Below are positions 1 to 39,750 of a DNA stretch of 39,750 nucleotides, one piece after another. The translations under genes and the position numbers were made by a program. The notes beneath the pieces are model-generated. The model was not told the origin of the DNA. It saw only the letters and a list, made by a program, of their open reading frames with translations, and did not search any database. Position 1 is the stretch's first letter, and every line of letters starts with the position of its first letter. This DNA is from a virus. The stretch is taken from the IMG/VR virus record IMGVR_UViG_3300048927_000765, positions 1 to 39,750 of that record; one strand, 5' to 3'.

Positions 1-1305
1 GTGCTCACAGACGCAAAGGTGAAGGCCGCCAGGCCGCGCGATAAGGCCTACAAACTGGCCGACGCGAATCAACTCTACCTCCACGTCTCCCCCGCAGGCG
101 GGAAACACTGGCGGATGAACTACACCTTCGGCCGGAACGCTTCGGGTAGACCCCAGCAAAAGACGTTGACGTTCGGCCCCTATCCGGCCGTGACGCTCGT
201 CGACGCACGACGCCGGCGCGATGACGCCAAAGCTATGCTGATCGAGGGCCGCGACCCGGCAACCGAGCGCAGGCTGGCCGCGCACGCGAAGGCGTCCGAA
301 TCGGGCAACACCTTCAAAGCCGTGGCGCAGGCGTGGTTCGACAAGAAGAAGGGAACGTGGGCGCCGCGCCATGCGACCAAGGTGTGGGAGAGCCTGGAGG
401 AGAACGTCTTTGGAGCCGTCGGGGCGCTTCCGATCACCGCGATTGACGCGCCGCGTCTTCTGGATCTGCTGACCGTCGTCGAGAAGCGCGGCGCCGTTGA
501 AACCGCGCACCGTCTGCGGCAGCGGATTTCGGCAGTATTCGTCTACGCCATTGCGGCTGGTATCGCGGCCTCCGATCCGGCGGCCAGCCTTGGCAAGGCA
601 CTCAGCCCCAAACCTCGCGCACGTCGCCAGCCGGCCCTTACCGACCTGGACAGCATGCGCACGATGTTGGCCGCATGCGAGGCGGAGCGGAGCCGGGCAG
701 GGACGAAACTGGCTCTGCGCCTGCTGGCGCTGACCGTCGTCCGGCCGGGCGAGCTACGTCACGCGCGGTGGCAGGAAATCGAGAGCCTCGATAGCGAAGA
801 GCCGACATGGCGAATCCCCGCAGCCCGCATGAAGGGCGATGAGGATCGCAAAGCCGAGATCGGGGGCGATCATCTCGTGCCGCTGTCAAAGCAAGCGGTC
901 GCGGTTCTGCGCGCCCTCCACCCGCTGAGCGGTAATCTCGACCTGATGTTCCCCAGCGAACGGCATCTGCACAAGCCGATTTCAGAGAACACGCTAAGGG
1001 CGATGCTCATCCGGTCGGGCTATTACCAGCAGCACGTACCGCACGGCTTTCGGGCGGCCTTCTCCACGATAATGAACGAGCGAGCGGACGCGGCTGGACG
1101 GAGCGGGGACCGCGCGATCATCGACTTGATGCTGGCGCACGTCCCCAAGGACAAGGTGGAGAGCGCCTACAATCGCGCGGCGTTTATGCCCCGCCGCCGC
1201 GAGCTTGCGCAGGAATGGGCCGACATGTTGCTGGACGGTTTTAGCGAACCTCAGTCGTTCGTCGGCCAGCCTATGCGCAGATCAGTCGGCAATCCTGCCG
1301 GTTAA
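1..1305 (+). CDS. int: Tyrosine integrase, P4/DUF4102 type
   Basis: Site-specific recombinase that inserts and excises the prophage. The N-terminus (residues 1-90, LTDAKVKAARPRDKAYKLAD onward) is the DUF4102 arm-binding domain of P4-type integrases. A core-binding region spans about 100-200 and the catalytic domain about 210-410. Visible catalytic residues are R248 (TVVRPGEL), H348 and R351 (HGFR), H380 and the nucleophile Y390 (ESAYNRA). The 434-residue length is normal for the family. The GTG start lies on base 1, so a start slightly upstream cannot be excluded and no ribosome-binding site is visible. It converges with the AlpA-like gene and the two overlap by 4 bases, which fits an integrase/excisionase unit. 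The function is secure; the attachment target is unknown. Confidence 0.95.
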   Translation: MLTDAKVKAARPRDKAYKLADANQLYLHVSPAGGKHWRMNYTFGRNASGRPQQKTLTFGPYPAVTLVDARRRRDDAKAMLIEGRDPATERRLAAHAKASESGNTFKAVAQAWFDKKKGTWAPRHATKVWESLEENVFGAVGALPITAIDAPRLLDLLTVVEKRGAVETAHRLRQRISAVFVYAIAAGIAASDPAASLGKALSPKPRARRQPALTDLDSMRTMLAACEAERSRAGTKLALRLLALTVVRPGELRHARWQEIESLDSEEPTWRIPAARMKGDEDRKAEIGGDHLVPLSKQAVAVLRALHPLSGNLDLMFPSERHLHKPISENTLRAMLIRSGYYQQHVPHGFRAAFSTIMNERADAAGRSGDRAIIDLMLAHVPKDKVESAYNRAAFMPRRRELAQEWADMLLDGFSEPQSFVGQPMRRSVGNPAG

Positions 1306-1493
1306 GCCTCGCCCTTCACGCTGGCGACCCAAGCCGTCACCTCATGAAGACTCCAGCGCGACGAGGATCCCCCCGGCTTGTATGGAGCCGGGAAGGTCCC
1401 TTGGCGAACTTTTCGATAAATCATCGCCTTGCAATAGCCCACTATCTCGATGACCTCGGAGAGGCGGATCAATCTGTCAGGTGCGTTGCTCAT
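1302..1493 (-). CDS. AlpA-family excisionase/transcriptional regulator
   Basis: Small 63-residue MerR-like winged-helix DNA-binding protein of the AlpA family. The typical pattern is visible: RLSEVIEIVG then a recognition segment with IYRKVRQGTFPAPYKPGG, then a Trp-containing SSRWSLHEVTAWV stretch. AlpA proteins act as excisionases or as activators of phage integrase and excision genes. It is the last gene of the leftward operon, overlaps the preceding BRO gene by 4 bases (ATGA) and ends against the integrase stop. The position supports a role in recombination directionality, so that derepression of the leftward operon would supply it at induction. That role is inferred from family and position. 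Confidence 0.88.
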   Translation of the reverse strand: MSNAPDRLIRLSEVIEIVGYCKAMIYRKVRQGTFPAPYKPGGSSSRWSLHEVTAWVASVKGEA

Positions 1494-2266
1494 ACCGGGT
1501 CCACCAACCTGAGGCGGCCCTGACCTCGTTTTTCCGACACGTAAGCGTCGATCTCCTTCCGTCCGCCCTCAATCAGCCATCGCCGGGTCACCGCCTCGGT
1601 GTAGATCAGAACGTTGGACGAGCCGTGCGGGGTTCGGTGCGGCAGGTGTCCGCGGTCCTCGTGATATCGCCGCAGTTTGCGTGTGATGAATTGCGTGAGC
1701 CCGCGAGGGCGGAGCCCTTTCGGGTATCCGGCCATCTCCGCGACCTCCAATGCGCTGATGCCCTCAATCACCTTGGCGCGGCCGGACATCAAGCGCTCGC
1801 TGATCAGGCGGTCCAGCAACGGCTCCACGAGGGCGGGAAGCACCTGGTCGAATGCCTCCTCGATCTCTGCGTGCGTGACGCGCTTGACGATTCCGCCCAG
1901 CGTGGACCGGGCGGCCGGGCCGAAATTCGTCACCATGCCGTCTGACGTGTACGATCCACTCTTGATGACGGACGGGAGCACCTCCTCGAACATCCAACGT
2001 TCCATACGCTCGGCATCCGGCAGAGCGCTGCCAGTGATGAGGCGAAGGACGTCCGGCATGAACAGGATGCGTGCCTGCTGGATACCACCTGCCGTCTGAA
2101 GGGGGTATCGTTTCGTTACCCCCTTGCAGTGGTCCTTCATAGCTTTGTTTGGGTTGGTGTAGCCCAGCCGTTCGCAGACATCCCTGCCCACAAAACCCGG
2201 CTCGCCGTCGATGACAACGGAGCGAATCTGGCTTCCCTCGAAGCTGAGGTTCATGATGGTATTCAT
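1490..2266 (-). CDS. BRO-N domain antirepressor-like protein
   Basis: 258 residues. The N-terminal ~110 residues form a BRO-N domain: VVIDGEPGFVGRDVCERLGY, then a KAMKDHC segment, then LFMPDVLRLITGSALPDAER with WMFEEVLPSVIKSGSY. Phage proteins with this domain (P22 Ant-like, Bro) bind DNA or repressors and often act as antirepressors. The C-terminal half (about 150-258) is basic, looks winged-helix-like and is not a KilA-C domain that I recognise. The ATG shares bases with the TAA stop of the upstream gene (TAATG), so translation is probably coupled. A role against the CI-like repressor is an inference. Confidence 0.85.
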   Translation of the reverse strand: MNTIMNLSFEGSQIRSVVIDGEPGFVGRDVCERLGYTNPNKAMKDHCKGVTKRYPLQTAGGIQQARILFMPDVLRLITGSALPDAERMERWMFEEVLPSVIKSGSYTSDGMVTNFGPAARSTLGGIVKRVTHAEIEEAFDQVLPALVEPLLDRLISERLMSGRAKVIEGISALEVAEMAGYPKGLRPRGLTQFITRKLRRYHEDRGHLPHRTPHGSSNVLIYTEAVTRRWLIEGGRKEIDAYVSEKRGQGRLRLVDPV

Positions 2267-2574
2267 TAAGCAGCCCTCGTTGTAACGGGCGTGAGGTGTC
2301 GGACCTTACCGGGCACCGGCAGGCCATCGCCGTCGTCGCCGCCGTCTTCTTCACAGTCGTCAGGCATGTATTCCTGGCAAGACCGGGACTCGTGAACGAC
2401 AGGCTGCATTCCAACCAGGTCCAAGGGTCCGAGCGGGGGTATCTGCGCCTGTGGCTCGCGGTATTCGCAGACCCCGAGTTCGTCGTCGCTGTCGATTGGC
2501 GCAGGCTTGCTCATGTCGGAACTCGCGCCTGCCCGAAAATGCATGCAGGTGCGGCAAGTGTGCTCGCGCTTCAT
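2266..2574 (-). CDS. Small Cys-rich hypothetical protein
   Basis: 102 residues with no recognised family. It has a CxxC pair at the N-terminus (TCRTCMHF), a CEY at about residue 36 and a SCQEY at about residue 66. The pattern is seen in many small phage proteins that may bind a metal. The C-terminal third is very acidic (DDCEEDGGDDGDG). The start overlaps the stop of the upstream gene by 4 bases (ATGA), so it is clearly part of the leftward operon. Metal binding is inferred from the cysteine spacing only. Confidence 0.7.
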   Translation of the reverse strand: MKREHTCRTCMHFRAGASSDMSKPAPIDSDDELGVCEYREPQAQIPPLGPLDLVGMQPVVHESRSCQEYMPDDCEEDGGDDGDGLPVPGKVRHLTPVTTRAA

Positions 2575-3056
2575 TGGCGGGTCACCTCGGGGAGAAGCGG
2601 AACAACCTTGCCCGCCAAGGGCACGGTGACGATCGGTAAGCCGATCTTCGCTTGGAGTTTCTCCGCCCGGATTACCGCCTCGTCATGGGTGATGGCGAAA
2701 TTGGTCTCGCGATACTCGTCGTAAGAGCCATCAGGCTTTTCGACGAAGATTGACCACCGCCATTTCACGGTCATCGGCTCGCCATTACAGGTCCAGCCTT
2801 CGCCAGTGATTTCCGCGATTACGATCGTGCCGGCGGGCGGGGTCCATCCGGTCGGCCGAGGCTGCGGATCGGGGAGCGAGACCCAACCTTTAGGATCTTG
2901 CCGGTTATAGTCATCGTCGACCCAGCCGTCATCACCCCAAGTCACTGGCACCCACGGTTGCCACTGAGTATCGGTGGGGCCGTCCAGAAGGACCAAGCCT
3001 AGAACCCAGCCGCCATTCTTGGGGGCGGTTTCGATGGGCTGCGGAGTGACGGTCAT
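2571..3056 (-). CDS. Hypothetical protein, Trp-rich phage early protein
   Basis: 161 residues, unknown function. It opens with QPIETAPKNGGWVLGLVLLD and then WQPWVPVTWGDDGWVDD. This IETAPK...G..I arrangement followed by Trp-rich short strands is common in small early phage and prophage proteins of unknown role. The middle (WKWRWSIFVEKPDGSYDEYR-like region) is also aromatic. No catalytic motif, membrane segment or signal peptide is visible. It sits one base from the 3058-3348 gene upstream and overlaps the next gene by 4 bases, so it is co-transcribed. Confidence 0.7.
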   Translation of the reverse strand: MTVTPQPIETAPKNGGWVLGLVLLDGPTDTQWQPWVPVTWGDDGWVDDDYNRQDPKGWVSLPDPQPRPTGWTPPAGTIVIAEITGEGWTCNGEPMTVKWRWSIFVEKPDGSYDEYRETNFAITHDEAVIRAEKLQAKIGLPIVTVPLAGKVVPLLPEVTRQ

Positions 3057-3057
3057 G

Positions 3058-3348
3058 TCAGGATTCCTCGTTTAAGCAGGGTACGATGCCGACCAGGTCG
3101 GACCGGCAAACGGCACATCGGCAGCCGCTGTGGTTGTGATGGATGGAGATGCAGCCGTGATCGGCGGCGAGGTCGCGAGCGTAGCTCTCCGCCTCGGCTT
3201 TCTCGGTGAAAATGGTCTGGCTTGCGATGGCGCGGTGCTGGAAAAGCAGGACCAACCAGAGATTGCCGAAGTCATGGATATCCACGCGGAAACCGACTGC
3301 CGGCAAAGCCGCGGGGCGGAATGCTACGATCTTATCGTTCTTGCTCAT
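3058..3348 (-). CDS. Small hypothetical protein with C-terminal Cys/His cluster
   Basis: 96 residues, not recognised. The C-terminal part carries a dense Cys/His cluster (HHNHSGCRCAVCRSDLVGIVPC) that could hold a metal ion. The N-terminal part looks like a small alpha/beta fold. It overlaps the upstream gene (3345-3866) by 4 bases through ATGA and is followed after one base by the next gene, so it belongs to the leftward operon. There is no evidence for a specific function. Confidence 0.65.
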   Translation of the reverse strand: MSKNDKIVAFRPAALPAVGFRVDIHDFGNLWLVLLFQHRAIASQTIFTEKAEAESYARDLAADHGCISIHHNHSGCRCAVCRSDLVGIVPCLNEES

Positions 3349-3866
3349 CTCAGCATCGACTCCTCGATGGCGTTTGCGCGCTCGTACAGCTTGCGAAGCA
3401 GGTCCGACGGCAGAATGTCTTCTGCTGCCTGCTTCAGTGCATCCCTGTTGGCCCGTTGCCGAGTTTCATGCTGCCTCAGCTTCACGGCCGATGCTCGTTG
3501 CGTCAGGGCTTGGATACGGTGCCCCCAGTTGTCGATAGCGAGATTGTCCTGCGAGCGCTTCGCCGCGCTGAGTGCGGCTTGCATACGGGTCAGCTCGGCC
3601 TTGATTCTCTGACGCTCGGCAACGCATTCCTTATAAGACATTTCTTCAGGTTGTTTCGGTTCAGCCTCACCAGCGTCGGGTTGTTTATCCCACCGCCAGT
3701 GGGTGACGCGCTCCCAGTCCACATCGCACGCCTTCGCAACACGACAGCGGCCGCGCACGCCATCCTCTTTGATCTGAACGACCGCCTCGGGGTTCATGAT
3801 CACGATCGGGACTTGGGGGAGGCCGAAGTGCTTGGTCCATGACCGTGATTTTTGAGCCTCAGACAT
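3345..3866 (-). CDS. Hypothetical protein with charged coiled-coil C-terminal half
   Basis: 173 residues from the preferred ATG at 3866. That ATG has a consensus GGAGG six bases upstream and overlaps the stop of the ParB-like gene by 8 bases; an in-frame ATG at 3890 would add 8 basic residues. The first ~70 residues include a segment resembling a small helix-turn-helix (GRCRVAKACDVDWERVTHW). Residues about 90-170 are long amphipathic charged helices (ERQRIKAELTRMQAALSAAK and similar) predicted to form a coiled coil. It may be a DNA-binding oligomer, but that is inference from composition only. Confidence 0.68.
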   Translation of the reverse strand: MSEAQKSRSWTKHFGLPQVPIVIMNPEAVVQIKEDGVRGRCRVAKACDVDWERVTHWRWDKQPDAGEAEPKQPEEMSYKECVAERQRIKAELTRMQAALSAAKRSQDNLAIDNWGHRIQALTQRASAVKLRQHETRQRANRDALKQAAEDILPSDLLRKLYERANAIEESMLR

Positions 3867-5208
3867 TCGCGACCTCCGGCGTCTCGTCATAGGCCATCAA
3901 AAGGGCGTCACGGATCGCGGCGGCGCGGGTGTCCCCGCCCTTCAGTCCCGTGAGAAATGTGCCCCAGTCCTCAGCCGAGTACCGCATCAGCGCCTGGAAC
4001 ATGCGGTCTGGATCGAAGCCCACGGGGGGCGACACGAGCACTTTGACCAGGCCGAGGAAAATCGAGCCCGAATGGACAACCCTCTGGCCGGAAAATGCCT
4101 CTGCGATGTTCGTCAGCGCTGCGGACGCAATCTGGCGGCCGTGCTTCCGAAGGGTGCTCGCGATCGACGCGGTAAAGGCAATTTCACCGGGCTTCCATGC
4201 CGTCGAGGAGGTGTTTCGGCTGATCGTCAGCCCCGCCTCGGACACCAGATCTTGGATTTCGATCGCCTCGGCATCAGATGCGGCCAGCGCCGCATGGAAG
4301 TCGTCGAGCCGGTTCATCGGCTTGCGCGCCCGGTTCATGGCGACGAACATCGCAGCCTCGTCGGCGACGCTGCCGAACACGCCGACGCAGCACGGCAGGA
4401 ACGGGATGTCCCCGCGGAGCTTGGCAGCCGCCAGGCGGTGCTGGCCGTCGATCACCCACAGGGATCCATCGTCCCGCTTCGACACGACCAGTGGAAGGCA
4501 CATACGCCAGTCCCAGCCGGTCGCGATGCGCTTGATCAGCGCGATGCTGGCGCCGTTGTCAGTCGAACGCTGATAGCTGTCGTCGAGGTGGAGTTCTGAC
4601 GGATTGCGGTTCTCGATAGAAGGCGGGTTTCCCTTGGCTGCCGGCCAGCTGCGCGCAGTGGTGCTCTGAGCCGTTCCGGCCGGGCGAGAAACTACGGATT
4701 TCTGCGGCTTACGGCTGGTGCCGATCCCTGCGGAAGGCGGGGTGAGTCGACTGAGTTCTTTTTCAGGCAAATCGTGCCCGGAAACCGCAGTTTTCTGCGG
4801 CTCCGGGGGTGATTTCCTCGGTGATTCCGTGACCTGCGGATCCACGCCCCGAATGCGGCGAGTAATGTCGTCAGTGTCGTCGTGCCGAGGAGCAACATCG
4901 GCCTCTTTCGCCCTGCTGGTCTGCTTCGGCTTTGGCAGGTCCCGGCAGGCCTTGTGATCGCGCTCGTCCATCTCCGCGATCAGGGCGCGGGCATCGGCAG
5001 GCGGGCAGGTGTAGAGCACGTCGTTCCGATTGATCACGATGTGCCCGACGAGGACGCGGGCTTGCACCTTCGCCTCGCCAACGCGGGTATGGATGACGAA
5101 AGTTCCGTTCGGCGCCCGGCTGCCGACCATCTTGGGCCGGATCCACGCGGCGATCTCGTTTTTGCCCTTGTTGATCCAGGAGGGCGGCAGTGTCTCAGTG
5201 GTGGTCAA
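3859..5208 (-). CDS. ParB-like (DGQHR) domain protein
   Basis: 449 residues from a TTG start at 5208, chosen because AGGAGG (complement of 5214-5219) sits 5 bases upstream; the longer frame to 5268 lacks a good site. An N-terminal domain (about 1-95) is unrecognised. A low-complexity Pro/Ser/Lys/Thr linker covers about 95-215. A ParB/Srx-type fold follows at about 220-340, with the motif VIDGQHRLAAAKLRG and then FVAMNRARKPMNRLD. Proteins with this DGQHR motif include ParB/KorB nucleoid proteins and DndB-type regulators. It lies among unknown genes of the early operon, with no ParA partner visible. Whether it binds DNA, CTP or a modified-DNA system is unknown. Confidence 0.75.
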   Translation of the reverse strand: MTTTETLPPSWINKGKNEIAAWIRPKMVGSRAPNGTFVIHTRVGEAKVQARVLVGHIVINRNDVLYTCPPADARALIAEMDERDHKACRDLPKPKQTSRAKEADVAPRHDDTDDITRRIRGVDPQVTESPRKSPPEPQKTAVSGHDLPEKELSRLTPPSAGIGTSRKPQKSVVSRPAGTAQSTTARSWPAAKGNPPSIENRNPSELHLDDSYQRSTDNGASIALIKRIATGWDWRMCLPLVVSKRDDGSLWVIDGQHRLAAAKLRGDIPFLPCCVGVFGSVADEAAMFVAMNRARKPMNRLDDFHAALAASDAEAIEIQDLVSEAGLTISRNTSSTAWKPGEIAFTASIASTLRKHGRQIASAALTNIAEAFSGQRVVHSGSIFLGLVKVLVSPPVGFDPDRMFQALMRYSAEDWGTFLTGLKGGDTRAAAIRDALLMAYDETPEVANV

Positions 5209-5539
5209 GCGGGCCTCCTGTGCCTGCGCGGTTCTTCTTTCGGCCGCCCTGCCGCACGCTGGATCCAAGGACGATCCGAACGGCGGCTGGTAGGCCCGGG
5301 GTTTCGATCAGCTCAGCCAGCAACACCGTGGCGCATTCGTCGTCGGCGCAGCCGATCTCGGGATGGAGCCAAGGCTGAAGCCTACCGTCCGAGCCGATCG
5401 TGACGGCTCCTCCGATGCGGTTCCATGCGAGAAGCCAGCTTTCGGCCAGCAGCGGCGAGGCCGGGGGGCAGGTAGCCCCGCCGCTGCTGACACTCCCGCC
5501 TGGGGGGACGGCGGGAAGGTTGAAGGGTGACCTGGTCAT
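5195..5539 (-). CDS. Hypothetical protein
   Basis: 114 residues, no recognised family. It contains a Gly/Pro/Ser-rich N-terminus and a central stretch (WNRIGGAVTIGSDGRLQPWLH then a CADDECATVLLAELIETPG region) that looks like a small folded domain. The ATG overlaps the stop of the upstream gene by 4 bases, and its own 3' end overlaps the TTG start of the ParB-like gene by 14 bases, so it is translated as part of the operon. No motif suggests a function. Confidence 0.62.
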   Translation of the reverse strand: MTRSPFNLPAVPPGGSVSSGGATCPPASPLLAESWLLAWNRIGGAVTIGSDGRLQPWLHPEIGCADDECATVLLAELIETPGLPAAVRIVLGSSVRQGGRKKNRAGTGGPLDHH

Positions 5540-6144
5540 GCAGCGTCAGCCCGCAGATGAGCGACCTTGTCCGGTCGGTTGGCGAGAATGTAGCTGCCGA
5601 TCTCTTTCGTGCGGCCAGTTGCCAGCCGCCGCAGTCGAAGCTGCTGGCGCTCTTGGATCGGATCCTCTGCTGTACTTACGATCGAAAGCCGCTGTTCGCC
5701 CGAAGCGGCGATGATGACCAGCGCATCACCTTCTGCGGCATCCATGGCATCGATCCATCGCGCCGGATCGAAGGCGGCCGAACCCAACCCAAGTAGGCAG
5801 CGGCCGAGGTCGCAGGAATCCAGGTCGCGGTAAACGCTATGCATGTAAGCGTCGTCGCAGAGCCCATTGCCCTCGAACTCGGCATTCTCGATGTCAAAGT
5901 CGTTGCTGCTTTGAAGCGATGCCCCACACCGGCTCAGCAAATCGACGTAAGCCTTGACCACGAAGTCCGAGGCAGTCGTGATCGGCAGATTCGCCAATTC
6001 TCCGAACAGTCGGCCTGTTTCGCGAGACGCCACGTCTCCTTGAGTGTCGGAAAGGTGAAGCTGGCTCGATAGCAAATGCATTTCACGCCAAGCTTCGAAT
6101 GCCGAGGTGATAGCGGTGCTCGGGGGGCAGAACATGTCGTCCAT
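5536..6144 (-). CDS. Hypothetical protein
   Basis: 202 residues from the ATG at 6144, which has a GGAGG a few bases upstream and lies just past the stop of the previous gene (6147). A longer open frame to 6264 would add an arginine-rich tail that reads as the shadow of the upstream gene. The protein starts MDDMFCPPSTAITSAFEAW and is mostly helical. It has a Cys/Asp-rich middle (DLDSCDLGRCLLGLGSAAFD) and a C-terminal basic helix. I do not recognise the family, and no membrane or signal segment is seen. Confidence 0.65.
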   Translation of the reverse strand: MDDMFCPPSTAITSAFEAWREMHLLSSQLHLSDTQGDVASRETGRLFGELANLPITTASDFVVKAYVDLLSRCGASLQSSNDFDIENAEFEGNGLCDDAYMHSVYRDLDSCDLGRCLLGLGSAAFDPARWIDAMDAAEGDALVIIAASGEQRLSIVSTAEDPIQERQQLRLRRLATGRTKEIGSYILANRPDKVAHLRADAA

Positions 6145-6146
6145 GA

Positions 6147-6956
6147 TCAGGCCTCCACCGGCTGGGCCGCGGCGAAGTCGAATGGCTCTGGCGCATTCTC
6201 GGAGCCATCGAGCCGCCCGGCGATGTACGCGACGTCGCGAAGAACCCATGGATCGGCATCCCACTGCTCATGAGACAAGATGGAGGCCTTACGGAGCAGA
6301 TCGTCGCTGGTTGGCGCGAGGGTTTGCGCCAAGCTGGTCAACTGTGATTGGTTCGATGCGCGTTCGCGATTTTGTTCGACGAGCTCGGTGAGAACCGAGA
6401 GCGCAGGGCTTTCTGCAGCAGTTTCTTGGACGGACTCCAAGGCCTCCGCGAGCAAGTTCGCCAATTCGTAATCTGCGACTGATCGCTCATAGCGACGAAC
6501 GGCCTCGTCGAAATCGAATTGCAGAAGCTCGACGATGGCTTGCAGCACCGGCGCAGCCTCGCCGTTTACCTTCGCGGCTGATTTGTAGAGCGCATGCGCT
6601 CCATTCATTGCGAGCGTGTTGTCTACGAATAGTTCGCAATCCAAAATTGGCAGGTGCAGCATTAGCTTGGCAGCGATGCCGGCTGGAGTTTCAGCCCAGT
6701 CGCCCCGAACTTCCTGTTCGGCATCGCATGCTGCCCTGTCGACGCATTGCTCGACAGCGTCATAGGCCGCGGGCTGCGATAGCTGGCTCCCGTTCACGAC
6801 AGCCTGCTGGTAGATCCAAGAACGCCACGCTCGCACCTTCTCATAGGCTGCGAGGATGTCAGCGTCGGGGCTCTCGGGGTCGAAAGCGGGGAAGGGCAGC
6901 TTGCTGACCAGATCGGGACGGGCGAGAGCTACGGCGGCAAGTTCAGGGATGGGCAT
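6147..6956 (-). CDS. Hypothetical helical protein
   Basis: 269 residues, not recognised. It begins MPIPELAAVALARPDLVSKL and is almost entirely predicted alpha-helix, with many short acidic helices (for example ELANLLAEALESVQETAAES). There is no signal peptide, membrane segment or catalytic motif. A GGAGG lies about 9 bases upstream of the ATG, in the 3' end of the 58-residue gene before it. It shares helical character and size with the 7140-7787 product, so both may be partners of one complex, but that is speculation. Confidence 0.66.
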   Translation of the reverse strand: MPIPELAAVALARPDLVSKLPFPAFDPESPDADILAAYEKVRAWRSWIYQQAVVNGSQLSQPAAYDAVEQCVDRAACDAEQEVRGDWAETPAGIAAKLMLHLPILDCELFVDNTLAMNGAHALYKSAAKVNGEAAPVLQAIVELLQFDFDEAVRRYERSVADYELANLLAEALESVQETAAESPALSVLTELVEQNRERASNQSQLTSLAQTLAPTSDDLLRKASILSHEQWDADPWVLRDVAYIAGRLDGSENAPEPFDFAAAQPVEA

Positions 6957-6959
6957 TGT

Positions 6960-7136
6960 TCAATCCTCCGCCTTGGCAGGCAAGCGGCCGAAGGCGAGCA
7001 TGATGTGGAAACCGAACCATTCGAGGGTGACGTGGTGACCGTCGACACAGGTGTCGTCGCGAAGGCCAAGGAGGCCGTAAGCGCTCCAGTCGTACCAAGG
7101 CTCGATGGCTGTCAGCAGACGCTTGACGGCGAGCAT
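6960..7136 (-). CDS. Short 58-residue hypothetical protein
   Basis: Small gene that fills the gap between two operon members. It has an ATG at 7136 and a TGA at 6960-6962, leaving 3 bases on each side. The product starts MLAVKRLLTAIEPWYDWSAY and ends RLPAKAED. It has several Trp/Tyr/His residues and no membrane segment. A weak AAGG precedes the ATG. It is called real because spacing on both sides matches the tight packing of the rest of the operon and no other frame explains this interval. Function unknown. Confidence 0.55.
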   Translation of the reverse strand: MLAVKRLLTAIEPWYDWSAYGLLGLRDDTCVDGHHVTLEWFGFHIMLAFGRLPAKAED

Positions 7137-7139
7137 GGC

Positions 7140-7787
7140 TTAGCCTTTTGCGACTTCGGAAAGCGCATCGGCGACAGCGGACGGGACCAGTGCCTTGAGA
7201 TCGCGCTCCAAAGCGAAGATGAACTCATCGGTCCGATGGTGGCCCGTCTGACGGGCGAGGGCGCATTTCTCCGCGACAGCTTCTGGCGTTGGAGCAGGTG
7301 TGTTGAGCAAGGCGATGAAAAGATCGCCTACTGCATCGAAATGCGCATCCGCCTCGCGCTCACCCGCCGGCACGGCCTCGGCTTCGCCAGCCCTCCATGC
7401 ATCGACTGCGGCGCGCCACGAACCTTCTCCGCGGCGGAGTGCGACGTGGCGACGTAGCGGCGGGGTGGGTTCGGGCAGCGTGTCAGGGAGAAACGGGGTG
7501 AGCGCGTCCATTCCCGCCTGCGCCACGGCGAGTTCGCGACGAATAACCGTCGTGAGCGTCATGACCTTCTCGCCTGTGCGCTGGAAATTCGTCAGGCCGC
7601 GCGCATCGGCCTTGTTGACGATCTCAGTGAAAATGATCGTGTCGAGTTGGTCGACAGTGGTGCCGATCTCTTCCAACCAAGTGGCGATGTCCTCGCTCGC
7701 GCTGCTGGGCGACGTGATGGAAACCCCGAGTTCGATCCCGGAGACAAAAGGCACCTTTACGGCGCTGAAAGCGGTTTGCTGGACCAT
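7140..7787 (-). CDS. Hypothetical protein, first gene of the leftward operon
   Basis: 215 residues, no recognised family. The N-terminal part (FSAVKVPFVSGIELGVSI, then a long helix with EDIATWLEEIGTTVDQLDTI) and a C-terminal helical segment are separated by a Pro-rich stretch near residue 105. The ATG at 7787 is preceded at 5 bases by a perfect AGGAGG, which is enclosed in an 8-bp hairpin (see the regulatory entry). As the promoter-proximal gene it should be the most strongly expressed product on induction. Proteins in this slot are often host-takeover or antirepressor factors, but nothing in the sequence shows this here. Confidence 0.66.
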   Translation of the reverse strand: MVQQTAFSAVKVPFVSGIELGVSITSPSSASEDIATWLEEIGTTVDQLDTIIFTEIVNKADARGLTNFQRTGEKVMTLTTVIRRELAVAQAGMDALTPFLPDTLPEPTPPLRRHVALRRGEGSWRAAVDAWRAGEAEAVPAGEREADAHFDAVGDLFIALLNTPAPTPEAVAEKCALARQTGHHRTDEFIFALERDLKALVPSAVADALSEVAKG

Positions 7788-7792
7788 GGAGC

Positions 7793-7817
7793 CCTCCTGC
7801 GATGGTGAAGCAGGAGG
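7793..7817 (-). promoter_or_regulatory. Ribosome-site-sequestering hairpin ahead of the leftward operon
   Basis: On the minus strand the mRNA reads CCTCCTGC, a 9-base loop, then GCAGGAGG, a perfect 8-bp stem. The 3' arm contains the whole AGGAGG ribosome-binding site of the 7787 gene, 5 bases before its ATG. Closing this stem would block initiation, so it may act as a translational gate. This is direct base pairing seen in sequence; regulation is inferred. Confidence 0.55.
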
Positions 7818-7920
7818 TTGGCGGATGCTGGCCCGAGTATCCGGCGGCCGAGCTCGTTTCCCTACCTGCGTATCGGAGGGTCAGCGGCCGCAAGGCGATC
7901 GTCTCCGATGGCCGTTAGGG

Positions 7921-7968
7921 TTACGTAAACTCTTTTACGCGTCAAGCGTAATTACGCGCAAAACGTAA
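7921..7968. promoter_or_regulatory. Left operator cluster (predicted OL) of the CI-like repressor
   Basis: Two 17-bp near-palindromes lie back to back: TTACGCGTCAAGCGTAA (7935-7951) and TTACGCGCAAAACGTAA (7952-7968). A TTACGTAA half-site or short palindrome sits at 7921-7928. They match the perfect 17-mer on the other side of the repressor gene. The complement of 7940-7945 is TTGACG, a -35-like hexamer overlapping the first site and pointing at the leftward operon. The -10 is weak, so the promoter position is uncertain. Operator identity is inferred from the shared palindrome and the lambda-like layout. Confidence 0.6.
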
Positions 7969-7969
7969 A

Positions 7970-8770
7970 TCAGATGCCAAAGCACTCAGACCATGGGATA
8001 ACTCTGTGAACGCGAGCAATGCGGTCCACTGGGACGCTAAACCTTAGGTCGGGCTTGTACTGCTCCAACTCCAAATGGCTCGCTGTGCGTTTTACGAGCG
8101 TTTTAATGAGGCCGGTAACGATCTCCCCGCACTCGCTATCTCCCACGAGTTGCACAACGACGTCATCGCCAATGGACGGCGGGCGCTTGGGGTCGACGAA
8201 CACCGGTTCGCCGGGGCGGAAGCGCGGGCTCATTGATTCTCCAGATACAAACACGACGTAGACACTTCTGTCAGCCGGAATGCCCGGAGGGCGACGGACG
8301 TGTGCCACGACATCGTTCATTTGGAACACGGTCATTTCCACCGGCTCGGTTCCAACTCCGTTTGAATCAAACTCGATATCAGCGGCTAAAGCGCTAGCGT
8401 AGGCTGGAACGTCTTTAGGATGGCCTCTCATTGTCGGAGGGGTGTGCGCCTCTAGAACTTGCGGCTCGATACCCACAGCCTTGGCATTTTCGAAGCTCTC
8501 GCCAGCCTCATTCCATCTTCTGACGAAATCTGTATCGACGCCCTGAAGTGCCCAGATCTCTTCTGCGGTAATCGGAGGTTCGCCGCGGCCCACCAAAGCG
8601 ACGCGCAGCTTCAGGCCTATCTTTGGCTTGATGTGCGTGTCGTAGTCGGGATTGAAATAAGCCTGGATGCTTGATGGACCGCGCAGGTTCATAGCCCTCG
8701 CGAGTTCTGCGAGCGTCATCCCGGAGCGATGACGTAAAGCAATGAGCTTCGATCCAACAGTTTCGGTCAC
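7970..8770 (-). CDS. CI-like phage repressor (HTH plus S24 peptidase)
   Basis: 266 residues from GTG at 8770, chosen because AAGGA lies 9 bases upstream; a longer GTG frame to 8809 runs into the operator region. The N-terminal helix-turn-helix spans about residues 4-55 (ALRHRSGMTLAELARAMNLR, then PSSIQAYFN). The C-terminal half is a LexA/S24-type domain with the nucleophile Ser in VSGESMSPRFRPGE (Ser179 in this numbering) and downstream lysines (GLIKTLVKR). It should maintain lysogeny and be inactivated by RecA-stimulated self-cleavage. The usual Ala-Gly cleavage pair is not obvious (ASALAADIEF instead), so induction may follow another route. Operators flank the gene on both sides. Confidence 0.88.
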   Translation of the reverse strand: MTETVGSKLIALRHRSGMTLAELARAMNLRGPSSIQAYFNPDYDTHIKPKIGLKLRVALVGRGEPPITAEEIWALQGVDTDFVRRWNEAGESFENAKAVGIEPQVLEAHTPPTMRGHPKDVPAYASALAADIEFDSNGVGTEPVEMTVFQMNDVVAHVRRPPGIPADRSVYVVFVSGESMSPRFRPGEPVFVDPKRPPSIGDDVVVQLVGDSECGEIVTGLIKTLVKRTASHLELEQYKPDLRFSVPVDRIARVHRVIPWSECFGI

Positions 8771-8803
8771 GTTCAAAAATCCTTGTTGAGTTACGTTTCT
8801 ACG

Positions 8804-8832
8804 TTGCACGCGTTACGTTTTAAACGTAAATA
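8804..8832 (+). promoter_or_regulatory. Rightward early promoter with overlapping operator (predicted PR/OR)
   Basis: A perfect 17-bp palindrome TTACGTTTTAAACGTAA lies at 8813-8829 between the repressor and the Cro-like gene. A more degenerate copy is visible on the minus strand at about 8800-8816 (TAACGCGTGCAACGTAG). A candidate promoter has TTGCAC (8804-8809), 17 bases, then TAAATA (8827-8832), so the operator covers its spacer. If correct, transcription would start within a few bases of the Cro-like ATG. The promoter is tentative; the palindrome is certain. Confidence 0.5.
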
Positions 8833-8842
8833 AGCGCTTACT

Positions 8843-9046
8843 ATGGCGATCAGAAACGTAATCACTCAGCTGGGAGGCATCTCGGCTGTCGCTCGGGGGC
8901 TAGGCCACCGCAATGTCACCACAGTCCAAGGCTGGTGGGACCGTGAGATCATTCCCGCTCACAGGCAGCGCGAAGTCTTAGAACTTGCTTCTCGATTAGA
9001 CCAAGACGTTTGCGCGGAAGATATCATCCCGCATGTGACGAATTGA
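8843..9046 (+). CDS. Cro-like HTH regulator
   Basis: 67-residue helix-turn-helix protein divergent from the CI-like repressor. It starts MAIRNVITQLGGISAVARGL and has GHRNVTTVQGWWDREIIPAHR, which resembles the short Cro/YdaS-type and carph-isopro-type HTH proteins found at this position in alphaproteobacterial phages. It should repress the repressor promoter and early promoters by binding the same operators. No clear ribosome-binding site precedes the ATG, and a 10-bp palindrome TAAGCGCTTA (8831-8840) fills that space. The helicase gene follows after 2 bases, so it heads the rightward early operon. Confidence 0.82.
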   Translation: MAIRNVITQLGGISAVARGLGHRNVTTVQGWWDREIIPAHRQREVLELASRLDQDVCAEDIIPHVTN

Positions 9047-9048
9047 CC

Positions 9049-10446
9049 ATGCTCGCGAACGTGGAGGCCGAAGCGGCCCTCCTCGGCGCACTCATGCAGG
9101 GTGACGCCGAGATCATCGATATCGTCGCCGAAAGGTTGAAGCCGGCTGACTTCTATGAGCCGGTGCATCAGCGGATCTATCAAGCGGTCGTAGAGCTTCA
9201 CTCGGCCGGTCGGCCAGTCACGCCGGTGCTTCTCAGGCCGCGTTTCGATCAGGACGAAGGTCTGAAGCTCCTGGGCGGTGTAGCATACCTGGCCCGCCTG
9301 ACGGCAGACGGGCAGGGCTCACTCGCCCCCCGAGAGTTCGCCGATCAGATCGCTGACTTCGCCGCGCGCCGGAAGATGCAGGCCCGCTTCGCATCTGCGG
9401 CTGGCGCCTGTGAGGACCTGTCGCTCTCGATCGATGCTGTTGCGGCCCAAGGCGAGATGCCTCCCGAGGCGACACCTGGGCTCACGGCTCGGACCTACAC
9501 GCTCGGGCAGGCATTCAAGGCTGCGAATGCCCGCGTCGATGACATTACCTCCGGCGCCATTCCCGCTGGCGTTCGGGTTCATGGCCTTCAGGACTGGGAC
9601 GACATCACGCAAGGGATGCAGCCCGGCGCCTACATTCTGGTGGGCGGGCGCCCGAGCATGGGCAAAACAGCTCTGACCTTGAGTGTCGCGCGCCGCGCCG
9701 CGCAGGCCGGGCACGGCGTCCTCTACATTAGTCGCGAAATGGACATCGTAAGCTTGATGCCTCGCATCCAGGCCGACCTGTTGGCCGAGGCCGGGGGCGA
9801 GGGCGGTATGAGCGAGGTCACTCAAGGCGCGCTCTCTCCTGCCGATCGCGATACGCTACGCCGGATCGAAGCGCAGGTCGCCGACTGGCCGCTGGTCATC
9901 ATCGATCCGGAAACGTTCGGGGCCGATCAGATCAACCTCGTCATCCGCCAGCAGGCCCGCCAGTTCGAGCGCCGGGGGCACAAGCTCGAGCTGGTCATCA
10001 TCGACTATCTCGGTCTGATTGATCCGCCGGAAGGGCGGGTGAACCGGGAGCAGGAAGTCTCGGTCATCAGTCGATCTATCAAGAACGCCGCCCGTAACAA
10101 CCGCATCCCGATCATTGTCCTTTCCCAGCTCAGCCGCGGCGTCGAGCAGCGCGAGGACAAGCATCCTCAACTCTCCGACCTTCGTGACAGCGGCACCCTC
10201 GAGCAGGATGCGGACATCGTCGTCTTCGTCTACCGCGACCAGTACTACCTGGAGCGCAACGAGCCCGATCCCGCCGACGCTAAGCGCCGCGAGACTTGGG
10301 AGCAGGACATGCGCGCCGCCCGAGACAAGCTGGAGGTTTACTCCGCAAAGAACCGGCAGGGGGCGCTTTGCCGCCGAAAGCCTTGGTTCTTCGGTAGCAG
10401 ACAAGCGGTCCGCAACAGCGATTTCTATCTGACGGGAGGTGCCTGA
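9049..10446 (+). CDS. dnaB: Replicative DNA helicase, DnaB type
   Basis: 465 residues from the ATG at 9049, two bases after the Cro-like stop. The N-terminal DnaB domain (about 1-100, NVEAEAALLGALMQGDAEI) is followed by the RecA-like helicase domain. Walker A is GGRPSMGKT at 199-207, and ELVIIDYLGLI is the Walker B region. The later ILSQLSRGVEQRED and QDADIVVFVYRDQYY segments are classic DnaB motifs. It unwinds DNA at phage forks. Length and motifs match full-length DnaB. It overlaps the next gene by one base (TGATG). The C-terminus is slightly unusual (FFGSRQAVRNSDFYLTGGA). Confidence 0.95.
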   Translation: MLANVEAEAALLGALMQGDAEIIDIVAERLKPADFYEPVHQRIYQAVVELHSAGRPVTPVLLRPRFDQDEGLKLLGGVAYLARLTADGQGSLAPREFADQIADFAARRKMQARFASAAGACEDLSLSIDAVAAQGEMPPEATPGLTARTYTLGQAFKAANARVDDITSGAIPAGVRVHGLQDWDDITQGMQPGAYILVGGRPSMGKTALTLSVARRAAQAGHGVLYISREMDIVSLMPRIQADLLAEAGGEGGMSEVTQGALSPADRDTLRRIEAQVADWPLVIIDPETFGADQINLVIRQQARQFERRGHKLELVIIDYLGLIDPPEGRVNREQEVSVISRSIKNAARNNRIPIIVLSQLSRGVEQREDKHPQLSDLRDSGTLEQDADIVVFVYRDQYYLERNEPDPADAKRRETWEQDMRAARDKLEVYSAKNRQGALCRRKPWFFGSRQAVRNSDFYLTGGA

Positions 10447-11486
10447 TGTCGGACCTTCCTGACCCGCTGACGCCGCCAGACTGTGACCTGCGCGGAATGC
10501 CCTTCATGCCGCTCGACACGAGCCGCTTGCTCGACAGCGACTTTATGGCGCTGGCTACGGCGGAGGAATTTCGGTGCGGCTTCACGCTGTGGTGCAAGGC
10601 CTGGCAGCAGGTGCCCGCTGGAAGCCTGCCCGATGACAACCGCATTCTCGCACATCTTTCCGGTGCCCGTGACAAGTGGTGTGACGTGCGTGACATGTCA
10701 CTACACGGTTTTGTGAAGTGCTCCGACGGACGCCTCTATCACCCCGTTATTTGCGAAAAGGCCATCGAAGCGCTTCCGCATAGGCAGGAGTTTAAACGGG
10801 GTAAGTCGGCTGCTGCTGAACGCAAAGAGCGCGAACGGAATGACCGGGCCGCCCTGTTCGAAGCGCTCCGAAACATCGGTATTGTGCCAGAATTTCACAC
10901 GAAAACCCGCGATCTACGCAAGCTCGCTGCAACCCATAAAGTCACACCCTGTCACAGTGACAGCGCCGTGACATGTCACACTGACGTCACGGCTATAAAA
11001 GGGACAGTAAAGGGACAGGGACAGATATTAGATAATAGTCCTTCGGACTTGTCGATCAGCGATGCTGATCAACCGGAGAACCCCCTTCTGCCCGCAATCG
11101 CCGACCAGCCGGACGCGGCGACGATAGCCTTTGACCGCTGGCAGGCACTGCGCGCCCGCATCCGCCCCAACACGCGACCGCTCACGTTCACCCCTCAGCG
11201 CCGGTCGAAGCTCAGCAAACGCCTCAAGGAAATTGACGGCCTCGACGGCTGGGACCGGTGCCTCGCATCCGTGGAGGGCTCTGCGCTGCTTCGCGGGGAA
11301 AAGGGCGATTGGAAGGCTGAGCTGGATTGGCTCCTCGAACCGAAAAACCTCACCAAGGTGATGGAAGGAAATTACGATGACGACGAACAGACCCGGCAGC
11401 ATCCTGGCTGGTCCAATGGCCGCAGCCTTCCCCGGAGCCCCATTGATGGCATCCTTGCCGCCCATGGTGGCCGATCTGCTGACTGA
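10446..11486 (+). CDS. DUF1376 phage replication protein
   Basis: 346 residues. Residues about 18-105 match the DUF1376/YdaU family (MPFMPLDTSRLLDSDFMALA, then FTLWCKAWQQVPAGSLPDDN). These proteins are phage replication initiators or primosome components that sit beside DnaB. The middle (about 165-200) is a His/Thr/Ser/Gln-rich, repeat-encoded segment (CHSDSAVTCHTDVTAIKG), whose DNA carries the origin-like palindromes. A C-terminal domain (WQALRARIRPN...RGEKGDWKAELDWLLEPKN) is typical of phage O-like proteins. Its last 110 bases overlap the start of the next gene in another frame. Confidence 0.85.
   Translation: MSDLPDPLTPPDCDLRGMPFMPLDTSRLLDSDFMALATAEEFRCGFTLWCKAWQQVPAGSLPDDNRILAHLSGARDKWCDVRDMSLHGFVKCSDGRLYHPVICEKAIEALPHRQEFKRGKSAAAERKERERNDRAALFEALRNIGIVPEFHTKTRDLRKLAATHKVTPCHSDSAVTCHTDVTAIKGTVKGQGQILDNSPSDLSISDADQPENPLLPAIADQPDAATIAFDRWQALRARIRPNTRPLTFTPQRRSKLSKRLKEIDGLDGWDRCLASVEGSALLRGEKGDWKAELDWLLEPKNLTKVMEGNYDDDEQTRQHPGWSNGRSLPRSPIDGILAAHGGRSAD
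10669..11035. other. Candidate phage replication origin inside the DUF1376 gene
   Basis: The 12-bp palindrome GTGACATGTCAC occurs twice exactly (10690-10701 and 10968-10979). Nearby lie CTGTCACAGTGACAG (10949-10963), TGACGTCA (10982-10989) and extra GTGAC units (10669-10673, 10681-10685). Downstream come three GGGACAG repeats (11001, 11012, 11018) and AT-rich runs (CTATAAAA; GATATTAGATAATAG). Iterons followed by an AT-rich element inside the initiator gene is the lambda O arrangement. Origin function is inferred. Confidence 0.5.
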
Positions 11487-11988
11487 CAGCCCGCAGGAAT
11501 TCGTTTTCGATGGCGGCCCGCTTTGGAGGCCGGAGAAGGCGTTGGATGCGGCCCACAAGGCGGGACAGGAGGGCGCTATCGCTGAGCATCGGCGGGCGCT
11601 GCAGGCGATGATGGCTAGGCCGTCGCGCAAATGGGTCGATCAGCGGATGGCCTCGCTCTTCGTCCATTTCAATCCGACGCGCGAGGTCGACGGGAAGGCG
11701 TTCGGCATCTGGAATGACGAAATGGCAAGGCTGCTGATCGACCTGCCGCACGACATCCTCGCGCATGCAATTGACGAGGCAATTCGAAAGAGCGGCCACG
11801 GGTTTGCGCCGTCGGTAGGCGAGATCCGGCGGTATGCGGATCCGCTCGTCGAGGAGCGGGAGGTGCAGATCGATCGCCTCCGCCGGATGGAGGCCGCGCT
11901 GGCCGATCCGGCCGCGACCGAGGAGCGCGCCCGGCGCCGCGCCGATCTGGCCGCGCACGAGCGCCACATGGGCGAGGTCGGCCGATGA
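11377..11988 (+). CDS. Hypothetical early protein, possible replication accessory
   Basis: 203 residues in the frame offset from the DUF1376 gene. The ATG at 11377 has a good GGAAGGA at about 7 bases, so the 110-base overlap with the upstream gene is probably genuine. In-frame starts at 11416, 11446 or 11464 are alternatives. After a Pro/Ala/Met-rich N-terminus the protein is helical (EGAIAEHRRALQAMMARPSR, DLPHDILAHAIDEAIRKSG). It ends in a highly charged helix rich in Arg/Glu/Ala. The position next to DnaB and the DUF1376 protein suggests a helicase-loader or primosome-type partner, but no family is recognised. Confidence 0.7.
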   Translation: MTTNRPGSILAGPMAAAFPGAPLMASLPPMVADLLTDSPQEFVFDGGPLWRPEKALDAAHKAGQEGAIAEHRRALQAMMARPSRKWVDQRMASLFVHFNPTREVDGKAFGIWNDEMARLLIDLPHDILAHAIDEAIRKSGHGFAPSVGEIRRYADPLVEEREVQIDRLRRMEAALADPAATEERARRRADLAAHERHMGEVGR

Positions 11989-12278
11989 GCCGCGGTGTCG
12001 TAATCTTCGCTCTAGCCGTTTTCGGGGTCGTGGCAGCGAGCGGTGCTTGCTCCGAGAACCCAGCCGGGATGCGGGCAGCGGTCCAAGACTTCGGATTCAC
12101 GGACGTGACGCTCGGCGACTTCGCGTGGCTTGGGTGCTCGAAGGACGACATGTTCCGCCGCACCTGGGTCGGCCTGGGCGCATCTGGCGCGCGTGTGGAG
12201 GGCGTCGTCTGTGGCGGCTGGGACAAAGGCTACACGGTTCGCATCACCGGCCGCGCCGCTGGTGGCTCTTCGCGATGA
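11985..12278 (+). CDS. Small exported hypothetical protein
   Basis: 97 residues with an N-terminal hydrophobic segment (SRGVVIFALAVFGVVAASGA, residues 2-21) followed by CSENP. This reads as a signal peptide; the SGAC sequence could also be a lipobox. The mature part contains GFTDVTLGDFAWLGCSKDD, followed by RRTWVGLGASG and CGGWDKGYTVRITG. The same type of short protein recurs beside phage early genes in sphingomonad-like prophages as far as I can tell; its function is unknown. It overlaps both neighbours by 4 bases (ATGA). Confidence 0.7.
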   Translation: MSRGVVIFALAVFGVVAASGACSENPAGMRAAVQDFGFTDVTLGDFAWLGCSKDDMFRRTWVGLGASGARVEGVVCGGWDKGYTVRITGRAAGGSSR

Positions 12279-12442
12279 GCCGCCGTACGCCCAGCGCTGC
12301 TGCTACCGCGCGGGCTATCGCGCGGGACGTGCGACGCCTCCGGCCCGACTGGCGCATGCCCGAGCGCTACTTCGAAAATCGGGATGAGATTGAGAACCGC
12401 CTCCGCCGCCTCGCGCGAGAACTGGACGACACGAATGCCTAA
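12275..12442 (+). CDS. Short basic hypothetical protein
   Basis: 55 residues, starting MSRRTPSAAATARAIARDVR and ending RRLARELDDTNA. It is rich in arginine and predicted to be mostly helical, so nucleic-acid binding is possible but unproven. The ATG overlaps the stop of the exported protein by 4 bases. The 3' end overlaps the ATG of the next gene by 8 bases. Tight coupling on both sides is the main evidence that it is real. Confidence 0.6.
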   Translation: MSRRTPSAAATARAIARDVRRLRPDWRMPERYFENRDEIENRLRRLARELDDTNA

Positions 12443-13115
12443 GAACGAGACCATCGCCGCCATGGCAGCGCAGACGAAAAGCCGCGCCAGCCGACCTTCC
12501 ATCCCAAAGGCGGCGAAAGTGGATCCTTTCGCGCCGACCCCTGAGCAACGCGAGCATGCGGTCTATGTCGAGCAGGACATCGTGGACGTGAAGACGAAAG
12601 GCCGCGTGACCATCGGCAAAGCCTTTCGCAAGCTGCCGCGCTTCGAGACGATGGAAGGCATTGGCACTGAGCAGCTCAAGGCGCTGCGTTGCTACCGCGC
12701 GGCGTTCGACGCCAGCGAGATGTCTGAGACCAAGTGCGCCCTAGACGTGCGGCCGCGCGGTGCGGCTGGCTCACACGGCGCGATCTCTGCCATCGAGGCA
12801 CGCGCATTCGGCGCGAGCACTTTGCGCGGGATCGAGTGTCAGCTGGGCGCCCTGGTACACACGCTGCGCGACGTGGCCTTGATGGATCTGACGTTCTCCG
12901 AGGCCGCAATGAAGCGGTTCGGCAGCCGCGAAGTCGACTGGATCGACATCGGCAAGGGCAAGCGTAAGCCGCGCTCTATCGTCAAGCTGGTCCCAAAGTC
13001 TGGCGCTCACCGGCAAATCATCAGAGACGAGTTCTTCACCGGCCTTCGGTTGCTGGCCGAGGCTGTCGGCCCTTACCTATCCCGGGCGGGGATCAGATCA
13101 GATCATCAACCGTAA
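12435..13115 (+). CDS. Hypothetical protein, last gene of the rightward early operon
   Basis: 226 residues from the ATG at 12435, which overlaps the upstream stop. The N-terminal ~50 residues are basic and low-complexity (KNETIAAMAAQTKSRASRPS). The rest is a folded, helical domain with KALRCYRAAFDASEMSETK, then a Gly/Ala-rich turn, then LRDVALMDLTFSEAAMKRFG. It occupies the place where lambdoid phages keep a late-gene regulator (Q), and the basic helical character would fit a nucleic-acid-binding regulator. I see no homology that proves this. Its 3' end overlaps the convergent antitoxin gene by 23 bases. Confidence 0.65.
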   Translation: MPKNETIAAMAAQTKSRASRPSIPKAAKVDPFAPTPEQREHAVYVEQDIVDVKTKGRVTIGKAFRKLPRFETMEGIGTEQLKALRCYRAAFDASEMSETKCALDVRPRGAAGSHGAISAIEARAFGASTLRGIECQLGALVHTLRDVALMDLTFSEAAMKRFGSREVDWIDIGKGKRKPRSIVKLVPKSGAHRQIIRDEFFTGLRLLAEAVGPYLSRAGIRSDHQP

Positions 13116-13434
13116 TGCCCAGATGTTCGGCCAGGCTCTTGAGGGTCTGGACCGAACCGCCGCGTTTGCCGCCTTCGATCTGTGCGATCTGAGCGCGACT
13201 CACGCCAGCTGCTTCCGATAGCGCAAGCTGCGTCAGGCCGCGATATTCACGCCAGACCCGCAGAGGGCTTTCGCCCGCGAGGATGCGATTGACCAGCTCG
13301 GCCGGAACGTATTCGTCATCGCCTCGCTCGACGGCAGCCTTCACGCGCTCGGAAGCACGGATGTCCGCGAGGTCTTCCGCTGCCTCCTGGAGCGCTTGGT
13401 ACTCTTCGATCGGTATCGTAACCATCTCACCCAT
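13093..13434 (-). CDS. XRE-family antitoxin (HigA/RelB-type partner)
   Basis: 113 residues from the ATG at 13434, preferred because GGAGG lies 5 bases upstream; in-frame ATGs at 13449, 13446 and 13425 are alternatives. The N-terminal part (TIPIEEYQALQEAAEDLADI) is of the Phd/RHH-like dimer type seen in these antitoxins. The C-terminal part is a clear helix-turn-helix: YRGLTQLALSEAAGVSRAQI then AQIEGGKRGGS and LKSLAEHLGITVDDLI. It lies directly after the toxin gene. It should neutralise the toxin and repress the pair. It is antisense to the phage early and late operons, as expected for a lysogen-expressed cargo unit. Confidence 0.88.
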   Translation of the reverse strand: MGEMVTIPIEEYQALQEAAEDLADIRASERVKAAVERGDDEYVPAELVNRILAGESPLRVWREYRGLTQLALSEAAGVSRAQIAQIEGGKRGGSVQTLKSLAEHLGITVDDLI

Positions 13435-13445
13435 GTGAGCCTCCA

Positions 13446-13694
13446 TCATTCATAGATGCTGCCGCGAGGGCCAATTTTCGTCACGGTCAGCACGACGCCA
13501 TCGTTCATGATGACCCGCCAATCGCCAACCCGAAGGCGGATGTCGTCGCTGCCCTTGAGGGCCTTGATGTTGTTCGCCTGCGAAGCCGGATCTGCAGCGT
13601 ATGCCTCGACCTTCGAGACGATGCGGGCCGACGTATTGGCGGGCATCGAGCGGAGCGTCTTGAGAGCTGAGCGGGCGTAACGGATCGGCTTCAT
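13446..13694 (-). CDS. RelE/HigB-like toxin
   Basis: 82 residues. The fold pattern of RelE/ParE toxins is visible: an N-terminal helix pair (ARSALKTLRSMPANTSARIV), then ANNIKALKGSDDIRLRVGDW, RVIMNDGVVLTVTKIGPRGS and a C-terminal Tyr-Glu. Such toxins are usually ribosome-dependent mRNA interferases, or gyrase poisons for ParE. The conserved GSDDIRLRVGDWRV core points to the RelE branch. The ATG at 13694 has no good ribosome site. A GTG at 13700, two codons upstream, has GGAGAG at 8 bases and could be the true start. The toxin precedes the antitoxin, as in HigBA. Confidence 0.85.
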   Translation of the reverse strand: MKPIRYARSALKTLRSMPANTSARIVSKVEAYAADPASQANNIKALKGSDDIRLRVGDWRVIMNDGVVLTVTKIGPRGSIYE

Positions 13695-13701
13695 GACCAC
13701 A

Positions 13702-13745
13702 GATGTAACTCTCCGTAACATCAGTGTCAAAGGAAATGTTACGGA
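13702..13745 (-). promoter_or_regulatory. Toxin-antitoxin promoter with inverted-repeat operator
   Basis: A perfect 10-bp inverted repeat, TCCGTAACAT (13712-13721) and ATGTTACGGA (13736-13745), flanks a perfect -35 TTGACA (complement of 13725-13730). At 17 bases is a -10-like TACATC (complement of 13702-13707). An operator wrapped around the -35 is what an autoregulating HTH antitoxin needs. Transcripts would begin close to the toxin start, with almost no leader. Confidence 0.65.
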
Positions 13746-13813
13746 TAGTGACATACAAATAGCTGTTGCGCTGGGCACGGAAACGAGGCAAATAGATACG
13801 GTACAGAATACTT

Positions 13814-13842
13814 GCGCCCGCAGCCGAAAGGTGAGCGGGCGC
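13814..13842. repeat. GC-rich inverted repeat between toxin and 13956 gene
   Basis: GCGCCCGC (13814-13821) and GCGGGCGC (13835-13842) form a perfect 8-bp stem with a 13-base loop. No U-run follows on either strand, so a classical terminator is not supported. The surrounding 13746-13955 holds no convincing gene. It could separate the toxin-antitoxin promoter from the upstream leftward gene. Confidence 0.4.
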
Positions 13843-13955
13843 TGTTGCATCTGTCATGTGGTTTTGGTGAGCTTGGCAGAAGGCCACTCTTCACCTGTTG
13901 CCTGGCTGATGTCGCACTCAGGGCATGAGATTGAAGCCATTCAGCCAAGAAGTGC

Positions 13956-14546
13956 TCAGTGAAGACGTTGCCTTGCAGCCTCCGCTAACGCAGAGGAGAG
14001 ATCCGAGTACTCGTAGGGCCCCACGGAATAGACGCTCACAGTCTTTTTCGTCACTCCATGCGGCAGCCCCGCAGCAGGAACATCCAAGTGGCCGCCCTCG
14101 TTCTCCCAGCCGTCCACGTCTTGTGTGGGGCCGTTATCCGGCGAACCGATTGGCTCAGTGATCTTTTGCTGAGAGTGGGCATCGATAGCCAGCAGGTCGG
14201 CATGGATGAGCAGTAGTTGATCGGCGATCATTTCCAGCGCCAGAACCTTCCGCTCTTCAGTAGTTCCGTCATGTCGGGCAGCGGCAAGACTGATCATTTC
14301 AACTTCCTCGAGTGAGAGCCCTGCTTCATCAGGGTGGACGGCATAGTGAGGTAGAGGTGAGCTCAGCTCATCCTCGACCACAGTTTCAGAATACTGCTGA
14401 ATATCGCTTCGACTACGATAAGCGTGCAGCCTTGCAGCGTAATGGGCTACAATCCTGGAATACGCTTCCCGAGTCTCGCCGGGCTGAGAAGCTCTAGCGT
14501 TGATAAGTGCGAGCTGGTGCTGATAAAGCAACTCATTGAGGTCCAT
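13956..14546 (-). CDS. Hypothetical cargo protein, own promoter
   Basis: 196 residues, unrecognised. It starts MDLNELLYQHQLALINARAS and has helical segments including LSLEEVEMISLAAARHDGTT and LALEMIADQLLLIHADLLAI. The C-terminal part, with VTKKTVSVYSVGPYEYSDLS, looks like a small beta-containing domain. No membrane or signal segment is present. It faces leftward between early and late blocks. It has a GGAGA ribosome site before the ATG at 14546 and a perfect TATAAT about 65 bases upstream of it. The base composition here is more AT-rich than in the flanking phage genes, suggesting an acquired moron expressed from the prophage. Confidence 0.66.
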   Translation of the reverse strand: MDLNELLYQHQLALINARASQPGETREAYSRIVAHYAARLHAYRSRSDIQQYSETVVEDELSSPLPHYAVHPDEAGLSLEEVEMISLAAARHDGTTEERKVLALEMIADQLLLIHADLLAIDAHSQQKITEPIGSPDNGPTQDVDGWENEGGHLDVPAAGLPHGVTKKTVSVYSVGPYEYSDLSSALAEAARQRLH

Positions 14547-14589
14547 GGTTTAGTCTCCACATGGGAGTAACGAGGCCTACCGATATTCG

Positions 14590-14617
14590 TTGTATGATGC
14601 CTCGTGCAATATTATAT
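14590..14617. promoter_or_regulatory. AT-rich region with candidate divergent promoters
   Basis: The complement of 14611-14616 is a perfect -10 TATAAT facing the 14546 gene; no strong -35 lies at 16-18 bases upstream (TAAAGA or TTAAAG). On the plus strand TTGTAT (14590-14595), 16 bases, then TTATAT (14612-14617) could fire towards the HNH and late genes. A 6-bp inverted repeat (CGAGGC...GCCTCG) surrounds the upstream part. The rest of 14547-14739 holds no gene. Confidence 0.4.
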
Positions 14618-14739
14618 CTTAACACACCCGCAGTCTTTAAAGTCATTTATTTATCTGTCACGAGGAGGCATGGCCTCTTCTTGGCCGGTGATGCCGGATC
14701 GATCCCGGCTAACCGCACCATTTAGTAGGGTTCCTAGCA

Positions 14740-15033
14740 ATGGCATGGTCCCAGCAATCGCGACACGCGCGCGGCTACGGCAAGGCATGGGACAAGCTGA
14801 GGGCAATCATCCTCACCCGCGATAAGCACCTGTGCCAGCGCTGCCTGCCGAAGGGCTTAGTCACTGCGGCGAACCAGGTGGATCACATCGTCCCCAAGGC
14901 CAAGGGTGGCACGGACAGTGAGGATAACCTTCAGGCGCTGTGCAAGCCCTGCCACGATGCAAAGACCATCGAAGATGCCGGCGGCACTGCCCGCGTTGAG
15001 ATCGGCGTTGACGGCTGGCCCGTTCAGAAATGA
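14740..15033 (+). CDS. HNH endonuclease, packaging-associated
   Basis: 97 residues with a textbook HNH/zinc arrangement: CxxC (C32, C35), the DHI core (D48-H49), an Asn at 63 and a second CxxCH (C68, C71, H72). Small HNH nucleases next to terminase genes work with TerL in cos-type phages such as HK97 to cut concatemers during packaging. It sits immediately before TerS and TerL, which supports that role. An AGGG lies about 9 bases upstream of the ATG. It begins the late rightward block. Confidence 0.93.
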   Translation: MAWSQQSRHARGYGKAWDKLRAIILTRDKHLCQRCLPKGLVTAANQVDHIVPKAKGGTDSEDNLQALCKPCHDAKTIEDAGGTARVEIGVDGWPVQK

Positions 15034-15043
15034 AGCCGAACCG

Positions 15044-15081
15044 CTGAATATTCATCCTGAGGGGGGGTATTCTGAATATTC
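15044..15081 (+). repeat. Paired direct repeat before TerS (candidate cos or terminase-binding site)
   Basis: CTGAATATTC occurs twice (15044-15053 and 15072-15081), 28 bases apart, each containing the palindrome GAATATTC. A run of seven G lies between them. This is the only non-coding interval (15034-15155) in the HNH-TerS-TerL segment, where cos sites commonly lie. Function is inferred from position. Confidence 0.35.
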
Positions 15082-15155
15082 GTGGGGTTGCTCCTCAGTA
15101 CCGCTACCGAACCAAATTTCGCACAAAACCAGATTGATTGTCTGAGAGGCCTAAT

Positions 15156-15557
15156 ATGGCGACCCGCGGCGCGAAGCCGAAACCGGCCAAGCTCCGCCTC
15201 GTCGACGGGACGCATCGAGCCACCCGCCACGGCGAAAGCGACAAGGCTGTGGAGGCGACCGAGGCAGCGGTTGAGGCCTTCGGCAAGTTGAAAAAGCCCG
15301 CGTCGGTGAAGGGCGCCGCCGCGACTGCATGGAAACGGTATATTGATCCGGCCGGCTGGCTGGACGGTTCGCGAGAGCCCGCCGCCATCGCCTTCTGCGA
15401 ACTGTGGAAGGAATTCCAGTTCAATCCCACCGGGTTCCCGGCGTCGAAGCACGGCCAGATGCGCGCCTACATGGCCGAGCTCGGCCTGACCGATGAACGC
15501 AATCGTGGAGACCATGGCAGCAAAAAGGAGGAAGACGAGTTCTTCGGTTCCGAATGA
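15156..15557 (+). CDS. terS: Terminase small subunit, P27 family
   Basis: 133 residues from the ATG at 15156, with GAGAGG six bases upstream. It shows the P27/HK97 small-terminase pattern: a basic MATRGAKPKPAKLRLVDGTH start, a helical middle (AATAWKRYIDPAGWLDGSRE) and a C-terminal KHGQMRAYMAELGLTDERNR. The protein recognises phage DNA and recruits TerL for packaging. The last 65 bases overlap the TerL gene in another frame, which is usual in this family. The acidic C-terminal tail (KKEEDEFFGSE) fits the known TerL-contacting tails. Confidence 0.92.
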   Translation: MATRGAKPKPAKLRLVDGTHRATRHGESDKAVEATEAAVEAFGKLKKPASVKGAAATAWKRYIDPAGWLDGSREPAAIAFCELWKEFQFNPTGFPASKHGQMRAYMAELGLTDERNRGDHGSKKEEDEFFGSE

Positions 15558-17388
15558 CCGAGGGACCAGGTACGCGCTGGACGTTGTCGCCGGAAAGATT
15601 GTCGCTGGCCCACACGTCCGCAACGCCTGCCGTCGCCACCTGGACGATCTGCAACGAGGCCACGAGCGGGGGCTGACCTACGACCTCGCGAAGGTCGAGC
15701 GAGTGTTTCGGTTTTTTGAGACCAGGTTGAGGCTAAATGGCGGGCAGTTCGAAGGGCGGCCCTTCAACCTGCACCCGTCGCAAGCTTTCAAACTCGGCTC
15801 GCTGTTCGGCTGGGTTCGCCCCGATGGCACGCGTCGCTTCCGACGCGCGTACATCGAGGAAGGCAAGGGCAACGGTAAGAGCCCGTTCGCTGGCGGTGTT
15901 GGCCTCTATGGCATGATGGCCGACAACGAGCCCGGCGCCGAGATCTACGCGGTGGCCGCTCATCGCGATCAGGCGAAGATCCTGTTTAACGACGCCGTCG
16001 CTATGGTCGATCAATCGCCGGACCTCGCGAAACGTATCACGCAGAGCGGCGGGCCGGGCCGCGTATTCAACATGGCGTGGCTCGCGAAAGGCTCGTTCTT
16101 CCGTCCGCTCAGTCGCAGCGCCGGCAAGTCGGGCTCCGGTCTGCGGCCACACATCGGCCTTGCTGACGAGCTCCACGAGCACCCCAACCGCGACGCGGTC
16201 GAGATGATCGAGCGCGGATTCAAGTTCCGTCTTCAGCCCCTGCTGCTGATGATCACCAACAGCGGCACCGACCGCAATTCGATCTGCTACGAGGAGCACG
16301 AGCACGCCGTCAGGGTCGCCGCCGGCACTACCACGCCGGGCGAGGACTTCGCCTACGTCGGCGAGGTTATCGACGACACCACTTTCAGCTTCGTCTGTTC
16401 GCTCGATCCCGGTGATGACCCGCTAAAAGATCCGTCGTGCTGGCCAAAGGCGAACCCGCTGCTCGGCACCATCCTTTCGCATGATTATCTCGAAGGCGTC
16501 GTTGCTCAGGCGAAGGCCATCCCGGGCAAGCTCAACGGCATCTTGCGCCTGCACTTCTGCCAATGGACCGACGCCGAGGCGGCGTGGATGTCGCGTGCAG
16601 TGCTGGAACCCTGCCTCGCCGATTTCGATCCTGCCATCCACCACGGCAAGAAAGTCGCGATCGGCATCGACCTGTCGCAGAGCCGCGACATCACGGCGAA
16701 GGCCAATGTCGTCGAGACTGGCAGCGTGGAAGTGGAAGTTGCGGTAGACGGCGAGATCCAGATCGTCGCGAAGCCGACTTACGATGCCTGGATTGAGGCC
16801 TGGACGCCGGGTGATACGCTTGATGCCCGCGCCCTCCGAGACAAGACGCCGTATGACGTCTGGGTGCGACAAGGCCACCTGGAGGCGCCGAAAGGCCAGA
16901 GCATCCGCTTTGACCACGTCGCCCAGGCGCTCGCCGACGACGATCGCAACTACGAGATCGTTGCAGCAGGGTATGACCGCTACGCGTTCCGGCAGTTCGA
17001 GAACGAGTGCAAGCAGATCGGGCTCAACGTCCAATTCGTCGAACATCCGCAGGGCGGAACGAAGAAGGGCAAGCCGACAGAGGCGATGGTCGAGGACGCC
17101 AAGTCCCGCGAGGTCGAACCCGAAGGGCTTTGGATGCCCGGCTCGGTCCGCGAGCTGGAAAGCGCGCTCATGGAAGGGCGCATACGCCTTCGCCGCAATC
17201 CGGTTCTGATCTCGGCAATGATGAGTGCGGTCACCGATGAGGACCGCTGGGGCAACTACTGGCTGGCAAAGGAGCGCGCGGTGAACAAGATCGACGCTGC
17301 CGTGGCTCTGTGCATGGCGATAGGGGTTGCGGCGAAGGTGCCGACTGCCGACAACATTGACGACTGGCTTGAAAGCCTCGCCCGGTGA
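15493..17388 (+). CDS. terL: Terminase large subunit, HK97 type
   Basis: 631 residues; an ATG at 15514 is an alternative start. The ATPase has a Walker A-like EEGKGNGKS (residues 122-130) and a Walker B region LADELHEHPN (about 224-233). The nuclease domain starts about 385 (VAIGIDLSQSRD) with acidic residues typical of RNase H-like terminase nucleases. It pumps DNA into the prohead and cuts it. Length is normal for TerL of HK97-like phages (about 550-630). It overlaps TerS by 65 bases and the portal GTG by 4 bases. Confidence 0.95.
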   Translation: MNAIVETMAAKRRKTSSSVPNDRGTRYALDVVAGKIVAGPHVRNACRRHLDDLQRGHERGLTYDLAKVERVFRFFETRLRLNGGQFEGRPFNLHPSQAFKLGSLFGWVRPDGTRRFRRAYIEEGKGNGKSPFAGGVGLYGMMADNEPGAEIYAVAAHRDQAKILFNDAVAMVDQSPDLAKRITQSGGPGRVFNMAWLAKGSFFRPLSRSAGKSGSGLRPHIGLADELHEHPNRDAVEMIERGFKFRLQPLLLMITNSGTDRNSICYEEHEHAVRVAAGTTTPGEDFAYVGEVIDDTTFSFVCSLDPGDDPLKDPSCWPKANPLLGTILSHDYLEGVVAQAKAIPGKLNGILRLHFCQWTDAEAAWMSRAVLEPCLADFDPAIHHGKKVAIGIDLSQSRDITAKANVVETGSVEVEVAVDGEIQIVAKPTYDAWIEAWTPGDTLDARALRDKTPYDVWVRQGHLEAPKGQSIRFDHVAQALADDDRNYEIVAAGYDRYAFRQFENECKQIGLNVQFVEHPQGGTKKGKPTEAMVEDAKSREVEPEGLWMPGSVRELESALMEGRIRLRRNPVLISAMMSAVTDEDRWGNYWLAKERAVNKIDAAVALCMAIGVAAKVPTADNIDDWLESLAR

Positions 17389-18623
17389 ATTGGCTCCAAA
17401 ATGTTCTCGCCTGGTGCGGCATTCCTGTGGGCGGGCAGGATGGTGACAATTTCCGTACGGGTCGTATCACGACCGAGCGCAATAGCGACAGCGCCGCATC
17501 GTCTGAAGCCTCGGCACTCGGGCTTTCCGCCACTTGGGCGTGCGTCAACTTCTGGGCCGGAAATATCGCGGGCTTGCCGGTCACGGTTTACCGCAAAGGG
17601 CCGGATGGCATCGCCGTAGAGGCCAGAGACCATCCCCTGTTCTGGATCCTGCACGACAGCCCGAACTACGACCAGTCGGCGTACGATTTCTGGGAGTTCA
17701 TGTGCGCCTGCCTGGAGCTCCACGGCAACGCCTACGCCGAGATCGAGAAGCGATCTGACGGAACCATCCAGTCGCTGACCCCGATCCGGCCCGACATCGT
17801 CAACGTGCGCCGGCTGGCATCAGGAGAGCTCGAGTACCGGTGGGAGGCCGACGGACGTCGCGCGGTGCTGACGCAGGAGGGTGTTCTGCACATTCGCGGG
17901 TTCGGCGGCGGGCCGCTCGGCGGGCTTTCGCCGTTGCAGGTATGCCGTCGCACATTCGGATCAGCGATCGCTACAGACCGAGCCGCGAACGCCATGTTCG
18001 CCAATGGTGCGCGTCCGTCAGGCATCCTGTCGACCGACAAGGCGCTGACCGGCGATCAACGCCCCAAGCTGGAGGGGCTGCTGCAAGAGAAGTTTGTCGG
18101 CGCCGCCAATTCGGGCCGCCCGATGGTGCTCGACAACGGCGTGAAGTGGGAGCAGCTCTCGATCAGCCCTGCGGACGCGGAAATGCTGGAAAGCCGGCAA
18201 TTCAGCGTCGAAGACATCTGCCGCATCTTCGAAGTGGATCCTCACTTGGTCGGCCATACCGCCGGGAACACCCAGCTGGGCAGCAGCATCGGCGACCAAA
18301 CCCTATCCCTGCTCAAGTTCAAGATGCGCAAGCGGTTGAAGCGGATCGAAGGCGCTTTGGAAAAGCAGCTGCTCGCCACTGCGGACCGCCGCGCTGGCGT
18401 TTCGATCGAGTTCAATGTCGAAGGGTTTCTCCGCGCCGACAGCGCCGGACGAGCCTCCTACTACGACATCATGAAGCAGTTCATGACCAAGAACGAGATC
18501 CGCGCCCTCGAAGGCTTGAAGCCGGTCGAAGGGGGTGACGTCCTGTTGACGCAGATGCAGGATGTGCCGCTTGCCCAGGCTATCGCGGGGCCAACGGAGA
18601 AGATCGATGACCGAACGCAATGA
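17385..18623 (+). CDS. Portal protein, HK97 family
   Basis: 412 residues from a GTG that overlaps the TerL stop (GTGA). Recognisable family segments are ATWACVNFWAGNIAGLPVTV near the N-terminus, then HPLFWILHDSPNYDQSAYDF and LHGNAYAEIEKR. Further on come HIRGFGGGPLGGLSPL and the C-terminal FSVEDICRIFEVDPHLVG. Dodecamers form the DNA channel at the head vertex and bind TerL. Size matches HK97 portal (about 400-430). It overlaps the next small gene by 17 bases. Confidence 0.94.
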   Translation: MNWLQNVLAWCGIPVGGQDGDNFRTGRITTERNSDSAASSEASALGLSATWACVNFWAGNIAGLPVTVYRKGPDGIAVEARDHPLFWILHDSPNYDQSAYDFWEFMCACLELHGNAYAEIEKRSDGTIQSLTPIRPDIVNVRRLASGELEYRWEADGRRAVLTQEGVLHIRGFGGGPLGGLSPLQVCRRTFGSAIATDRAANAMFANGARPSGILSTDKALTGDQRPKLEGLLQEKFVGAANSGRPMVLDNGVKWEQLSISPADAEMLESRQFSVEDICRIFEVDPHLVGHTAGNTQLGSSIGDQTLSLLKFKMRKRLKRIEGALEKQLLATADRRAGVSIEFNVEGFLRADSAGRASYYDIMKQFMTKNEIRALEGLKPVEGGDVLLTQMQDVPLAQAIAGPTEKIDDRTQ

Positions 18624-18807
18624 AGACGAGGCCGCCAAGCTGGCCGATCACATGGCCAAGCTGCAAGCGGCTGGTGCCGTGCAGATGACCCCCGAGGAGA
18701 TCCTCGCGGGGCAGTCGCAGGCAGGCGTGCCGCGCCCGGCTTTTCTCAAGGACGATGAAGACGACGGCTCCGTTCACAAGGTGCCGATTGGCAGAGGTAC
18801 AACATGA
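18607..18807 (+). CDS. Small acidic protein between portal and protease
   Basis: 66 residues from the ATG at 18607, overlapping the portal 3' end by 17 bases and the protease ATG by 4 bases. It starts MTERNEDEAAKLADHMAKLQ and ends in an acidic stretch (FLKDDEDDGSVHKVPIGRGT). No family is recognised. The tight overlaps and head-gene position suggest a head-assembly accessory role. Similar short genes sit between portal and protease in related phages. Confidence 0.65.
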   Translation: MTERNEDEAAKLADHMAKLQAAGAVQMTPEEILAGQSQAGVPRPAFLKDDEDDGSVHKVPIGRGTT

Positions 18808-19427
18808 ACGAACTCGACTTCGCCCTCGATGTGAAAGCCATCGGCGAGGATGGCGAGATCGAAGGCCTTGCTGTCGGCTACGGCAACATGGATCACGGCG
18901 GGGATGTCGTGCTGCCAGGCGCGATCAGCGCGTCAGTCGCAGGTCGGAAGTCACTGCCGATGCTCCTCTTCCACGACCATAAGCGCCCGATCGGCGTCTG
19001 GACCGAGTTCAAGGAGATCGGCGAAGGTCTGCTGGTCAAGGGGCGCTTCGACGACACTCAGGATGGCCGAGAAGCCAAGGTCCGCGCGCGCAACGGATCT
19101 CTCGGCGGCCTGTCGATGGGCTTCAAGACCATCAAGCATCGGTTCGAGGGCAAGGCACGGCACCTGCTTGAGGTCGCGCTGCACGAAATTTCGCTGGTTA
19201 CGATCCCGATGAACGATCGGACGCGCGTTCTCAGCGTCAAGGACATACTGGACAGCGGCGGTGTGCCGACTGTCCGCCAGTTTGAGAGCTTCCTGCGGGA
19301 TGCAGGCGGCTTCTCGAAGAGCACGGCGGCGCAATTCGCGTCGGCCTGCAAGCCGCATCTTCGGGGGGAGCCCGAGGCGAAGGCAAACGACGATCTGCGT
19401 GAATTCCTGACCGGACTCCGCGGCTAA
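18804..19427 (+). CDS. HK97-type prohead protease (S78)
   Basis: 207 residues. A beta-rich N-terminal domain carries GLAVGYGNMDHGGDVVLPGA. The likely catalytic His57 is in LLFHDHKRPIGVW, and the nucleophile Ser104 is in SLGGLSMGFK. EISLVTIPMND follows. This herpesvirus-type serine protease cleaves scaffold domains and itself during head maturation. The C-terminal ~60 residues are helical and may be a targeting or self-cleaved tail. It lies upstream of the capsid gene, whose own N-terminal domain is the expected substrate. Confidence 0.93.
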   Translation: MNELDFALDVKAIGEDGEIEGLAVGYGNMDHGGDVVLPGAISASVAGRKSLPMLLFHDHKRPIGVWTEFKEIGEGLLVKGRFDDTQDGREAKVRARNGSLGGLSMGFKTIKHRFEGKARHLLEVALHEISLVTIPMNDRTRVLSVKDILDSGGVPTVRQFESFLRDAGGFSKSTAAQFASACKPHLRGEPEAKANDDLREFLTGLRG

Positions 19428-19459
19428 TCCTTCCTCTCTGCCTGGAAAGGGCAATCCAA

Positions 19460-20674
19460 ATGACGACCGAGACCAAGTCGGTGGCCGAGCTGGCCGCCGA
19501 GACGAAAGCGCTGTTCGAAACGAAGCTCGACGAAGTGAAGGGCATCGCAGAGGACGCGATCGGCAAGGCGCGCGCCGGCGAAGAGCTCAGCAAGTCGAAC
19601 AAGGAGATCGCCGACCAGGCGCTCACCGGCATGAACGAGCTCAAGTCTGCTTTCCAGGAACTGGAGCAGAAGGCGCTGCGCCGCGGGAACACCGGGCCGG
19701 AACGGCAGCCGACGATCGGCGAGCAGTATGTCGAAAGCGACGAGTACAAGTCCGCTTTCGCCAACGGCGCCCGCCAGGGCCAGAACGTCGGCATCGAGGT
19801 CAAGGCCATCACCAGCCTGACCACGGATGCCGACGGCTCGGCTGGTGACCTGGTCCGCTCGGACCGCGTGCAGTCGCCGATGCAGATGCTGCCCAATCGT
19901 CAGCTGACGATCCGCAACCTGATCGCTCCGGGGCAGACCGCGTCCAGCTCGATCGAGTACGTTCAGGAGACGGGCTTCACCAACAACGCCGGCATGGTGG
20001 CCGAGGGGACGCTGAAGCCGGAATCCAGCCTGAAGCTCGACCTCAAGAACGCCCCGGTCCGCAAGATCGCGCACTGGTTCCTCGCCTCGGCCGAGATCTT
20101 GGCAGATGCCCCCGGCCTTCGCTCGATGATCGACAACCGTCTGCGCTACGGCCTGGCGTTCGTCGAAGACGTGCAGCTTCTGAAGGGTGACGGCACCGGG
20201 CAGAACCTGACCGGTATCAAGCCCCAGGCCGCGGACTACGCGGTGCCGGCAGGGCTCACCGGCTTTGCCACTCCGTCGATGATCGACAAGTTGCGCATCG
20301 CTCAGTTGCAGGTCGCTCTCGCGCTGTATCCGGCGGACGGTCAGGTTCTGCACCCGATCGACTGGGCCATGATCGAGATGATGAAGGACGGCGAAGGCCG
20401 CTACCTCATCGGCAATCCGCAAGGCACCCTGGCCCCGACCCTGTGGGGCCTGCCCGTCGTGCCGTCGATGGCGCAGACTGTCGGCGAGTTCACGGTCGGG
20501 GCGTGGGGCATGGGCGCGCAGCTGTTCGATCGCGAGCAGTCCGGCGTGCTCGTCTCGACGGAAGATGGTGACAACTTCCGCCGCAACATGGTCACCGTGC
20601 TGGCCGAGGAGCGTCTGGCGCTGACCGTCTACCGCCCCGAGGCCTTCGTGGACGGCACCTTCGCCAACGCCTGA
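19460..20674 (+). CDS. Major capsid protein, HK97 fold
   Basis: 404 residues. The first ~95 residues are a charged coiled-coil (ELAAETKALFETKLDEVKGI and onward), equivalent to the HK97 delta scaffold domain, removed by the upstream protease. The mature part begins near the RRGNTGPERQPTIGEQYVES stretch. It has typical HK97 segments: SIEYVQETGFTNNAG, EGTLKPESSLKLDL, a KIAHWFLASAEILAD helix, and LLKGDGTGQNLTGI in the loop. No separate scaffold gene is seen, in line with this fusion design. The ribosome site GGAAAGGG precedes the ATG. Confidence 0.95.
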   Translation: MTTETKSVAELAAETKALFETKLDEVKGIAEDAIGKARAGEELSKSNKEIADQALTGMNELKSAFQELEQKALRRGNTGPERQPTIGEQYVESDEYKSAFANGARQGQNVGIEVKAITSLTTDADGSAGDLVRSDRVQSPMQMLPNRQLTIRNLIAPGQTASSSIEYVQETGFTNNAGMVAEGTLKPESSLKLDLKNAPVRKIAHWFLASAEILADAPGLRSMIDNRLRYGLAFVEDVQLLKGDGTGQNLTGIKPQAADYAVPAGLTGFATPSMIDKLRIAQLQVALALYPADGQVLHPIDWAMIEMMKDGEGRYLIGNPQGTLAPTLWGLPVVPSMAQTVGEFTVGAWGMGAQLFDREQSGVLVSTEDGDNFRRNMVTVLAEERLALTVYRPEAFVDGTFANA

Positions 20675-20681
20675 TCTTGAT

Positions 20682-20707
20682 GAGGGGCGGGCCCGCGCCT
20701 GCCCCTC
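20682..20707 (+). repeat. Hairpin after the capsid gene
   Basis: GAGGGGC (20682-20688) and GCCCCTC (20701-20707) form a perfect 7-bp stem with a 12-base GC-rich loop, starting 8 bases after the capsid stop. No U-run follows, so it looks more like an mRNA stabiliser or attenuator than a full terminator. Its position could help set high capsid output relative to downstream genes. Confidence 0.4.
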
Positions 20708-20725
20708 CAACGATGGAGCAACGTC

Positions 20726-21013
20726 ATGGCAGACAAGAAAAGCTACACGGTCCACCGCGCCATGCACGGCGACGGAAAGGACTATGCCCGCGGCGACACC
20801 CGCGAACTGACCGAAGTCGAGGCAGCGCCTCTCGTGAAGACCGGAGCGCTGTCCCTGAAGGGCGAAGACCCTGCAGCGCGCGAAGCTGCAGTGCGCCATA
20901 CTTTCGGGCAGGAGCCCAGCCAGGTGAACGAAGGCGGCTACACCACTGCCACCGGCGAAGGCGTAAAGCTGAAGTCGGCCCCCGCCAGCAAGCCGGCTCG
21001 CGGAACGAAGTAA
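20726..21013 (+). CDS. Small head-region hypothetical protein
   Basis: 95 residues starting MADKKSYTVHRAMHGDGKDY. The N-terminal ~45 residues (ARGDTRELTEVEAAPLVKTG) resemble the short domain seen in phage proteins that follow the capsid gene, where a residue string like this often describes a small beta fold. The C-terminal half is Ala/Lys-rich (KLKSAPASKPARGTK) and probably disordered. It is followed directly by the connector GTG with no gap. Possibly a head decoration or connector accessory; not proven. Confidence 0.68.
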   Translation: MADKKSYTVHRAMHGDGKDYARGDTRELTEVEAAPLVKTGALSLKGEDPAAREAAVRHTFGQEPSQVNEGGYTTATGEGVKLKSAPASKPARGTK

Positions 21014-21508
21014 GTGACTGTCGACCTCGCCCTAGCCAAGCAGCAATGTCGCGTCCTTCACAGCCGGGAGGATGTGTTGATCACCACGTACCTTGCTGCG
21101 GCGAAGGCGTGGGTCGAAAAGTACACCGGCAAGAAGGTTTCGCGAGGCGAGGTGACGCAGGAGATTGAAGGCTTCTGTGGCAACTTCGTCCTCGTCTGGG
21201 GACCCGACTGTGCTGATCCGGTCGTTACGTACACAGATGACGACGGTGTCGATCAGCAGATTAACGATGCTCGCATCGTCGGCGACCGCCTCTTGCCGCC
21301 GCCCAGCGGCTGGCCATACTTCGGCGCGCCGCGTACCCTCCGGCTGAGTTATACTGCGGGCTTTGTAGAAACGCCTGGCGACCTCGATGCTGCTGTTCTC
21401 CTGCTGGTCGCCGACTTCTACAACAATCGCGAGGCCGGCGCGGCTACCGCAGCCACCAGCGCGGCGGTTGAATCGCTTTGCGATCAGTATCGGCTGATGC
21501 GAGTATGA
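21014..21508 (+). CDS. Head-tail connector, gp6-like
   Basis: 164 residues from a GTG that immediately follows the previous stop. It shows the HK97 gp6-type pattern: LALAKQQCRVLHSREDVLIT near the N-terminus, TYLAAAKAWVEKYTGKKVSR, then a beta middle and a C-terminal helix VLLLVADFYNNREA. Such proteins form the ring below the portal that receives the tail. Order (capsid, small gene, connector, adaptor) matches HK97-like phages. It overlaps the next gene by 4 bases. Confidence 0.86.
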   Translation: MTVDLALAKQQCRVLHSREDVLITTYLAAAKAWVEKYTGKKVSRGEVTQEIEGFCGNFVLVWGPDCADPVVTYTDDDGVDQQINDARIVGDRLLPPPSGWPYFGAPRTLRLSYTAGFVETPGDLDAAVLLLVADFYNNREAGAATAATSAAVESLCDQYRLMRV

Positions 21509-21858
21509 CGGCCAGCGCGCGCGACACCTTCATCACGTTCGAGACACGTGAGACGACGAAGGACGCGAACTACGGGACCAACGTCGAGGAACGCTGGGTC
21601 AAGGCCTCGGAAGCGTGGGCGGAGGTCCAGGACGTGCTTCCTTCGCGCGGCGAGAACATCGACGACAGCCTGACCATTCAGCGCCGCCCGGCGCGGATCC
21701 GCATCGACTATTTCGACGGCACCGACGTCACCGCTGACATGCGCATCGACATCGATGGCCGCAAGCTCCGCATCGTTTCCGGTCCGGCCGAGAAGGGCCG
21801 CCGGAAGGAATGGGAGATGATGGCCGAGGAACTGAGCACGGAGGGCCACGAGCCGTGA
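21505..21858 (+). CDS. Head-tail joining/head-closure protein
   Basis: 117 residues from the ATG at 21505 (overlap ATGA). Beta-rich pattern typical of the phage head-tail adaptor family (SPP1 gp16 / HK97 gp7 type): FITFETRETTKDANYGTNVE, EAWAEVQDVLPSRGEN, then RIRIDYFDGTDVTADMRIDI and GRKLRIVSGPAEKGRRKEW. It closes the head after packaging and forms the tail interface. It is positioned directly after the gp6-like connector, as expected. Confidence 0.84.
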   Translation: MTASARDTFITFETRETTKDANYGTNVEERWVKASEAWAEVQDVLPSRGENIDDSLTIQRRPARIRIDYFDGTDVTADMRIDIDGRKLRIVSGPAEKGRRKEWEMMAEELSTEGHEP

Positions 21859-22172
21859 GCGACAGCGATTATCACATGGTTGAGTTCCACCCGGCCGACG
21901 GTGGGCCTATGCAGTTGGTCCGCGGGCGGAAGAAGACCGAAGCCGAAATGCAGGCCGATGCCGAAGCGGCAGCCGAGCATGAAGAGCCTGCGGGCCTTTT
22001 GGTACGGATCATCGGAGACTGCATCACGCCATGCGGCAAGGCGATTTTGCTGTGCGACCAGCATGGTAACACATTGCCCGGGCAGGTGCGTGCCTTACTG
22101 GATCAAACCTTGGAGCGAACGGAAATTACCGTGACGTTCCTGGTGGACGGCCAAGAAGTGAGCTTCGGATGA
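21855..22172 (+). CDS. Hypothetical protein in the connector block
   Basis: 105 residues from GTG at 21855, overlapping the previous stop (GTGA). It starts VSDSDYHMVEFHPADGGPMQ, has a charged helix (RKKTEAEMQADAEAAAEHEE) and a C-terminal LLVRIIGDCITPCGKAILLC then RTEITVTFLVDGQEVSFG. No known head-tail family is obvious, and it interrupts the usual HK97 order (adaptor, gp10, DUF3168). It overlaps the next ATG by 4 bases. It may be a phage accessory factor translated with the connector genes. Confidence 0.68.
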   Translation: MSDSDYHMVEFHPADGGPMQLVRGRKKTEAEMQADAEAAAEHEEPAGLLVRIIGDCITPCGKAILLCDQHGNTLPGQVRALLDQTLERTEITVTFLVDGQEVSFG

Positions 22173-22735
22173 GCCGCAACTTTCCTGTTTCCGGTGGCAA
22201 GGCTCTTGAGGCGGCGCTGACTGCCGTCGGTAAGCGCGTCGCGACGCAGGCCATTCGATCCGGCCTCACTGCGGCTGCAAACCCGGTCCTCGCTGAGGCG
22301 AAGCTCCGGGCGAGTGGCTGGTCGTCCAAGGTTGCGGCCGCGATCACCAAGGGATCGTCGCGGAAGAATCAGGACGGCACCTTTTCGATCAGAATCTATG
22401 TCGATGAGCGTAAGCCCGACGGCTATCTCGGTATTTTCGGCGAATACGGCGTCGCGCCGCACCTCATCGCCCGCACTGGAGCGAAGCAGGGCCGCGTCGC
22501 CGTTCGGAAGGCAGCCGAAGGGTCAGGCAAGGTCCCGCTGCGCCCGATGAAAATCGGTGACCGCTTCGTTTCCGGCATCATTCATCATCCCGGCCACGTC
22601 GCGCATCCTTTCATGCGCGTTGCGCTCGACACGGCTGCGGAAGCGTCCATTGCAGCCTTTCGGGACAAGGTCGTGTCGGCCATCGAGAAGAAGACCGGCT
22701 TCAACGCCCTGGCGGGCATGGACGAGGCGGCCTGA
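22169..22735 (+). CDS. HK97-gp10-like tail component
   Basis: 188 residues. Family-type features are an N-terminal helical region (GGKALEAALTAVGKRVATQA), a middle beta section with DGYLGIFGEYGVAPH, and the HPGHVAHPFMRVALDTAAEA segment near the C-terminus. gp10-like proteins act at the head-tail interface and are essential for tail completion. It is larger than typical HK97 gp10 (about 130-150), with an added C-terminal helix. It overlaps its neighbours by 4 and 1 bases. Confidence 0.82.
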   Translation: MSRNFPVSGGKALEAALTAVGKRVATQAIRSGLTAAANPVLAEAKLRASGWSSKVAAAITKGSSRKNQDGTFSIRIYVDERKPDGYLGIFGEYGVAPHLIARTGAKQGRVAVRKAAEGSGKVPLRPMKIGDRFVSGIIHHPGHVAHPFMRVALDTAAEASIAAFRDKVVSAIEKKTGFNALAGMDEAA

Positions 22736-23142
22736 TGGACGGAATTGTCGCCGTGCGATCGGTCCTGATCGCCGATGAGCCGCTCGCATTGCTTGTCGCG
22801 GAAGACGATATCGCGGCGGGACCGCGTCCTTTCAGTAGCCTGCTGGGATCTGTTTCACTGGTCAGCGTATCGAAGGTCGACCGTAACATTCCCGATCCCG
22901 GCGAGTGGCGCCATGTCCGCGAGCGGGTGCAGGCTACTGTCCAGGCTCGCAACTATCCCGAGCAAAAGGCGATCCTACGCGCCGTGCGCAAGGCCGCCGC
23001 CGACCGGCTCTATCCCGAGGTGCCGGGCATCCGCGACGTCACAATCCACACCGAACCGGCTGGACCGGACTTCATGATCGAAACCGCCTCGGTCTGGTGC
23101 GGAACCCAGGATTTCATCGTCACCTATTCGGAGCCACGCTGA
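22735..23142 (+). CDS. Tail terminator-type protein (DUF3168-like)
   Basis: 135 residues. The order and sequence resemble gp11/DUF3168 tail-completion proteins: an opening MDGIVAVRSVLIADEPLALL, a middle SLVSVSKVDRNIPDPGEW, then RVQATVQARNYPEQKAILRA and a final VWCGTQDFIVTYSEP strand. These proteins cap the tail tube and connect it to the head. It overlaps the upstream gene by one base (TGATG) and the next by one base. The family call rests mainly on position plus this strand pattern. Confidence 0.72.
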   Translation: MDGIVAVRSVLIADEPLALLVAEDDIAAGPRPFSSLLGSVSLVSVSKVDRNIPDPGEWRHVRERVQATVQARNYPEQKAILRAVRKAAADRLYPEVPGIRDVTIHTEPAGPDFMIETASVWCGTQDFIVTYSEPR

Positions 23143-23336
23143 TGATCGATACCACCGCCACCCGTCGCACGACCCTGAACGGCAAGACCTATGAGAAGGG
23201 CGATACCGTCCCCATGCCGGCGCAGCAGTTCAAGGATCTCGAGCTCACCGGACGGTTCACGCGCGCACCGGCGGGGAAGAAGACGCCGACAGCCGCCAAG
23301 GCCGACGAGCCCAAGTCGAGCGGCGCCGCCGACTGA
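23142..23336 (+). CDS. Small hypothetical tail-region protein
   Basis: 64 residues starting MIDTTATRRTTLNGKTYEKG and ending with a Lys/Ala/Pro-rich tail (KTPTAAKADEPKSSGAAD). It resembles the first half of the 20726-21013 product in style: a short beta domain with a charged disordered tail. This may be a recurring small phage fold. The ATG overlaps the previous stop (TGATGA). It precedes the tail-tube gene by 65 bases, which contain short GC-rich inverted repeats but no other gene. Confidence 0.62.
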   Translation: MIDTTATRRTTLNGKTYEKGDTVPMPAQQFKDLELTGRFTRAPAGKKTPTAAKADEPKSSGAAD

Positions 23337-23401
23337 CACGAGATTGCCGTCCCCGGCGATAGCCCGCCCCGGCTTAAGGGGCATTCCTCTGGAGAAAATA
23401 G

Positions 23402-23878
23402 ATGACCGTCTTCACTTCGGCCGGGACGACTCTGGCCCTCACCAAAACCGCACCGGCGACCTACAACAAGGCCGGTGTCGAAGCCCTTCTGGCGGCTGCA
23501 ACCAAGATCGGCGAAGTCAGCGACTTGGGTGACATTCCGGCCAAGGCCTATGACATCGTCAACTGGCGCAATATCGCCAGTCGCGGCGACAGCAAGGCCA
23601 AGGGCGGCTATACCCTCGGTACGCAGACAATCACCGTCGGTATCGACCCGAACGACGCTGGCCAGGCGCTGGTCGATACCGCGACTGATGACGATGACTT
23701 CTACACCGCCATCATCTCGCATCCGAAGCTTGGCGTGATCTCCGGTCGCGCCCTGGTGATGGGCGGTCCGCGCAATTACGGCGACGCGAACACCATCGCC
23801 ACCCGGCAGATCACCCTCGAATACTCGATCGTCTCCGAAGATGAAGACGGCCTGGTGATTTACACGCCGGAAGACTGA
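23402..23878 (+). CDS. Major tail tube protein
   Basis: 158 residues. It looks like a siphophage tail-tube protein of the lambda V/HK97 gp type: opening TVFTSAGTTLALTKTAPATY, then IGEVSDLGDIPAKAYDIVNW, a GGYTLGTQTITVGID strand and YSIVSEDEDGLVIYTP at the end. Hexamers stack to build the tube. It stands between tail completion genes and the frameshifting tail chaperone, the classical position. A strong terminator follows, as is usual after a highly expressed tube gene. Confidence 0.9.
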   Translation: MTVFTSAGTTLALTKTAPATYNKAGVEALLAAATKIGEVSDLGDIPAKAYDIVNWRNIASRGDSKAKGGYTLGTQTITVGIDPNDAGQALVDTATDDDDFYTAIISHPKLGVISGRALVMGGPRNYGDANTIATRQITLEYSIVSEDEDGLVIYTPED

Positions 23879-23904
23879 TCTTCCGCATACGCCCCTGAGC
23901 TCAG

Positions 23905-23925
23905 CCCCGCTTCTGCGGGGTTTTT
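23905..23925 (+). terminator. Rho-independent terminator after tail-tube gene
   Basis: CCCCGC (23905-23910), a 4-base loop, GCGGGG (23915-23920) and then five T. It is a compact stem with a U-run, 26 bases after the tail-tube stop. It probably reduces read-through so that the tube protein is made in excess over downstream tail factors. Confidence 0.85.
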
Positions 23926-23928
23926 CAT

Positions 23929-23958
23929 GCCGGTCGGTTGTCAGGGCATCCGACCGGC
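23929..23958 (+). repeat. Second hairpin immediately after the terminator
   Basis: GCCGGTCGG (23929-23937) and CCGACCGGC (23950-23958) form a perfect 9-bp stem with a 12-base loop, three bases after the terminator U-run and 23 bases before the chaperone ATG. There is no U-run. It could shield the 5' end of the read-through or processed chaperone mRNA. Confidence 0.5.
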
Positions 23959-23981
23959 ACCCTCCCTGAAAGGTAAGCCCC

Positions 23982-24446
23982 ATGGCTCTCAAAGCTGCCA
24001 GCCTCCGCGTTACGGACGTTTCCGACCTTCCCGTCAAGAATGCCGACGGTTCCCCGCTCCGCGATCCCGACACCGGCGCCCCGATCACTGCCACCGTCTT
24101 CGGCCCCGGTACCAAGATCTGGCAGGCCGCGAACGCCACGAAACAGCGCAAGGCCGTCAAGCGGTCGCGCGAAGCGAACGGCAAGTTCGAGGCTGCGCTG
24201 GACTTCAAGGAAGAGGACACCGTCGAGTTCCTCTGCGCGATCACCAAGCGGTTCAACGGCCTCGACTGCGATGACGAGCACGGCAACAATATCCAGGACG
24301 AACGCGAAAATGTCCGCGCCGTCTACTCCGACCCGCTGCTCGGCTTCATTCGTGACCACATGGAAGCCGACGTCAGCAACTGGGAAAATTTTATGAAGGC
24401 GTCGCAGGCGCTCTCGAACTCTGGGTCCGTCAGCTCGCCTGGCTGA
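23982..24446 (+). CDS. Tail assembly chaperone, G-type (frame 0 product)
   Basis: 154 residues, the normal termination product of a lambda G/GT-type chaperone pair. It starts MALKAASLRVTDVSDLPVKN and has a basic middle (ANATKQRKAVKRSREANGKF). FKEEDTVEFLCAITKRFNGL and LLGFIRDHMEADVSNWENFM follow near its end. These proteins coat the tape measure during tail assembly and are lost from the virion. Near the 3' end, codons GAA AAT TTT form a perfect -1 slippery heptamer (24386-24392), and the stop comes 17 codons later. The gene lies between the tail tube and the tape measure, as expected. Confidence 0.88.
   Translation: MALKAASLRVTDVSDLPVKNADGSPLRDPDTGAPITATVFGPGTKIWQAANATKQRKAVKRSREANGKFEAALDFKEEDTVEFLCAITKRFNGLDCDDEHGNNIQDERENVRAVYSDPLLGFIRDHMEADVSNWENFMKASQALSNSGSVSSPG
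24386..24392 (+). promoter_or_regulatory. -1 ribosomal frameshift site (slippery heptamer)
   Basis: A AAT TTT in the chaperone frame fits X XXY YYZ with X=A, Y=T and Z=T. Slipping back one base lets ribosomes read on in the frame that stays open to 24868. The position 17 codons before the frame-0 stop matches lambda G/GT and most siphophages. A downstream pseudoknot was not modelled. Confidence 0.85.
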
Positions 24447-24868
24447 ACACCGCCCCGCGCGTCGAGCATACTGGGCAGGGCAGGCCGCCCGAGCCTGTAA
24501 CTCGCGCCGAGGCACTGAAGGGGCAGGGCCGCCAGCCGGTCCTACCCTTCAATCCCGCCCCCTATCTCACTGACTGGCTGCTGGAGATTGGCCCCACTGT
24601 GCCCGGAGGCGAGGGCGCCGCAGCTATCGGCTTTTCCGAAATGGCAGCGTGGTCTCGCCTGATGGGCGTAGACCTTTCGCCCTGGGAATGCCGTACCTTG
24701 CGACGGCTCTCCCGCGCATTCGTAAACCAGCAGAGCGATGCCCGTAATCCCTCGTGCATGGAGCCGATCGTGAAGGTGGATCAGGAAGCGGCACGCAGCC
24801 GCGTGGACGTACAGTTTGCTGCGTTGTTCGCGGCGCTTCGCCAACAGCCTCGCCAGAGAGAGGTTTAG
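24392..24868 (+). CDS. Tail assembly chaperone, frameshift extension (T part of a GT-type fusion)
   Basis: This frame is open from 24356 and has no good start of its own. It is entered by -1 slippage at 24386-24392. The fusion would be 137 frame-0 residues plus 158 residues reading YEGVAGALELWVRQLAWLNT and so on, about 295 residues in total. The extension has typical late-chaperone segments: APYLTDWLLEIGPTVPGGEG, AWSRLMGVDLSPWECRTLRR and LSRAFVNQQSDARNPSCMEP. The T part tethers the tape measure. Only a minority of ribosomes should make the fusion. Confidence 0.8.
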   Translation, partial: YEGVAGALELWVRQLAWLNTAPRVEHTGQGRPPEPVTRAEALKGQGRQPVLPFNPAPYLTDWLLEIGPTVPGGEGAAAIGFSEMAAWSRLMGVDLSPWECRTLRRLSRAFVNQQSDARNPSCMEPIVKVDQEAARSRVDVQFAALFAALRQQPRQREV

Positions 24869-24899
24869 CCTATATCGACACCCTTTTGGGGGTGATTGC

Positions 24900-25262
24900 A
24901 TGATGAAGGTTGCGGCGGCGTTTCTAGGGGTGAGTGCCCTTGCTGGCTGCCACGGCGCTTATGAGCCGGGTATCGAGCAATGTGAAAGCGAGTTGCTGGC
25001 TAAGTTGAAGGCTCCATCGACTTACAAGCGAATAAAAGCCAGTGCCATCATCGTTACTGCGGACGTCATTCGACAAAGCAACCAAGAATTGAAAAAGATG
25101 GGCATTGAGGGCGGCACGGACGAAAATCCTGCCGATTACTTGTCTGTATCCATAGAATACGATGCGTCAAACTCTTACGGCGTCCCTCTTAGGGAGACGC
25201 ATATATGCAGGTACCCGGTCTCCAGCGGCATACCTGATTACAGCAAGACATTAGACGAATAG
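24900..25262 (+). CDS. Lipoprotein moron between chaperone and tape measure
   Basis: 120 residues from ATG at 24900 (a second ATG follows at 24903), after a GGGGGTG ribosome site. Signal peptide MMKVAAAFLGVSALAGC ends in a lipobox LAGC, so Cys17 should be lipidated and the protein anchored in the membrane. The mature domain has a Cys (QCESELLAKLKAPSTYKRIK), a strand VSIEYDASNSYGVPLRETHI and a second Cys (CRYPVS). Small lipoproteins in this slot of siphophages are often superinfection-exclusion proteins (Llp- or Cor-like). Composition is more AT-rich than the neighbours, so it looks like an inserted gene. The exclusion role is inference. Confidence 0.75.
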   Translation: MMKVAAAFLGVSALAGCHGAYEPGIEQCESELLAKLKAPSTYKRIKASAIIVTADVIRQSNQELKKMGIEGGTDENPADYLSVSIEYDASNSYGVPLRETHICRYPVSSGIPDYSKTLDE

Positions 25263-25269
25263 AACTTCC

Positions 25270-25294
25270 TTTCCGCAAGGCTCTCCTGCGGAAA
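25270..25294 (+). repeat. Hairpin after the lipoprotein gene
   Basis: TTTCCGCA (25270-25277) and TGCGGAAA (25287-25294) form an 8-bp perfect stem with a 9-base loop, starting 7 bases after the lipoprotein stop. It is a stem without a U-run and may act with the terminator just downstream. Confidence 0.5.
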
Positions 25295-25311
25295 ATTGGC
25301 ATTGGCATCAT

Positions 25312-25339
25312 AGGGCGGTCTTTCGGGGCTGCCCTTTTT
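25312..25339 (+). terminator. Terminator before the tape measure gene
   Basis: AGGGC (25312-25316) pairs with GCCCT (25331-25335) around a 14-base loop, followed by a run of T (five in a row to 25339). The stem is short. It lies 15 bases before the tape measure ATG, so it may be a partial terminator closing the lipoprotein moron unit. Confidence 0.55.
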
Positions 25340-25354
25340 CTTTGAGGTGCTGAA

Positions 25355-28300
25355 ATGGCAGGTGGTATCCCGGCTGGTCGCCTTTCAATCGAGATCGTGG
25401 CCGAAGTCGCCCGGCTCCAGGCGGACATGGACAAGGTGAAACGCCTCGTCCGCGATGCCAGCGGCGACATCGCGAAGAACGCGAAGGCCGCGAACGACAA
25501 TCTCGCCGTGATCGGGCGCGGCGCCGGCGCTGGCTTGAAGCAGTTTTCTCAGGAGGCTCAGCGAGCGAACGAGTACCTCCGCAAAATCGCGCAGACATCC
25601 GCAGATGTCGTGACCAGGGTGAATGCGGTGACCGGCGTCACCGGCGGCATGCGACGATCTGCAGAGGACTTCGCTGCCTATGGCAAGGAGCTCGACCGGC
25701 TGCGCGGCCAATACAACCCGTTGTTCGCCGTCATCCAGAATTACCGCACTTCTGTGGAAGAGATTCGCCGGGCGCATTCGGTCGGCGCCATCTCGGCAGA
25801 TGAAATGACCCAGGCGATCAATCGCCAACGCCAAGCGTCGCTCGAATCGATCGCTGCCATCAAAGGCCGCGCCACAGCGACGCAACTAGACGCGCAGGCC
25901 CAACGAGACGCGGCGCAGGCTTCCCAGGCAGCAGGTCAAGCTGCGGAACAAGCAGCGCGCCAGCAGGCGACTTACGCGGCACAGGCAGCGAACGTGCGCG
26001 CGCAGCTCGATCCGATGTTCGCGGCGCAACAACGCTTCAACCAGCAGATGGACCTGCTCGATACCCTGCTTCGCGAAGGCGCGATCCGCCAGCATGAGTA
26101 CGCGGCAGCTACGGCACAGGCGCGCGCCGCGCTCCAGGACCATGCCCAGGCTCTTATGCGCAACGAGGCGGTGCTCGAAGATGTAGGAAGTGGCCTTCAG
26201 AATTCATCTGGCAATGCTCGCAACTTCTCGCTTCAGATGAGTCAGGTCGGTCAGCAGGTCATGGCTGGTACTGGCGTGATTCAGGCGCTGGCGATCCAGC
26301 TTCCCGATATGACTGCCGGGATGCACGCCGCACAGGAAGGCGCTGGTCGCTTCGCTGCCTTCATGGGCGGTCCGTGGGGTATCGCACTGACGACGGCGAT
26401 CGGTTTGGCGGCGACGTTCGGCATGAAACTGCTTGAACAGGCCGATGCGGCCAAAGACGCCACAGAGCAGCTCCAGAAAAATGCCGAATCTGCCGAGGTA
26501 GGACGGAAAGCGAAGGCTGAGTTCGAGAAGACCGAAATCGCGGTCACCGAAGCTATCCGAGAACAGGCGGAAGCGCTCGGAAAGACCATTGAAGGCATGA
26601 GGTCGGCCGCGGATCTCGCCTACGAGGCAGCCAGAGGCCATCTGGAGGAAGAGAGGAAGATCCGAGACAAAACCAAAGCCTTGCTGGAAAACGCTTTGGC
26701 ACAGGAGAAGGCCAACGCCGCCTACATGCGTTCGCCCAACGCGGCAAAGGAAGGTAACCTCGGTTTCTCGCAGATGCAGCGCTCGCAGCAGGCCGTGGCC
26801 GATCTCGAAAAGCGCATCACTGCTGCCGACGCCGCCATTGCGAAGGCCCAGAGCAGTGTCGTTGTGGCGCAGTCCCTATATTCAACCGAGATCGGCGCAA
26901 GGCAGGCCGATCCGCTGGAGCGCATCCGCCAAAAGTACGAAGGGCCGAGCGGCCTGATCGAGCAGGCCCGCAAGCGCGCCGTCGCCGAGGGCAAGGTCGG
27001 CGTTGAGTTGCAGAACCAGGTAACCACGCTCAAGCGCCAGCAGGCCACGGAAGTCGAAGCGGCGCGCGAAGCTCAGAAGATTCACCGGCCTACCTCCGAC
27101 GAGCGCCGCGCCGAGCGGCTGGGTCGTGAAGCCAACGCGACTGAGGCCCTGATCGCCGGTCTCTACAAGTCTGCCGATGCCTATGCCGTCAGCACCGCCG
27201 CGGGCATCCGCGCGCGTGTCGAAGCCGAGGCGACCGCCAAGGGCATCCAGAAGCAGGCCGACGTGCAGTCCTATGCCGCCGCCGAACTGCGCAGCTACGT
27301 GGCTGATCAGGTCACCGGGTCGGCGGAAGCGGTCGCAGCGATGAACGACCAGACCCGGGCCCAGGAATTTGTCAACGCGGCGATCCGCAACGGCACGCTG
27401 GACGCCAGCAAGGCGGCCGAGGCCCTGGCCGACATGGCGGAGCAGCAGAAGCTCGTGACTGCCATGGGCGTCGCGTCCATGAACAATGACAAGGAGGGTT
27501 ACGATGCAGCGAAAAAGGCGCTGAAGGGACTAACGGAAGCCCAGCTCGCCAACAAGAAGGCGCGCAAGGAAACCGAGGATGCGATCCAGTCGGAACAGCT
27601 CGGCCGCGCGATCGAAGATATCCGCACCGAAACCAAGCTGACAGCGGGCCTCGGCGCCGCGCGTCTCCAGGCGCTGCGCGGGCTGTCCGGCGATGCGTTG
27701 GAAGACGAGCTGGCGCGGATCGCGCTGGAGCAGGAAAAGATCGCGATCCAGGTGCGCGCGGAAACCGAGGCCCGGCGCCTGCGCGATGCTGGCCTGACGA
27801 AGACCGCCGAGCTGAAACTGGCGGAGGCGGAAGCGCTGAAGCAGCAGGCTGATGCGCGCTTCGAGATCGAGAAGCAGACGGTCGCGGTAGAGCGGTACAA
27901 CGACCGCCTGCGCGACACGATCGACCTGCTTGGCGACATGGGCAAGGTCGGCCAGGGTTTGGGCGCCCTCCTGGGTGTCTTCTCCGGCAACACGACTGGC
28001 ATCCGCGGGCCGCTGGGCGACCTGCTCAACACCGACATGACCGGCAAGAACGACAAGGGCGAAGAGATTGCCTCGTCCATTGGCGAGGAAATGTCGAAGA
28101 TCTTCAAGAAGGACGGCGCGTTCGTGAAGGCTGTCGTCCCCGCGCTGCAAAGCGCTGCGACCGGCATGGCCGCCAGCTCGACCCTGTTCGGGAAGCAGTC
28201 CGCGTCCGAACAGGCCGGCTCCGCCATCGGCGGCGCGCTGGGCGGCAGCAAGTTGGTCGAGGGCGCTTTGTCGAAGGGGCTGGAGAAGCTCTCGGCAGGC

Positions 28301-29728
28301 CTCGGCCAGTTTGCCGGGCCGCTCGGTTCGATGCTGGGCGGAGTGCTGGGCAGCGTGCTTGGCGGCGCGTTCACGAAGGTGAAGTGGGGCCGCGTCGATC
28401 TGTCGGCGGCGGGCGTGTCCGGCACGTCCGGAAACAGCGGATCGTCGCAGAAGGCGGCGCTGGCGGCTGGTAACAGCATCTATGGCGGCCTGGCTGATCT
28501 CGCCGCGCAGTTCGGCGGCTCGATCGGCAACTTCGGCAACATCAGCGTCGGCGTCCGCCATGGTGACTACCGCGTCAACGCCAGCGGCACCTCGCTCAAG
28601 GTCAAGAAGGGCGCCGTCGACTTCAACGACGATGCCGAGGCCGCCGTGGCCTACGCCATGAAGCTCGCCATTGAGCGAGGCGCGATCAACGGCATCCGGG
28701 CCTCCACGAACAACCTGCTCAAGGCAGGCGAGGACCTACAGGCGCAGATCACGAAGGCAGCCAGCTTCGAGAACGTGTTCACCGAATTGAAGACGTATCT
28801 CGATCCAGTCGGCGCCGAGCTCGACACGATCGACAAGGAGTTCGCGAACCTGCGCTCGATCTTCGCCGAGGCGGGCGCGACGGCAGCGGAATACGCCCAG
28901 CTTGAGCAGCTGCTGTCGATCAAGCGGCAGGAGGCCATGAACAAGGAGGCTGACGCGCTCAATGACATCCGCTCGCGGATCGCGGAGGCGTCCGGGGACG
29001 AGGCCACTGCGACGGCCATCGCCCGCGCCAAGGAACTGCGGGACGCGACCAGCGACGCGCAGCGCGCCTTGCTCCAGCAGCTCTACGCGATCGAGGATGC
29101 CAACGCCGCGCAGGATAAGCTCACCCAGGCGCAAGAAGCAGCGGCCACGGCGGCCGAGCAGCTGCGCCAGACGTGGGAATCCGTCAGCGACAGCCTGGTG
29201 GACGAAGTGAACCGCATTCGCGGCCTGACCGGCGGGGATGATGCTGCCAGCTTCGTCACCTTGCAGGGGCAGTTCAACGCCGCTGTGCTCGCGGCCCGGG
29301 GCGGCGACCAGGAAGCGGCGGCCAAGCTGGCCGACCTCAGCCAGTCGCTGCTCGATGTCGCCGGCAACGTCGCCACGAGCCGCCAGGAGCTGGAGCGCAT
29401 CAAGGCCGAGACGGCGGCGAAGCTTGAAGGCGTAATCGATGCCGCCAACGGGTACGCGGGCGGTAAGCCCTCCACGTCCGTCTCCGCCTCCGCATCGTCG
29501 GCGATCGACGCGGCCAGCACCGCCACGGGCGGCACGTCTTCGGCAAGCGGCAGCAACGATGCCTCCGAGCTGCGGGCGATCCGCGCAGAGCAGGCCCAAA
29601 TGCGAGCCGATTTGAACAACGGCCTGGCGGCAATCGCGAGTGGCGTGAACCGATCTGCGAAGGTGCTGGAGGATACGAGCGCGGAATCGGGTGGCCAGGC
29701 ATTCGCTGTTTCGGGAGTTGCGAAGTGA
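25355..29728 (+). CDS. Tail tape measure protein
   Basis: 1457 residues, the longest gene of the window. It is mostly long Ala/Glu/Gln/Arg-rich helices (for example EKANAAYMRSPNAAKEGNLG and ATQLDAQAQRDAAQASQAAG). A hydrophobic segment at about 338-360 (GGPWGIALTTAIGLAATFGM) and Gly-rich hydrophobic stretches at about 980-1010 (LGSMLGGVLGSVLGGAFTKV) probably insert into the host membrane on infection. At the usual ~0.15 nm per residue, length suggests a tail of about 200 nm. No peptidase or lysozyme motif is recognised. A GAGG lies 8 bases before the ATG, and the GTG of the next gene overlaps its stop by 4 bases. Confidence 0.93.
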   Translation: MAGGIPAGRLSIEIVAEVARLQADMDKVKRLVRDASGDIAKNAKAANDNLAVIGRGAGAGLKQFSQEAQRANEYLRKIAQTSADVVTRVNAVTGVTGGMRRSAEDFAAYGKELDRLRGQYNPLFAVIQNYRTSVEEIRRAHSVGAISADEMTQAINRQRQASLESIAAIKGRATATQLDAQAQRDAAQASQAAGQAAEQAARQQATYAAQAANVRAQLDPMFAAQQRFNQQMDLLDTLLREGAIRQHEYAAATAQARAALQDHAQALMRNEAVLEDVGSGLQNSSGNARNFSLQMSQVGQQVMAGTGVIQALAIQLPDMTAGMHAAQEGAGRFAAFMGGPWGIALTTAIGLAATFGMKLLEQADAAKDATEQLQKNAESAEVGRKAKAEFEKTEIAVTEAIREQAEALGKTIEGMRSAADLAYEAARGHLEEERKIRDKTKALLENALAQEKANAAYMRSPNAAKEGNLGFSQMQRSQQAVADLEKRITAADAAIAKAQSSVVVAQSLYSTEIGARQADPLERIRQKYEGPSGLIEQARKRAVAEGKVGVELQNQVTTLKRQQATEVEAAREAQKIHRPTSDERRAERLGREANATEALIAGLYKSADAYAVSTAAGIRARVEAEATAKGIQKQADVQSYAAAELRSYVADQVTGSAEAVAAMNDQTRAQEFVNAAIRNGTLDASKAAEALADMAEQQKLVTAMGVASMNNDKEGYDAAKKALKGLTEAQLANKKARKETEDAIQSEQLGRAIEDIRTETKLTAGLGAARLQALRGLSGDALEDELARIALEQEKIAIQVRAETEARRLRDAGLTKTAELKLAEAEALKQQADARFEIEKQTVAVERYNDRLRDTIDLLGDMGKVGQGLGALLGVFSGNTTGIRGPLGDLLNTDMTGKNDKGEEIASSIGEEMSKIFKKDGAFVKAVVPALQSAATGMAASSTLFGKQSASEQAGSAIGGALGGSKLVEGALSKGLEKLSAGLGQFAGPLGSMLGGVLGSVLGGAFTKVKWGRVDLSAAGVSGTSGNSGSSQKAALAAGNSIYGGLADLAAQFGGSIGNFGNISVGVRHGDYRVNASGTSLKVKKGAVDFNDDAEAAVAYAMKLAIERGAINGIRASTNNLLKAGEDLQAQITKAASFENVFTELKTYLDPVGAELDTIDKEFANLRSIFAEAGATAAEYAQLEQLLSIKRQEAMNKEADALNDIRSRIAEASGDEATATAIARAKELRDATSDAQRALLQQLYAIEDANAAQDKLTQAQEAAATAAEQLRQTWESVSDSLVDEVNRIRGLTGGDDAASFVTLQGQFNAAVLAARGGDQEAAAKLADLSQSLLDVAGNVATSRQELERIKAETAAKLEGVIDAANGYAGGKPSTSVSASASSAIDAASTATGGTSSASGSNDASELRAIRAEQAQMRADLNNGLAAIASGVNRSAKVLEDTSAESGGQAFAVSGVAK

Positions 29729-32700
29729 GGGTAGTTCTCGACAGCGGCGAAACGCTGGATCTCGGCGAGACCGAGGCCACGCCGACCATCGGCATCGTCG
29801 ACTATAGCCGCCGGGTGACCGACGATTATGGCGTGACGACGGTCGTTGAGCGCGGCTTCGCACGGCGCATGTCCGTGCGGCTGGTGGTCCCATTCGACCA
29901 GGCCGACGCGCTCCAGGCGAGCCTTGCCGCCATCCGCGCCAAGCCCGCGCGCTGGATCGCCGATGAAGGCGTGGACTGGCTCGACTTCCGGGGGTTCTTC
30001 AAGGACTTCGAGATTGATCTCCCGGTCCCGCCGAAAGCCTATTGCACCCTGACGGTCGAGGCACTGACGGACACAGAGGCGTTCGCGGACGCCGGCGGCG
30101 ATCCCGCACCGCTTGGCCAGGCCTCCACGTTGCAGGTGCTCCAGCCCGCCACCATCGCAGGCGGCGCGCTGGTCGCAAGCACGGTGCCGGAGAACGACTA
30201 TCCGGAGTGGTCGGCGGGCACGACGTACCCGCTCGGTGCCCGCGTCATCAAGGCGGCCACGCACCGGATCTACGAGAGCGGCTCGATCGGCAACGTCGGC
30301 AACGACCCGGTCGGGGTGTCCGGCAAGTGGCGCGACATCGGCCCCACGAACCGGTGGGCGATGTTCGACCAGGCGCTCGGCTCGACCACCGAGGCCGCCG
30401 GCCAGATCACCGTGACGCTTGCGGAGGGCACCATCAATGCGGCGGCGCTGCTGGACGTGAAGGCGGCGACGGTGCGCGTCGTGGCCAACGGTTACGACCG
30501 GACCCTCGCGCCCAATGCCAGCGGGACGGTGACCTTCCTCGATATGCCGGAAACCGCCGGACAGGTCACAGTGGTCATCACCGGGCCGGTCACGGTCGAG
30601 GTGGGAACGCTGCTGGTCGGCAAGCTGGTCGGCCTCGGCTCCACGACCGACGACGCCAAGGCCGGAATCACGGACTTCAGCCGTAAGGAGGCGGACGAGT
30701 TCGGCGATATCCAGGTGGTCGAGCGCGCCTGGGCAAAGCGCATGACGCTGCCCGCCAAGCTGCGCCGCGATGCCATCGACCTCGTCGCCGGTCGGATCGC
30801 CGCGGTGCGCGCGAAGCCGTCGCTGTGGATCGGCAAGGAAGGGATGGAGACCCTTACCGTCTACGGGTTCTTCAAGGACTTCTCCATTGCGGTCGATACG
30901 ACCATCTGCTCGCTCTCCCTCTCGATCGAGGGGTTGAGCACGGCGGGCAAAGTCGAGCCGCTCACCGCGAGCGTGGACTGGCCCGATGTGGGCGACCCGG
31001 CGGGCACGAAGCCCGAGGACAACGCCACCGTTGGCGCGCCTGCCGGTACGGACGTAGCCGGCAAGCCCGCCGAGGAAGTGGTGGGCCAGCTGGAACAGCA
31101 GGACGAGGCGCTCGCCCAGCTCGACACCGACATTGGTCAGGCCACCATCAACATCGCCGCGGCGCAGAACACTATCGCGCAGATGCAGGTCGACGCGGCG
31201 GCGACGAAGGCTGAGCTGGAAGAGGATATCTCCTCCCTCAATGCCACGGCCGCGCAAATCCAAGCCGACGCGGCGGGTACGCGCGCGAGCCTGGAGACCG
31301 CGCAGGCCGACATCCTTGCGGCCGGTGGGCGGATCGACACGATCGAGATCGCGCTGGGCGATCAGGAAGCGTCGATCAACAGCATCGCGCAGACGGTCAG
31401 CAACCACACGGGGCGGCTTGCGTCGATCGATACCACGCTCACGGCGAATGGCGCGTCCATCAATCAGAACGCGCAGACCATCAGCGCCGTGCAGGGCGAT
31501 CTCGCCTCGCTGTCGAGCACGGTGTCTACGCAGGGCGCCTCGATCTCGCAGAACGCTCAGGCCATCTCGACGGCGAACCAGAACATCGCCAGCCTGACGA
31601 CGCGTGTGGGCACGGCGGAAAGCTCGATCAGCCAGAACGCGACGGCGATCAGCGGCGTTTCGGGCCGGACGGCGACCTTGGAAAGTACGGTGTCGGCGCA
31701 TGGCACTTCGATCACGCAGAATGCCCAGGCGATCAGCACGACGCAGGGCAACCTTGCCTCACTGTCCAGCACGGTCACCTCGCAGGGTTCGTCGATCAGT
31801 CAGCTTCAGAGCGCATCTTCAACGCAGGCCGGGGACATCGCGACCCTGAAAACCCGCGTTGTCGCTGGGTCGCCGAACCTCTATTCGAACGGCGGCCTAG
31901 AACAAGGCTTGGTCAACTTCGGCGCCCCCGTAGGAGTTACGCTGTCTATCGAATTCAGCGGATGGGCTGGCCGTCACTTGAAGTTGACGACCTCGTTGGC
32001 GGATTTTTACGTCAACACCCCGGCTATTCCTTGCGATGCAGGGGTTACCTACACGGCCAGCGCCGACACGAATTTCACCGCGTCCACGGGATCGATGAGG
32101 ACGCATCTGATCTTCGTGAATTCGTCCAACCTGGAGATTGCCCGCTTCACTGCACCTGCCCGCGGCGGCCATAACTTCGATACGACAGAGAATGGCCGGG
32201 CGGCCAACGCATGCACCGGGCTGGCGCCCGCCGGTACCACCGGGATGCTGCTGCAAGTCCAGTGGCTTGGGGTTACCGGCATCGGGTACGCCGGGGTGAG
32301 GCTTATCAAATTTGAGTCCGGGGCCACTTGGTCAACCTATTCCCCGGAAGCCTCTATTGTTCAAACCTACACGGCGCTTTCGACGGCGCAGACGCAGATC
32401 GCCAGCCTTCAAACGACTGTTTCGACGCAAGGGGCGACGATCGCTTCGAACGCGACGGCGATCTCCACCCTGCAAACCCAGACGGCTACACTTACCACTC
32501 AGGTAACGTCCGGTAATCCGAACCTCTTGGCGAATGGCGGCTTCGAGAACGGCCTGAAGTCATGGGCGCAGGCTCCTTCAAACTGGGGGTGGTCAGGTCC
32601 GGCGTCAACTTGGGGGACATACGTTTACTTCGGTGTGAATGGCAGTTCCGGAGCTGACAGGTATTTTTACCTCGATAGTGATTACATCGGGGTCGAGCAG

Positions 32701-33369
32701 ACAACATACACCGTGTCGGGCGATCTCTGGGCGCAGGGGCCATCTTCGCTTCGAAGTTACTTTGATATCCACTGGTTCAATAGTAGCGGGACCAATATCG
32801 GCGTATCTGGCGGATACGGGCAGCGCCTGGGCGGCGTCCCATTCGGGAACCGATACTACGGGACCGTGACGGCGCCAGCGGGGGCAACAAGTGCCCGCGT
32901 CCGGCCAGTTTTCTATGTGCCTGCCGGTGTAAGCGCCGACGGCATGATTGCCCGCCAAATCAAATTCGAGCGCGGATCCGTCATGACCGCTTACTCGAAC
33001 GAGGCAAGCGTCGCCCAGACCTTCCAAGCCCTTACCACCCTTACCACCCAATACGCTTCCCTCTCGACCACAGTCAGCACCCAGGGCGTGACAATCAGCA
33101 GTCAGCAGACCGCGATCACGACGATCAACAACAACGTGACGACGCTCTACGGTCGCGCCGCACTGACGATCGAGGCTGGCGGGGTCATCACCGGGTGGGA
33201 GGTTAACAACAATGGCACGACCGGCGACATCAAGCTGCGCGCTGACCGCGTTTCCGTGGTGACCGCAGCCGGAGGTACGAAGACGTTTGAGATCCGGCAG
33301 GGCACGATCATCGGCTACTACTCGAACAGCCAGAAGATGTACCAGCTCGGCGAGCAATCGGTGGCCTGA
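29725..33369 (+). CDS. Large tail-tip/central fibre protein with duplicated N-terminal domain
   Basis: 1214 residues from a GTG overlapping the tape measure stop. Two homologous modules are visible: residues 23-117 (GIVDYSRRVTDDYG...FFKDFEID) and 314-410 (GITDFSRKEADEFG...FFKDFSIA), separated by a beta-rich region. Residues about 450-700 are a coiled coil of repeated SISQNAQAIS-type units, as in phage fibre stalks. Two carbohydrate-binding-like jelly-roll domains follow (NLYSNGGLEQGLVNF at about 718; NLLANGGFENGLKSW at about 930). The C-terminus (ALTIEAGGVITGWEVNNNGT) resembles the J-protein/DUF1983 fibre end. It may combine distal-tail and receptor-binding roles. Confidence 0.8.
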   Translation: MRVVLDSGETLDLGETEATPTIGIVDYSRRVTDDYGVTTVVERGFARRMSVRLVVPFDQADALQASLAAIRAKPARWIADEGVDWLDFRGFFKDFEIDLPVPPKAYCTLTVEALTDTEAFADAGGDPAPLGQASTLQVLQPATIAGGALVASTVPENDYPEWSAGTTYPLGARVIKAATHRIYESGSIGNVGNDPVGVSGKWRDIGPTNRWAMFDQALGSTTEAAGQITVTLAEGTINAAALLDVKAATVRVVANGYDRTLAPNASGTVTFLDMPETAGQVTVVITGPVTVEVGTLLVGKLVGLGSTTDDAKAGITDFSRKEADEFGDIQVVERAWAKRMTLPAKLRRDAIDLVAGRIAAVRAKPSLWIGKEGMETLTVYGFFKDFSIAVDTTICSLSLSIEGLSTAGKVEPLTASVDWPDVGDPAGTKPEDNATVGAPAGTDVAGKPAEEVVGQLEQQDEALAQLDTDIGQATINIAAAQNTIAQMQVDAAATKAELEEDISSLNATAAQIQADAAGTRASLETAQADILAAGGRIDTIEIALGDQEASINSIAQTVSNHTGRLASIDTTLTANGASINQNAQTISAVQGDLASLSSTVSTQGASISQNAQAISTANQNIASLTTRVGTAESSISQNATAISGVSGRTATLESTVSAHGTSITQNAQAISTTQGNLASLSSTVTSQGSSISQLQSASSTQAGDIATLKTRVVAGSPNLYSNGGLEQGLVNFGAPVGVTLSIEFSGWAGRHLKLTTSLADFYVNTPAIPCDAGVTYTASADTNFTASTGSMRTHLIFVNSSNLEIARFTAPARGGHNFDTTENGRAANACTGLAPAGTTGMLLQVQWLGVTGIGYAGVRLIKFESGATWSTYSPEASIVQTYTALSTAQTQIASLQTTVSTQGATIASNATAISTLQTQTATLTTQVTSGNPNLLANGGFENGLKSWAQAPSNWGWSGPASTWGTYVYFGVNGSSGADRYFYLDSDYIGVEQTTYTVSGDLWAQGPSSLRSYFDIHWFNSSGTNIGVSGGYGQRLGGVPFGNRYYGTVTAPAGATSARVRPVFYVPAGVSADGMIARQIKFERGSVMTAYSNEASVAQTFQALTTLTTQYASLSTTVSTQGVTISSQQTAITTINNNVTTLYGRAALTIEAGGVITGWEVNNNGTTGDIKLRADRVSVVTAAGGTKTFEIRQGTIIGYYSNSQKMYQLGEQSVA

Positions 33370-33371
33370 CG

Positions 33372-33662
33372 GTGGCAGGCCTTCGTCTCTGGAACCCGGC
33401 GGGAGCGGTGGTTTTTGACACCACCTCTCTCGCTGGCCGCTATGCCGGAACCCTGACCCTGACGGGTCCCCGGCAAGGGAGCTTTGTCATTCCTGACTTG
33501 CAGCCGGGCAACAAAGTCTGGCTCAACGTCCAGTTTTACAACATCCCGTTCCTCAACATGCAGGATGCGATCGTTCGGCTGACGGGCGCAAATACGATCG
33601 ACTACAACACCCTGAACCTGCCGGCCGGTTCTATCACCGACATCCACTACGGGTTTCAATGA
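33372..33662 (+). CDS. Small tail-tip accessory protein
   Basis: 96 residues from a GTG two bases after the fibre stop. It starts MAGLRLWNPAGAVVFDTTSL and has further beta strands (GSFVIPDLQPGNKVWLNVQF). The N-terminal motif matches the next product (GVIWAPDGRVLFDTR), so the two are small paralogues sharing a short beta unit. Similar short proteins follow J-like fibres in many siphophages and may sit at the tail tip. No enzyme motif is present. Confidence 0.72.
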   Translation: MAGLRLWNPAGAVVFDTTSLAGRYAGTLTLTGPRQGSFVIPDLQPGNKVWLNVQFYNIPFLNMQDAIVRLTGANTIDYNTLNLPAGSITDIHYGFQ

Positions 33663-33663
33663 C

Positions 33664-34299
33664 ATGGCTGTAGCGGGAGTTATCTGGGCGCCAGATGGCC
33701 GCGTTCTGTTTGATACGCGTTGGCCGCAGATGATGTTGGTCGGCAACGGGCACATCACCGCATCCGGGCAGACTGCAAACCTCAGTGGAGGCCGCAATCC
33801 GATCATAGCGTACCGACCCATCAACTGCAGCGCGGCCGTCGTCACCGAGAGCCGATCGGGCGCAAATTACGGGTTCAATTTCGGCATCTACAACCCTTCG
33901 TCCGGCTACTATGTCGATTACTGGATCTATGATCGCGTCCCGCCTCAGAAGCCGACCAGCGGCGTTTCACTGGCGCTATTTGACGAGGCGGGCAACACCA
34001 CATTCCGCGCGGATGTCACGCCAATGGTGGTCGCGCCATCCGGCTTGGAGCCCGCTGGCCGGATCTACGCCATTGCTCCCAGCGTAGGACCATACTGGCG
34101 CGAAGACGTGAACATCGACGTCAACACCGAGGGCGTCCCGATCACGCAGCGCCTCACCGAGATCGGCGGATGGCGATACGGCGGCGGGGGTTTCTATCTC
34201 GATCCGCGCTCGACCAACGATCACTTCGGCTTGAATTCTGACGGGGTTTACGACCCCAGCCTTAGCTATTGGGTCATTCTCGATGTCACCAACCACTGA
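33664..34299 (+). CDS. Tail-tip/receptor-binding-like protein
   Basis: 211 residues, all-beta by composition with many aromatic residues. The N-terminus (GVIWAPDGRVLFDTRWPQMM) repeats the unit in the preceding small protein. The middle has NYGFNFGIYNPSSGYYVDYW and IYDRVPPQKPTSG. The C-terminus (YGGGGFYLDPRSTNDHFGLN) is Gly/Tyr-rich. These features are consistent with a virion surface domain that contacts the receptor, but no named family is recognised. Its last 17 bases overlap the nucleotidyltransferase-like gene. Confidence 0.7.
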   Translation: MAVAGVIWAPDGRVLFDTRWPQMMLVGNGHITASGQTANLSGGRNPIIAYRPINCSAAVVTESRSGANYGFNFGIYNPSSGYYVDYWIYDRVPPQKPTSGVSLALFDEAGNTTFRADVTPMVVAPSGLEPAGRIYAIAPSVGPYWREDVNIDVNTEGVPITQRLTEIGGWRYGGGGFYLDPRSTNDHFGLNSDGVYDPSLSYWVILDVTNH

Positions 34300-34750
34300 C
34301 CTGCTGATCATTGGATCGTTCGCCGCCATGGTCCACGGCACTCTTCCCGCCTGGCGGGAGGGGCGATACCGCGATGTCGATTTCGTGGGCACTGATGAGG
34401 CGATTGCCGATCTGCTGGACTTCTACGGGTACGAGGCGGTCGCCCCCTCCGCAGATCGCCTCTTTGTCACGAACAGGTTCGGCCTCGCTTTTGACATCAG
34501 CCTGCGCGGCCACCTTATACCTACCGTCGCCGATCACGCGGACCTGATGGAAGTGGAGATCAACGGCCTGGAGATCACCTGTCTGGTGGCCCGGCCGGAG
34601 TTGGTCTTCGCTCTGCGGGAGGCTTCATGGAACCTCGTCCCAGTTCATCTCGATAAGGCCCGCCGCGACCTCGAAGGGTATCGCGAGCAGGGCATAGCAA
34701 TAGACCCAGCGCTCGCGCTGGCTGCGGAGGCGTTCCGCAAGGATCGCTGA
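34283..34750 (+). CDS. Predicted Pol-beta-type nucleotidyltransferase
   Basis: 155 residues, ATG at 34283 inside the 3' end of the previous gene. It shows the minimal nucleotidyltransferase signature: G11-S12 (LIIGSFAAMVHG), then D31-x-D33 (RYRDVDFVG) and a third acidic residue D71 in LAFDISL. A C-terminal helix (PELVFALREASWNLVPVHLD then KARRDLEGYREQG) is also typical. Such enzymes transfer an NMP to proteins, tRNA or nucleotides (MNT/AbiEii and the T4 NrdC.11 group are known relatives in type). The context within the tail-tip genes is odd. Its substrate is unknown. Confidence 0.68.
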   Translation: MSPTTDLLIIGSFAAMVHGTLPAWREGRYRDVDFVGTDEAIADLLDFYGYEAVAPSADRLFVTNRFGLAFDISLRGHLIPTVADHADLMEVEINGLEITCLVARPELVFALREASWNLVPVHLDKARRDLEGYREQGIAIDPALALAAEAFRKDR

Positions 34751-34806
34751 AAGCCGCCTTCGACCTTTCCCGGATTTCCTACACACTCACTCCCACAGGA
34801 GACACA

Positions 34807-35424
34807 ATGCACAACCTCGTGAAGCTGGTTCAGGCCAGCGGCAAAAGCATCCTCGTGCCCGGAAGCGCCATCGCGTCCGGCATCGTTCGTTCGCTGTCGT
34901 TGAAGGAAAAGGAAGCCCACCCTGCCGGGAGCGCGCTAGTCTGGCTGATCCTCGATGGCCAGGCGCAAAGCGCGATCGTCCGCGAGCGTATGGGCTTTGT
35001 GCTGGCCAAGGGCGGCGGCCCGTCGTCAGAGCGCGAGATTGTCGAAGGCCTCGATGGCGAGCGCATCTCGATCCCGCGTTCAGCCTTTGCCTTCGCCATG
35101 GAAAGCGAGCGTATCACGGACGCAAAGGGTGCGATCGTCCAGGGCGCGGAAGTGGCAGTTCGCGAGAAACGCGGCGAAGAGCTGATCCGCATGGACGGCA
35201 CCGTCCTCAAGACCTCGCTGCGAAGCGCTGCCGGCGTGGTCGATTTCTTCGTGAAGGACAGCGCGGATGATCTGCTCGACCGATTCAATGTCGAGGTGAG
35301 CGAAGACGACGGCACCGAGGAATACGACGACGAAGGCAACTTGATCGTCGCCGACGAACCCGCGCCGGTCAGTCCTGCACGGCGCTCCAGTTCGGCCCGT
35401 CCTGCACGCCGTAAGCGTCCATAA
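34807..35424 (+). CDS. Hypothetical late protein
   Basis: 205 residues, unrecognised. A folded N-terminal part (LVKLVQASGKSILVPGSAIA, SALVWLILDGQAQSAIVRER) is followed by ERISIPRSAFAFAMESERIT. It ends in an acidic then basic disordered tail (VSEDDGTEEYDDEGN; RRSSSARPARRKRP). The stop overlaps the end of an antisense gene (35369-35653). A GGAG lies 6 bases before the ATG. It sits between tail and lysis genes, where non-essential late accessory factors are common. There is no evidence for a specific role. Confidence 0.65.
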   Translation: MHNLVKLVQASGKSILVPGSAIASGIVRSLSLKEKEAHPAGSALVWLILDGQAQSAIVRERMGFVLAKGGGPSSEREIVEGLDGERISIPRSAFAFAMESERITDAKGAIVQGAEVAVREKRGEELIRMDGTVLKTSLRSAAGVVDFFVKDSADDLLDRFNVEVSEDDGTEEYDDEGNLIVADEPAPVSPARRSSSARPARRKRP

Positions 35425-35653
35425 GCTGATTCAGCGCGGTGCGTGGCTGCTCAAGCCGCGCGAGGTTGGCGCCTTTCAGATCCACATTGTCGATGTGATA
35501 GGCCCGGCCGTTGCTGTCCAGCAGCACGACCACCATGCGCTCGGCCTTCAGGTGGTCGGCCAGATTGCCGTCCGGCACCGGCCCATTGGGCGGCGGCGCC
35601 CGGCGCGCCCAGTCCTTCATCTGATCGACCGGGCTGCTCTTCTCTTCCGACAT
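35369..35653 (-). CDS. Antisense hypothetical gene in the late block
   Basis: 94 residues from the ATG at 35653, preceded by GGAG at 7 bases; a second ATG lies just upstream at 35656. It starts MSEEKSSPVDQMKDWARRAP and contains LKAERMVVVLLDSNGRAYHI then DNVDLKGANLARLEQPRTAL, which reads as a normal small fold. Without it the interval 35425-35706 would be empty. It runs against the late operon and overlaps the 3' end of the upstream gene by 56 bases. This is the usual sign of a separately expressed (lysogenic) gene. Function unknown. Confidence 0.6.
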   Translation of the reverse strand: MSEEKSSPVDQMKDWARRAPPPNGPVPDGNLADHLKAERMVVVLLDSNGRAYHIDNVDLKGANLARLEQPRTALNQLMDAYGVQDGPNWSAVQD

Positions 35654-35706
35654 CATTTCGCTCCGCGTCTTCGGCGGCGACCATACCACCCCAGTGGAGA
35701 ATCACT

Positions 35707-36000
35707 ATGCTGATCCTGCTGCTCTCTGCGGCCCTGCTGCTCGCGTCTTACAATGGACTCCGACAGAAGCGCCGCATCGATCGCCTCGAAAACGACCTTG
35801 TCCAGGTCCAGGCCGACACGGTTGTCTTCGAAACGGCGATAGCGACCCTGTCCGCCTCGATAGCGACCAATCATTCGATCGTCGCCTTGCTGGCAAAGAA
35901 GCCCTCCCTTTCGCTCGACGAAAACGGATTTGTGCGCGGCGTAGAACTGCCGGGTCCGGATGGGCCAATCCTCACCGCATTCCGCACCTCAGGAGAATGA
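35707..36000 (+). CDS. Small membrane-anchored hypothetical protein
   Basis: 97 residues from the ATG at 35707 (GGAG at about 8 bases). The N-terminus is a short hydrophobic helix (MLILLLSAALLLASYNGL), then a basic turn and a charged coiled-coil (RIDRLENDLVQVQADTVVFE). LSLDENGFVRGVELPGPDGP follows. It is probably anchored in the inner membrane with the rest in the periplasm or cytoplasm. It lies just before the lysis cassette and could be a lysis accessory. The spanins are identified elsewhere, so it is not called Rz. Confidence 0.66.
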   Translation: MLILLLSAALLLASYNGLRQKRRIDRLENDLVQVQADTVVFETAIATLSASIATNHSIVALLAKKPSLSLDENGFVRGVELPGPDGPILTAFRTSGE

Positions 36001-36002
36001 CC

Positions 36003-36320
36003 ATGGCCGATACGTCGCCCACCCCGACCGCTGCCCAGCTCCTGGCGCAGCGTAACGAACTTGATCGCCAGATCGCGATCGCGAACCTCGAAGGCCTCAA
36101 GGGCATCCGTGCCGCGCTTGCGGCGGGCAAGTGCGCAACGCTGGCCGACGACATCGAAGCGCTGCTGCCGCAGCTCGCTTCGGACAACGCTCTCGGCACC
36201 CCGTTTCAGCAGGCCATGGCCGTCATCACCTCCATGCGCAACGTGACCGGATTCTTCGACGGCGAGATCTCCCGCGTCGAAGCGATGATCGCTGCCCAGG
36301 ACGAGCCCCCGGCCTCCTAA
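36003..36320 (+). CDS. Small helical hypothetical protein
   Basis: 105 residues, ATG two bases after the previous stop (TGACCATG). It is helical (AQLLAQRNELDRQIAIANLE, ADDIEALLPQLASDNALGTP, FQQAMAVITSMRNVTGFFDG) and has no membrane segment. The family is not recognised. It sits directly upstream of the endolysin gene in the lysis region and may be a regulator or a late structural component. There is no stronger evidence. Confidence 0.66.
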   Translation: MADTSPTPTAAQLLAQRNELDRQIAIANLEGLKGIRAALAAGKCATLADDIEALLPQLASDNALGTPFQQAMAVITSMRNVTGFFDGEISRVEAMIAAQDEPPAS

Positions 36321-36350
36321 CCCCTCCCTACCCAAACCAGCGAGACCGCC

Positions 36351-36926
36351 ATGACCGATCCCCGCAAGGCCGCCTTCGATGCGGTCCGCGCCATCACGCC
36401 AACAGGCGTGTTCAACGATCCCGGCAACGTCCTCGACGCCTTTGGAGCACAGCGCATGCCTGCGACCCCCAGCATCCCCGATGATTACTGGCCCATGCTC
36501 TCGAAGATCGAGAGCGGCAACCGCCCCTACGTCAAGGCCGCCTCGTCCAGCGGGTCCGGCCTCTACCAGTTCCTCAAGGCCACCTGGATCGGTGAGGGCG
36601 GCAAGTGGGGCTCCGACATGCGCCTCGCGTTCGGTGGGCTCAAACCGACCGCCGAGGAGCAGCTCGCCCGGGCGAAGACCTTCACCGAGAAGAATGCGGT
36701 GTCACTGCTCGGGAAGAAGATCGCGATCAACAAGGCCTCGCTCTACGCCGCACACTTCTTCGGCGCCGGCACCGCGGCCAAGGTCATCGCTGCCGACGTC
36801 GATGCCCGCGCGGATCTGATCGCGGGCGAGGCCGCCACCAAGGCAAATCCTTCGATTCTGAAGGGCAAGACCGTCGGTCAGTTCCTGACCTGGCTGCACG
36901 GCAAAACCGGCGAATGGGCTCGCTGA
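36351..36926 (+). CDS. Endolysin, lytic transglycosylase-like
   Basis: 191 residues. The lysozyme-like core is visible: MLSKIESGNRPYVKAASSSG with the probable catalytic Glu54, then GLYQFLKATW. This matches SLT-type transglycosylases and N4-type muramidases, which cut the glycan backbone. The C-terminal half contains LGKKIAINKASLYAAHFFGA, also typical of phage lysins in this group. It has no signal peptide and should depend on the holin that follows 15 bases downstream. Confidence 0.86.
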   Translation: MTDPRKAAFDAVRAITPTGVFNDPGNVLDAFGAQRMPATPSIPDDYWPMLSKIESGNRPYVKAASSSGSGLYQFLKATWIGEGGKWGSDMRLAFGGLKPTAEEQLARAKTFTEKNAVSLLGKKIAINKASLYAAHFFGAGTAAKVIAADVDARADLIAGEAATKANPSILKGKTVGQFLTWLHGKTGEWAR

Positions 36927-36941
36927 GCCAAACGGGGGCTT

Positions 36942-37319
36942 ATGGAAAACTTCTCCCTGTCCGACTGGCTCACGTCGGTTGGATACTTCCTACTCGCCGC
37001 TTTCGGCGGCCTGCTGGGATACGTCATGCGGGAGCACGACAAGGGCAACGAGCTGAACGGCCCGCGTGCCGCCACTGAAGCGGTGGCGTCCGGGTTCGTC
37101 GGCTTCCTCGTCATGCTCCTCTGCCGCGCGATGGCGCTCGACCCGCTGTGGTCGGGCGTGATCGTCGGCGTGTTTGGCTGGCTCGGCGCAAACGTGTCGA
37201 TCCGGCTCTTGGAGCGGCTCGTCTACGAGAAGCTCGGAATCAAGCTGCGCGCGAACACGGACAAGCGCGTCGCTGCGGCCAAGGGCCGGGAGAATGCATC
37301 GCAAGGAGATCAGCCGTGA
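36942..37319 (+). CDS. Holin
   Basis: 125 residues with three hydrophobic segments: about 10-30 (TSVGYFLLAAFGGLLGYVM), 48-65 (VASGFVGFLVMLLCRAMA) and 68-88 (LWSGVIVGVFGWLGANVSI). A charged C-terminal tail follows (KRVAAAKGRENASQGDQP). Three membrane helices, the short length and the place between endolysin and spanins identify it as a holin that permeabilises the inner membrane for endolysin release. The exact class (LydA or holin type 2-3) is not certain. It overlaps the i-spanin GTG by 4 bases. Confidence 0.8.
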   Translation: MENFSLSDWLTSVGYFLLAAFGGLLGYVMREHDKGNELNGPRAATEAVASGFVGFLVMLLCRAMALDPLWSGVIVGVFGWLGANVSIRLLERLVYEKLGIKLRANTDKRVAAAKGRENASQGDQP

Positions 37320-37702
37320 AGCTACTCAGTCTGCTCGCGCCCTACCGATCACAGATCTTCGCCATGGTGGGCGTGCTCGCCGTGTCGGGGATCGGGGCCA
37401 GCATCATCGGCTGGATGCAGATCCAGCGCCAGAACGACCAGATCGCCGACAAGGACGGGAAGATCGACGAACTGGTCACCACGAACAAAGGGTGGGCCGC
37501 TCACGCCGCCGAGCAGGATCGCCTGCGCGCCCTCGAACACAAGAACGTGCTGCTGCTGGAGGACAAGCTCGCGCTGATCGAGCAGCAGAACGCCGCCGCC
37601 GCCGTGCAACTGAAGGATCTGGAGGCCAGCAATGCAGAGGTCAAAGAGTATCTGTCTCGCCCTATCCCTGCTGATTTGCGCAGGCTGCTCGAAAAGAAGT
37701 GA
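37316..37702 (+). CDS. i-spanin (Rz-like)
   Basis: 128 residues from GTG at 37316, with AAGGAG 7-8 bases upstream. An N-terminal membrane anchor lies at about residues 9-32 (APYRSQIFAMVGVLAVSGIG). A long charged coiled-coil follows (QRQNDQIADKDGKIDELVTT and KLALIEQQNAAAAVQLKDLE). This is the inner-membrane spanin component that spans the periplasm and fuses membranes in lysis. Its 3' end is overlapped by the o-spanin gene in another frame, a standard arrangement. Confidence 0.88.
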   Translation: MKLLSLLAPYRSQIFAMVGVLAVSGIGASIIGWMQIQRQNDQIADKDGKIDELVTTNKGWAAHAAEQDRLRALEHKNVLLLEDKLALIEQQNAAAAVQLKDLEASNAEVKEYLSRPIPADLRRLLEKK

Positions 37703-37904
37703 CGTAGCCTCGGCGCCGCCCCCGCCCGCCTATGAGGGCATCCCGGCCGGGCTGATGGCGCGCTGCACCGTCAAGGACGTGCCGCTTGAGACGACGGGCG
37801 ACATCTTTACGAGCCGGGGCATCTACAAAGAGGGGGTCGAGAAGTGCGCGGCCAAGATCGACGCGATTCGAGACCATGATGCTCGGGCACGATCTGGTAA
37901 GTAG
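37632..37904 (+). CDS. o-spanin lipoprotein (Rz1-like)
   Basis: 90 residues. A lipoprotein signal SICLALSLLICAGC places the lipidated Cys at residue 19. The mature part is Pro-rich at first (SAPPPPAYEGIPAG). The ATG lies inside the 3' end of the i-spanin gene in another frame, overlapping by 71 bases, which is the classical overlapping Rz/Rz1 architecture. It should sit in the outer membrane and bind the i-spanin tip. It is longer than lambda Rz1 (60), with two extra cysteines. Confidence 0.87.
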   Translation: MQRSKSICLALSLLICAGCSKRSDVASAPPPPAYEGIPAGLMARCTVKDVPLETTGDIFTSRGIYKEGVEKCAAKIDAIRDHDARARSGK

Positions 37905-38056
37905 CTGGGAGATCCAACGCATCGAACGAACCCCGCAGCCGAGGCGGATCTCACGCAGTATCTAGTTGAAAGCAAGGCAGGTCTTTCTGTGCAGAAATTT
38001 CGCTGCTAAAAGAGGCGACCTGGTCTGTCGCAAGACCTGGCATCATACCGAACCTC

Positions 38057-38081
38057 GGCCCCGCTCCGGCGGGGCCTTTTT
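38057..38081 (+). terminator. Strong rho-independent terminator closing the late operon
   Basis: GGCCCCGC (38057-38064), loop TCCG, GCGGGGCC (38069-38076), then five T. Stem of 8 GC-rich pairs plus U-run, about 150 bases after the o-spanin stop. The interval 37905-38056 holds no gene; it has a short direct repeat of GACCTGG. Confidence 0.9.
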
Positions 38082-38220
38082 ACGTCATTCGCGGAAACGA
38101 CGCAGTCTCTTGCCCACCGGCACCGGGATTAACGAATTGCAATTCGCAATGATGTCACGTTGGCCGCACAATGTGGGTTATCGGCCCACTGGGAGATGCC
38201 CTCCCCTCCCGGTAGACCAG

Positions 38221-38287
38221 AGCGCGCTTCGGCGCGTTCCGACCCAAACTGTGCCCCGGGGCTTTGAAAACGTGCTCCGGGGACTTT
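38221..38287 (+). ncRNA. Candidate small RNA unit A
   Basis: Hairpin AGCGCGC-TTCG-GCGCGTT (38221-38238) with a stable UUCG loop. A spacer follows, then CCCCGG (38254-38259) pairing with CCGGGG (38277-38282) and ACTTTGT, a weak U-rich end. CTCCCCTCCC lies just upstream (about 38201-38210), a pyrimidine-rich anti-ribosome-site-like motif. It shares layout and short blocks with unit B 208 bases on. Existence as an RNA is inferred; no clear promoter is seen. Confidence 0.4.
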
Positions 38288-38428
38288 GTCCGAAGGTGCC
38301 AGCATCGAGCAGATGTGCTTGTCTGGTCACAAATCTGGGCGCCAAAATTCAACACTTTGTCACGAAGCCGTGATATCCGTAGCCCATTGGCCCGCCGCAA
38401 GCGTGGCAATCCTTGTGGTTGGCCAGTA

Positions 38429-38495
38429 AGCGCTTCGGCGCTCTGCAACGCGAAACTAGCCCCGGCGAGCGTCCTCAAGCGCGTGCCGGGGCCTT
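38429..38495 (+). ncRNA. Candidate small RNA unit B
   Basis: Hairpin AGCGC-TTCG-GCGCT (38429-38442), then GAAACTA and GCCCCGGC (38459-38466) pairing with GCCGGGGC (about 38485-38492) followed by CTTTT. It is thus a good terminator-like stem. Blocks shared with unit A: AGCGC...TTCGGCGC, AAACT, GCCCCGG, GTGC...GGGG, CGAAG. A weak promoter candidate upstream is TTCAAC-17-TGATAT (about 38349-38377). Confidence 0.42.
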
Positions 38496-38732
38496 TTGCG
38501 AAGAGCTGCGGACCGGGTTCGACACCGGCTACCAGGCAGCCTTCTCTCCACCTGGTCCGATCGCTTTCGCGATCCTCAAGCATGGGGCACGTCCATCCGT
38601 GCAGCCGCAGCCGAGAGAAAGCTATCACGCATCGATGCTGGAACGACCACCGTTACGAAATGTTAACACCTCGCAGTCTTAGAGGCGCCGCCGTGATGGT
38701 GGACACCTCCCCCCCCCCCGACCCCATCGCGC

Positions 38733-38764
38733 AGAGGTCGCCCTTCCTGCGAGGGGCGGCCTCT
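38733..38764. terminator. Long stem-loop, probable bidirectional terminator
   Basis: AGAGGTCGCCC (38733-38743) pairs with GGGCGGCCTCT (38754-38764), 11 pairs including one wobble, loop of 10 bases. Plus-strand bases after it read TCTCGTTT. It lies 13 bases past the stop of the leftward 38778 gene, so it can end that transcript and any rightward one. Confidence 0.6.
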
Positions 38765-38777
38765 TCTCGTTTGGGCA

Positions 38778-38948
38778 TTAAGCCGCCTTGCGCGCCAGGC
38801 CGACCGGCACCGCGAGGAACCACTCGCGGCGGCTGGCATCCCAAGACGCGAGGCCCAGCTCGATCGCGTCTCCCAGCGCTTCATCAATGCTGTCCCGCCA
38901 CGGCGCGCGCGGGCGACCGAAGACCGCAATTCGGTATCTGATTTTCAT
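38778..38948 (-). CDS. Small hypothetical protein
   Basis: 56 residues from the ATG at 38948, starting MKIRYRIAVFGRPRAPWRDS and ending FLAVPVGLARKAA. Beta-alpha-beta in appearance, with a basic N-terminus (RPRAPWRDSIDEALGDAIEL). An in-frame ATG four codons upstream is possible. Similar short proteins occur at the ends of sphingomonad-type prophages as far as I recall. A long stem-loop follows the stop. It runs with the next leftward gene (38995-39258) after a 46-base gap. Function unknown. Confidence 0.62.
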   Translation of the reverse strand: MKIRYRIAVFGRPRAPWRDSIDEALGDAIELGLASWDASRREWFLAVPVGLARKAA

Positions 38949-38994
38949 GGCAGGAATCATCCTGGAATAATTGCAGGCGAAACGGACAGGCGCG

Positions 38995-39258
38995 TCAGTA
39001 GCTCGACCAGTCCAACTCGGCATCGTCGACCGCGTCGAACATCTCCGGGTCGGCTCCGGTATCCCCAAGACGTTTGCGCACTGCATCCGGACCGCCATCT
39101 TTCGGAAAGCTGCGGTCTGACTTGGCTATTGTGGCCAGCTGCCCGACGAAGCCACCCCGGTCCGCTTGCTGCAAAAGCCATCTCCCGAATGGGATAGCCG
39201 CACTTGCGGCGACGGGCGCGGCACCGTCGGTCCAGCTGTGGCTCGAAAGATCACTCAT
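38995..39258 (-). CDS. YozE SAM-like domain protein
   Basis: 87 residues. The region IPFGRWLLQQADRGGFVGQL followed by AKSDRSFPKDGGPDAVRKRL and FDAVDDAELDWSSY matches the small YozE/SAM-like helical fold common in phages and prophages. The N-terminal 20 residues are low-complexity. AGGA lies 8 bases upstream of the ATG at 39258. It is transcribed away from the HIRAN gene. The 72-base gap between the two starts contains the LexA box, so it could be under the same SOS control. The function of YozE-type proteins is not established. Confidence 0.78.
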   Translation of the reverse strand: MSDLSSHSWTDGAAPVAASAAIPFGRWLLQQADRGGFVGQLATIAKSDRSFPKDGGPDAVRKRLGDTGADPEMFDAVDDAELDWSSY

Positions 39259-39301
39259 GAGAAAATTCCTCTATGCGAATCGACGCTGCTCAATCTAGTT
39301 T

Positions 39302-39316
39302 GTTCTCCTAATGTTC
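39302..39316 (+). promoter_or_regulatory. Alphaproteobacterial LexA (SOS) box
   Basis: GTTC-TCCTAAT-GTTC, an exact GTTC-N7-GTTC direct repeat, the known LexA-binding motif of most alphaproteobacteria. It lies 14 bases before the HIRAN gene ATG and 43 bases from the divergent YozE gene start. This predicts LexA repression and induction by DNA damage. Confidence 0.75.
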
Positions 39317-39330
39317 TCAAGGGAGCGACG

Positions 39331-39750
39331 ATGGGTATGTGCGACTTCAGCTTGCCGGCAGTCGGTGAGCGGCATGAGAATGAGGATGGGTCCAGCCGCC
39401 AGGAAGAGCTGGCGCGGTGCATTCCCGGCGAGACAGTTCGTTTGGTGCGGGAGCCAGAGAACCCGCACGACCGGATGGCCGTTGCGGTGTTCAGTTGCCG
39501 AGGAGTGAAGGTAGGTTACCTCAAGCGCGATCGTGCGGTCTGGATCGGCAGTAAGATCGATCGAGGCTACGACGTCAGGGCTATCGTGGAGCGAGTGAAG
39601 GGCGCCACTCTGTCGGGCGCGGTGCTTGGCCTGATTATGAGGGTGAATATGGAGGGCGAGGATCCGGAGCTTCCGGAAGAAGCTGCCCGGACGGCCAGCG
39701 CGAGCAATCAACGAGTAAAAAAATATTCCATGGTAAAATCCATGGCATGA
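39331..39750 (+). CDS. Standalone HIRAN-domain protein
   Basis: 139 residues from the ATG at 39331, with GGGAG 6 bases upstream; the stop ends the window. The HIRAN core is clear: IPGETVRLVREPENPHDRMA, then VAVFSCRGVKVGYLKRDRAV and a basic strand DVRAIVERVKGATLSGAVLG. HIRAN domains (HLTF/Rad5, bacterial standalone forms) bind 3' DNA ends and stalled-fork structures. The N-terminus (MGMCDFSLPAVGERHENEDG) and the basic tail after the domain have no recognised partner domain. With a LexA box in front it is probably a DNA-damage-induced prophage gene that acts on damaged or replicating DNA. Confidence 0.85.
   Translation: MGMCDFSLPAVGERHENEDGSSRQEELARCIPGETVRLVREPENPHDRMAVAVFSCRGVKVGYLKRDRAVWIGSKIDRGYDVRAIVERVKGATLSGAVLGLIMRVNMEGEDPELPEEAARTASASNQRVKKYSMVKSMA

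Follow-up and report, generated by a model that had tools for sequence, protein, structure and literature searches.

The HIRAN gene at the right end of the stretch of DNA analysed here (a virus record of 39,750 nt, referred to below as the window) shares a LexA (SOS) box with a divergent gene coding for a YozE/UPF0346-like protein. Our main reading, to which we assign a probability of roughly 0.6, is that the two genes form a LexA-repressed divergent pair beside the phage attachment site, that this pair is derepressed by DNA damage, and that its HIRAN product acts on 3' DNA ends. We consider SOS control of the pair, with LexA binding and induction as its predicted components, to be highly likely in itself, on the basis of the box sequence, its identity with the motif of the host regulon, its conservation and the geometry of the promoter. 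The box would link the HIRAN and YozE/UPF0346 families to the DNA-damage response and place them in a concrete, readily testable setting; dozens of alphaproteobacterial temperate phages keep it for these two families.

The LexA box lies in a gap shared by the HIRAN and YozE-like genes

The box, GTTCTCCTAATGTTC, has the form GTTC-N7-GTTC and is located at positions 39302-39316 (plus strand). It ends 14 nt before the ATG (39331) of a gene encoding a standalone HIRAN-domain protein of 139 amino acids (39331-39750, plus strand). The initial annotation had reported both this sequence and its distance from the short HIRAN gene, and we confirmed the two. The start codon itself is set by relatives which carry an in-frame stop just 5' of the ATG, and a putative Shine-Dalgarno sequence, AGGGAG, is found at 39320-39325. 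The GTTC-N7-GTTC form occurs twice in the window, against 1.25 matches expected by chance, and this count is not significant by itself. The extended form of the box, TGTTC-N6-TGTTCT, has only a single match in the window, at 39301-39317, and was obtained in none of 100 shuffled sequences. The shuffles, the conservation in relatives and the random-window background given below rule out a chance match at this position. The other occurrence of the shorter form, at 6351-6365, falls in the coding frame of an ORF (6147-6956) and is probably due to chance.

The box is placed in a 72-bp gap which the HIRAN gene has in common with the divergent YozE-like gene (38995-39258, minus strand; 87 amino acids). 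A promoter scan of the region 39230-39360 revealed one consensus promoter, which is sigma-70-like and faces the YozE-like gene (39292-39320, minus strand; TTGAGA at 39320-39315, a spacer of 17 nt, TAGATT at 39297-39292), and the LexA box fills its -35/-10 spacer. In 22 of the 34 loci scanned, the promoter with the best score overlaps the box. No convincing consensus promoter directed toward HIRAN was found, either in this region of the window or in the 34 loci. Nevertheless, since the upstream region of HIRAN is limited to these 72 bp, with the box ending so close to its start, bound LexA should affect HIRAN too.

A GANTC site (GAATC, 39277-39281, plus strand) is also present in the YozE-like gene's 5' leader. 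GANTC is the methylation motif of CcrM. Of 35 non-redundant loci (the window and loci from the L170-L223 range), 33 have such a site in the interval from the box to the YozE start, compared with 5% per random 40 nt, and this conservation well over background suggests that the YozE-like gene may receive CcrM/GcrA input as well.

The same motif precedes SOS genes in a host-type genome

The window is a virus record, and its kin were drawn from the genomes of relatives; the host motifs are those of Novosphingobium panipatense. The extended motif has seven matches in the 5.7 Mb of this genome, and these include sites at two imuA-like genes, a radical-SAM repair gene and the HIRAN gene. The shorter GTTC-N7-GTTC form was found upstream of recA, uvrA and dinB, whose identities were assigned from protein sequences. 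Alphaproteobacterial LexA is stated to bind GTTC-N7-GTTC in a published study (PMC7987155). Around the gene for the phage's own CI-like repressor (7970-8809, minus strand; PF00717, E 3e-07; phrog_4, transcriptional repressor) there are ACGTT-type repeats and no GTTC-N7-GTTC. Because the motif is common to repair genes of the host type, agrees with the published LexA motif and differs from the repeats at the phage repressor, it is very probably the host SOS box. The pair would resemble the alphaproteobacterial LexA regulon in carrying the identical motif within a promoter, while differing from it in that the targets are phage accessory genes, which the papers found do not list among the members of the regulon.

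The box is conserved in related phages and genomes

The initial annotation held that absence of the box from close relatives would speak against SOS control. Each of the 8 further independent close relatives in the first collected set has kept it, at 29-35 nt upstream of the HIRAN start, and it is present in 14 of the 16 viral loci of the first HIRAN clade (L088-L103). In two loci of this clade, L096 and L103, the box precedes HIRAN with no YozE gene alongside. A second clade, with HIRAN proteins 30-36% identical to that of the window, contributed seven further boxed loci (L112, L115-L118, L120, L125), all of them devoid of a YozE gene. The full reading of second-clade loci covered two, L112 (3335-4135, minus strand) and L118 (3344-4141, minus strand). 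Both have HIRAN convergent with a gene for an S24 repressor, and upstream of HIRAN there are GTGTG-N6-CACA-like palindromes in addition to the LexA box. HIRAN and the predicted SOS box go together in two distinct phage contexts. This occurrence among near relatives as well as in a distant clade, together with the motif at host recA, uvrA, dinB and imuA-like genes, supports the SOS control of HIRAN that had been proposed initially from the window alone. Homologues on Sphingobium and Sphingomonas plasmids (40-47% identity) mostly lack the box (L028-L037) and were ruled out as its carriers; one of them, L038, has it. The HIRAN gene on Sphingobium sp. TKS plasmid pTK4 (L035), which is without a strict box, adjoins two genes for SOS response-associated peptidases.

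The YozE-like gene was present in 58 viral loci. Where usable upstream sequence existed, the box was found in 46 of 53, counting either orientation, against a background of 1.2% of random 100-nt windows from the same loci; 36 of these 46 boxed loci have no HIRAN alongside. The box begins 47-61 nt before the inferred YozE-like start in 38 of 47 loci, a spread that is somewhat flattered by our choice of the start as the codon nearest 57 bases from the box. These frequencies, with most boxed loci lacking HIRAN, and the promoter facing YozE argue for a divergent SOS-controlled pair and not for the HIRAN-only unit driven by the box that was first described, as the gap, the box and the sole consensus promoter all involve the YozE-like gene. 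By these sequence criteria the YozE-like gene is the better-documented predicted LexA target of the pair.

As an independent sample, we used 200 genomes from the same family. The YozE-like gene is present in 16 of them, in several as multiple copies. The box was present in all 6 HIRAN-YozE pairs from genome assemblies and in about half of the YozE-like copies without HIRAN, which weakens the notion of the YozE-like gene as a universal SOS target. At the unboxed copies that were checked, no convincing near-match box was seen. The box is not fixed at every YozE-like gene, yet it occurs in every HIRAN-YozE pair seen. Some genomes carry two YozE-like genes in tandem, separated by a few hundred bases (G034 C30, L232; G051 C18, L227; G031 C1, L254).

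Properties of the two proteins

The HIRAN assignment was tested by both profile and structure. The window protein matches PF08797 with an E-value of 9.6e-13 (48.2 bits, cut-off 24.7), and its predicted structure (pLDDT 85.9) contains the HIRAN beta-barrel fold. A Foldseek search with this model matched the HIRAN domain of HLTF (4s0n, E 6.9e-07), and each of the 17 PDB matches at E <=0.001 was either HLTF HIRAN or lp_0118. By sequence and predicted structure, the fold and the core motif EP-N-x-x-D are alike in HLTF/Rad5, from which the phage protein differs in being standalone, without a helicase or a RING domain. The Asn and Asp residues of the HLTF-like NP(Y/H)D motif, N44 and D47, are invariant across 23 HIRAN proteins, while the stacking residue Tyr93 of HLTF corresponds to His46 and Tyr72 of HLTF is not aligned. 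In HLTF, the HIRAN domain binds single-stranded DNA at its 3' end (PMC4666394). Given the predicted fold and the two invariant residues of the core motif, binding of DNA ends or forks during induction is the most likely role of the window protein, although we propose it tentatively. The phage- or host-protecting function suggested in the initial annotation likewise derives from the domain and is a tentative reading.

HIRAN proteins of other temperate phages include DLP4 gp19 (PMC6469090) and ThaL of a pneumococcal prophage (PMC12637031). ThaL is also a part of a lysogeny module and, unlike the window protein, it is transmembrane (PMC12637031). Neither a LexA box nor a YozE-like partner is mentioned in the available portions of the two reports (PMC6469090, PMC12637031).

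For the YozE-like protein, PF06855 gave 18.4 bits in the window, which is under the Pfam cut-off of 25. The same profile matched 30 of its 31 relatives at E <=0.1, with 5.6e-07 as the best value. The predicted four-helix fold agrees with UPF0346 protein 2o6k from S. aureus (VIA Z 8.3, rmsd 1.9, 65 residues aligned), the best VIA row from another kind of protein reaching Z 3.4, and the sequence motif F..WLL...D..FP is shared with the YozE/UPF0346 family (2o6k, 2fj6). The solved YozE proteins come from Bacillus and Staphylococcus, whereas the one described here is phage-borne and carries DDAE-DW as a C-terminal motif, and its gene has an SOS box. In the literature, we found no function for the YozE family. 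Weak matches of the model to integrase domains (Z about 3) also appear in the VIA list.

The pair adjoins the attachment site of a temperate phage

The window represents a temperate HK97-like phage of Novosphingobium-type hosts (Sphingomonadaceae). It carries DnaB, terminase, portal and capsid genes, a transglycosylase-like gene, a holin gene and a separate gene for an Ant-type antirepressor. No cleavage site was identified in the CI-like repressor, in which an S24 peptidase domain is present. A tyrosine integrase (1-1305, plus strand; PF00589, PF13356, PF22022) opens the window and HIRAN is its last gene, so these two lie at opposite prophage ends. A related prophage in N. panipatense (L001, genome G001) is integrated in tRNA-Ser(GGA). 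There, a 15-bp core, CCTCCCGCTCCGCCA, is located at the tRNA end and is repeated 36 bases past the HIRAN stop; the integrase occupies the other end. This arrangement, which confirms the initial placement of HIRAN at a prophage end, indicates that HIRAN adjoins attR in the prophage and attP plus the integrase gene in the circular form. The latter order can be seen directly in one locus (L023), where the integrase gene immediately follows HIRAN.

CCATGG(T/C)A-like words are repeated in the 3' end of the HIRAN gene (39690-39750) and beside the left attachment site (L001, 6380-6500). They may be arm sites of the integrase, which would explain the variable C-terminus of HIRAN. Elsewhere in the window, overlapping small genes at 13093-13850 (minus strand) resemble, by eye only, an HTH antitoxin and a RelE-type toxin.

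Proposed mechanism and rival explanations

We propose that in the lysogen host LexA would be bound to the box at 39302-39316 and would keep both genes off, as it would then occupy the -35/-10 spacer of the YozE-like promoter and lie within 30 nt of the HIRAN start. DNA damage would remove LexA, and both small proteins would be made while the prophage induces. Judging by its modelled fold, HIRAN would then most likely bind 3' DNA ends or stalled forks, which should be abundant at induction, and could protect or channel the bound ends for excision and replication of the phage. The helical YozE-like protein may act in the same period, possibly as a partner of HIRAN or on the host response, again judging by its fold.

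The main rival to this mechanism is an SOS-triggered induction switch, in which the YozE-like protein disables the phage repressor in the manner of Tum (phage 186) or GftA (Gifsy) and HIRAN is accessory. Small LexA-controlled prophage antirepressors are indeed established, namely GfoA/GftA of Gifsy, Tum of 186 and AntC of N15 (PMC3121763); the YozE-like protein is of comparable size, and no other SOS target found here is conserved as widely, and the convergence of second-clade HIRAN on an S24 repressor gene takes place in an operator-rich region. However, the repressor of the window phage may be inactivated directly via RecA through its S24 domain, the phage already has its Ant-type antirepressor, and family scans revealed no similarity of the YozE-like protein to known antirepressor families, and we regard the switch as rather unlikely. 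The box might also serve the YozE-like gene alone, with HIRAN being a mere neighbour across the gap, constitutive or under another signal. The exclusive YozE-facing orientation of the consensus promoter and the majority of boxed YozE loci devoid of HIRAN would fit such an arrangement, but the boxes before HIRAN genes with no adjacent YozE gene (the second clade, L096 and L103) and the shortness of the HIRAN upstream region do not, and we give it a low likelihood.

Still less probable, in our view, is a module for lysogenic conversion or superinfection exclusion whose expression is raised under SOS. A match links HIRAN to the C-terminal part of PDC-M03B, a candidate defence family; HIRAN genes have been reported alongside HipA and in the vicinity of defence genes (PMC11706625), and accessory genes are typically located beside attR. 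Yet the PDC-M03B models are about 230-255 amino acids long and the match covers their HIRAN part only, neither a toxin nor a nuclease was seen as a neighbouring partner of the HIRAN gene of the window, and SOS control fits induction better than a standing defence. As S24-domain phage repressors are relatives of LexA, the box could in principle be bound by the phage's own repressor, as its operator, instead of by LexA. This is extremely improbable, as the box equals the motif of host recA, uvrA, dinB and imuA, and the differing repeats in the repressor region led us to reject it.

Most known cases of prophage genes under LexA are enterobacterial antirepressors or come from a few other phages. 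The pair described here would share with GfoA/GftA, Tum and AntC the nature of small prophage genes placed behind a host LexA box and derepressed by DNA damage (PMC3121763), as far as can be predicted from its sequence. It differs from them in that HIRAN and YozE-like proteins are not known antirepressors, that the genes form a divergent pair, that the box is of the alphaproteobacterial type, and that the repressor of the phage carries an S24 domain. The initial annotation regarded the SOS-HIRAN unit as one without a described counterpart. This stands insofar as we found no report tying HIRAN or YozE proteins to LexA, whereas LexA-controlled prophage genes as such are an established kind. Our literature search for HIRAN with LexA, YozE with SOS, or Sphingomonas SOS boxes returned nothing relevant; in the literature searched, neither HIRAN nor YozE/UPF0346 had previously been tied to SOS, a connection which is well supported here. 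It is conceivable, though we advance it with reserve, that YozE-family and HIRAN proteins under LexA, possibly gated by CcrM, constitute an undescribed and widespread SOS-gated module of sphingomonad phages that favours phage over host DNA at broken ends or forks. If true, this module would give the first function for the YozE family and the first SOS-regulated HIRAN found.

Small genes behind an SOS box, whose products have a PRS-like stretch in common, were also observed in N. panipatense (L043, G001 C35) and in L177. In the latter, the gene is divergent from a YozE-like gene and may represent an alternative partner to HIRAN.
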